Positions 1 through 41,239 of a stretch of DNA of 41,239 bases are shown in pieces. The notes beneath the pieces are model-generated. The model made no database searches. It saw only the letters and a program-made list of their open reading frames with translations, and was not told the DNA's origin. Position 1 is the stretch's first letter, and each line of letters begins with the position of its first letter. The DNA comes from Eubacterium sp. (GTDB lineage Bacteria; Bacillota; Clostridia; Lachnospirales; Lachnospiraceae): NCBI GenBank assembly GCA_024681515.1, contig JAILAR010000109.1, positions 1 through 41,239 on the forward strand, given 5' to 3'. The translations under genes and the position numbers were made by a program.

Positions 1-354
1 GCTTAGGAAATCCCCCAGATTTTCATCTCCCCAGGAGCCGTCCTTCGCCTCCACGGTACAGAACACACCGCTGTCATGCAGTGTCCGGAGAGCGATCTCC
101 CGCTGCCGGTCAGTCATGGGGCAGTCGTAGAGCACCTCGTCCTCTGCCACCACATATCCTCCGCCGCAGCCTACGTAGCCGTCAAAATCGAATTTCAAAA
201 GCGGGCTGAGCATATCCGGATTCCGTCCGGTGCAGAGGAACACCTTATTTCCCTTTGCCTGCGCAGCACGGATCGCAGTCAGGGCGCTGTCCGGCGGAAC
301 ATTTTCTCCCGGTCTCGTCAAGGTCCCGTCAATATCGATAAAGATCAGTTTCAT
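1..354 (-). CDS. HAD superfamily (Cof/IIB-type) phosphatase, 3' part outside window
   Basis: Reading down from an ATG at 354, the frame stays open to the window edge (118 codons seen). It starts MKLIFIDIDGTL, the HAD motif I with the nucleophile and acid/base aspartates, and has the motif II element CTGR near residue 41. The Cof/IIB subclass normally has a cap domain between motifs II and III, and the visible part fits that. It is the third gene of the amylosucrase/LacI operon: it starts 21 bases after the LacI stop, with only a weak GAGA-like ribosome site. A sugar-phosphate phosphatase role would suit the context, but that is inference. Motifs III and IV lie outside the window. Confidence 0.8.
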   Translation of the reverse strand, partial: MKLIFIDIDGTLTRPGENVPPDSALTAIRAAQAKGNKVFLCTGRNPDMLSPLLKFDFDGYVGCGGGYVVAEDEVLYDCPMTDRQREIALRTLHDSGVFCTVEAKDGSWGDENLGDFLS

Positions 355-375
355 GGTATTCTCTTTTTCCAACTG

Positions 376-1359
376 TTACATCGACCCCCTTTCCACGATC
401 TCATAACCCAATTTGATCCGATCCACTGCATGAGTCGTTTCCGGCTCATCGATCAGATCCAGAAGAAGTTTTCCGGCGACCCGCCCACACTCTTCATAAT
501 ATAGTGCCACGGTGGTCAGCGTCGGATCCGAGATCAGATCCGCCCAGCTGTCTCCCACCCCGGTAACGCTCACATCCCGCGGGATCTTCTTCCCCGCATC
601 CTTCAGCGCCCGCATTACGCCATGCGCGATATGGTCCGAAGCACATACCACTCCGTCAACCTCCGGATATTTCTTCAGAAGCTCCAGCCCTGCCACATAT
701 CCGCCTTCCACATCAAAATCGGATAAAATGTAAGGCATCGCAGCCGGATCCAGTCCTGCCTCCCGGAAGGCTTTCTGCGCGCCCTTTTTCCGCGCCTTGC
801 CCACCGCCATGTCATTTTCATCCACACCCACGTACACCACATGTTTCCGCTTTTCCAGCATGCGTGCAGTGATATCACGCATGGCATTCTCATCGTCATG
901 ATAGACACAGGGCACGTTCTTAAAATTCTGTCCGGTCACCACTACAGGAACCTTGCAGTCTGCGATAGCGCCGCGCAGATGTGGGGTCAACGCCGTACCC
1001 ATCAGCACGATCCCCTCCATGCCGCCTTTCTGCATGCTTTCGATAAATCCGACCTCATCCTCCCGGTTGCCGAAGGTACATCCGAGGATGATGTTCATCC
1101 CCCGTTCCTCCATCATTTCCATGAGACCGGTCAGAACACGGGACATGGAGTGGGACTGGATCCGCGGAATGATCACGCCGATCTGTCCGCTCCGTCCGGT
1201 GCGCATGGTCTTCGCCACCACATTCGGGGTGTATGCGTTCTTCTCAACAACTTTTTTGATTCGTTTCTGCTTTTCTTCGCTTAAGGATCCTCCGTTAAAA
1301 TATCTGCTTACTGCCGCCGTTGAAACTCCTGCCAGCTCCGCAACCTCTTTTATCGTCAT
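376..1359 (-). CDS. LacI-family transcriptional regulator
   Basis: A 327-residue regulator. The N-terminal helix-turn-helix reads TIKEVAELAGVSTAAVSRYF, a classic LacI head, followed by a hinge and a periplasmic-binding-protein-like sensor domain (residues about 60-325, with ICAS/GVGD-type motifs near the end). I chose the ATG at 1359 over the in-frame one at 1404: the LacI head normally begins within a few residues of the N-terminus, and GGAGAGG lies just upstream. It follows the amylosucrase by 23 bases. A LacI-type palindrome at 3333-3346 in the operon promoter is the probable binding site, giving repression of the sugar operon and autoregulation. The inducer is unknown; sucrose or a related sugar is the natural guess. 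Confidence 0.93.
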   Translation of the reverse strand: MTIKEVAELAGVSTAAVSRYFNGGSLSEEKQKRIKKVVEKNAYTPNVVAKTMRTGRSGQIGVIIPRIQSHSMSRVLTGLMEMMEERGMNIILGCTFGNREDEVGFIESMQKGGMEGIVLMGTALTPHLRGAIADCKVPVVVTGQNFKNVPCVYHDDENAMRDITARMLEKRKHVVYVGVDENDMAVGKARKKGAQKAFREAGLDPAAMPYILSDFDVEGGYVAGLELLKKYPEVDGVVCASDHIAHGVMRALKDAGKKIPRDVSVTGVGDSWADLISDPTLTTVALYYEECGRVAGKLLLDLIDEPETTHAVDRIKLGYEIVERGSM

Positions 1360-1382
1360 CGTATCCTCTCCTTTTCTGTTTA

Positions 1383-3272
1383 TCACATCTTCGCCAGCAG
1401 CCATACAAAATCCTGCGCCGGAATACCGACTGCCTTTGCTTCTCTCTCCTGCCCGGTCAGCAGATCCGTAAACTTTCCTTCCTCATCGATCCAGGCCGTT
1501 TCATCCCGGTCACTGAAATTGAACAGTGCGATCAGTTTTTCACCGCGATAGTACCGCCCGATCCCGAGGATATGATCGTTCCAGGCCTCCACGATCCAGG
1601 TATCCGCTTCATTCTCAAACACTCTGTGTTTTTTACGCAGCTCGGAAAGCTGTTTGATCCCGTCAAATACTCTCTGCTCGCGGCTTCCGCTGTCCTTCCG
1701 ACGCGCCACACTGCTCCAGTCCAGATCTCCTCTGTGGAGATACCGGCTGTCATCCGCACGTTCCGGATTCTCATGGTAGGAGTAATCATTTCTCTGACCG
1801 ATCTCGTCCCCGCTGTAAAGCACCGGGATCCCGCTCTGGGTGAAGAGAAATGCATGCAGCATCACGTCCAGCCGGATGGCCCGGTCCAGTTTCTCCTCAT
1901 TGCCTTCATATTCCGCAGCTTCGATACCCGACAGCGATGCCGTGGTCCCGCAGAGCCGCGCATCCCCGAGGGTCGGATCATCGTTGTAAAGCTCGCCTCT
2001 GGCATCACTGCCGTACCAGGCACCCTTCAGATAGTCGTTCAGATATTTCTTGTGAGCCACTTCCTCCGTACCGAACTGCTTCAGATAATCATAATCCAAT
2101 CCCCAGCCGATGTCATCATGGCACCGAAGATAATTCAGGAATACATACTGCTTCGGAAGCGCAAATACCGTTCCCAGCTGGTGCTTCAGGAGCCGCACAT
2201 CCCGGGTCGCCACGGTGTGCCAGGTACTTGCCATGGTGGTCACATTGTAAAGCATGTGGCACTCCGGCTTCTCTACGGTTCCGAAATACGGTACCACCTT
2301 GGAGGGTTCCATCACCACTTCTCCGAGAAGAAGGGTTCCGGGGCAGACCACCTCGGCTGCGATCCGCATGATCCGCACCAGCGTGTGTACCTCCGGAAGA
2401 TTCCGGCAGTTGGTTCCAAGCGTCTTCCAGATGTACGGCACCGCATCCAGACGGATGATGTCCACACCCTGATTACAGAGATAGAGCATGTTCTCGGTCA
2501 TATCGTTGAATACCACCGGATTCCGGTAGTTCAGATCCCACTGATAGGGATAGAAGGAGGTCATGACCACCTTTCCTGCCTCGCCGCACCAGGTGAAATT
2601 CCCGGGCGCCGTGGTCGGGAAGACCTGAGGCACGGTCTTCTCAAACTCATTCGGAATATCCCAGTTATCATAGAAGAAGTAGCGATCCTGGAATTCCTTT
2701 TCTCCTGCCCGTGCACGTATGGCCCATTCATGATCCTCGCTGGTATGATTCATGACAAAATCCAGGCAGACGGAAATGCCTCTGGAATGGCAGGCTTCCG
2801 CCAGCGCCGCAAGATCCTTCATGGTACCCAGGGAAGGCTCCACTGTCCGGAAATCCGCCACGGCATATCCCCCGTCGGAACGGCCCTTCGGGCTGGAAAG
2901 CAGCGGCATGAGGTGCAGATAATTCACGCCGCATTCCTCGATATAATCCAGATGGGACTGCACGCCTTTGAGTGTTCCGGCAAATGCATTCGTGTACATC
3001 AGCATGCCCAGCATTTCGTTTCCGGAAAACCACTCCGGCATGGCCTCCCTGCCCAGATCCCACTTCTTCAGTTCCTTACTTCGTGCCTTGTAGCAGCCAT
3101 AGAGCATCTCACAAAAATAAAGAAATGCCTGCATATCATTCTGATAAAGCTCTGCATACAGCCACTTCAACTCGTCATACGCGGGTTCCATCCGTTCCCG
3201 AAAGGTCTTATCCCAGCGTTTCTTTTTCATCCATTCTGTTGTATCGTAGGTATCCACATATCCCTGCGCCAT
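1383..3272 (-). CDS. Amylosucrase-like glycoside hydrolase, GH13 subfamily 4
   Basis: A 629-residue alpha-amylase-fold enzyme. The GH13 regions are present: DFVMNHTS (Asp171), GVDIIRLDAV (nucleophile Asp276), LLGEVV (acid/base Glu318) and LRCHDDIGW (His385-Asp386). The long segment after the nucleophile (IWKTLGTNCRNLPEVH) and the later DDSRY match the amylosucrase pattern, where Arg pairs with an Asp to close the glucose pocket. Length agrees with known amylosucrases (about 630-640). The reaction would be glucan synthesis from sucrose with release of fructose; sucrose hydrolase or another GH13_4 activity is possible. No signal peptide is visible, so it is cytoplasmic. I chose the ATG at 3272, which has GGAGG nine bases upstream; the in-frame ATG at 3317 has no ribosome site. 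Confidence 0.8.
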   Translation of the reverse strand: MAQGYVDTYDTTEWMKKKRWDKTFRERMEPAYDELKWLYAELYQNDMQAFLYFCEMLYGCYKARSKELKKWDLGREAMPEWFSGNEMLGMLMYTNAFAGTLKGVQSHLDYIEECGVNYLHLMPLLSSPKGRSDGGYAVADFRTVEPSLGTMKDLAALAEACHSRGISVCLDFVMNHTSEDHEWAIRARAGEKEFQDRYFFYDNWDIPNEFEKTVPQVFPTTAPGNFTWCGEAGKVVMTSFYPYQWDLNYRNPVVFNDMTENMLYLCNQGVDIIRLDAVPYIWKTLGTNCRNLPEVHTLVRIMRIAAEVVCPGTLLLGEVVMEPSKVVPYFGTVEKPECHMLYNVTTMASTWHTVATRDVRLLKHQLGTVFALPKQYVFLNYLRCHDDIGWGLDYDYLKQFGTEEVAHKKYLNDYLKGAWYGSDARGELYNDDPTLGDARLCGTTASLSGIEAAEYEGNEEKLDRAIRLDVMLHAFLFTQSGIPVLYSGDEIGQRNDYSYHENPERADDSRYLHRGDLDWSSVARRKDSGSREQRVFDGIKQLSELRKKHRVFENEADTWIVEAWNDHILGIGRYYRGEKLIALFNFSDRDETAWIDEEGKFTDLLTGQEREAKAVGIPAQDFVWLLAKM

Positions 3273-3332
3273 AGCCTGTATCCTCCGTCTCTCTGTCGAA
3301 GATCCTTTTCGTTTCATTTAGTGAAATAATCA

Positions 3333-3346
3333 TGTAAACGATTACA
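3333..3346. promoter_or_regulatory. LacI-type operator
   Basis: TGTAAACGATTACA is a near-perfect palindrome with the central CG of LacI/GalR operators (6 of 7 half-site positions symmetric). It covers the expected transcription start, 6-19 bases downstream of the minus-strand -10 box, a normal place for repression. The only LacI-family gene in view lies in the same operon. A CcpA/cre reading is possible but the fit to cre is poorer. Confidence 0.75.
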
Positions 3347-3351
3347 ATCCC

Positions 3352-3380
3352 ATTATAAAAAAAGTGCCTGCATTATGCAA
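3352..3380 (-). promoter_or_regulatory. Promoter of the amylosucrase operon
   Basis: Minus-strand -10 TATAAT (3352-3357) is a perfect match; 17 bases upstream lies a weak -35 TTGCAT (3375-3380). The -35 falls inside the hairpin that ends ptsI, so promoter and upstream terminator share DNA. The operator at 3333-3346 lies immediately downstream. Confidence 0.65.
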
Positions 3381-3390
3381 GCACTTTTTT
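3358..3390 (-). terminator. Rho-independent terminator of ptsI
   Basis: Arms AAAAAAGTGC and GCACTTTTTT enclose TGCA/TGCA around a 3-base loop, with a run of seven T on the minus strand at its end. One position is a C/A mismatch read as plus-strand RNA but a G-U pair read as minus-strand RNA, so it works best for ptsI. Confidence 0.85.
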
Positions 3391-3427
3391 GACATAAAGC
3401 GAAGCGAGATTACGCGCATTCACCGAA

Positions 3428-3447
3428 CGGACATGCGTGCATGTCCG
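3428..3447. repeat. Perfect palindrome downstream of ptsI
   Basis: CGGACATGC-GT-GCATGTCCG forms a perfect 9-base-pair inverted repeat between the ptsI stop and its terminator. The surrounding 3391-3460 is CG-rich and loosely resembles the intergenic repeat family seen elsewhere in the window, in the opposite orientation. Function unknown. Confidence 0.5.
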
Positions 3448-3460
3448 CTCTGCGAGCCTC

Positions 3461-5107
3461 TTACTTCCCCGCCTTATACGCCGCCACATCCGTCTCGCGG
3501 ACGATCTTCCTGAGCGGAAGGATCCGTCCCGGAGATACGGACAGCTCATCAAAGCCCATAGCCAGGAATTCCTTTGTGAGCGTCAGATCCGCACCCAGTT
3601 CTCCGCAGATGCCAGCCCATTTTCCATACTTATGCGCAGCATCCACAACCATCTTCAGCATCTTCAGGATTGCCGGATGGTGGGAATCGTAGAACCTGTC
3701 CAGAGACTGATTCTGCCGGTCGATGGCCAGGGTATACTGGGTCAGATCGTTGGTTCCGATACTGAAGAAGTCCACTTCCTTCGCCAGTTCCTCTGCCATC
3801 ATAACCGATGCCGGGGTTTCGATCATGATACCCATCTCGATATTCTTGTCATAGGGGATCCCCTGCTCGTCCAGCTCTGCCTTCACGCCTGCCACGATCT
3901 CCCAGATCTCCTTCACTTCATCCACGGAAATGATCATCGGGAACATGATCGCAACCTTGCCATAGGCAGACGCACGCAGGATCGCACGCAGCTGGGTTTT
4001 GAAGATCTCCGGCCGCGTCAGACAGATCCGGATCGCACGAAGTCCCAGTGCGGGATTTTCTTCCGCCGGGAGCTTAAAATAATCCGCCTGCTTGTCCGCG
4101 CCGATATCCAGAGTACGGATGATGACCTTCTTGCCGGCCAGCGTCTCCGCTACCTGCTTATAGATTGCAAACTGTTCATCCTCCGTCGGATAGTCCGAAG
4201 ATCCTAAATAGATGAATTCCGAACGGAACAGACCGATTCCGCCTGCATCGTTCTTCAGTACAAGACCGAGATCCTTGGTATTACCGATATTCGCATAGAG
4301 ATTGATCTTCTGGCCGTCCAACGTGACATTTTCTTTGCCCTTCAGCTCTTCGAGAAGCGCTTTCTTCTCCAGTTCTGCCGCAAGGATCTTCTTCTTGGCT
4401 TCCAGCACCTCTTCGGTCGGCTCCACATAAACCTTGCCCTCAAAACCGTCCACGATGGCTTCCTTTCCATCCACTTCCTCGGACAGCGGGATCGGACAGG
4501 TAATGATCGCAGGGATATTCATGGTCTTGGCCAGAATGGAGGTGTGGGAATTCGCAGAGCCGTGCACCGTAACAAAGGACAGGATCTTATCCTTATCCAT
4601 CTGTACGGTTTCCGACGGAGCCAGATCATCCGCAACCACGATCACCGGTTCGTCCGATTCGATGCCTGCGCCGCCATTCCCCTGCAGGATCCGGATGATC
4701 CGCTCGGAGATGTCCTTGATATCTGCCGCTCTTCCGCGGAAATACTCGTCATCCATCTCCTCAAACATTTTCTTGAAATTGTCTCCGGTCTCTGCAACCG
4801 CATACTCCGCATTCACGCTCTGTCCCTGAATGATGCTTTCCACGGATTCCACAAAATCATCGTCATCCACCATCATCTGGTGTGCCTCAAAGATCTCCGC
4901 AGATGCCTCTCCGACTTCCTTTACAGCCTTCTCATACAGGGCCTGCAGCTGCTTTACCGCTTCTGCGCGGGCCTCTGCATAGCGAGCGACTTCTGCATCC
5001 ACATCTTCCACTTTTTCACGTTTCACAGTCTCTTCGTTCTTTTTATAGACCGAAAGCTTTCCGATGGCAACCCCTTCAAATACCGCTTTTCCTTCATAAA
5101 TGATCAT
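3461..5107 (-). CDS. ptsI: PTS enzyme I (phosphoenolpyruvate-protein phosphotransferase)
   Basis: A 548-residue cytoplasmic enzyme that takes phosphate from PEP onto a histidine and passes it to HPr, driving all PTS sugar uptake. The phosphohistidine is His188 in GSANSHTS. The PEP-binding C-terminal barrel carries GLFRSEF, GTNDLTQYTLA and the catalytic ICGE cysteine, Cys501. Length is slightly below the usual 570. The ATG at 5107 has AGGAGG seven bases upstream. No ptsH lies next to it, though ptsH and ptsI are often adjacent, so HPr must be encoded elsewhere. A promoter precedes it and a terminator follows, so it is probably a single-gene unit. Confidence 0.96.
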   Translation of the reverse strand: MIIYEGKAVFEGVAIGKLSVYKKNEETVKREKVEDVDAEVARYAEARAEAVKQLQALYEKAVKEVGEASAEIFEAHQMMVDDDDFVESVESIIQGQSVNAEYAVAETGDNFKKMFEEMDDEYFRGRAADIKDISERIIRILQGNGGAGIESDEPVIVVADDLAPSETVQMDKDKILSFVTVHGSANSHTSILAKTMNIPAIITCPIPLSEEVDGKEAIVDGFEGKVYVEPTEEVLEAKKKILAAELEKKALLEELKGKENVTLDGQKINLYANIGNTKDLGLVLKNDAGGIGLFRSEFIYLGSSDYPTEDEQFAIYKQVAETLAGKKVIIRTLDIGADKQADYFKLPAEENPALGLRAIRICLTRPEIFKTQLRAILRASAYGKVAIMFPMIISVDEVKEIWEIVAGVKAELDEQGIPYDKNIEMGIMIETPASVMMAEELAKEVDFFSIGTNDLTQYTLAIDRQNQSLDRFYDSHHPAILKMLKMVVDAAHKYGKWAGICGELGADLTLTKEFLAMGFDELSVSPGRILPLRKIVRETDVAAYKAGK

Positions 5108-5146
5108 GCAGCGCCCTCCTCTTTTATAATATCCCTCATGATATCC

Positions 5147-5175
5147 ACTATAGTTTTGTAATCCTTTTCAAACAA
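5147..5175 (-). promoter_or_regulatory. ptsI: Promoter of ptsI
   Basis: Minus strand: -35 TTGTTT (5170-5175), 17-base spacer, -10 TATAGT (5147-5152). The -10 is good, the -35 is weak. Confidence 0.55.
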
Positions 5176-5296
5176 TTTTCAATATCCGTTTTTCATTGTA
5201 TCATGTCCGGGGCCGTTTGAAAACCATTATTTTGAAAACAATTTCAGGAACAATTTCCGTGTTCACTGTTTTATACGTGAATCGCGCAGACGAACA

Positions 5297-5321
5297 GAGC
5301 GCCGGCAACATGCCGACGCTC
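5297..5321 (-). terminator. Hairpin after the SOS-box gene, probable terminator
   Basis: GAGCG and CGCTC arms with CGGC/GCCG inside and a 5-base loop, 12 bases after the stop of the 126-residue gene. The one mismatch (C/A on plus) becomes a G-U pair in minus-strand RNA. There is no real T run, so termination may be weak. Confidence 0.55.
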
Positions 5322-5333
5322 CGAATTATTATT

Positions 5334-5714
5334 TCACGCCCGCAGTGCCCACAGGTTCCGCACCTGGTCATAATACAGCCGCACTGTCCGGAGACGGCCG
5401 AACACCGGGATCCGGCACTCAAAGACCAGCATATGATCCGTAACATAGATCCCGTCCTGCGTTGTATATGCACCCCGGCCGGTCAGGTCCCGGTAGGCCT
5501 TGATCGTGTACGCATGAAGCTCCCCTTCTTCATCGCACACCCGAAGCCTGAGGGGGATCACCTCTCCGTTCCTGCTATGCTGGCAGATCACATCCACGGT
5601 GCTTTCCCCGATCCGGTCAATGCACCCCGGCGCGTCCCTGCTGTCGGCAGCGCCGGGATCCGCCGATTTTTCAGTTTTATTCTGAATTCTGTTTTGCTTA
5701 CAATTTTCTTCCAT
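5334..5714 (-). CDS. Uncharacterised 126-residue protein with an SOS-type promoter
   Basis: I do not recognise this protein. The first 35 residues are polar and probably disordered; residues 40-126 look like a compact beta-rich domain (VDVICQHSRNGEVIP, then YTIKAYRDLTGRGAY, then YVTDHMLVFECRIPVFGRL). There is no signal peptide or membrane segment, so it is likely cytoplasmic. The ATG at 5714 has AGAGGG eight bases upstream. It stands alone between a lipoprotein and ptsI. The promoter holds a LexA box, so expression is expected after DNA damage. Damage-induced small proteins in Firmicutes include the division inhibitor YneA, but this one has no LysM domain or membrane anchor, so that identity is not supported. 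Confidence 0.8.
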   Translation of the reverse strand: MEENCKQNRIQNKTEKSADPGAADSRDAPGCIDRIGESTVDVICQHSRNGEVIPLRLRVCDEEGELHAYTIKAYRDLTGRGAYTTQDGIYVTDHMLVFECRIPVFGRLRTVRLYYDQVRNLWALRA

Positions 5715-5736
5715 ACAAAAACCCTCTTTACAGCTG

Positions 5737-5765
5737 ATTATAGAACATGTGTTCGCATTTGTAAA
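5737..5765 (-). promoter_or_regulatory. Sigma-A promoter of the SOS-box gene
   Basis: Minus strand: -35 TTTACA (5760-5765), exactly 17 bases, -10 TATAAT (5737-5742). The LexA box fills most of the spacer and touches the -10, so bound LexA would exclude RNA polymerase. Confidence 0.85.
5742..5755 (-). promoter_or_regulatory. LexA (SOS) box
   Basis: Minus-strand CGAACACATGTTCT matches the Bacillus/Clostridium LexA consensus CGAACRNRYGTTYC at every position but the last. It lies between the -35 and -10 of the gene starting at 5714. Confidence 0.85.
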
Positions 5766-5858
5766 GAGGGTTCTTGTATTGATTTTGCTTTGTTTTTATT
5801 AGATTTTGTTAAAACAGCAAACAGCCGGCGCTCGCATCAGCGGCTTGTGTTCGAACAT

Positions 5859-6407
5859 TTATTTGGAGCCCACCCGGAGCGATCCCAAAACTTCCTTTGC
5901 TTCCTCACTGTCAAAGGCAAAGCCTGCCGATACTACGCGAATGTATACCCCATCGATCGTTGTATACAGTTCCAGCGCCGGTGTGCCGGACGAATCATAC
6001 TGGAATCCGGTCCATTTGATGCCTCCGTATTCTCCCGATACCTCCTTCTGCCCGCTGGTGTATGCGGCTTTATTTCCGTTATACGCATTCATCATGGTTT
6101 CTTCATCATGTTCGGTACTGAAACTAAAGCCGGTAAGCTCGGTCTTCTTCACGGAGAATGCACCGGTATCATTTCCGTCCATGACACTTCCGCCCTTAAA
6201 ATAGAATCCGGCAGGAATGGTAAATGTATATCTCCCCCAAGTCAGATCTCTGGCCGCTTCCGTTGTTGCTTCCTGCTTGTAGGCCGTCTGCGGGGTTCCT
6301 CCGCCGGACACGCCGCTCAGAGTAGCATCCTCTTTGCTTCCGCAGGCAGACAGCCCGAAGCACATGGAGGCCGCAAGGATCAGTGTGATCACACGTTTTT
6401 TGCTCAT
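5859..6407 (-). CDS. Secreted lipoprotein, unknown function
   Basis: A 182-residue protein with a lipoprotein signal: MSKKRV, a hydrophobic stretch, then lipobox LSAC, so Cys22 should be lipidated. The mature part has a short Gly/Thr linker, then a domain of about 130 residues (YTFTIPAGFYFKGG ... GIKWTGFQYD ... YIRVVSAGF). Its pattern resembles small beta-sheet lipoproteins of the PsbP/DUF1795 type, a weak visual resemblance only. Ribosome site GAGAGG lies before the ATG at 6407. It follows the other lipoprotein gene by 96 bases, and the two may be cotranscribed. The product is anchored on the outer face of the membrane. Confidence 0.85.
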   Translation of the reverse strand: MSKKRVITLILAASMCFGLSACGSKEDATLSGVSGGGTPQTAYKQEATTEAARDLTWGRYTFTIPAGFYFKGGSVMDGNDTGAFSVKKTELTGFSFSTEHDEETMMNAYNGNKAAYTSGQKEVSGEYGGIKWTGFQYDSSGTPALELYTTIDGVYIRVVSAGFAFDSEEAKEVLGSLRVGSK

Positions 6408-6503
6408 GTCTCAAACCTCTCGTGTAAATAAGTCTGAATCCGGGTCAAACGTCTTTTCCCGGCTGATCTATGATCGATCAATCTGTACTCAATCAATCTA
6501 TGA

Positions 6504-7487
6504 TCAATAATCCGTAACCGCGCCGATATCCGTTGCGCTCGAGATTACATCTGCCGGGATCACAGGGGTTTCATCCGAATATCCGTTTACGATAACAACG
6601 ATTGCATATTTGCTGATATCATACTTGACATCATCCTCCTCAAAGGAGAATTTGTCCATGTTGATCTCGGCTTTCTTCACAAACATTCCTGCTTTATCCA
6701 CGGTAAGGACCGTATGCGCCGTCTCAGGCATACCCGCCGCGGAACCGCTCATTACATTCAGATCATCCCCCTGAAGCTTGCTGGTATCCATGTCTCCTTC
6801 AATGATCCAGTCGGTAGCGGTCTCCGATAATGTCAGATTCTTGAAAGCAGACGGATCATACTTCGTATACGTTCCGATATTTACATTCGGAGTACTGGAT
6901 GAGCCGGTCTTATACCATACATTTCCCATATTTAAATATACGACCGGAGATGCGGTATTGGTATTATCCACCCAGTACTTGTACTCCATGGACATGTTTT
7001 CCGCTGCGGAAGCTCCTTTCGTTTCCATCTTCAGTTCCGAGTACATAATGTCCTTATTTCCGTTGATCGTCAAATCCATATTCACGGCTGCATTTGACTC
7101 CTGCACGCCCTGATATGTAACTGCCATATTCGTCTGCATGCTCAGGGAGCCGTCCATGGTCTTGGCTGAGAAATCCTGCTTTCCGAGTTCTTCCAGGATC
7201 TGTTCTGCCGTTTTTCCTGCGCTGACCGACTCTGTCGAGATCACTTCGGACTCGGCTTCTGTCTTTTCTTCTGACTTATCCTCTGTCTTCGCATCCGTCA
7301 CAGCCTCTGTCTTTGATTCGGTTGCAGGTGCTTCCGTATCCGGCGGGGTCAGTTTCTCCTGCAACTGATCCGGCAGGATCGACTGCTGGGTAGCGCTCTC
7401 CGTCGAGTTCTTTGCTTCATCTCCGCAGGCCGTAAAGGACATTGCCAGCGCTCCTGCTACTACGATCGTCAAGAATTTCTTTTTCAT
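6504..7487 (-). CDS. Large secreted lipoprotein, LolA/DUF6612-like
   Basis: A 327-residue protein with lipobox FTAC (Cys21). Residues 25-90 are a low-complexity Thr/Glu/Ser/Lys linker, typical of a spacer across the wall. The remaining 235 residues form a long antiparallel-strand domain (SAKTMDGSLSMQTNM, MYSELKMETKG, VVYLNMGNVWYKTG, WIIEGDMDTSKLQG). This order of strands, with AEQILEELGKQ in front, resembles the DUF6612/LppX-like lipoproteins of Firmicutes; some bind lipids, but no ligand can be named here. AGGAGG precedes the ATG at 7487. Confidence 0.85.
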   Translation of the reverse strand: MKKKFLTIVVAGALAMSFTACGDEAKNSTESATQQSILPDQLQEKLTPPDTEAPATESKTEAVTDAKTEDKSEEKTEAESEVISTESVSAGKTAEQILEELGKQDFSAKTMDGSLSMQTNMAVTYQGVQESNAAVNMDLTINGNKDIMYSELKMETKGASAAENMSMEYKYWVDNTNTASPVVYLNMGNVWYKTGSSSTPNVNIGTYTKYDPSAFKNLTLSETATDWIIEGDMDTSKLQGDDLNVMSGSAAGMPETAHTVLTVDKAGMFVKKAEINMDKFSFEEDDVKYDISKYAIVVIVNGYSDETPVIPADVISSATDIGAVTDY

Positions 7488-7512
7488 ATCATCCTCCTGA
7501 AATAATGTTTAT

Positions 7513-7576
7513 ATGAACTATGTCGACATCTATGGATTTTTCCGCACAGCATATCTCGCGTATGTGCATGGCTCAT
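7513..7576. mobile_element. Short MITE-like element, copy 2 (64 bp, internally deleted)
   Basis: Left end ATGAACTATG and right end GCATGGCTCAT are an imperfect version of the inverted ends of the 134-bp element at 13294-13427. The right 33 bases (7545-7577) match 13396-13428 with one difference. The left end also matches after a central deletion of about 70 bases. It lies between the wall-hydrolase stop (7589) and the next gene's ribosome site. Confidence 0.6.
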
Positions 7577-7588
7577 TACTTGAGCATC

Positions 7589-9097
7589 CTACCACTCATA
7601 ATAAAATACGTGGCATCCCAGGATCATCCACTCGGTCTTCAGCCGGGACAGGTCATAACCCTCATGCATCCGGAAGCTGTCATACAGACCGATCACATTC
7701 TTGCCTGCCATGGCTTCCTTCGCTGCGCGAAGTGCAGTGGATGAGCCTCCGTGGATCAAACTCCGGCGGAAGCTTCTGGAACCCGTAACACTGAACTGAT
7801 AGGGCTGATAAACCACATCCTCCAATGTTTCGCCGTACTTGCCGGAGCGCAGCCGGTTCAGCATGACATTTCCGACTGCCACCTGACCGATGTAATCCTC
7901 ACCGCCGGCTTCGGTATAAATGATCGCCGCCAGCAGGTACGTATCCTGCTCCGACAGCCAGTAGGATTCATCCCACTGTACCACGTCTTCCTCGTCCTCA
8001 TGGATCATCCAGTTCTGGAAACCGTCAGAAAGCCGTGTACCCACTACACTGTAACCGTCGTCGTTAAACTCATAGGACCAGCCGTTGATCACTGCCTGTC
8101 CGTCTTTCACATAATAGTGGCTGCTTCCGTACCACCAGAGTCCGTCCTTTTCATGCCAGGTATAACGGACCGGACCGGCCGCACCGTTTTCACCGAAATA
8201 CCGGCCGCTCTGATACCATTCCAGCTCTTCCGTGCTGGCCGCCATCTGGCCTCCCAGTCCGGGTTCGAAGAAATAGTCCTTCCCCTTCAGTGTCCGCCAG
8301 CCGATAGCAGCCTTCCCGTCTGCTTCGGAATAGAACCAGTCCCCGTAGCCGTCCTGCAGCCAGCCTTCCTTCTCCCGCATGGCCCCTGTCGGCGTGAATA
8401 TGAAATAAGATGCCTTATCAACAAACGGAGCCTTTGTATCATAGGTTCCCTTCTGCGCCATCCGGCCCGTGCAGTAATCAAAGAAATACCATTTCCCGGC
8501 GAGTTTCTTCCAGCCTGCCGTGCAGGAACCGTCAGCCTTGATGTAATACCACAGTCCGTCTCCTGTCCTCTGGTACCAGCCCGGCTTCGGAAGGTATCCG
8601 TCCGCATCAAAGATATACAGTTTATTGTCGATCCAGGCCTTCCGACTCTTCAGACAGGAGGAACCGTCCAGCCGTACATATTTCCAGCGGCCGTCCTCGT
8701 CCACCCATTTGTAACGCACCGGATCCTCGTCCTCCACATCGTAGGTTCCAAGGCCCATCCGGTCTCCGATCTGGTAGCCGCCATGGAACTGATCCTTTGC
8801 ACAGCCGCTCTTGTTGAAATAATACCAGTAGTCATCCACCTTGTGCCAGCCGGATTTCAGAACCTCACCGGTCTCGCGGTTATAGACTCTTGCAAAGCGA
8901 AGGGTCCGGTCGCTGTCTCCCGGCTCGGAGTTTCCCCAGAACGTCCAATCCCAGCCGCCTTTTCCGGTCATCACATCCTGTGACTTCGCCTCGGCTCTGC
9001 CACCCGTAAGAGCGACTGTTGCCGCAAAGCAGAGCAGTGCAACTGCGATCCCTGTCAGACCCCGGAGCAGTTTCCCGTGTTTCTGTTTCATTTTCAT
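7589..9097 (-). CDS. SleB-type cell-wall hydrolase with wall-binding repeats
   Basis: A 502-residue secreted enzyme: signal peptide (hydrophobic residues about 11-30, cleavage near GRAEA), a run of choline-binding-type repeats (about residues 70-340, GWYQRTGDGLWYYIKADGS and similar), then a C-terminal SleB/Hydrolase_2 domain (about 380-502). The domain starts DTYLLAAIIYTEAGGE, where the Glu after YT is the expected catalytic acid, and continues GQVAVGNVMLNRL and QPYQFSV. SleB enzymes are lytic transglycosylase-like hydrolases known from spore cortex, but this domain also occurs in vegetative wall hydrolases. I chose ATG 9097 over the TTG at 9112, with GGGG upstream. The repeats diverge far more than those of the protein at 10821-13151. 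Confidence 0.88.
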   Translation of the reverse strand: MKMKQKHGKLLRGLTGIAVALLCFAATVALTGGRAEAKSQDVMTGKGGWDWTFWGNSEPGDSDRTLRFARVYNRETGEVLKSGWHKVDDYWYYFNKSGCAKDQFHGGYQIGDRMGLGTYDVEDEDPVRYKWVDEDGRWKYVRLDGSSCLKSRKAWIDNKLYIFDADGYLPKPGWYQRTGDGLWYYIKADGSCTAGWKKLAGKWYFFDYCTGRMAQKGTYDTKAPFVDKASYFIFTPTGAMREKEGWLQDGYGDWFYSEADGKAAIGWRTLKGKDYFFEPGLGGQMAASTEELEWYQSGRYFGENGAAGPVRYTWHEKDGLWWYGSSHYYVKDGQAVINGWSYEFNDDGYSVVGTRLSDGFQNWMIHEDEEDVVQWDESYWLSEQDTYLLAAIIYTEAGGEDYIGQVAVGNVMLNRLRSGKYGETLEDVVYQPYQFSVTGSRSFRRSLIHGGSSTALRAAKEAMAGKNVIGLYDSFRMHEGYDLSRLKTEWMILGCHVFYYEW

Positions 9098-9203
9098 AAT
9101 GCGGTTCCCCAATCCATAGTTATTGCACGTTTTTTACATAGGTACTATCCATTTTCATGTATATCACCGATTCTGTCAAGGGGATTCTTGCATCGTGTCA
9201 TAT

Positions 9204-10016
9204 TCATGACACCATGGAATCTCCGGCGCCCACGGCATTCACCAGTGTTCCCTGCGGTGCTGCGCTCTGCAGCGCGGCCCGGTCCTCGGTCACCAGAACA
9301 GCCCCTTCTCCGGCCATGGAGACGATCACATTTTGGGCGCCCATTTCCTGCAGTTTCTTTGCATAGGGGATCGCCTCGTCACGGGTGGTAATCGTGACGC
9401 CGAAAAGTTCCCCCAGCTCATGATGATTCGGTTTTACAAGGAAGGGATGGTATTGCAGGACCCGAAGCAAAAGTTCGCCCGTCGCATCCACCACAAAACG
9501 GATCCCCCGTCCGGACAGCCGTTCCAGAATATCACTGTAAATGGTCTGCGGCATGGAACCGGGGATACTGCCCGCCAGCACCAGAGTATCCCCGGCCTGC
9601 AGCTGATCCAGTTTCCGATAGAGTTCTTCGACATTTGCAGGTGTGATCACAGGCCCCCGACCGTTGATCTCCGTCTCACAGAGCCGCCGGTCAGTCTGTG
9701 CTCCTGCACTATTACCGCCGGTTTCATACGACCGCATCTTCAGATTGATCCTGGAGCAACCCTCCTCCACAGGAATCCTCTCCGCGCGGATCCCACTCTC
9801 TTCCACACGCCGGGTGATTTCCTCACCTACAAAGCCCGCGGCAAAGTAGATTGCCGTGTTCTGCACGCCTAAATTTGACAGAACGATGGACACATTGATC
9901 CCCTTCCCGCCCGGAAGCATCAGCTCCGAGTCGGTGCGGTTGGTCTTCCCCGGAGCAAAGTTCTCCACGGTCACGATATAATCCAAAGACGGGTTAAAAG
10001 TTACTGTATATATCAT
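9204..10016 (-). pseudogene. 1-phosphofructokinase / tagatose-6-phosphate kinase (PfkB), C-terminally truncated
   Basis: A 270-residue PfkB-family kinase opening with MIYTVTFNPSLDYIV, typical of FruK/LacC enzymes. GGKGINVS (residues 36-43) binds the sugar phosphate and GAGDS (263-267) holds the catalytic base Asp266. Translation stops three residues later (MVS, then TGA), while family members continue with about 35-45 more residues that close the ATP site. An inverted repeat TGTCAT-GAAT-ATGACA lies at the stop. No frame continues the family sequence, so a deletion rather than a simple frameshift seems likely. AGAGGTG precedes ATG 10016. No fruA or fruR is nearby. It could be a dead gene or a shortened but active enzyme. 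Confidence 0.75.
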
Positions 10017-10040
10017 TCATGTCACCTCTGCCTACATGCT

Positions 10041-10127
10041 TTTCTCTTTCGCTTACGTTCGTGCTTCGTTCTGATTTGATCCACACTTCGCGCTTACGCG
10101 CTCCGTGAAATCATCACTTCGCACGCA
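10041..10127. repeat. Intergenic repeat family, locus E (partial overlapping copies)
   Basis: Contains TTCGTGCTTCG, then ACACTTCGCGC, GCGCTCCGTGA and ACTTCGCACGC in the same order as the family core at 13162-13280. It fills the gap between the truncated kinase and the terminator-like hairpin at 10129. Confidence 0.55.
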
Positions 10128-10128
10128 G

Positions 10129-10162
10129 AGAAAGCGGTCCCTGCCAACAGGAACCGCTTTCT
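10129..10162 (-). terminator. Hairpin after the small membrane protein gene
   Basis: AGAAAGCGGT pairs with ACCGCTTTCT around CCTG/CAGG and a CCAA loop. The single mismatch is C/A on plus but G-U on minus. It lies 52 bases after the stop at 10214. No T run follows, so termination may need other factors. Confidence 0.6.
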
Positions 10163-10213
10163 GTTATCGTACGTTGTAATTTATAGTATCTGCGGCGTTA
10201 TGCCGGTCGGCAT

Positions 10214-10573
10214 TTATTCCTTCGCAGCCAGGAACGGGATTTTCTCCGCCTTGTCCTGTACCACAACCTTCACCTTATCCGGAAGCTTGTCAATTCCTTC
10301 AAAAACGATAACGCGTGCTTTTGCGGGGATGGCTTCCGTTCCCTTCTGAACCAGGCCCTTCACCTTATCGTTCTTCTTGTAGAGATAATATCCGCCGGCC
10401 ACCAGAGCTCCGGTCACGATCACGCAGCGAACGAATCTTTTTCTTCTCTGTTTCAGTTTCTTTTTCATTTTAGCCTTTGCGATCTTTTCGATCTCCTTCT
10501 TCGCAGCTTCCTTTACGGCATCTTCCTGTTCGTTCAGCAGTCGCTCCAGAATATCCCCTTTTTTCTTTCTCAT
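10214..10573 (-). CDS. Small membrane protein with charged N-terminus, unknown
   Basis: A 119-residue protein that I cannot assign. Residues 1-46 are a highly charged helix (KEAAKKEIEKIAKAKMKKK), one membrane segment follows (about 48-65, CVIVTGALVAGGYYLY), then a basic tail of about 50 residues. With a Lys/Arg-rich N-terminal half, the positive-inside rule puts the N-terminus in the cytoplasm. AGGAGG precedes the ATG at 10573. The promoter is a perfect sigma-A match, which suggests strong expression. Neighbours give no clue: a truncated sugar kinase after it and a wall-binding protein before it. Confidence 0.8.
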   Translation of the reverse strand: MRKKKGDILERLLNEQEDAVKEAAKKEIEKIAKAKMKKKLKQRRKRFVRCVIVTGALVAGGYYLYKKNDKVKGLVQKGTEAIPAKARVIVFEGIDKLPDKVKVVVQDKAEKIPFLAAKE

Positions 10574-10655
10574 CTTCCTTCCTCCTTCTCAGTATCCTCT
10601 CATTATTCGAGGTCTCATAAAAACTCTGTTTTACGGTCTCAAAACCTATAACATG

Positions 10656-10684
10656 ATTATAGTTACTGAATCCGTTTATGTCAA
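10656..10684 (-). promoter_or_regulatory. Perfect-consensus sigma-A promoter of the small membrane protein
   Basis: Minus strand: TTGACA (10679-10684), a 17-base spacer, TATAAT (10656-10661). Both boxes match consensus at every position. The leader is about 75 bases, with no obvious riboswitch. Confidence 0.9.
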
Positions 10685-10693
10685 TTTCAATAT

Positions 10694-10810
10694 ATTCCAT
10701 ACTACGCGCCTAAAGCGCTCCGTAGATTATCGCTTCGCACGCGTTTACCGATCATACGCTTTACAACGCTTATACAGTCCGTGCTTTGCAATAATCCATT
10801 CCATACTGCG
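10694..10810. repeat. Intergenic repeat family, copy A (117 bp)
   Basis: Begins ATTCCATACTACGCG and ends ATTCCATACTGCG, so the unit is bounded by direct repeats. Inside are GCGCTCCGTAGAT, ATCGCTTCGCACGCG, TTTACCG and GTCCGTGCTTTGC, each matched in the same order in copy B (13162-13280). It separates the promoter at 10656-10684 from the stop of the upstream gene (10821). Confidence 0.75.
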
Positions 10811-10820
10811 AGCCTTCCGG

Positions 10821-13151
10821 TTACCGTACATCCAGCATATTCAGGCAGATCGTCTCGGAGAGATCGCCTTCACTCGTCGAATAGTAACGGTTGCCGACCC
10901 AGTACACCTTATGATCCGCATACACCGGCATCTCGCAGGGATCCAGCCGGGCCAGACTGTTATACAGCGTGGGACCCGTAAGGACATTTCCCTTTGCATC
11001 CAGGATCATGTAATATACACCCTTATAAGAATAATCCTCTTCCAGTTCGTAAAGAACAATGATCCTGTCATCATCGGTTCCGACAATCTGAACATTCGAT
11101 GCATACTGATCGGTACCCGTGAAGTTGGTCAGCCATTTCACACCGTAATTCGTTACCTGGGTTCTGCCGTTATTACCTGCCAGACCGCTTCTGGTCCCGC
11201 TTGTAGTATAAGCCGAAGCCTTGTCCAGATCACCAAAGGGATCATAGATCTGGATGAAAATGTCTTCTTTCTCCTTTGCAGCATTGGAATTCAGCGACCG
11301 TGCCGACTGCGCCACAAATGCGATCCGTCCGTCGGAAAGCGTAGCGATCCCTCCCATGTGCGCAAAGTTATTGTTTAGGACAGACATATTATAATCGTCC
11401 AACGTTCCGTCCTTCACCCAGAAATCAAACAGATTGGCTTCCTTCGATTTCACAACTTCATCTCCGGATAACTGCACACTATAAGTGGTAAAGGCTCTGT
11501 CATAACAGTCTCCTTCGCTCATATAGGTAAATCCGTCGGAGGTAGCCACCACTCTCTGTGCAAAGGAATGGCTGTTATAGAATTTGCCCAGATCAACCTT
11601 TGCCATGGTTTTGATATTTACGCTGAAGGTCGTATTGGATTGATGTCCGCTGTACATATGTCTTGCATAATTCACCGTCAGAACATCCCCATAGATTGCC
11701 GCGTCACAACACCCTGATTCAAACGGACCCTTCGTGCACCACCCGGAACTTGAATAGACTGCGCCATTGTCTCCCGTCGTCCGGATATGCGTTCCCGCAG
11801 AACTGTACTTGGAAATGAACACCGTGTTGATACTCTCATCATCCGTTTCATTCGTTTCCCCAGTCACAAGGTAATAATTCCCGTCCTTGTCACAAATGGC
11901 TGTTCCGAATGTGGGATGCTGTTTTTTAAGCGTCACCACCGCAGATCCGATTTTTCCGTTTTCAAACTGATAGATCTTTACAGCACCCTCTCCGTCAACC
12001 GCGATGCGAAGTTTTCCGTCCGCATCTTTGAACTGGGCCACATTGGTCACGCCATCCCAGTTGTTATATCTTCCGGCCGCGCTGATCTCTTCTTTCAGGC
12101 CGGTATTGGAGACGACCCCATCCTTCAGGAACAGATACGAACTGCCCTTCACCGTCTGCCATTTGTCGCTGATGGGATTCTCGCTCTCCATGGCCCCACT
12201 GTCAGAGAAGAGGTACCATTTGCTTCCGATCACAGTCCAGCCGGTCCGCATGGCACCGTCCGTACCGAAGAAATACCATTTGCTGCCCACCTGTTTCCAG
12301 CTGGTCTGCATCTTTCCGTCCGTATTAAAGAGATACCACTGACCACCGACCTTCTTCCAGCCGGTCTGCATGGCCCCGCCGGTGTCAAAGTAATACCATT
12401 TGTTTCCGACTTTCTTCCAGCCGGTCTGCATCCTGCCGTTGCTGTCAAAAAGATACCACTTGCTTCCCACCTGTTTCCAGCCGGTCTGCATGGCACCACT
12501 CTTGTCCAGAAGATACCATTTGCTTCCAAGCTGCAGCCAGCCGGTCTGCATCACACCGTTTTCGTCAAAATAGTACCACTTGCCGATCTTCTGCCAGCCG
12601 GTCTGCATCACGCCTTCCGCATCAAAGAAATACCATTTGCCGCCCAGCTTCTTCCAACCGGTCTGCACACCTCCGGTGGGATTGAAGAAGTACCAGCTGC
12701 CATCGATCTCCTGCCAGCCGGACACCTTCTTTCCCTTCTCGTTATAATAGCATTTTTCTCCGTCCTCTTCGGCCCATCCGGGCTGATGAATGATCTTAAA
12801 ATAAACCGTAACGGAGCCTTCGTAGTCTCCGATTCCCGTGATCGTCACCGTCGCCTTGCCGATCTCCACATTGTTCTCGTAGGAGGCCATATAATCCAGA
12901 CCCGGGATCAGACTGGTTTCTTCCAGCCTGACATACAGGATCGGAGTCAGCTCTTCTCCGGTATACACCTGATTCTCGATCGGTTCAACGACTGCATTTT
13001 CAATGGAAATTGCGTCTTCATTAACGTCCTGCTCCTGCACGGCCTGCTCTGCAGACATCTCTTCCGCATATGCATCTGCAGACACACCGGATATCAGAAG
13101 CGGCGCAGCTGTCAGGGCAATCATAGTGCCATACAACCTTTGCTTTCTCAT
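10821..13151 (-). CDS. Secreted wall-binding protein with Ig-like domain, choline-binding-type repeats and a propeller-like C-terminus
   Basis: A 776-residue protein. Order: signal peptide (1-30); one Ig-like/MBG-type beta domain (48-121, with YTGEELTP and YENNVEIGKATVTITG); about ten wall-binding repeats of 20 residues (124-345, consensus GWKKVGSKWYFFDxxGxMQT); then about 430 residues with regularly spaced strands (VAQFKDADGKLRIAV, TAICDKDGNYYLVTG, GGIATLSDGRIAFVA, IVGTDDDRIIVLYE) that look like a beta-propeller. Such repeats attach proteins non-covalently to wall polymers. The C-terminus resembles no enzyme I know and has no obvious catalytic motif, so binding or adhesion is the safest reading. 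GGAGG precedes ATG 13151, inside the edge of a repeat element. Confidence 0.85.
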   Translation of the reverse strand: MRKQRLYGTMIALTAAPLLISGVSADAYAEEMSAEQAVQEQDVNEDAISIENAVVEPIENQVYTGEELTPILYVRLEETSLIPGLDYMASYENNVEIGKATVTITGIGDYEGSVTVYFKIIHQPGWAEEDGEKCYYNEKGKKVSGWQEIDGSWYFFNPTGGVQTGWKKLGGKWYFFDAEGVMQTGWQKIGKWYYFDENGVMQTGWLQLGSKWYLLDKSGAMQTGWKQVGSKWYLFDSNGRMQTGWKKVGNKWYYFDTGGAMQTGWKKVGGQWYLFNTDGKMQTSWKQVGSKWYFFGTDGAMRTGWTVIGSKWYLFSDSGAMESENPISDKWQTVKGSSYLFLKDGVVSNTGLKEEISAAGRYNNWDGVTNVAQFKDADGKLRIAVDGEGAVKIYQFENGKIGSAVVTLKKQHPTFGTAICDKDGNYYLVTGETNETDDESINTVFISKYSSAGTHIRTTGDNGAVYSSSGWCTKGPFESGCCDAAIYGDVLTVNYARHMYSGHQSNTTFSVNIKTMAKVDLGKFYNSHSFAQRVVATSDGFTYMSEGDCYDRAFTTYSVQLSGDEVVKSKEANLFDFWVKDGTLDDYNMSVLNNNFAHMGGIATLSDGRIAFVAQSARSLNSNAAKEKEDIFIQIYDPFGDLDKASAYTTSGTRSGLAGNNGRTQVTNYGVKWLTNFTGTDQYASNVQIVGTDDDRIIVLYELEEDYSYKGVYYMILDAKGNVLTGPTLYNSLARLDPCEMPVYADHKVYWVGNRYYSTSEGDLSETICLNMLDVR
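12185..12722 (-). repeat. Tandem 60-bp coding repeats (wall-binding modules)
   Basis: Nine adjacent units of about 60 bases encode the 20-residue modules. On the plus strand each contains a version of CAGCCGGTCTGCAT. One unit (around 12570-12600) is a codon shorter (GWQKIGKWYYF). The low divergence between units suggests recent expansion or gene conversion. Confidence 0.85.
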
Positions 13152-13161
13152 CTACACCTCC

Positions 13162-13280
13162 ATTCCATACTTCGCGCCTTTCGGCGCTCCGTAAATGATC
13201 GCATCGCACGTAATTACCGTTTACTCGCTTTTTTATTTCGTTCGAGTCCGTGCTTCGCGATCATTATTCCATACTTCGCG
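13162..13280. repeat. Intergenic repeat family, copy B (119 bp)
   Basis: Bounded by ATTCCATACTTCGCG at both ends. It contains a small hairpin GCGCC-TTTC-GGCGC, then CTCCGTAAATGATCGC, ATCGCACG, TTACCGTTTACTCGC and GTCCGTGCTTCGCGATCAT. With the adjoining element at 13294-13427 it fills nearly all of the gap between the wall-binding protein and uvrA. Confidence 0.75.
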
Positions 13281-13293
13281 TCTGTGCATTCAT

Positions 13294-13427
13294 ATGAGCC
13301 ATGCCGGCATCTCCGGGCGCTTTGCGCCCGTCGATGTCGCGGCATTCGCCGTATACATCCGCTTCGATATTGCTGTGTTTGGGAGCAAGCTCCCACACAG
13401 CATATCTCGCGTCTGTGCATGGCTCAT
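13294..13427. mobile_element. MITE-like element, copy 1 (134 bp)
   Basis: Perfect 11-base terminal inverted repeats ATGAGCCATGC / GCATGGCTCAT bound 134 bases. Inside are strong stems: GGGCGC-TTT-GCGCCC, and GCTGTGT...ACACAGC around GGGAGC/GCTCCC. It encodes no protein. Its right end contains the uvrA stop codon (13424-13426). A deleted copy lies at 7513-7576. I could not see a clear target-site duplication. Confidence 0.65.
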
Positions 13428-16282
13428 TGCACGCGCATTTTTTTAAGATACTTCCCTGTGTAGGATTTCTTCGACTTCGCCACCTCTTCGGGGGTGCCGG
13501 TTACCACTACGGTCCCACCGCCGTCGCCGCCCTCCGGACCCATGTCGATGATGTAGTCCGCCTGCTTGATGACGTCCAGATTGTGCTCGATCACAACCAC
13601 CGTATTTCCGCCGTCCGCCAGCCGCTGCAGGATATCCAGCAGCCGCTGCACATCCGCAAAATGCAGTCCCGTGGTCGGTTCGTCCAGGATATAAATGGTC
13701 CGCCCCGTGCTCCGCCGTGCCAGCTCCGTGGCCAGTTTGATCCGCTGTGCCTCACCGCCGGACAGCGTCGTGGACGGCTGTCCCAGCTTGATATAGCCCA
13801 GTCCCACATCCCGAAGAGTCTCCATCTTCCGCTTCACCGAAGGCACCGCATCAAAGAAATCACAGGCCTCATCCACGGTCATATCCAGGACTTCATAGAT
13901 ATTACGCCCCTTGTACTTCACTTCCAGGGTCTCGCGATTGTACCGCTTTCCGCCGCAGACCTCACAGGGCACATAGATGTCCGGCAGGAAATGCATCTCG
14001 ATCTTCACAATTCCGTCTCCGCGGCAGGCTTCGCACCTTCCGCCGGCCACATTGAAAGAGAAGCGCCCCTTGCTGTAGCCGAAAGCCTTCGCGTCCTTCG
14101 TCGACGCGAAGAGATCCCGGATCTGGTCGAACACGCCGGTATAGGTGGCCGGATTCGACCGCGGTGTCCGTCCGATGGGGGACTGATCGATATCGATCAC
14201 CTTGTCCAGTACCTCGTATCCCTCAATGGTGTCATGCTTTCCCGGCTTCACCCGGGCCCGGTTCAGATCCCGGAGCAGACGTTTCTTTAAGATCTCATTG
14301 ATGAGAGAGCTCTTGCCGGAGCCGGAAACTCCGGTGATACAGGTAAAGATTCCCAGAGGAACCTCCACATCGATATTTTTCAGATTGTTCTGCCGCGCAC
14401 CGCGGATCGTGAGCCATCCGGTGGGCTCCCGCCGGGTCTTCGGCACCTCGATGGAAAGCTCTCCGGACAGATATTTTCCGGTAATGGAATTGGGACACGC
14501 CATGATATCCTTGGCGGTTCCGCAGGCCACGATCTCTCCGCCGTGCACACCGGCTCCCGGACCCACATCCACGATGTAATCCGCTTCTCGCATGGTATCC
14601 TCATCATGCTCCACCACGATCAGGGTATTCCCCAGATCCCGAAGATTTTTCAGGGATGCAATCAGCTTGTCATTGTCCCGCTGATGCAGACCGATGCTGG
14701 GTTCATCCAGAATGTAGGAAACACCCACCAGCCCGGAACCGATCTGGGTTGCCAGCCGGATTCGCTGTGCCTCTCCGCCGGACAGTGTTGATGTGGCGCG
14801 GCTCAGGGTCAGATAATTCAGACCTACATCGGACATGAATTTCAGACGCGCACCGATCTCCCGCAGGATCTGCTCGCCGATCATGGTCTGCCGGTCCGTA
14901 AGCTCCGTCTTCTCCAGATATTCCCGCAGCTTATCCACCGAGAATTCCGTCACATCAAAAATATTCTTATCCCCGATGGTCACCGCCAGCGACGAAGGCT
15001 TCAGGCGCTTTCCGCCGCAGGCCTCACAGGGGATCAGCGTCATATACTCCTCATATTCTGCCTTCATGGACTCGGATCCAGTCTCCTGATACCGCTTCTG
15101 GCAGTTTTTCACCAGTCCCTCAAATGCATAGAAGAAGACATTTTTGCGGGAATACTGGCTTTCATAAGAAACCTTGATCCGATGCCCGCCGGTCCCGGTT
15201 AGGATCACGTTCTTTGCGGTATCGGACAGTTCTCTCCAGGGTGTATCCAGAGAAAAACCATATTCCTTTGCCAGCGACTCCAGCACGGCATGTCCGTAGC
15301 TCTTCTTGTCTCCGCTGGACTGCCAGCCCATGACGCCGATGGCGCCTTCATTTAACGAACGGGTCTTATCCGGGATCATGAGATCCGGGTCAAATTCCTG
15401 TTTAAAACCAAGTCCCGTGCAGACCGGACACGCTCCGAAGGGATTGTTGAAGGAAAATGACCGCGGTTCGATCTCGTCAATGGAGATGCCGCAATCCGGG
15501 CAGGAGAAGCTGTCGGAGAAGGTCAGGATATTTTTTTCTTCTGCGTCTGCACTGTCTCTGCTTACTATCTCGATCTTCACCAGACCCTCGGACTGCTTTA
15601 ACGCCGTCTCCAGAGAACCTGCCAGCCGAAGTTCGATCCCTTCCTTGATCACAAGACGGTCCACAATGATGTCGATGCTGTGCTTCTTGTTCTTGTCCAG
15701 CTTGATCTCTTCGTCCAGCTCATACTGCGCACCGTCCACGATAACGCGGGCAAACCCGCTCTTCTTCGCCCGCTGCAGCAGCTTCTCATGTTCGCCCTTC
15801 TTTCCCCGGATCACCGGTGCCAGCACCTGGAATTTCGTCCTCTCCGGCAGGGTCATGATACTGTCTACCATCTGATCCACGGTCTGCCGCTCGATCACCT
15901 TCCCACAGTTCGGGCAATGCGGCACGCCGATCCTCGCAAAGAGCAGACGCAGGTAATCATAGATTTCCGTCACGGTTCCCACGGTGGAACGCGGGTTGCG
16001 ATTCGTGGATTTCTGGTCGATGGAGATCGCCGGCGACAGACCGTCGATCTTATCCACATCCGGCTTATCCGCCTGCCCCAGGAACATCCGCGCATAGGAA
16101 GAGAGAGACTCCACGTAACGCCGCTGTCCCTCTGCATAAATGGTGTCGAAAGCCAGGGAGGATTTCCCGGAACCGGAAAGTCCCGTGAAGACCACGAACT
16201 GATTTCGGGGGATCTTCACATCAACATTTTTCAGATTGTGCTCCCGGGCCCCCTGAACGGAGATATATTTGATGTCTTTCAT
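13424..16282 (-). CDS. uvrA: UvrABC excision nuclease subunit A
   Basis: A 952-residue DNA-damage sensor of nucleotide excision repair. Two ABC ATPase halves are visible, with Walker [10 protein letters not shown] and GVSGSGKSS, signatures LSGGEAQRI in both, and zinc modules CPDCG...CPVC and CEAC...CEVC. I set the start at ATG 16282 ([19 protein letters not shown]), with TTGAGG upstream; the in-frame start at 16411 would add 43 unrelated residues. The last residues (KKMRVQ) and the stop lie at the edge of the inserted element, so the original C-terminus may have been altered slightly. uvrB is not adjacent, unlike the common uvrBA arrangement, and I see no good LexA box. Confidence 0.97.
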
Positions 16283-16376
16283 GAATAATTCCTCAATATT
16301 TCCTCGATAATTATCTCGATAGTATTTCTTTTTTCTCACAGTATGCCGATGTATCATACATAGTTCAAGTATAACA

Positions 16377-16404
16377 AAAGGCGGCTGAAACTTCAACCGC
16401 CTTT
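16377..16404 (-). terminator. Terminator after the DUF4097 gene
   Basis: AAAGGCGG/CCGCCTTT arms with TGAA/TTCA inside. The single mismatch is C/A on plus and G-U on minus. TTTTGTTAT follows on the minus strand. It separates the PadR operon from uvrA. Confidence 0.8.
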
Positions 16405-16439
16405 CGAACATATTTTCTATTCACATAATCTGTTGATAC

Positions 16440-17294
16440 CTAATTTGCATAGGTTACCCTGATATCTCCGGTGGAGGTATCGATGGTGCATGCACCGCCG
16501 CTTTCCAGGGACTCCTGAACGCTTACGGAGCCTGTGCTGGTATCCGTCTTCACGTTCTTCCGGGACAGGAACTCACAGGTTACGTCTCCGGTAGAGGTGT
16601 CGATCTGTACGGTATTTGCATCCGACTTGGTCATCTTTACGCGTCCGGTGGAGGTTTCGATCTTCATGTTATCAAAAACCTCTGTTTCATCCATGGTGAC
16701 ATCTCCGGTGGAGGTATCGATGATCAGCTTGCCTGCAACAACATTTGACAGACTCAGTTCTCCGGTGGAGGTGTTGATATTCAGCTCACTCTTCACATAG
16801 ATATCATTCACCTTTACATCCCCGGTGGAGGTCTCGATCTTCAGGCCTTCCAGTTCATACTTTGTTTCCTTGGAGAGTTTTCGGTCAGAGCCTGCCGCCG
16901 TCTTCATCTCCGGCAGATAGATCACGATCTCCCGCTTGCTGCCGATGCCGTTGAAGAAGCCGATGAATTCAAACCACTTCTTTTTGCTCGTCTCCTTGAT
17001 CATCAGCGTGCCGTTTTTTACACTCACATCATGATAACGCTTCTCGGTTTCAACGCAGACCACCTTTGCCTTCCCGTCCGTGGCTGTTTCAAACCGGATA
17101 TCAGAGGTGGCGGTATCGATCTCGATCTTCGAGAAATCCTCTTCGATCACATGCTCATTTGTCACTTCTTTTCCGTCTCCGTTTAATTTCGAAAAATCAA
17201 AGCCTGCCAATACAAATCCTACAAACCCGAATGCTACACCGCAGAAGATCAGCACGACGGCGATCAACGCCCATAATTTCTTTCTTGCTCTCAT
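16440..17294 (-). CDS. DUF4097-family beta-repeat membrane protein
   Basis: A 284-residue protein with one N-terminal membrane segment (about residues 8-31) and an external domain. From about residue 145 it is a right-handed beta-helix-like repeat: IETSTGDVKV, INTSTGELSL, IDTSTGDVTM, IETSTGRVKM, IDTSTGDVTC, TDTSTGSVSV, IDTSTGDIRV. The TSTGxV turn recurs about every 20 residues. This is the DUF4097 'putative adhesin' family, often found with DUF1700 and a PadR regulator and linked in some Firmicutes to envelope stress; the true function is not settled. It starts inside the DUF1700 stop (ATGA overlap), so the two are translationally coupled. Confidence 0.88.
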   Translation of the reverse strand: MRARKKLWALIAVVLIFCGVAFGFVGFVLAGFDFSKLNGDGKEVTNEHVIEEDFSKIEIDTATSDIRFETATDGKAKVVCVETEKRYHDVSVKNGTLMIKETSKKKWFEFIGFFNGIGSKREIVIYLPEMKTAAGSDRKLSKETKYELEGLKIETSTGDVKVNDIYVKSELNINTSTGELSLSNVVAGKLIIDTSTGDVTMDETEVFDNMKIETSTGRVKMTKSDANTVQIDTSTGDVTCEFLSRKNVKTDTSTGSVSVQESLESGGACTIDTSTGDIRVTYAN

Positions 17295-18115
17295 GCTGCT
17301 GCCTCCCTTCTTCTAAAGATCCGTCCGAATCCGCCCCACATGCCGCGGGAAATTGCCAACGCTGCTCTTATGACTGCGCCTGCAACCAGGAACATCAGGA
17401 TACCCAGTCCCAAAAGTACAAGTCCTCCTCCCAGATTCACAAAGCCTGCCGCAACATTTCCGCTGATCACGAAGAAGAACAATGCGATGGCACTTCCGAT
17501 CCCTGCAACAATGAAGGAACCTGCAACCACGAAGAAACTGAAAGTCAGTGCCCAGACGGTAACAAAAGCTGCGAAGATCAACGCTCCCAATGTTATGAGA
17601 AGCGGGAACCATAAGGGGAAGAGGCAGATGAGAAGTGCGATCTTGCCGCCGGATATCCCACCGGAGCGTCTTCTCGGCTCTTCGGAGGCTCTACCGGTCA
17701 TCTCATCGATTGCCTGTGCATAAGCTTCATTGTAAGTCGCCGTGTGCTTCGGACCGGTGTATCCGGAACCGCTTCCGGCAGTACCTGCCGATCCGTTATA
17801 GCCCATACTGTCCGTTTTCTGACCCTCGGTACTGTAATAAGCTTCCTGTCCGGCTGTATATCCGTTGGCCGTGCTTGCTGCCTGCGTGTCTCCCGCGCCG
17901 CTTCTCTGCGCTTTCCGCTTCGGTGCATCCGCCATGATCTGCTTTGCCGCTTCCTCTACGGAACCGATCTCGGCCACCGCTTCCTCCTCGGACATCCCTG
18001 CTTCCACACGGTCGTCGATCATTTCACTGTAGTAGTCCAGCGAACGTTCGACGTCACTGTTCGGCATGTCAGACAATTGCTTCCACAGCGCTGTCAGGAA
18101 CTCCTGCTTCTTCAT
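17291..18115 (-). CDS. DUF1700-family membrane protein
   Basis: A 274-residue protein. Residues 1-60 are the DUF1700 head (MKKQEFLTALWKQLSDMPNSDVERSLDYYSEMI, then GMSEEEAVAEIGS). A Gly/Ser/Tyr-rich linker follows (about 75-145), then three or four hydrophobic segments (about 160-255). The ATG at 18115 is supported by AGGAGG nine bases upstream and overlaps the PadR gene by 47 bases. It is probably a partner of the DUF4097 protein in the membrane. Confidence 0.88.
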   Translation of the reverse strand: MKKQEFLTALWKQLSDMPNSDVERSLDYYSEMIDDRVEAGMSEEEAVAEIGSVEEAAKQIMADAPKRKAQRSGAGDTQAASTANGYTAGQEAYYSTEGQKTDSMGYNGSAGTAGSGSGYTGPKHTATYNEAYAQAIDEMTGRASEEPRRRSGGISGGKIALLICLFPLWFPLLITLGALIFAAFVTVWALTFSFFVVAGSFIVAGIGSAIALFFFVISGNVAAGFVNLGGGLVLLGLGILMFLVAGAVIRAALAISRGMWGGFGRIFRRREAAA

Positions 18116-18428
18116 CCCCCTTATCCTCCTTTGCGATAAACTCATAAATGGAAACGATCTCTTTCCATTCCTCTTTAAACTCCTCGATCCGTTCCTTGCC
18201 GGCCTGCGTGATCCGGTAGTACTTCCGGAGCCGTCCGTTATGCTCCGCCGTCCGTACCGTCAGCAGATCCTGGGATTCCAGCCGCCGCAGGATCGGATAT
18301 AATGTTGATTCCGAGATCTCCACATAGGGCTTCATGTCCCGGATGATCTGATATCCGTAAGAGTCTGCCGTTCGGATCGCTGCCAGAACGCAGACATCCA
18401 GCAAACCGCGTTTCAGTTGAACATCCAA
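18069..18428 (-). CDS. PadR-family transcriptional regulator
   Basis: A 119-residue winged-helix repressor: DVQLKRGLLDVCVLAAI, SYGYQIIRDM, ESTLYPILRRLESQDLL, GRLRKYYRITQAG. These are the usual PadR helix and wing elements. The C-terminal tail beyond IYEFI runs into the DUF1700 start. It heads the PadR / DUF1700 / DUF4097 operon and likely represses it through the dyad overlapping the promoter. The ligand or stress it senses is unknown. A GGAG-like ribosome site is present upstream (AAGGAGTTGG). Confidence 0.92.
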   Translation of the reverse strand: MDVQLKRGLLDVCVLAAIRTADSYGYQIIRDMKPYVEISESTLYPILRRLESQDLLTVRTAEHNGRLRKYYRITQAGKERIEEFKEEWKEIVSIYEFIAKEDKGDEEAGVPDSAVEAIV

Positions 18429-18536
18429 CTCCTTGCCCTCCTTTCGGTGCTTCGTATGTTTTTCTTATCACATTTCTTTGCTCTGTTTTTTGTGTTTTCC
18501 TTTGTTTTATCTGTGTTTGTGTCCCTTGCTGTCTCG

Positions 18537-18566
18537 TACTATACAGCGCGTAGTATTATATGTCAA
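18537..18566 (-). promoter_or_regulatory. Promoter of the PadR operon with overlapping dyad
   Basis: Minus strand: TTGACA (18561-18566), 17 bases, TATAGT (18538-18543). TACTA (18537-18541) and TAGTA (18551-18555) form a 5-base dyad over the -10 and spacer, a plausible PadR binding site. The leader is about 110 bases. Confidence 0.75.
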
Positions 18567-18673
18567 GCAGCTTCATCATATCTTAATCCTAATTAATCTA
18601 ACGTTAATCTTTGCGTAATTTTGAGGGGCTTTTCTTAATAAAATCCGGGGATTTGACCCTATATTTTGCCCTC

Positions 18674-18714
18674 AAAAAAAGATCGAGCAGAAGCGATCAC
18701 TCTTCTCTCGATCT
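18674..18714 (-). terminator. Terminator of the histidine kinase operon
   Basis: GATCGAG/CTCGATC plus AGAAG/CTTCT with one bulged base, followed on the minus strand by TTTTTTT. It overlaps the kinase stop codon. Confidence 0.9.
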
Positions 18715-19648
18715 AAGTCTGAAAATCAAAAACCATACGGGTATACGGCTTTTCCCGGCGCTCGCATTCCGCGATATGACGGGATTGCACATAGAGCCTG
18801 CCGCCACAGCCGGCCGTGATCTTCTTTGAAAGCGCCAGCCCGATCCCTACGCTGGAAGGATTCACCGTATTCCCGTTTACACGGTAAAACCTCTCAAATA
18901 CACGGAGCCGGTCCTTCTCCGGGATCCCGTCCCCTTCATCCTTCACGAAGATCCGCGTGGCCAGCGGAGTCTGCTCGATCCCGATCTCCACGGTGCCTTC
19001 CTCAGGGCTGTACTCGATGGCGTTCTTTACAACATTGCCGATTGCTTCACGCAGCCAGTCCGGATCGGTACGAAGCTCCGCATCCACGCCGGTGATATTA
19101 ATGGATATCCCTCGTTCCTCCGCCATGGACAGAAAGGACGAGCGCACTTCCGCGCATAGCGAACGAAGCTGCACCGGCTCTCTTGCAAATGAAACACAGT
19201 CCGCTTCCAGCCTTGCCAGCTGCAGCAGTGCCTGCGTCAGCCAGGTCATCCGTTCCAGCTGCTCTTCTTCGGTGTGCAGAAGTCGCAGGCGTTTCCCGAC
19301 AGATTCCGATGACGATCCACTGTCTGACTCCGCTGTCTGTGACCGAACATCCTGCTCCTCAAGGTCTCTCTCCGCTTCCCGGATCAGAAGATCTGTAAAA
19401 ACCGTAAGACTGGAAATGGGTGTCTTCAGCTGATGGGAAATGTCCGAGATCAGATCCCGCAGATACTCCTTCTGCCGCCGTTCCTTTTCGAGTGCAGCCT
19501 GTTGCTCCTTCTCCCGTGTCAGGATGGCATTGGCAAGCTTTCCGATCTCCCCTTCCTTCAGCATTTCTTCCTGCATCTGTGTGAGATCGCCGTGCTCGAT
19601 CGCATCCCGCAGTTTATGCAGTTTTTTCTTTTGACCGATGCGCGGCAT
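18713..19648 (-). CDS. Sensor histidine kinase lacking membrane segments
   Basis: A 311-residue kinase. The H-box is SDISHQLKTP with phospho-accepting His72; the N-box is NVVKNAIEYS; the G-boxes are DEGDGIP and GIGLALSKK. The 60 residues before the H-box are a charged coiled coil (LTREKEQQAALEKERRQKEYL) with no membrane helix, unlike relatives with one or two. About 110 bases separate it from the response regulator, with no open frame that would add a membrane domain. It may sense through the neighbouring permease or have lost its sensor. AGAAGGAG precedes ATG 19648. Confidence 0.9.
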   Translation of the reverse strand: MPRIGQKKKLHKLRDAIEHGDLTQMQEEMLKEGEIGKLANAILTREKEQQAALEKERRQKEYLRDLISDISHQLKTPISSLTVFTDLLIREAERDLEEQDVRSQTAESDSGSSSESVGKRLRLLHTEEEQLERMTWLTQALLQLARLEADCVSFAREPVQLRSLCAEVRSSFLSMAEERGISINITGVDAELRTDPDWLREAIGNVVKNAIEYSPEEGTVEIGIEQTPLATRIFVKDEGDGIPEKDRLRVFERFYRVNGNTVNPSSVGIGLALSKKITAGCGGRLYVQSRHIAECERREKPYTRMVFDFQT

Positions 19649-19761
19649 GCTGAACTCCTTCTATTATCTTCCTCGCGTTCGAATAAATGGATTCTTCAAC
19701 GCAGATTTATCTTTGATCATCCTGTGTGCTCTGTCAAGTGTAAGCGTTCCATATAGAGCAA

Positions 19762-20469
19762 TCACTCCGAAAGGAATCTGTATCCGACTCCCCGTACCGT
19801 CTGAATATACGGAGTTTCACGTTCCGTATCTCCGATCTTCTCCCGTAACCGATTGATATAGACCGACAATGTATTATCATCCACAAACGTGCTCCCGTCA
19901 TCAAAAAGCCGTTCCAGTAGCATAGACCGGGTCAGCGTCTTCCCCTTGTTCTTCATCAGAAAATGCAGCAACCGGTATTCGCTCTTCGTAAGGTTCAAAG
20001 CACGTTTCTCTCCGTCCTCCAGAAGCCAGGCTTCCGTACGTTCCGTGTCCAACATAATGCCATCCGACATATTCAGTGCCTTTGCGGAATCATTTACATG
20101 TGCACTCCTCCGAAGCACGGCCCGCAGACGTGACATCAGTTCCCGCACGCGGAAGGGCTTGGTGATATAGTCATCTGCACCGAGATCCAGACCACGGACC
20201 ACATTTCCCTCATCCGACACTGCGGTAAGGAAGATCACCGGACAGAGGATCCCCTGCCCACGAAATTCCTGCAGGAGCTCATAACCATTTCCGTCCGGAA
20301 GCATAACGTCCAGAAGGATGGCATCTACCTCACCCTCCGCCCGGAGCACGTCAAGACGCGCAGACCGGCAATCCGCCGCCATCTGCACGTCATACTTCTC
20401 CTCCCGGAGCGCATATTCGATTCCCATGGCCAGTGCCTGGTCGTCCTCAACCAATAAAATCGTTGACAT
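19762..20469 (-). CDS. OmpR-family response regulator
   Basis: A 235-residue regulator: receiver with acidic pocket EDD (residues 8-10), phospho-acceptor Asp54 in LLDVMLPDG, and Lys104 in YITKPF; then a winged-helix DNA-binding domain (ALNLTKSEYRLLHFLMKN, DDNTLSVYINRLREKI, VRGVGYRF). I took the ATG at 20469, one base after the ABC ATPase stop, since it begins directly with the receiver strand STILLVEDD. It is cognate to the adjoining kinase. A likely target is the operon's own promoter, where GTAAG direct repeats lie 12 bases apart. Confidence 0.94.
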   Translation of the reverse strand: MSTILLVEDDQALAMGIEYALREEKYDVQMAADCRSARLDVLRAEGEVDAILLDVMLPDGNGYELLQEFRGQGILCPVIFLTAVSDEGNVVRGLDLGADDYITKPFRVRELMSRLRAVLRRSAHVNDSAKALNMSDGIMLDTERTEAWLLEDGEKRALNLTKSEYRLLHFLMKNKGKTLTRSMLLERLFDDGSTFVDDNTLSVYINRLREKIGDTERETPYIQTVRGVGYRFLSE

Positions 20470-20470
20470 T

Positions 20471-21157
20471 TTATCCGTCCTGTATATTTGTGTCACTGAT
20501 GATCCGGCCGTCCTCAAGATGCAGGATCCGGTCGGCCATGGCAGCGATGTCCGGTTCGTGGGTGATGAGCACCAGTGTCTGCACCCTGTCTCTGACCGCC
20601 TGAAGTAACAGGTCGATCACGTCCTCGCTGTTCTTCTTATCCAGATTGCCGGTTGGCTCATCCGCCAAAATGACAGGCGGATGATTGATCATCGCCCGTC
20701 CGATGGCGACCCGCTGCTTCTGCCCGCCGGAAAGTTCATTCGGAAGATGTTTTCTCCGTTCGTAGATTCCCAGCGTCTGCATCAGGGCATCAAGTTCCTC
20801 GCGGTCCACCACCTTCCCGTCCAGCAACGCCGGCATGGCGATATTCTCTTCCACCGTCAGAACCGGGATCAGATTGTACTCCTGAAAGACAAACCCGATC
20901 TTCCTCCGACGGAGGATCGACCGCTTCTCGTCTCCCAACTGATAGATGTCGATCCCGTCGATCCGTACGGTTCCGTCCGTCGGATTATCCACACCACCCA
21001 GCAAATGCATGAGCGTAGATTTTCCCGATCCGGAGGTTCCCACGACCGCCGTAAAAACGCCTGCTTCAATCTTCAGATTCAAATGATCCACCGCCGTAAC
21101 CGCGGTATCTCCCTGTCCGTAGATCTTCGTCAGATTTTCCGTCCTGATGATCTCCAT
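20471..21157 (-). CDS. ABC transporter ATP-binding protein (MacB/LolD type)
   Basis: A 228-residue ATPase: Walker A GTSGSGKST (residues 40-48), signature LSGGQKQR, Walker B VILADEPTG, and H-loop ITHEPD. The MacB/LolD subclass powers FtsX-type permeases by mechanotransmission rather than true import. ATG 21157 has GGAGG upstream; an in-frame ATG at 21178 lacks one. It sits between the permease and the regulator genes of one operon. Confidence 0.94.
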   Translation of the reverse strand: MEIIRTENLTKIYGQGDTAVTAVDHLNLKIEAGVFTAVVGTSGSGKSTLMHLLGGVDNPTDGTVRIDGIDIYQLGDEKRSILRRRKIGFVFQEYNLIPVLTVEENIAMPALLDGKVVDREELDALMQTLGIYERRKHLPNELSGGQKQRVAIGRAMINHPPVILADEPTGNLDKKNSEDVIDLLLQAVRDRVQTLVLITHEPDIAAMADRILHLEDGRIISDTNIQDG

Positions 21158-21250
21158 TGACTTCCTCCATTCTATCACTCGCAGAGCCTTTCTGCCATTC
21201 CCATTATCACCTGATTTTCTGATCCGATTTTCATCCGATCATCCGTTTGT

Positions 21251-23992
21251 TCACCTGCACTCGCATATCCCGCCGTCTTTCCGAACAAAGAGCGATGTGA
21301 TCCAGCCGGTCAGGAGGATCCCCGCAGCGGAAATGAGGATCGATACATAATCCGGCGTAAAGCGTATCCGCATGGTATCCGGATGGAATCCGCCGAGCAG
21401 GCCGCTTCCTTTGTATATCATCGCCGTAACGATCCCCGAAATCGCCAGGCCGATCCCGACACCGAGGATCACCGCCAGCAAAGATGCAGACATACTTTCC
21501 GAAAGCAGCATCCTCCGCCGCTGCCGCTCCGACATGCCGATGGCCCGGAGCATAAAGGTCTCATCCCGCCGCGCAAACTGCTCTTCCCGGGACACATTGA
21601 TGGCATTGATGGTCGAGATGATCAAAACAAATGCCAATGCCAGAAGGAACACATTTCTTACCAGAGTCAGACCTGCAAGCGTGTCTTCCATTTCATATAC
21701 AGAGTTCGGCCGCACGGATTCCAGCAGAAGATTCCGAACCTCCGCCTTCCTGCCGGATGTGGATTCCACGCTCACACACCCGAAGACAGAGCTGTCCCAG
21801 AACCGAAACCGGTCATTTTCGGGATCCGTCCAGATCACTTCCGGCTGAATATCATTAAAAAGCTCCGTATGATTTCCGATCGGGAAGATGTAAGTTCCCA
21901 GATCCGAAGCCGTATCGATAATATTACTTCCAAATACGCCCATATTTCCGGACAGGATCTGACCTGCCGAATCTTCCGTGACGGTACCCGCCACACACAG
22001 CGAGATATCGGTTTTACCCAGAGCGAAGGTATCGCCCGGAGCGTGCGCCGGATCATGCGAGTAGGACGGGAGCACCGCAAGCGCAGGGAAGTTCAGCGGG
22101 TCAGCGGCGTCGCTCGAATCACGGTCCGCGGTACCGTTCGGTTCATGCTCCACAGTACCGTCCGAATCCGGCGTTAGGGATACTCCTTCCGCGGGATCCT
22201 CCATCTCCCTCAGAAGCGCTTCCCAGATTCCGTCCGTAACCCCAATGCCCTCGATGACCTGTTTTACGATAGGGGAACCGGACGAACTCTCTCCTCGGAT
22301 CACCATCTCCCAGTATACGATCCCTCCTTCCATACCCTCACTGGCATCCGAATTTTTCAGCGACTGAACCAGTTCACTCCACTGCTCTGCGGATTCATCC
22401 GCGTTCGCCGCGAGATCATATCTGTGAAGCCCGGTATATTCCGTCCGAAAGGCCGTCTGCACCATGGTTCCCACGCCTGTCACAAGAGCCAGTCCCAAAG
22501 CGAAGGAAACCACCGTGCGGATATACCTCCCTCTCGCTCTCCGGGCACTTCGGAAACCGTAAATGCCTTCGATCCCGGGTTTCCTGCGGTCCACCAGGCT
22601 CTTCCCCTTCGGCCGCCGCACTTTCTCCCGCTTCCGCTGGGCATCCACGGGACTCATGCGGAAGAGCTTCTCCACCGGCGAGATCATGGACATGGCCGTC
22701 GCAAGAAAAACCACAAACGTGGGATAAAGGATCGCTTTCCAGGAAAATATTGCATGCAAAGTGAAGTTGATCCCCACCAGATTCTGAACAAACGGTATTT
22801 TGGAGGCAATCTGCAGTCCCCCTGCCGCCAGCCCATATCCGAGCAAGATTCCAAGTACCGAACCTGCCAGCGCTACCAGAAACGCCTCCAGCAGAAGCAT
22901 CTTAAAGATCTGCCTGCGGGTGAGTCCCACACATCGGAGCACCCCGTAATCCTGCAGACGTTCGTCCACGGAAATATTGAACGCATTCCGGATCATCAGC
23001 AGAAGCAGGATGGAGAATGCCAGCGCGATCAGCAGCAGAAACGCATCAAAGGCTGCTTCATCCTCCTCCGTCTGCACCCGCGGATACAGGATGACGTATG
23101 CGCCTCCTTCCTCCGATCCACTAATTCCATACTGTTCCATGATCCGGCCGCGGTATTCCGCCGGATCCACATTTTCCGGATGCTCCAGCACGATACTGAC
23201 CGTCGGCTTTACATCACATTCCCGCAGATATTCATCCGTCAGCACTGACACCATCTGATATGCAAGCAAACGCTCCGAATCCTTCAGATATCCGCAGACA
23301 TGCAGTGTTTTCTCCGGCATACGGAAGGTTTTCTGCGACTCCTCGCTGACCGCGCGCGCCTCCTCTTCAGTCCAGCTTTCCGAAGGACCGTACTGTTCCT
23401 CCACCCAGGCGTTCCATTCCTCACCGGTCATCCCATCCGTTCTTCGCACATGCTGGAAGACCGTGATCGTGTCTCCGATCCGAAGCAGCCGTTTCGTCAG
23501 GCCGCCACCCCGCAGGTTTCCCGATTCATCCCACTGCCACTCCTCCGCCGGCTGTTCTTCCATTTCATAGGCACCATGGGTAACGATCACCTCGGAGTCA
23601 TTTTTCGGAAGTGTTCCCCGGTCAGTCTCCACAGGGATCGCCATTTCCGAGAAATCATCGATCAGGGTCGTCAGCATATATCCCTCATTCACCGTGATCC
23701 AAAGCTTGCTGACGGGTTCGCCCGCCAGCATACGCTTCCCGCCGTTTTCCGCTGATGCCTTTGCATCCTCCCGCATGCGGATGGCTGTCTCCGGGTCCAC
23801 ATGTTCAACCGATACATCCATGCCTCCGGCTCGTCGAAAATCATATTCCCCCCTGCTCTGCCGTACACTGTAAGGAATCTCAAACAGCAGGAAAAGCAGC
23901 ATCGCAGACACCACGACTCCGATCAGCGTCGTAAGCGTCCGCCTTCCGTTCTTAAACATATATCGAAATGTCAGCTGGTAGAATCGTTTCAT
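21251..23992 (-). CDS. Large FtsX-type ABC transporter permease
   Basis: A 913-residue permease. A first membrane helix (about 18-40) is followed by an extracellular domain of about 270 residues, an FtsX-type three-helix block (about 310-440), a further helix (about 485-505), a second extracellular domain of about 250 residues and a final three-helix FtsX block (about 780-905). This gives about eight helices, unlike the ten-helix BceB bacitracin sensors. With a MacB-type ATPase and a two-component system in one operon, it likely exports or removes an envelope-active peptide, or acts as the signal source for the kinase. The substrate is unknown. GGAGG precedes ATG 23992. Confidence 0.88.
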   Translation of the reverse strand: MKRFYQLTFRYMFKNGRRTLTTLIGVVVSAMLLFLLFEIPYSVRQSRGEYDFRRAGGMDVSVEHVDPETAIRMREDAKASAENGGKRMLAGEPVSKLWITVNEGYMLTTLIDDFSEMAIPVETDRGTLPKNDSEVIVTHGAYEMEEQPAEEWQWDESGNLRGGGLTKRLLRIGDTITVFQHVRRTDGMTGEEWNAWVEEQYGPSESWTEEEARAVSEESQKTFRMPEKTLHVCGYLKDSERLLAYQMVSVLTDEYLRECDVKPTVSIVLEHPENVDPAEYRGRIMEQYGISGSEEGGAYVILYPRVQTEEDEAAFDAFLLLIALAFSILLLLMIRNAFNISVDERLQDYGVLRCVGLTRRQIFKMLLLEAFLVALAGSVLGILLGYGLAAGGLQIASKIPFVQNLVGINFTLHAIFSWKAILYPTFVVFLATAMSMISPVEKLFRMSPVDAQRKREKVRRPKGKSLVDRRKPGIEGIYGFRSARRARGRYIRTVVSFALGLALVTGVGTMVQTAFRTEYTGLHRYDLAANADESAEQWSELVQSLKNSDASEGMEGGIVYWEMVIRGESSSGSPIVKQVIEGIGVTDGIWEALLREMEDPAEGVSLTPDSDGTVEHEPNGTADRDSSDAADPLNFPALAVLPSYSHDPAHAPGDTFALGKTDISLCVAGTVTEDSAGQILSGNMGVFGSNIIDTASDLGTYIFPIGNHTELFNDIQPEVIWTDPENDRFRFWDSSVFGCVSVESTSGRKAEVRNLLLESVRPNSVYEMEDTLAGLTLVRNVFLLALAFVLIISTINAINVSREEQFARRDETFMLRAIGMSERQRRRMLLSESMSASLLAVILGVGIGLAISGIVTAMIYKGSGLLGGFHPDTMRIRFTPDYVSILISAAGILLTGWITSLFVRKDGGICECR

Positions 23993-24296
23993 AAATCCTC
24001 CAAATCAAACGAAAACGTTCTCTTACCTGGGCACGAATTCAAAAATCACACTCTCTCCGAGTTAATACAAGTGTACCACAGCACCCTTTCATTTTCCTTA
24101 CGAACCGTCTTACAATTCTGTAAGAATAAGCATCAGTTCAGTATCATAGAATACCTTCAAAAAAAGGCGGTTGAACAACCGATATATAGGTGAATAATCT
24201 CCCATTCTGTGTTATGATGATAGGTGAGGAACCTGTTTCATTCGTCGCATTCGGAAGTACCCCGGTTCCCCGTACCATTCATATGACGGAGTGCTT
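23993..24296. other. Intergenic region between two divergent genes
   Basis: About 300 bases without a gene. It holds the leader and probable promoter of the permease operon, the response-regulator-like repeats (24097-24125), a small stem CGGTTG-AA-CAACCG around 24170, and the start region of the EAL gene. I found no riboswitch or tRNA. Confidence 0.6.
24070..24125 (-). promoter_or_regulatory. Putative permease-operon promoter with response-regulator box
   Basis: Minus-strand -10 TACACT (24070-24075) has no -35 at the right distance. That spot is overlapped by direct repeats GTAAG...GTAAG spaced 12 bases (24097-24101, 24109-24113), plus the perfect inverted repeat TCTTACA-ATTC-TGTAAGA (24108-24125). 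This is the layout of an activator-dependent OmpR-type promoter. Confidence 0.5.
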
Positions 24297-26222
24297 ATGT
24301 TAAACAACTCTTTCTCGCTGGGAGTCAGCATTTCATCGCTGCTCATCTGCGTGGTCAATCTCATATACACGCTCATTCTGCGGCGGACGGACAAGATCCA
24401 GAACCGCCTTTTTATGGCGCTCCTCTGCATCCTGATCGTCAATTCCATAACCGGGATCGTAACCGCCTTCTACAGCGCAGAAGCCACAGTCGAGCATGGT
24501 ATATCCGCCCTGAAAATGGCCCGCTATGCGTATTTTGCAACGCATACCGCGCTCTGCCCGCTCTTCTTTTACTATGTGTCCAATGTGAGCTTTGCGTCGA
24601 TCCGACTGGCCAGCCGAAAGATCTTCCTGCTGTCCCTGCCGTTCTTTGTCACAGAGTTCCTGGCCCTGTTCAACCCCGTGACCAATATCGTATGGAGCTA
24701 CGATGAGAATATGGCATTCCACCGTGAATGGGGAGAATATGTTATCTACCTTGCCGCCTTCTTCTATTTTGTCCTTGCATTTTTGATCATGATGCGTTCC
24801 TGGGATTTCATATCCCGGAAAAGGCGGACCGCTCTGATCTTCCTCTTTATCATGGTAGCCGCCGGCGTTCTTATCCAGCTTCTGAATAAGAATCTGAAGG
24901 TGGAAGTGCTGGCCGAGGCTGTGGGCTTCACCGGCCTTATGATGTCTGTGGAAAATGAGGACGACCGCCTGGATATCGGCATGGGATTTTACAACCGCAC
25001 CGCTCTATCGATGGATATCGGAAGCTGTCTGAAGAATGACCGAAAACTGAAGCTGATCATGATCCGGATCCGGAACTATGATCTGGTAAACCGTCTGGTG
25101 GAAGCCGGCGAGACGAATACCATCGCCGACATCCTCTCGGATTTCCTGAAATCCGTGGTTCCCCGGTATTATATCTATGTTCCTGAAAAAGACACCTTTG
25201 TACTCACTCTTTATAATTACAACGACCGACAGGCGGAGGTCGTCGCAGACCGCATCTCCAGCCGGTTTGACAATCCCTGGGATTACGGAGAGTACAGCAT
25301 CCAGCTTAATGCGGCCGTGATCCTGGCAGATATCCCGTCCCAGATCCGGTCCACCGTCGAACTGTCCTACATGATAGAAAGTCCCCTGCCCGATGAGAAG
25401 GACAGAGACATTCTGAAAGGGCAGGATCTGGATTTCATCATGCGGCGGCACGCCGTAGAGGATGCGATCTCCCGCGGCTTTGCGGAGAACAGTTATGAGG
25501 TATATTATCAGCCGACCTACCATATAGACGGACGCCTGCATGGTGCCGAAGCCCTGATCCGCATGCATGACAAGACCCTGGGAAATCTGTATCCGGACGA
25601 ATTCATCCCCATCGCGGAGCAGAACGGCCTCATCGACGACATCGACGAATTCGTACTGGAGGAAGTCTGTAAGTTCCTGCAGACCGGAGTCCCGCAGAAG
25701 AACGGCATCGACAACATCAACGTGAATCTGTCCGTACTTCAATGCATGCGACCCGGTTTTGTGGAAAGCATCAACCGGATTGTCAACCGTTACGGCATCG
25801 ATAAAAAACTGATCAACTATGAGATCACGGAATCCATTGCGGCCAGCGACTATGATACCCTGAGCCATGTGATCCGAAAGCTGCGAAATGAAGGGTTCCT
25901 GTTCTCCATGGACGATTACGGAACCGGCTTCTCCAATGTCAGCAACATTTTCTCGCTGAATTTTGACGTGATCAAGATCGACAAGAGTCTGCTCTGGGAT
26001 TCCGAGAAAAGCGAGCTTGGTATGGTGATCCTGGAAAGCACCATCCGCATGATCCGGCAGATGCACAAGAAGATCCTGGTGGAAGGTGTGGAGACCGAAG
26101 CCCAGATCGAACTTCTGAAGAAACTGAATGTGGACTACCTGCAGGGCTTTTATTTCTCGAAACCCATACCAAAGTCCCAATTTATCGAGCATATCACCGA
26201 GCAGCATGCCTCGCGAAAATGA
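24297..26222 (+). CDS. Membrane EAL-domain c-di-GMP phosphodiesterase with degenerate GGDEF
   Basis: A 641-residue protein, the only gene clearly on the plus strand. Residues 1-215 contain about seven hydrophobic helices. Residues 230-370 have the length and pattern of a GGDEF domain (GFYNRTALSMDI ... YIYVPEKDTFVLTLYN) but no GGDEF motif, so it is a degenerate cyclase. Residues 385-635 are an EAL domain with Glu418 in AEALIRM, plus VNLSVLQ, EITES, MDDYGTGFS, IDKSL, VEGVET and LQGFYFSKP. The usual metal and catalytic residues are all present, so c-di-GMP hydrolysis is likely. ATG 24297 has GGAG upstream; a GTG at 24291 is less likely. Confidence 0.9.
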   Translation: MLNNSFSLGVSISSLLICVVNLIYTLILRRTDKIQNRLFMALLCILIVNSITGIVTAFYSAEATVEHGISALKMARYAYFATHTALCPLFFYYVSNVSFASIRLASRKIFLLSLPFFVTEFLALFNPVTNIVWSYDENMAFHREWGEYVIYLAAFFYFVLAFLIMMRSWDFISRKRRTALIFLFIMVAAGVLIQLLNKNLKVEVLAEAVGFTGLMMSVENEDDRLDIGMGFYNRTALSMDIGSCLKNDRKLKLIMIRIRNYDLVNRLVEAGETNTIADILSDFLKSVVPRYYIYVPEKDTFVLTLYNYNDRQAEVVADRISSRFDNPWDYGEYSIQLNAAVILADIPSQIRSTVELSYMIESPLPDEKDRDILKGQDLDFIMRRHAVEDAISRGFAENSYEVYYQPTYHIDGRLHGAEALIRMHDKTLGNLYPDEFIPIAEQNGLIDDIDEFVLEEVCKFLQTGVPQKNGIDNINVNLSVLQCMRPGFVESINRIVNRYGIDKKLINYEITESIAASDYDTLSHVIRKLRNEGFLFSMDDYGTGFSNVSNIFSLNFDVIKIDKSLLWDSEKSELGMVILESTIRMIRQMHKKILVEGVETEAQIELLKKLNVDYLQGFYFSKPIPKSQFIEHITEQHASRK

Positions 26223-26311
26223 TTGGAAGCAAGAAATCACTACTGATTTCTCAAATATTTACGATCGCACTGCAATGAACGATCAAACCCCAATGAACGT
26301 TCACATTATAA

Positions 26312-26340
26312 CAGGGCCGGCACATTATGTGCCGGCCCTG
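26312..26340. terminator. Bidirectional terminator between the EAL gene and ddl
   Basis: CAGGGCCGGCACA-TTA-TGTGCCGGCCCTG is a perfect 13-base-pair stem with a 3-base loop, between two convergent genes. TTTT follows on the plus side (GCCGTTTTAT) and a weaker TT-rich run on the minus side. Confidence 0.85.
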
Positions 26341-26345
26341 CCGTT

Positions 26346-27395
26346 TTATCTGCGTTTTGAAGCCATTTCGATCAGTTCCGGAATGTACTCCTTCATGGGA
26401 CGTCCCGCACGTTCCATCAGCATCGGATACATGCTGATGGAGGTGTGTCCCGGAATGGCATTGATCTCGTTAAATACGACCCGGTTTGTGCCTGCTTCCA
26501 GGAAGAAATCCACTCTGGCCATTCCGAAGCAGTCACAGGCCTTGTAGATCCGAAGCGCCGTGTCACGGAACTCGTCTTCCTTTCCTTCCGGCAGATCCGG
26601 TCCTACCACGGTTCTGGAATCTGCATTGTTGTACTTTGCATCGTAGTCATAGAATTCCGCTGCAGCTACGATCTCACCAACGCCGCTGGCAAAGGTATCA
26701 TCCCCGCATCCGAAGACCGCGCACTCGATCTCACGACCTACGATGGCTTCCTCCACAAGGATCTTGCTGTCATGTACCGCTGCCGCAAGGAGTCCCTTCC
26801 TTAGTTCTTCCCGATTATGTGCTTTCGTTACACCCACGGAAGAGCCTGCATTTGAAGGTTTTACAAAGACCGGATATTTCCGTTTACTCTCGATCCGGTT
26901 GATCACGGCATCCATATCCTCCAGCTCCCAGGAACGGACCGGCACGTACGCAGCCTGCGCCACACCGATGCTGTCAACAATGATCTTCGTAAAGAACTTG
27001 TCCATGGTAACCGCACTGGACAGATGGCCGCAGCCCACATAGGGGAGCTTTGCCATTTCAAAAAGGCCCTGCACTGTTCCGTCCTCTCCCCAGAGGCCGT
27101 GCAGCACCGGAAATGCCACATCCACCGTCTGCCGTGTGATCCGATCCCCTTCGATCAGAAGTAACGTCCGATCCGTCTCCGGTGAAAGAACCACATGAGT
27201 CTGACTGTCCTTCCAGCTTCCGTCCTCCATGGATTCAACGGAAGGAGCCAGAAGCCACTCCCCTTCCTTTGTGATCCCCACAAGAAGCTTTTCGTAGCGG
27301 TCATCCGGAATCGACTTTGCAACCGTAGCTCCGGAAATGATCGAAACCTCATGCTCCGAGGATCTGCCGCCATACAATACCATTACTCTCTTCAT
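26346..27395 (-). CDS. ddl: D-alanine--D-alanine ligase
   Basis: A 349-residue ATP-grasp enzyme making the D-Ala-D-Ala dipeptide for peptidoglycan. Motifs: GGRSSEHEVS at the N-terminus, VFVKPSNAGSSVG in the ATP-grasp domain, FYDYDAKY in the omega loop (tyrosine as in D-Ala rather than D-lactate ligases), and EINAIPGHTS near the end. ATG 27395 has AAGGAG ten bases upstream; a TTG at 27404 is less likely. It begins 18 bases after comF and is the last gene before the terminator at 26312. Confidence 0.95.
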   Translation of the reverse strand: MKRVMVLYGGRSSEHEVSIISGATVAKSIPDDRYEKLLVGITKEGEWLLAPSVESMEDGSWKDSQTHVVLSPETDRTLLLIEGDRITRQTVDVAFPVLHGLWGEDGTVQGLFEMAKLPYVGCGHLSSAVTMDKFFTKIIVDSIGVAQAAYVPVRSWELEDMDAVINRIESKRKYPVFVKPSNAGSSVGVTKAHNREELRKGLLAAAVHDSKILVEEAIVGREIECAVFGCGDDTFASGVGEIVAAAEFYDYDAKYNNADSRTVVGPDLPEGKEDEFRDTALRIYKACDCFGMARVDFFLEAGTNRVVFNEINAIPGHTSISMYPMLMERAGRPMKEYIPELIEMASKRR

Positions 27396-27412
27396 CTTTA
27401 ACAATCTCCTTT

Positions 27413-28111
27413 TTAATGTCCTCTGCAGACCACGGCCACATAGACTCGCTCTGCGCCGCTGCGGAGCAGCACCTCTGCGCAGGCATCCACCGTGGCGCCT
27501 GTTGTGTAGATATCATCCACCAGCACCACACATGGCGGTGAGGTTGCCGTTCCCGGCTGAAACGCCGACCGCAGGTTCAGCGTCCTGTCCTCTCTGGACA
27601 GCTTTTTCTGTGCCCTGGTATCCGTGGCACGGATCAGCAGATCCTCACGCACCGGGATCCCGGTCTTTGCCGACATGGCCGCTGCCAGACGTTCTGCCTG
27701 ATTATAACCGCGTTTTCTTAATCGGTTGGGATGTACCGGAACCGGAACCAGTGCGTCCGGAGCCAGCTCCTGCCAGGTTTCCCGAAACCGGTCCGCCAGC
27801 AGACCTCCGTAATATTCCGCATACTCTGCCCGCCCCTGATATTTCAGGGCTGCCATGGCATCCGAAACCGGAGGCACATATTCAAAAACCGGAAATGCAC
27901 GGACATAGGCATGTGCCCGTCTCATGCAATCCCCGCAGAATTCCTCTTCTTCATTCCCCACGGTCCGTCCGCAGCGAAAACACCTGGGTTCCTCCACGAA
28001 GGGGAGCCTCCGGCTGCATTCTCCGCAGATGCCCTTCGTCCCGAAGGGAAGCACGGTATCACAGACTGCACAGCGCGGCGGAAAAAACAGGTTCAGAATG
28101 CTTTTTGCCAT
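27413..28111 (-). CDS. comF: ComF-family phosphoribosyltransferase-like protein
   Basis: A 232-residue protein with eight cysteines in four CxxC pairs (14/17, 29/32, 44/47, 59/62), forming zinc ribbons, and a C-terminal phosphoribosyltransferase fold with the PRPP loop VVLVDDIYTTGATV. The central GYNQAERLA is typical of ComF/GntX. In transformable bacteria ComF helps single-stranded DNA enter the cytoplasm; its presence does not prove competence. ATG 28111 has AGGAG upstream. It follows recD2 by about 45 bases, across a partial intergenic repeat. Confidence 0.92.
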   Translation of the reverse strand: MAKSILNLFFPPRCAVCDTVLPFGTKGICGECSRRLPFVEEPRCFRCGRTVGNEEEEFCGDCMRRAHAYVRAFPVFEYVPPVSDAMAALKYQGRAEYAEYYGGLLADRFRETWQELAPDALVPVPVHPNRLRKRGYNQAERLAAAMSAKTGIPVREDLLIRATDTRAQKKLSREDRTLNLRSAFQPGTATSPPCVVLVDDIYTTGATVDACAEVLLRSGAERVYVAVVCRGH

Positions 28112-28121
28112 GCTCACTCCT

Positions 28122-28156
28122 ATTCCATACTTCGCACGCGAGCGCGCTCCGTAATT
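28122..28156. repeat. Intergenic repeat family, locus C (partial)
   Basis: ATTCCATACTTCGC, then a CGCG-rich hairpin and GCGCTCCGTAATTC: the left end of the family unit only. It lies directly between the comF ribosome site and the recD2 stop. Confidence 0.65.
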
Positions 28157-30421
28157 CTACCCAAACATCTCCCTGATACGAAGTGCCAGGCTGGTGAACC
28201 GTTTCTGTTCGCTCGTATTATCGATCATCCGGTCGATCATGGACATATCTCCCACCAGAACAACCAACCGTTTGGCCCGGGTGACCGCGGTATAGAACAG
28301 ATTTCTGGTCTGCAGCTTATCCGCTCCGCGATAAAGAGGGAGCAGCACCGCCTCGTATTCACTTCCCTGAGATTTATGGATCGTAACTGCAAAGGCATGC
28401 TCCAGTTCGTCCGCCATGGAAAAGGGATACCTGGCAATCCGTCCGTCATCAAAGCGGACCTCCAGTTCCTTATCGTAGTCATTGATCAGACGGATCCGTC
28501 CCATGTCTCCGTTAAAGACACCGATGCCCTGCTCCTCCGTAAAATCATTTTCCGGGGAGGGTTCCATCCGCCATTCCATCTTATAATTGTTGCGGATCTG
28601 CATCACCTTGTCGCCCTCGCGAAAGATCACGTCCCCCATCTCATGCTCCGCCCTGCCGGGCTTCTTCGGATTCAGTTTTGCCTGCAGCCTCCGGTTCAGA
28701 CCGGCTACGCCCAGATCGTATTTCCGCATGGGGGTCAGCACCTGGATTTCCTCCGGTGCCACATTCAGATATTTCGGAAGATTCACCGTCATCAGGGTTT
28801 CCAGTTCCCGGATGATCGCCTCTGCCCCGACTCGCGGGATAAAGAAGAAATCACTCCCTTTATTTTCGATCTCTATATGTTCTCCGCGCTTGATCATATG
28901 GGCGTTACGAACGATCCGGCTCTCCTCCGCCTGTCGGAAAATGGTAGAGAGCGTCGTAACCGGGAAGCATTCGCTGACGATCACGTCGTGCAGTACATTT
29001 CCGGCACCCACCGAGGGCAGCTGGTCGATATCGCCCACCAGGATAAGCCGGGTTCCCGCAGGGATCGCCTGCAAAAGCGCATAGAATAACGCTGCATCCA
29101 GCATGGAGGCCTCATCGATGATCACCACGTCACACTCCAGCGGACTCTCTTCATTTTTTGCGAAGAAAACCTTACGGTTTCCCTCCTGTCCCGGTTCTCC
29201 GGAGAATTCCAGAAGCCGGTGGATCGTTCGTGCCTTTACGCCTGTGGATTCCGTGATCCGCTTTGCCGCGCGTCCTGTCGGAGCCGCCAGCTCCACCTCC
29301 ATCCCCAGACGTTCAAAATACCGGATCAACGCATTGATGATGGTGGTCTTTCCGGTTCCGGGTCCGCCTGTGATCACTGCCACGCCGGAACAGATTGCTT
29401 CCCGAACCGCTTTCTTCTGTATCTCATCCAGTTCGATCGAAAGACTTCGCTCCACCTCTCCGATGGAAGCATCCAGATCCTCCTCCGGCACCTCCTGCCG
29501 GACGGAAAGATCCGCCAGTTTTCTTGCGATACTGAGCTCATTCTGGTAGTTTCTCCAAAGATAGACCACGGGAACCGACGGCTGCTCCGGATCCTCTCCC
29601 AAAGCGATGCTCTTCAGAACGACCTTCCGCTGCATGCTCATTTCAACCAGCTGGTCATGAGCCCACTCCATAAAGGACTCCCACTCCGTATCGAGGTTCA
29701 TGGCCTCTTTCGTACCTGCGATCAGCTGCTGCTCGGGAATGAAGATGTGTCCTTCTCCCATCGCCTCACTCAGCACATAGAGCAGAGCCGACTGGAGGCG
29801 GTATTCACTGTCTGCTGCAACACCGACAGCCGCGGCGATCTCATCCGCACGCCGGAATCCGATCCCCTGGACATCCTCCACAAGCCGGTAGGGGTTCTCC
29901 CGCAGGACCGAATACAGTTTCTCGCCATAGGTCCGGTAGATCTTCATGGCGATCTTCGCGGTGATACCGTATTTTGCCAGAAAGATGGCTGCTTCCTGGA
30001 TCTCGCTGTTATCACGGAAGGCTTCTCCCAGTTCTCTGGCCTTCTTCAGCGTGATCCCCTTCACCTCCGCCAGCCGCTCCGGCTCTTCCTTCATGATCCG
30101 GAGGGTATCATCCTTGAATGCGCGTACAATCCGTCTTGCCAGTCCTTCACCGATTCCTTTTACCAGACCGGAACCCAGATAGCGTTCGATCCCCACAAGA
30201 TCCATGGGCATGGAAAGCTCGCAGGAGGTCACGTTAAACTGGAGACTGTACTGCGGGTGGTTCACATACTCCCCTTCCGCCTGAATATACATTCCCTCGT
30301 GAATTCCTGCGAGATAACCAACGAAGATCTCTTCGCCCTCCGTCGTTTCAACAGAAAAGACCGTGTAGCCGGTCTCTCCATTATCCCATATAATTTTTTC
30401 GATATAGCCCTCACGAACCAT
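28157..30421 (-). CDS. recD2: RecD2-type ATP-dependent DNA helicase
   Basis: A 754-residue SF1 helicase of the RecD2 type, which works without RecBC. An N-terminal OB-like and helix-hairpin-helix region (about 1-200, VKGIGEGLARRIVRAF, VQGIGFRRADEIA) precedes Walker A GGPGTGKTT (about 352-360). It continues with LAAPTGRAAKR, VVIIDEASMLD, LVGDIDQLPSVG and the C-terminal TIHKSQGSEYEAV and FYTAVTRAKRLV. ATG 30421 lacks a strong ribosome site (GACGGGG upstream); a TTG at 30427 is possible. It sits 25 bases after the mreB-like gene. Confidence 0.95.
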   Translation of the reverse strand: MVREGYIEKIIWDNGETGYTVFSVETTEGEEIFVGYLAGIHEGMYIQAEGEYVNHPQYSLQFNVTSCELSMPMDLVGIERYLGSGLVKGIGEGLARRIVRAFKDDTLRIMKEEPERLAEVKGITLKKARELGEAFRDNSEIQEAAIFLAKYGITAKIAMKIYRTYGEKLYSVLRENPYRLVEDVQGIGFRRADEIAAAVGVAADSEYRLQSALLYVLSEAMGEGHIFIPEQQLIAGTKEAMNLDTEWESFMEWAHDQLVEMSMQRKVVLKSIALGEDPEQPSVPVVYLWRNYQNELSIARKLADLSVRQEVPEEDLDASIGEVERSLSIELDEIQKKAVREAICSGVAVITGGPGTGKTTIINALIRYFERLGMEVELAAPTGRAAKRITESTGVKARTIHRLLEFSGEPGQEGNRKVFFAKNEESPLECDVVIIDEASMLDAALFYALLQAIPAGTRLILVGDIDQLPSVGAGNVLHDVIVSECFPVTTLSTIFRQAEESRIVRNAHMIKRGEHIEIENKGSDFFFIPRVGAEAIIRELETLMTVNLPKYLNVAPEEIQVLTPMRKYDLGVAGLNRRLQAKLNPKKPGRAEHEMGDVIFREGDKVMQIRNNYKMEWRMEPSPENDFTEEQGIGVFNGDMGRIRLINDYDKELEVRFDDGRIARYPFSMADELEHAFAVTIHKSQGSEYEAVLLPLYRGADKLQTRNLFYTAVTRAKRLVVLVGDMSMIDRMIDNTSEQKRFTSLALRIREMFG

Positions 30422-30452
30422 TTTCAAACCCCGTCAAACTCTGTCAGGCTTC

Positions 30453-31448
30453 TTATAATCTGGGATTGTCATCGATCGAATCCACGTACTTCCCGGTACC
30501 GATCGCCACTGCGGACAGCGGATCCTCCGCTGTCATGGTCGGGATTCCCGTCTTCTCTTCGATCAGCTGCTCCAGACCATGCAAAAGTGAACCACCACCG
30601 GTCAGAAGGATTCCACGGTCTGCGATATCTGCCGCCAGTTCGGGAGGCGTCTTCTCCATCACCGCATGGATCGCTTCCACGATCTGTCCGGTGGGTTCAC
30701 GGAGCGCTTCCTCCGTTTCATCCGAAGTGATCATGACCGTTTTCGGAAGTCCTGTCATCAGATTTCTTCCGCTGACATCCATGGAAATGTTCTCGGGCCG
30801 TTTATAACAGGTCCCGACATTGATCTTCACTTCCTCCGCGGTACGGTCTCCGATCAGCAGGTTATGCCGTTTACGGATATACCGGATGATCGCATCATCA
30901 AAGTCCTCTCCCGCAACCTTGATGGACTTGCTGACTACTGCGCCTCGCATGGAGATCACGGCAATATCCGTGGTACCGCCGCCGATATCCACCACCATAT
31001 TTCCTACCGGACGAACGATGTCGATCCCGGCACCGATCGCAGCAGCGATCGGCTCTTCGATAATGGTCACATCTCTTGCGCCTGCATTGTAGGTTGCTTC
31101 TTCCACCGCACGCTTCTCAACTTCCGTTACGCCGGAGGGTACACAGACACAGATCCGCGGCCGGCGTCCGAGAAAATTCCTTCCGATGGCCTTGCGGATA
31201 AAATATTTCAGCATCTTTTCCGTTGTTGTATAATCCGAGATCACTCCGTGACGGAGCGGACGGATCGCTATGATATTTCCGGGGGTACGTCCCAGCATCA
31301 GGCGTGCTTCTTCACCGATCTCTACGATCTTTTCCTGATCTTTATCGTAGGCAACCACCGAGGGTTCCCTGAGAACAACGCCTTTGCCCTTTACATATAC
31401 AAGAATGCTGGCCGTTCCCAGATCGATTCCGATGTCTGCGCTTGCCAT
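30453..31448 (-). CDS. MreB/Mbl-type actin homologue
   Basis: A 331-residue actin-fold cell-shape protein: DIGIDLGTASILVY (phosphate loop 1), MVVDIGGGTTDIAVIS (phosphate loop 2), EEPIAAAIGAG and ILLTGGGSLL (adenosine site). These filaments guide lateral wall synthesis. mreC and mreD do not follow, so this may be the Mbl or MreBH paralogue rather than the mreBCD member. AGGAGG precedes ATG 31448. It lies between the PAS/GAF-like protein and recD2, probably in one transcript. Confidence 0.93.
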   Translation of the reverse strand: MASADIGIDLGTASILVYVKGKGVVLREPSVVAYDKDQEKIVEIGEEARLMLGRTPGNIIAIRPLRHGVISDYTTTEKMLKYFIRKAIGRNFLGRRPRICVCVPSGVTEVEKRAVEEATYNAGARDVTIIEEPIAAAIGAGIDIVRPVGNMVVDIGGGTTDIAVISMRGAVVSKSIKVAGEDFDDAIIRYIRKRHNLLIGDRTAEEVKINVGTCYKRPENISMDVSGRNLMTGLPKTVMITSDETEEALREPTGQIVEAIHAVMEKTPPELAADIADRGILLTGGGSLLHGLEQLIEEKTGIPTMTAEDPLSAVAIGTGKYVDSIDDNPRL

Positions 31449-31473
31449 ATAGACCTCCTGTTAATTAAAGTTA

Positions 31474-33216
31474 CTAATCCTGTGCGACTCTGAGCAGGAC
31501 CGTGGTTGCCGGCTTGCCGTCCAGCCACTCGATGGGGATCTCCGTCACATCGTAGATCCCGCCCAGCTCATGGATATACCTGCGCCAGTTACGAATACCC
31601 GTAGGCGGCGCTTCGTTTTCCAGAACAGTTCCGGGATAACTGTCATAGACTTCCTTCCCGTCCGGGATCAGTTTTCTCGAATCCTGCCCTCTGAGGTCCA
31701 TTCCCAATCTGCGATTGATGGCATCGTTGGAGAAAAGAACCTTTCCTGTCTCATTATCCTTGATAAATATACTGATGGTCAGCTGATGGAAGATATCCAG
31801 AAGTTCCCGGCCGGTGGACTGTTTTGCTCCCAGCCCCTCCGAATATTCGATAGTTTCCCCGAGCATCCGGCCGATCAGGCGGGCAAAATGCACCTCGGAA
31901 TCCGTCCAGATCCGTTCCTTCCTGGTCTCCATGAAAACCACACGTCCGATCAATTTCCCGTTTACCGGAACCGGCATCAGGATCGCTGCCCGGGCGATAC
32001 CCTGAAACATCGTCACGCGGATCTGGTTGGTCATGGTCCGCTGATCTACCACATAACCCTCTTTTGTAAGCTGATCTCTCTGCTGCTCCGAAAAGCTGTT
32101 ATGATTCCATTCCGGCGGAAGCCCTCCGGAGATGCTCCATGCATCGCTGAGATCCTCGCGGCTGCCGATTATCCTGTTCTTATGCATCAGAAATGCATAG
32201 TCCACTTTCAGTACCTCAGCCGCCCGTTGGATGATCGTATGGATCGACTCCTTCTCCTCCCCACGGATCAGGTCCTGCAATTCCGCAAGGACATATTTCT
32301 GGCGGATCTCAAAATCCAGCTGCTGCTCGATCTCCTTCTCGCGCTCCGTCCTTTTTCCGAAAAGAGCGGATTTCTGAATATAAGCAGAGACCAGTTGCCC
32401 GAAACGATACTGCTCCCGGGAGGCCATTCGAAGCGCCGAAGTCTGGGATTTGTCGTGGGCATAAAGCATCCATGTAGCCAGATACACGCCGCTCACCATC
32501 AACGGAACTGCGGACACACGGCTCTCCGGATTTCCGTCCGGGATCTCCATGTAAACCGCCGTATCCTGCATCATGGCAGACCGCTTGATCGCCTCCAGAA
32601 GTTCCTTGTTCTCCGGGCGTTCAAACATATCATAGTAATGTCCGAGATACGCCTCCGGTCCCACCGGGGGAAACAGGGCATGCCCGTCCTGATCCACGAC
32701 GGTGGAATACAGGCCATACGCATTTGCAAAGAAACCGAACAGTTCGCCCAGTTCCTCCTCCCTGAAGATATCCTTTGTGATCAGACGTCCCCTGGTATCC
32801 TTTCCGTGTCCGGCTTTCTCCGTAGTGGCACTGTCCTGCAGGACGACCTCACGGAACACATACTCGATCATGTAGTAATCGCCGTCATAATCAATATACT
32901 CCGAAGTGACATCCACATTCCGGATCACACCGTCATCTCCCACCAGGCGTACCCGGCAGGTAAAATTCGTTTTTGTCTCCGCTGCCATGCTGACTGCATC
33001 GACAAAGCCGTTACGGTCCTCCGGATGGATATAGTCCTTCGGAAGACGAAAACCGCCCCGCAGACTGGCAAGATTCATGCCAAGCTGCTGGACATTATCG
33101 GAGATATAGTCCAGCTTCGTCCGCGTAACAGGCGCATCTTTCGTGTATTTCATCACGACCACGCAGCTCCGCATCGTTTCCAGAGCCCGTGTCATATAAT
33201 CCAAGGTTCGGTCCAT
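31474..33216 (-). CDS. Multi-domain PAS/GAF-like sensor protein with no recognisable output
   Basis: A 580-residue cytoplasmic protein. Order by eye: PAS-like (about 10-130, YIHPEDRNGFVDAV); PocR/GAF-like (about 165-285, FANAYGLYSTVVDQDG); a charged helix (TEREKEIEQQLDFEIRQKYVLAEL); GAF-like (about 317-437, AAILMPVPVNGKLIG); and a final PAS-like domain (about 447-577, TISIFIKDNETGKVLFSNDAINRRLG). No kinase, GGDEF, EAL or DNA-binding domain follows. I chose ATG 33216 (GGGGG upstream) over 33285, which has no ribosome site. Relatives with this kind of tail usually continue into GGDEF-EAL, so this may be a detached sensor or a truncation. Confidence 0.75.
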   Translation of the reverse strand: MDRTLDYMTRALETMRSCVVVMKYTKDAPVTRTKLDYISDNVQQLGMNLASLRGGFRLPKDYIHPEDRNGFVDAVSMAAETKTNFTCRVRLVGDDGVIRNVDVTSEYIDYDGDYYMIEYVFREVVLQDSATTEKAGHGKDTRGRLITKDIFREEELGELFGFFANAYGLYSTVVDQDGHALFPPVGPEAYLGHYYDMFERPENKELLEAIKRSAMMQDTAVYMEIPDGNPESRVSAVPLMVSGVYLATWMLYAHDKSQTSALRMASREQYRFGQLVSAYIQKSALFGKRTEREKEIEQQLDFEIRQKYVLAELQDLIRGEEKESIHTIIQRAAEVLKVDYAFLMHKNRIIGSREDLSDAWSISGGLPPEWNHNSFSEQQRDQLTKEGYVVDQRTMTNQIRVTMFQGIARAAILMPVPVNGKLIGRVVFMETRKERIWTDSEVHFARLIGRMLGETIEYSEGLGAKQSTGRELLDIFHQLTISIFIKDNETGKVLFSNDAINRRLGMDLRGQDSRKLIPDGKEVYDSYPGTVLENEAPPTGIRNWRRYIHELGGIYDVTEIPIEWLDGKPATTVLLRVAQD

Positions 33217-33299
33217 GTACAGTTCCCCCTGTGCATAATATGCTTTGGACGCAGGAACTTCAGTCCCTGCGTCCCATGCCCTCATAAACCGGAGCCGAA

Positions 33300-34217
33300 C
33301 TACGCATTGGTTGTTTCATCAGCTTCCTGGCTGCTGCCTTTCAGATCACCGAATGCACTGTCTGTCAGAGCCTTTGTATCCTTGATCGCGCCGGCAACCT
33401 TCTCCACCGACAGCTGCAGCTGGGATACAAATTCGCCGATGCTCTCGCACTCCCGCTTTACCTGGGAACGAGTGGTATAAACTTCTTCCCTGGTCTTCTG
33501 CTTCAGTGCTTCACATTCTGCTTCTGTATCTGCCTTCATGGCTGCACAGGCAGCTTCCGTCTGCGCATTCATTTCCGCGCAGGCCGCCTCTGTGCTGGTC
33601 TTCAGATTATCGCAGTAGGTCTCGGTACTCAGCTTCTGATTTGCACAGTCATAGCTTGTCGTGGATCTCTGACGCTCGCACTCTGCCTCTGTCTTTTCAC
33701 GCAGCTCATTGCAGGAAGCCGTTGTCTCCTGCGTCATGCGTGCGCATTCCGCCTCTGTCGTTGCCTTCTGCTCATCGCACTGGGTGCGGGTCTCGTTCAT
33801 CATCCGCTCCAGCTCCGCAGCAACCTCTTCTTTCTGCTTTGCGCATTCCGCCTCGGTATCCCGGACCAGCTTGTCGGCACGAATCTGTGCATCCAGCGCA
33901 ACCTTGCTGACGGATTCATATTTTGCCCTATAGTCTGCTTCATTTGCTTCATAGTCTGCCAGCTTTGCGCGGAGGGTCTCCATTTCGCCTTGAAGATCCG
34001 CATTGGCAGTTTTCAGCGTGTCCACGGTACTCTTGGACTCACTCATATTTACTTCACGCATCTTGCGAAGACTGTCAACGGTTTCGCCCAGCTTGGCAGC
34101 CGTCTCTTTCAGCTGCGTGATTTGCTTCTCATAGTCTTCCTGCATCTCTGTGATGTAGGTCTCTACCGCTTTCTTGTCATATCCACCGAAGGATACTGTT
34201 TTCAATTCGAAATCCAT
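33300..34217 (-). CDS. DivIVA-like coiled-coil protein with a cysteine-bearing 11-residue repeat
   Basis: A 305-residue protein. The N-terminus MDFELKTVSFGGYDKKAVETYI resembles the membrane-binding head of DivIVA/GpsB. The rest is almost all coiled coil. From residue 125 to 257 it follows a strict 11-residue period of the form xxxKxxTEAEC, with Cys at 125, 147, 158, 169, 180, 191, 202, 213, 224, 235 and 257; positions 136 and 246 are Leu and Val. An 11-residue period favours a right-handed or straight coiled coil. DivIVA proteins organise poles and septa. ATG 34217 has AAGGAG upstream; the in-frame start at 34283 lies outside the homologous part. Confidence 0.82.
   Translation of the reverse strand: MDFELKTVSFGGYDKKAVETYITEMQEDYEKQITQLKETAAKLGETVDSLRKMREVNMSESKSTVDTLKTANADLQGEMETLRAKLADYEANEADYRAKYESVSKVALDAQIRADKLVRDTEAECAKQKEEVAAELERMMNETRTQCDEQKATTEAECARMTQETTASCNELREKTEAECERQRSTTSYDCANQKLSTETYCDNLKTSTEAACAEMNAQTEAACAAMKADTEAECEALKQKTREEVYTTRSQVKRECESIGEFVSQLQLSVEKVAGAIKDTKALTDSAFGDLKGSSQEADETTNA
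33447..33845 (-). repeat. 33-bp coding repeats (cysteine hendecads)
   Basis: Thirteen consecutive 33-base units encode the 11-residue modules, with a cysteine codon at the same phase in eleven of them. Unit sequences differ at many synonymous and other positions, so the array is kept by selection rather than by recent duplication. Confidence 0.85.
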
Positions 34218-34289
34218 CGCTTCCAACTCCTTTCCCGTAAACCCGATGCGTTGCTGCCGCTGCGGCGCGGCACAACTCTCCAAATTATA

Positions 34290-34298
34290 ATTATATCA
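34290..34298 (-). promoter_or_regulatory. Extended -10 promoter of the DivIVA-like gene
   Basis: Minus-strand TGATATAAT is a TGn-extended -10 (TATAAT at 34290-34295). No convincing -35 lies 17 bases upstream. Confidence 0.6.
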
Positions 34299-34356
34299 CA
34301 AGTCGCTGCTTCATGCACTGTTTTTTTGCCACCTGGCTTTGGCAGAAGCGCACGCA

Positions 34357-35535
34357 TCAGTGATGGAACAGACGGATACCAGTGAAGCACATCACAATGC
34401 CGTACTTGTTGCAGGTTTCGATCACGTTGTCATCACGGATGGAACCACCCGGCTGTGCGATATAACGGACGCCGCTGCGATTTGCCCGCTCTACATTATC
34501 ACCAAACGGGAAGAAAGCATCCGATCCCAGAGTTACATCCGTGTTCTTCTTCAGCCATGCCTTCCGCTCCTCACGGGTGAAGACAGCCGGCTGCTCCGTG
34601 AAATATTTCTGCCACTCGCCATCCCCGATCACATCCTCGTAATCATCGCTGATGTAAACATCGATGGTATTATCGCGATCCGCACGGCGGATGTCAGCCT
34701 TGAAGGGGAGGCTGAGTACCTGCGGAGACTGGCGCAGGAACCATTTGTCTGCCTTGTCTCCTGCCAGACGTGTACAATGGATACGGGACTGCTGGCCTGC
34801 TCCGATACCGATGGCCGCACCGCCCTTAACATAGCAGACAGAATTGGACTGGGTATATTTCAGTGTGATCATGGCGATCGCCAGATCGATCTTAGCAGAC
34901 TCCGGAAGTTCCTTCGCCTCCGTCACGATATTGCCGAACAGCTCATCGTCGATCTTCAGCTCATTCCGTCCCTGCTCAAAGGTCACACCGTATACGTCCT
35001 TTGTCTCGATCGGTGCCGGAACATAGTCCGGATCGATCCGGATGACACAGTAATTGCCGTTCTTCTTCTGGCGGAGAAGTTCCAGCGCTTCATCGGTATA
35101 ACCCGGTGCCACCACGCCGTCGCTGACCTCACGCTTAATCAGACGTGCGGTATCCTTATCGCAGATATCAGACAGTGCGATAAAATCACCGAAGGAAGAC
35201 ATGCGGTCTGCGCCGCGGGCCCGTGCATAGGCGGATGCCAGCGGAGACAGTTCTCCCAGATCCTCTACCCAGTAGATCTTCTTCTCGATCTCCGTAAGCG
35301 GAAGTCCGACTGCCGCACCGGCCGGGGATACATGCTTAAAACTGGTGGCTGCCGGAAGGTTCGTGGCCTTCTTCAGCTCCTTCACCAGCTGCCAGCCGTT
35401 CAGTGCATCCAGCAGATTGATGTAGCCCGGACGTCCGTTCACGACCGTAATGGGCAGGTCGCTTCCGTCCTTCATGTATACCTTCGACGGCTTCTGATTC
35501 GGGTTGCAGCCGTATTTTAATTCAAATTCGTTCAT
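34357..35535 (-). CDS. Stand-alone AICAR formyltransferase (PurH C-terminal half)
   Basis: A 392-residue enzyme equal to only the AICAR transformylase half of bifunctional PurH. The catalytic Lys-His pair is in SFKHVSPAGAAVG. Other family stretches are RPGYINLLDALNGWQLV, MSSFGDFIALSD and TQSNSVCYV. It transfers a formyl group from 10-formyl-THF to AICAR to give FAICAR. The IMP cyclohydrolase half is absent; that step is probably done by the adjoining PurO-type protein. ATG 35535 has GGAGG upstream, at the edge of a repeat element; the in-frame start at 35565 is less likely. Confidence 0.93.
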   Translation of the reverse strand: MNEFELKYGCNPNQKPSKVYMKDGSDLPITVVNGRPGYINLLDALNGWQLVKELKKATNLPAATSFKHVSPAGAAVGLPLTEIEKKIYWVEDLGELSPLASAYARARGADRMSSFGDFIALSDICDKDTARLIKREVSDGVVAPGYTDEALELLRQKKNGNYCVIRIDPDYVPAPIETKDVYGVTFEQGRNELKIDDELFGNIVTEAKELPESAKIDLAIAMITLKYTQSNSVCYVKGGAAIGIGAGQQSRIHCTRLAGDKADKWFLRQSPQVLSLPFKADIRRADRDNTIDVYISDDYEDVIGDGEWQKYFTEQPAVFTREERKAWLKKNTDVTLGSDAFFPFGDNVERANRSGVRYIAQPGGSIRDDNVIETCNKYGIVMCFTGIRLFHH

Positions 35536-35543
35536 TTTGTCCT

Positions 35544-35600
35544 CCATTCCAAACTTTGCACGCAAGCGTGCTCCGTGAATAAACTTGTCGCACGGATATT
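35544..35600. repeat. Intergenic repeat family, locus D (divergent)
   Basis: ATTCCAAACTTTGCACGC, GTGCTCCGTGAAT and GTCGCACGG follow the same order as the family core, with several changes. GAAAGAGAAAAG just beyond it (minus strand) is shared with locus E. It sits between the IMP cyclohydrolase stop and the AICAR formyltransferase ribosome site. Confidence 0.55.
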
Positions 35601-35638
35601 TCGTTTATATCCTTTTCTCTTTCACATATGGTCCGCGC

Positions 35639-36388
35639 TTAATGATGTTTGTTGAGTATGACGGTGTCCGCCTCTCCGGTTTTGATATCTACGAACCGGA
35701 CAAACAGCGACACCTTGTTATCCGGATCCAGCGCATTCCATACGCTTTTTGCAAAAGCGCCGATACCCTCATCCGTGATCTCCACCGGTGTCGGCTCGCC
35801 TTCATAGCTGGGGAGCGGATTTCCGTCTCCCATATAGGTGTGGATGAAATGTCCTTCTCCTGCCTTCGGATTGTCATAGCTGAAGGTATAGCGGTTGCAC
35901 TGGGACGGATCCCCGTTGTTGGATTTCAGGATGGACATCTCATACGCATACGCGGAGCCGCTTCCCGTATCCGATACGCCCGCAGCAGCCTTTCCGAACT
36001 TCATATATCCGGAGATCCGGGGGGTATAATTCGGGCCGTCCGGCTCAAACTCCCGGGTACGAAGGGATTCCTCAAAGGACTTGCCCGCCTTCAGTCCGTC
36101 GAAGATCGTATTGGTCTGATCCCCGTTGGTTACGATGATATTTCCGTCCAGTACACGTACCGGAGCATAAATGATCAGGCTCGGATCCTCCAGTTTTGCG
36201 GGATCATAGGCCTCTGTCCGGATGCCTTCCCCTTCTTCCACGAATACGCGGTTTCGGCTGTTCTCCGACCGACCCATGATAAAATATGCACATACCGCCG
36301 TCTTTCCGTCCGGTGTCCGTCCGATCACGATCCCACGTCCCGGATAGGTGGTTGCTCCGAGTTCCGCTGCCAGATTTTTACACTTCAT
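35639..36388 (-). CDS. PurO-type IMP cyclohydrolase
   Basis: A 249-residue protein resembling the archaeal-type IMP cyclohydrolase family (PF07826): YPGRGIVIGRTPDGKTAVCAY, MGRSENSRNRVF, NGDQTNTIFDGL, EPDGPNYTPRISGYM. It closes FAICAR to IMP, the last step of purine synthesis. Its neighbour, 103 bases downstream, encodes the AICAR formyltransferase half of PurH, so the two genes together replace bifunctional PurH. AGGAGG precedes ATG 36388 and overlaps the end of the upstream sulfatase-fold gene, so it is likely cotranscribed with it. Confidence 0.88.
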   Translation of the reverse strand: MKCKNLAAELGATTYPGRGIVIGRTPDGKTAVCAYFIMGRSENSRNRVFVEEGEGIRTEAYDPAKLEDPSLIIYAPVRVLDGNIIVTNGDQTNTIFDGLKAGKSFEESLRTREFEPDGPNYTPRISGYMKFGKAAAGVSDTGSGSAYAYEMSILKSNNGDPSQCNRYTFSYDNPKAGEGHFIHTYMGDGNPLPSYEGEPTPVEITDEGIGAFAKSVWNALDPDNKVSLFVRFVDIKTGEADTVILNKHH

Positions 36389-36392
36389 ATTT

Positions 36393-38114
36393 TTATTCCT
36401 CCTCTTTAAGCGCCGGACTGTAATACTTCCCCTGATACATCCGGTCCATCAGCTTCGATCTGCATTCCAGTTCCTGTTCCAGTTTATCGCGTCCCTGCTC
36501 TTCCAGCAAGGTCTTTCTGGTTCCGTAGAGATTTGTTCCAAGCCCCAGCCTGTCTCCCTCGATGGTAGCACCGAGCGCTGCCAGGGTGGTCGGATAAATA
36601 TCAAAGGTGGAGAAGTACCGTCTGTCCTCTCCCGCCTTCACGCCCTCTGCAGGATTGATGATACAGAAGTACGTCTTCCGCTCATATTCCTCCGGTACAT
36701 CCTCGCAGAAATTCTTGTCCATGGTGGGATGATCCCCGGCCAGGATGATGGTCGTATCTTCATAGAAATCCTGATTCTGCACCCATGTCAGGAAACGCTC
36801 CACCATCCGGGAAGAGCAGTTCATGACATTTGCATACTTGTCGCTGCCGAAAGTATTCCGGCACCAGCGGCAGGTATGCCCGTCTTCAAAATGCGTATCC
36901 ATGGTCTGGAGCACCAGCTGGAAGGGCTGCCCGGAAGCTGCCATCTCCGTCAGCTCTTCCTTGGCATAATCAAACATCTTATCGTCTTCGTAGCCCCACC
37001 ATACCTTGTAATCCCTGGGGATCCGATTGATGTCCTTTGCGTATTCATAGTCATGGATCGTAAAATTCCCATGGGTTTCATAGTACAGCCGGCATCCGCC
37101 GAAGGTGGCATCCGATCCCATGATCAGCCGGTTCTGATACCCCTGATCCTCCAGCATGTCACTGAGTGTGATCAGGCCCGGGAAGAAATCATCATTGGCT
37201 GACATTCCGTTCTGTCCCAGAGGCGTTTTCAGCGGAAGTCCGGTAGTTGTTCCGAACACCGCTCCCATGGTCCATACGGCACCGGGAAGTGCGACTCCTC
37301 CGTTCACGGTATCGCTCGAACCGCGGAAATCCTCATTTTCATTTGCAAACTTTGTCAGCTCCGGGATCACATTTTCCGGAAATGCGCCGCCGCTGGCTCC
37401 ATCCATATAGGTCACTTCCATGGATTCCAGATAAATGAAGATCAGATTCCGCTTCTTCTCCGGGAATGTAACCTTCACGGAACCCGGATCCACATAGGTT
37501 TCATCGATATAGGTGGACACATTCATGTAATTTTTCAGGAAGGATCCGATCCCGAAACCAAACCATGCGGAGACCAGGGTTGCTACCAGCACAAGCGCCG
37601 TAACCACCTGAACGATCCTGTAGGCCCGCCGTCCTGCCTTTCTGCTGCCGCGAGACCGAGTCACAAGCATGAACAGACACGCCAGACCCGTCACGACGGT
37701 TGCACTTACGAGGGTGATCACACAGAACTCCACAACCATGTCCGTATTGGCGCCCTTCAGAGACATCTTCAGATGCCAGAGAAGTTCATCCGTGGTGATG
37801 ACGCTCCAGGAAGCCAGTGCCCAAAGCACCCCGGCCAGAAAGAAAGTAAATGCAAAAAGCAGTACCAATACCAGGATGATCTTCCAGAGTTTTACCTTCT
37901 GAAGAATTCTCCCTTTTCTGTCGGTTTCCGCTTTTTTCGTTTCATCATCTGATTCCACGTCGCCCGATTCTGAGTCGTCTGATTCTGCTGCATCTGTATC
38001 ATCAACTCCATCCTCTGCAGTCGTATCCGCAGTTTCCGAGTTTAACGTGTCCTCGTTCTCCTCCGTATTCAGTTCCTCGTCATTCTCCTTCTTGCTGTCG
38101 TTATTCTCCGTCAT
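36393..38114 (-). CDS. Sulfatase-fold phosphoglycerol-type transferase (MdoB/LtaS family)
   Basis: A 573-residue membrane enzyme. Residues 1-65 are an unusually acidic cytoplasmic tail. Three membrane helices follow (about 76-100, 128-150, 165-190), then an extracellular sulfatase-fold domain. Putative metal ligands and nucleophile: Glu230 (IYLES), Thr282 (GAVWTMGAVFG), and Asp461-His462 (GDHPTM). The sequence around Thr282 is closer to MdoB/OpgB phosphoglycerol transferases than to classical LtaS. Such enzymes move glycerol phosphate from phosphatidylglycerol onto glycans or teichoic acid. It starts 17 bases after psd. The acceptor cannot be told from sequence. Confidence 0.87.
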   Translation of the reverse strand: MTENNDSKKENDEELNTEENEDTLNSETADTTAEDGVDDTDAAESDDSESGDVESDDETKKAETDRKGRILQKVKLWKIILVLVLLFAFTFFLAGVLWALASWSVITTDELLWHLKMSLKGANTDMVVEFCVITLVSATVVTGLACLFMLVTRSRGSRKAGRRAYRIVQVVTALVLVATLVSAWFGFGIGSFLKNYMNVSTYIDETYVDPGSVKVTFPEKKRNLIFIYLESMEVTYMDGASGGAFPENVIPELTKFANENEDFRGSSDTVNGGVALPGAVWTMGAVFGTTTGLPLKTPLGQNGMSANDDFFPGLITLSDMLEDQGYQNRLIMGSDATFGGCRLYYETHGNFTIHDYEYAKDINRIPRDYKVWWGYEDDKMFDYAKEELTEMAASGQPFQLVLQTMDTHFEDGHTCRWCRNTFGSDKYANVMNCSSRMVERFLTWVQNQDFYEDTTIILAGDHPTMDKNFCEDVPEEYERKTYFCIINPAEGVKAGEDRRYFSTFDIYPTTLAALGATIEGDRLGLGTNLYGTRKTLLEEQGRDKLEQELECRSKLMDRMYQGKYYSPALKEEE

Positions 38115-38131
38115 ACCTAACTACCTTGTCA

Positions 38132-38956
38132 TTATTTGTTTATGATCTTTTGACCCACGGCCTGCCCGTATTTCACAGGGTATTCTTCGCCTCGTCGGGA
38201 GGCTTCCAGGATCTCCTCATCGATCTTCACTCTGCCGGGTTCAACAAGCACGATGATCGTAGAGCCGCCGTACAGGAAGGTTCCTTTCTCCTCGCCGCGC
38301 ACGACCTCTGCCCGGCCCTGCTCATGATTGGCGATCTTGCCCACCAGCATGGCACCTACCTCCATCTGGGTCAGAACGCCGAAATTCTTTGTTTTGATAC
38401 AGGTGTATTCCCGGCAGTTCTCGACAAATACCGGTCTTGCTTCCAGCGCCACCGGCCGTACGGTGTGCAGTACCCCGGGAATGAACCGGTTCACGGATTT
38501 CCGCCCGCTCTCCACATATCCGTACCGATGGTAATGATTCACGCAGAGACGGTACACCAGCGCCAGTCCACCTTCATAACGCTCCGCCAGTTTACTGTCC
38601 CGGAGCAGGCTCCGAACGGAATATTCGCTCTGTTTTACCGGAAGAACGGTATCCTCCCCGATGGCCCAGACGGACAGAAGGCCGTCACTCGGCGCGATCA
38701 TTTTCGTCTGATCCGTCTCCACCGGGCGAAGTCCTTCGCGAATATGGCGGCAGAAGCAGTCGTTGAAACAGGTGAACCCGTCCATAACATACTCCTGCGG
38801 ATCGATCTCGGCCTTCTTTATAAAGCCGGGGATCAGCCGCTTTGACAGCGCACAATCTAAAAACGCTCCGCAGGCTCTGGACAGAGTCCGACTGCTGAGC
38901 GGTTTCAGCAGCGCCCTTCCGGGCGCTGTATGATACAGAAATGAAAGCATATCCAT
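38132..38956 (-). CDS. psd: Phosphatidylserine decarboxylase
   Basis: A 274-residue proenzyme. YGGST near the C-terminus is the self-cleavage site; cutting before the serine makes the pyruvoyl group. Family motifs include FNDCFCRHIREGLRPV, APSDGLLSV and VNHYHRYGYVESG. It turns phosphatidylserine into phosphatidylethanolamine at the membrane. It follows pssA by 24 bases, so the two steps are coexpressed. Length is typical of the shorter Clostridium-type Psd. Confidence 0.94.
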   Translation of the reverse strand: MDMLSFLYHTAPGRALLKPLSSRTLSRACGAFLDCALSKRLIPGFIKKAEIDPQEYVMDGFTCFNDCFCRHIREGLRPVETDQTKMIAPSDGLLSVWAIGEDTVLPVKQSEYSVRSLLRDSKLAERYEGGLALVYRLCVNHYHRYGYVESGRKSVNRFIPGVLHTVRPVALEARPVFVENCREYTCIKTKNFGVLTQMEVGAMLVGKIANHEQGRAEVVRGEEKGTFLYGGSTIIVLVEPGRVKIDEEILEASRRGEEYPVKYGQAVGQKIINK

Positions 38957-38980
38957 GTCGTCACCTCTTTGTTATCGAAC

Positions 38981-39694
38981 CTATGGCTGAAGCGGAACTC
39001 CGCCTCTGGTGATCAGGAAATACAGCATGATGCCGAACTCCACAACACCCATACCGATCATGATCAGGATACCTCTGGTTCCGGCTTTTGCGATGCGGAT
39101 CCTGGACACAAACAGGAATGCGGTAACGATCATGACTGCAAAATAGATCGGGGTAAAGTCCGTATTTGTAATGAAACGGATCAGCAGGATCGACGGGAAG
39201 ATCAGCGCGGAAGATGTCACCGGAAGGCCTACATAGGTCTTGCGTACACCGCCCTCTGTTCTGGAACGTTCCTCTTCCGTTACATTGAAATATGCCAGAC
39301 GGATCAGCGCCGCCAGACAATACACAACAATGATCACCATAAAGAGTACCGGATACAGCGCACCCTTCTCCTCGCCCATGTGGAATACCGACAGCTCCAC
39401 ATACTTGTCGCTGGCGTGCATCAGTCCGAATCCGATGCAGCCCGGAAGTACGCCGAAGGAGATCAGATCCGCCAGGGAATCGATCTGGATACCGAAGCTC
39501 TTTTCAAAGTCCGTACGGTTTTTCTTCTTCCGCGCCACCTTTCCGTCAAAGGCATCGCAGAGTCCGCAGAACAGCAGGAAGAAAGCTCCCATGTAGGGGT
39601 GACCGCTTCCATACAGCGACACGATGATACCTATCACCGCGGATACCGCGGACAGGTACGTCAGGATAACCGTATAATCAAATACACCAATCAT
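38981..39694 (-). CDS. pssA: CDP-diacylglycerol--serine O-phosphatidyltransferase
   Basis: A 237-residue polytopic enzyme of the CDP-alcohol phosphatidyltransferase family. The catalytic signature is CDAFDGKVAR ... GIQIDSLAD: Asp47, Asp50-Gly51, Arg55, Gly68, Asp72, Asp76. Twelve residues separate Arg55 from Gly68, against eight in the textbook motif. It makes phosphatidylserine from CDP-diacylglycerol and serine. Its start overlaps the stop of the upstream flippase-like gene by four bases (ATGA), so the two are translationally coupled. Confidence 0.94.
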   Translation of the reverse strand: MIGVFDYTVILTYLSAVSAVIGIIVSLYGSGHPYMGAFFLLFCGLCDAFDGKVARKKKNRTDFEKSFGIQIDSLADLISFGVLPGCIGFGLMHASDKYVELSVFHMGEEKGALYPVLFMVIIVVYCLAALIRLAYFNVTEEERSRTEGGVRKTYVGLPVTSSALIFPSILLIRFITNTDFTPIYFAVMIVTAFLFVSRIRIAKAGTRGILIMIGMGVVEFGIMLYFLITRGGVPLQP

Positions 39695-40719
39695 TTTTTC
39701 TTACGTCTCCCTAACAGTAAAAGTCCGATCACAAGTGTGATCCCGCTGACAATAACACAACAATAGAAGGAAATGCTCCGACTCAGCATCTGCACCTGGA
39801 AGGCAAATTCCTCCGGCATCAGCTTCGTATATCCTTCGATCATCAGATAATCCGAGATACCCATGGCACCCGGGATCGGAACACAGGTGGAACCGATAGC
39901 CGCAAGGCACTGGGTGGAGAAAAGATCTTTTGCCTGTCCCTGTCCTCCAAGGGCATGGAAGGAAAATACCGTCACTATGATCTGCGCAAACCGCTGAAGG
40001 ATATTCATTAAGCAGGCCTTGAACCACATACCTTTATGGCCGCCTACCAGATCCACGGTGGTTTTGTACTCCTCCATCACATGTTCCAGCTTCCGGTGAT
40101 ATTTCTCCGGATGCTTCACGATCTTGATCTTATGAGCGAAGCTAACTAACTTCATGGCGATCCGGAAGATCAGTTCCCGCTTCCGAAGCATCAGGACTCC
40201 CACAAGGAAGAGGATGATGAAGATACAGAAGCCTGCGATGATGCAGATCTTACAGAGTGTCGAATAGCTTGCAAAGACACCCGGTGAAAGCAGAAGTCCC
40301 AGCGTTGCCCAGAATAGCAGTCCGAGGTTAAATGCTATAAAGTTGATCACCAACGCCGCCGTGATCACGGCTCCCGGTATTCCGTCCTTCATCATGAAGA
40401 AGATAATACCCGGCTGTCCTCCGGTACCGGAGGGTGTGATCGCAGAAAAGTAAGTATCCGTAGCAGAGTACAGAAATCCTCTTCCCAGATGTCTCGGATG
40501 TCCGCAGGTACGGATGATCGATACCAGAGAGATACCCTCAAACAGGATAAAGAGGAACATGCAGAGAACCGATAACATGATCCAGCTGAGCTTGGCATTC
40601 ATCAGAGATTCTCCGAAATCCTGAATCGACATCCCGCTCTGTTTGATCACAAACCAAATTGTAAATACGGCGATGCCCAGTGAAATCACTGACCAGAGCG
40701 CCTTTTTCTTCAAATCCAA
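39691..40719 (-). CDS. Flippase-like / LPG-synthase transmembrane domain protein
   Basis: A 342-residue membrane protein with about eight helices, of the LPG_synthase_TM family (PF03706, also called UPF0104). Family stretches ITPSGTGGQPG and PGAMGISDYLMI are present. Members lacking the MprF catalytic domain are thought to move or help position lipids, and here the gene is fused by overlap to pssA. The only usable start is the TTG at 40719: an in-frame TAA lies six codons upstream, and AAAGGG is the ribosome site. A TGATATAGT extended -10 lies just upstream. Confidence 0.88.
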   Translation of the reverse strand: MDLKKKALWSVISLGIAVFTIWFVIKQSGMSIQDFGESLMNAKLSWIMLSVLCMFLFILFEGISLVSIIRTCGHPRHLGRGFLYSATDTYFSAITPSGTGGQPGIIFFMMKDGIPGAVITAALVINFIAFNLGLLFWATLGLLLSPGVFASYSTLCKICIIAGFCIFIILFLVGVLMLRKRELIFRIAMKLVSFAHKIKIVKHPEKYHRKLEHVMEEYKTTVDLVGGHKGMWFKACLMNILQRFAQIIVTVFSFHALGGQGQAKDLFSTQCLAAIGSTCVPIPGAMGISDYLMIEGYTKLMPEEFAFQVQMLSRSISFYCCVIVSGITLVIGLLLLGRRKKK

Positions 40720-40843
40720 TGGTCTATCCCTTTACCAAAATACTATATCAGACCTGGCCGCACCCTGATCCGGGCAGGCCTCCTCGTAAACATACAGAGT
40801 GCAGTTTAGCATAAAATGAAGAAAAACACAAACAATTTTCTCT

Positions 40844-41239
40844 TTATAATTCCTCTGAGAGGTATGCCGCCTGGTATACCACCCGGACCTTATCGTCATA
40901 TCCGGTTTCCCGGAAGGTATTCAGGATCCGCTCTACGACCTGTTCCACATACGCGTGATCCAGTTCGGGAAGCAGAAGGAAGAACTGGTTATTCCGGCTC
41001 TGCATCATAAGATCACTCTTCCGGAGATGGGAATGAAGATTCTCGCCAAAGGCCTTGACCGCCTCCTCAAACTCGCCCGATCCGCCTGCGCCGTTTGCCG
41101 GACGAAGCGTGAACAGAAGCTTATGCGCCACCATGTTGTAACGGGTGGTCAACCGGACCAGGAACCGATAAACATCGGCAAATGCTTCCTGTCCCAGCCA
41201 GAGAGCGCTGTTCGACACGTTACGCTCGGACATCACCTG
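40844..41239 (-). CDS. GGDEF-like domain, 5' part outside window
   Basis: The frame is open to the right edge (132 codons seen), so the true start is outside. The sequence SERNVSNSALWLGQEAFADVYRFLVRL leads into a GGDEF-fold-like stretch (FGENLHSHLRKSDLMMQSRNNQFFLLLPELDHAYVEQVVERIL) without a GGDEF motif; the equivalent is RNNQF. It is probably the C-terminal half of a response regulator or other signalling protein. It ends at 40844 and is separated from the flippase-like gene by about 125 bases holding a promoter, so it is a different unit. Confidence 0.7.
   Translation of the reverse strand, partial: QVMSERNVSNSALWLGQEAFADVYRFLVRLTTRYNMVAHKLLFTLRPANGAGGSGEFEEAVKAFGENLHSHLRKSDLMMQSRNNQFFLLLPELDHAYVEQVVERILNTFRETGYDDKVRVVYQAAYLSEEL

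Follow-up and report, generated by a model that had tools for sequence, protein, structure and literature searches.

The window analysed here is a 41,239-nucleotide stretch of a contig from Eubacterium sp. (Lachnospiraceae), and at its centre of interest lies a minus-strand gene (33303..34217, ATG at 34217, stop codon at 33300-33302) encoding a 305-aa DivIVA-like protein with orthologues in related genomes. The protein consists of three parts, all encoded on the minus strand: a DivIVA-like head at residues 9-63 (SFGGYDKKAVETYI..., 34029..34193), thirteen hendecads at residues 121-263 in a T-xxx-C-xx-L/M register with Cys in 11 of 13 (33429..33857), from now on referred to as the ladder, and a C-terminal tail at residues 264-305 (33303..33428), which is mostly helical in the AF2 model and moderately conserved in the family alignment (A2). 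Further along the same strand follow a conserved neighbour of 603 aa with PAS_3 and GAF domains identified via Pfam (31474..33285), a conserved third gene for an MreB-family actin-like protein (30453..31448, NF010539 at E 3e-145, TIGR00904 over its cut-off) and, as a common further neighbour, a RecD2-type DNA helicase (28157..30427, PF14490 HHH_RecD2 at E 1e-39). A phage or plasmid origin was rejected, as the whole ladder protein found no match at E<=1e-3 in either the phage or the plasmid collection.

The homologue search covered the own genome and 60 relatives, 36 of the same genus and 24 from other families. The gene was found in 35 of the 36 same-genus genomes, the exception being G014, which is 80% complete, while the 24 other-family genomes yielded a single weak match (E 7e-5). 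After removal of duplicates and of the weak match L044, and with two loci from a further search, the set used below (family A) comprises 38 distinct proteins, namely the window protein and 37 homologues with 39 to 85% identity to it in alignment A2; 36 are from the genus, the others being L034 from a Lachnospiraceae MAG and L037, whose protein is the same as that of G531 (genus g278).

The DivIVA-like head proposed in the original prediction was borne out by this set, with PF05103 matching all 38 members at E<=0.01 (best 3.9e-9). The window protein alone reaches E 7.2e-4 and 20 bits, under the curated threshold of 28; the DivIVA structure 2wuj aligned to the head at E 0.016, and the helix starts at residue 15 in the AF2 monomer. 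Measured against the motif GY[DN]xx[QE]V[DN], as used in PMC9858780, the window sequence GYDKKAVE shows two departures and that of the ladder orthologue L037 (same protein in L060), GYDKKEVD, is an exact fit. Searching the own genome for DivIVA returned contigs C4 (125 bits) and C30 (41 bits), with the ladder locus at 15 bits, below the cut-off. The strongest match, a 233-aa open frame, contains no Cys, and the second, which we take to be GpsB-like, has one Cys in 165 aa. Given a strong DivIVA match elsewhere in the genome, the ladder protein is an additional DivIVA paralogue and not DivIVA proper, being outscored by both C4 and C30. It shares with DivIVA and GpsB (PF05103) an N-terminal GYD loop and, presumably, the coiled coil that comes after it; unlike in these proteins, the coil carries Cys hendecads and the gene stands beside PAS/GAF and MreB neighbours. 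The neighbours of DivIVA named in PMC9858780 are SepF, FtsZ, FtsA, YggT and YggS.

All 11 Cys of the window protein (125, 147, 158, 169, 180, 191, 202, 213, 224, 235 and 257) fall into one residue class modulo 11, with none elsewhere in the 305 aa, so the prediction that Cys fills 11 rungs in a row of 13, spaced 11 residues apart between 125 and 257, is exact when checked on the translated ORF (33300-34217). The two empty rungs hold Leu (136) and Val (246). None of 200000 random placements of 11 residues in 305 gave at least 8 in one class modulo 11, which together with the family-wide register rules out chance. Across the 38 proteins the main register holds 382 of 392 Cys, 9 to 12 per protein in 37 and 7 in one; the 10 off-register Cys lie beyond the ladder towards the C-terminus at a spacing of 21 (8) or 7 (2). 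Multiples of 11 account for 344 of 354 Cys-to-Cys spacings (282 of 11, 58 of 22, 3 of 33 and 1 of 44). As the number of rungs varies from 7 to 12 Cys, no single rung count is special.

Counted between the first and last ladder Cys of each of the 38 proteins, 449 hendecads define the repeat T-x-x-x-C-x-x-(L/M), with Thr at position 0 in 390, Cys at position 4 in 382 and Leu or Met at position 7 in 287, the eight outer positions being variable. Core positions 0, 4 and 7 recur with an 11-residue periodicity around a small central residue, as expected of a hendecad; the best hydropathy period of the window ladder is 3.65. The 67 non-Cys residues at position 4 are Val (20), Thr (19), Ala (15), Leu (9), Met (3) and Ile (1). 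The residues that a single base change can make out of Cys (Ser, Gly, Arg, Tyr, Phe and Trp) do not occur at this position in any of the 449 hendecads.

Site rates, calculated with columns of more than 20% gaps left out, have a median of 0.21 in the 12 position-4 columns and 0.17 in the 12 position-0 columns. For comparison, the remaining nine ladder positions lie at 0.65-1.38 and the head at 0.43. The 10 columns in which Cys is commonest differ from the 109 other ladder columns (p=7.6e-6). Cys is found in at least 35 sequences in 7 of the 12 Cys columns counted; less fixed are columns 136 (25/38), 257 (19/38) and 213 (29/33), and in columns 191 and 246 another residue is commonest. Free replacement of Cys in close homologues, the observation that would have left only the hendecad conserved, was looked for in the 38-protein family and is not what these columns show. 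Cys codons are split between TGT (202) and TGC (190), and both occur in each of the 12 columns holding at least 10 Cys. This mixture within every well-filled column rules out a DNA-level motif as the cause of the ladder and shows selection on the protein, acting on amino acids and on Thr no less than on Cys. Since the Thr of position 0 varies as little as the Cys, strong conservation is by itself no proof of thiol chemistry. Coupling of Thr and Cys within hendecads is strong with the flanking coil included and weak inside the ladder (odds ratio 3.7, p=1e-4 in family A; p=0.018 in other families), and it should be taken as a hint only, since related sequences are not independent.

The distribution of the ladder was followed in sampled rather than complete sets of genomes, by a first-pass search that may miss some copies. 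Profile A2 matched 13 of 392 sampled genomes of the order (E<=1e-3), near full length only in the own genome, G064 and G380, and 15 of 397 genomes of the family (E<=1e-8). Seven family genomes match across A2 (the own genome, G023, G457, G484 in two pieces, G531, G064 and G380), gene order identifies further orthologues in G512 and G694, and full ladders are also found in genera g27, g204, g231 and g278. A profile of the ladder itself (A3, 19 segments) found matches in 2 of 391 genomes sampled from the class (E<=1e-6). In the family sample the figure was 17 of 397 (E<=1e-5), and in the own genome the profile matched this ladder protein only. One candidate, L049, proved to be a different 11-codon repeat read out of frame and was discarded, and L071 was excluded from later counts.

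Three orthologues from other genera mark the limits of the trait. In L048 six rungs are Ser, five of them in hendecads that also carry Ala instead of Thr, and one inner rung is Cys; L064 and L067 have partial ladders. All three keep the gene order and the tail while their ladder is mostly Ser/Ala or partial, so it is the hendecad that is conserved and its Cys that is specific to a clade. They group apart with support 98 in a tree of 44 proteins built from head and tail columns. The full ladder marks one clade, and its gain there is likelier than proved, the root of the tree not being fixed.

Cys ladders are also carried by other heads. Family B has a different head, read by eye as 'LSRxELLEML ... 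GSIAEAxLxLNGVFEAAQxAA', followed by a (T/A/V)-xxx-C hendecad ladder in L065/L081 (G532), L070/L080 (G722), L069, L066, L098 and L129; L070 contains 14 Cys and L065 has 19 in one register. A family B profile, built from nine members among the ladder-profile loci, had hits in 46 of 338 genomes, a part of which belong to family A. Among the 32 distinct matching ORFs of the best 30 loci, the longest run of spacing-11 Cys was 0 in 9, 1 in 9, 2 in 5, 3 in 2, 4 in 3 and at least 6 in 4, and in ladderless members, L163 for one, Ala or Ser fills the rung places. Weak matches link family B to the DivIVA/Wag31 model (2 of 9 members, best 8.1e-5) and the Scy model (one member, 0.006), and a GYKPDEV stretch lies close to the N-terminus of L143; going by these resemblances, the heads of families A and B may be distant kin. 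Of the three family B loci whose neighbours were run, L126 encodes an rRNA methylase, and L127 and L129 encode a signal peptidase, in L129 accompanied by a sortase; the latter two loci are faintly suggestive of a connection with surface or pilus assembly. A second DivIVA-like protein, L068/L086 (G522), with the head MFKTTLMGG(F/Y)DK..., has seven Cys rungs in a row, and its relatives L051 and L053 have one Cys. Judged from these sequences, the ladder has arisen or been retained on no fewer than three kinds of head in a single bacterial family, and recurrent ladders are confined to the window's taxonomic family in the sampled genomes.

Gene order was compared in 20 loci with wide flanks (L105-L124), of which 17 have a ladder and L118, L121 and L124 none or a partial one. 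A PAS/GAF protein homologue adjoins the ladder-family gene in all 20 (in L119 it is cut by the contig end), and the order DivIVA-like, PAS/GAF-type, MreB is kept in 19. Pfam runs on three of the partners identified PAS_3 and GAF in the window, PAS domains in L121 and GAF in L110. The partners have no column with Cys in at least half of the 20 sequences; the idea of a redox partner with conserved Cys of its own is therefore not borne out by the PAS/GAF protein, which counts against an explanation by thiol locking. A RecD2 relative is present in 18 of 20 loci, the window copy being confirmed by PF14490. In L117, L118, L121 and L124, all from other genera, flagellar rod/hook genes follow mreB at the place where the window has the RecD2 helicase, and all five of the flagellar genes run against Pfam matched. 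The ladder is not tied to loss of flagella, as L117 carries both a full ladder and flagellar genes. The genome has two MreB-family genes, with the copy at 30453-31448 scoring 459 bits versus 331 bits for G000:C186:20069-21034.

On a straight 11/3 helix, positions 0, 4 and 7 deviate from the central one by no more than about 33 degrees, and Thr, Cys and Leu/Met at these positions are the sole apolar face of the ladder. This places the thiols in the presumed chain interface and disfavours a surface stripe. Among the 11 hendecad positions mean hydropathy peaks at that of Cys, and the hydrophobic moment points 4.5 degrees off Thr, towards Cys. The earlier picture of a Cys face on an otherwise charged coiled coil therefore stands as regards the single face and the hendecad and needs correcting in that Cys belongs to a presumed hydrophobic core of Thr, Cys and Leu/Met. 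According to PMC9858780, each hendecad repeat directs one of its core residues right at the axis; the crowding that results is relieved in higher oligomers or by using a small residue, Ala above all. In the ladder hendecads, Thr occupies the axis-facing place and Cys flanks it. The AF2 model (alignment A2, monomer only) has helices at 15-186 and 192-301 with a break at 187-191 (mean pLDDT 85.5, pTM 0.47) and, being a monomer, says nothing on oligomer or rungs. DivIVA structures and the apolar face together lead us to infer parallel chains with Cys facing Cys. At core phases from 0 to +16 degrees, a parallel-dimer model of straight hendecads (R0 4.8 A), built without side-chain packing and meant as a plausibility check only, gives a distance of 5.3-7.2 A between the Cys CB atoms. 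At the phase of the hydrophobic moment the distance is between 6.3 and 7.2 A, longer than the about 4.5 A of a relaxed disulfide, and this counts against thiol locking.

Known systems resemble the ladder protein in part. The actinobacterial FilP and Scy, as described in PMC9858780, likewise join a DivIVA-like motif to a long hendecad coiled coil, with cores that are Ala-rich instead of containing Thr and Cys; no FilP/Scy model in Pfam or NCBIfam matched the window protein at E<=1. The best PDB sequence for both profiles is 6h9l (E 3.5e-5 and 5.8e-4), deposited as 'Uncharacterized protein' and presumably CCDC90-like. The 11-residue repeat of its stalk, TKEDIEALRKA, shares the T-xxx-core-xx-L register, and its Ile takes the place of the ladder Cys. 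The CCDC90-like family PF07798 matched 1 of 38 members (E 0.005). The PDB sequence search gave two matches at E<=1; judging by their names and by the alignment obtained for one of them, neither contains a Cys ladder. Csp copper storage proteins also have a thiol row inside a helical bundle, but there the core of a monomeric four-helix bundle is filled with many Cys, as opposed to one Cys per 11 residues of a long rod; no Csp model in Pfam or NCBIfam matched the window protein at E<=1, and AF2 predicts two long helices. A literature search of titles and abstract beginnings, with most subscription papers outside its coverage, returned no DivIVA or hendecad coiled-coil protein with such a Cys row.

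We hypothesize, and give an even chance to the idea, that the protein is a DivIVA-like parallel coiled-coil scaffold rod with a thiol-lined core that can be locked by oxidation or a soft metal. The head would dimerise and target the rod, and the rest of the protein would form a long parallel coiled coil of straight hendecads with Thr (a), Cys (e) and Leu/Met (h) in its core. Each Cys would stand opposite the same Cys of the partner chain, giving two-thiol rungs about 16.5 A apart, and pairing of dimers would bring more thiols to each rung. In a reduced anaerobic cytosol the thiols would serve as small core residues. The chemistry by which oxidation or a soft metal ion might bridge the rungs, and so stiffen or lock the rod, is conjecture. 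Together with the neighbouring PAS/GAF sensor and MreB, the rod would act in one pathway. What the sequences show directly is the head, the register, its conservation under selection, the gene order and the limits of the clade; the parallel dimer, the thiol contacts and a role in elongation are inferred. The conservation of the row across dozens of species in this protein of gut bacteria and its recurrence in other rods suggest that the thiols matter for the working of the rod.

How far this calls for thiol chemistry depends on the weight given to packing. Cys might simply be the preferred small apolar residue beside the central Thr, with no bridge, metal or redox event, a reading we hold to be a serious contender, if on balance doubtful. 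It is a strong rival because Thr is conserved as strongly as Cys, an equality that, along with the Ser/Ala orthologue L048, speaks against thiol chemistry. The Ser at six rungs of L048, the Ala or Ser of ladderless family B proteins such as L163, the Ile of 6h9l in an equivalent register and the requirement of hendecad dimers for small core residues, particularly Ala, noted in PMC9858780, all fit packing alone. However, rungs of the ladder clade are Cys in 382 of 449 cases and never Ser, 7 of 12 columns have Cys in at least 35 sequences, and if size alone counted, Ala, Ser or Val would be expected more often per column. The absence of Ser and the rare exchange in most Cys columns speak for thiol chemistry, while the failure of columns 136, 191, 246 and 257 to keep Cys and the varying number of rungs count against the lockable rod.

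A rod with two, three or four thiols per rung, depending on the oligomer, that takes up Cu(I), Zn or Fe-S as a store, buffer or structural clamp is unlikely in our estimation. Thiol rows in helical bundles are known to hold Cu(I) in Csp proteins, to whose Csp3 such a rod would bear a loose likeness, and a varying rung number fits a collective role. However, rungs about 16.5 A apart would not allow a multinuclear cluster as in Csp, and no metal gene was noticed among the neighbours, a minority of which were run against family libraries. Still more speculative, and in our view very improbable, is a linear array of thiolate rungs at a pitch of ~16.5 A, which fits the distance rule for electron hopping, with one soft-metal ion or Fe-S cluster per rung of a dimer of dimers passing electrons along the rod, as a general module on at least three kinds of head. 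Homogenisation of repeats, whereby slippage or conversion copies one Cys hendecad and leaves the row as a by-product of turnover, has equally little to recommend it: rung number does change by whole hendecads and some adjacent repeats are near-identical copies (L011, L019), but these repeats are highly divergent at their outer positions, many alignment columns retain a distinct identity and each well-filled column contains both Cys codons.

Cys is a rare constituent of coiled-coil cores, which as a rule are made up of aliphatic residues or Ala. As a fixed core residue over 7 to 12 rungs, in dozens of species and on several heads, it makes for a core of unusual chemistry that may be connected with anaerobic life. 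The lockable rod would offer an easy test of whether oxygen or metal can lock a cytoskeletal scaffold, and the ladder a natural template for the design of thiol and metal arrays. Outside the window's bacterial family, L050 and L058 encode short coiled-coil proteins with a TEKEC stretch and a build resembling that of family B. They have two Cys or one, those of L050 lying 11 apart, and are perhaps an early or reduced ladder.
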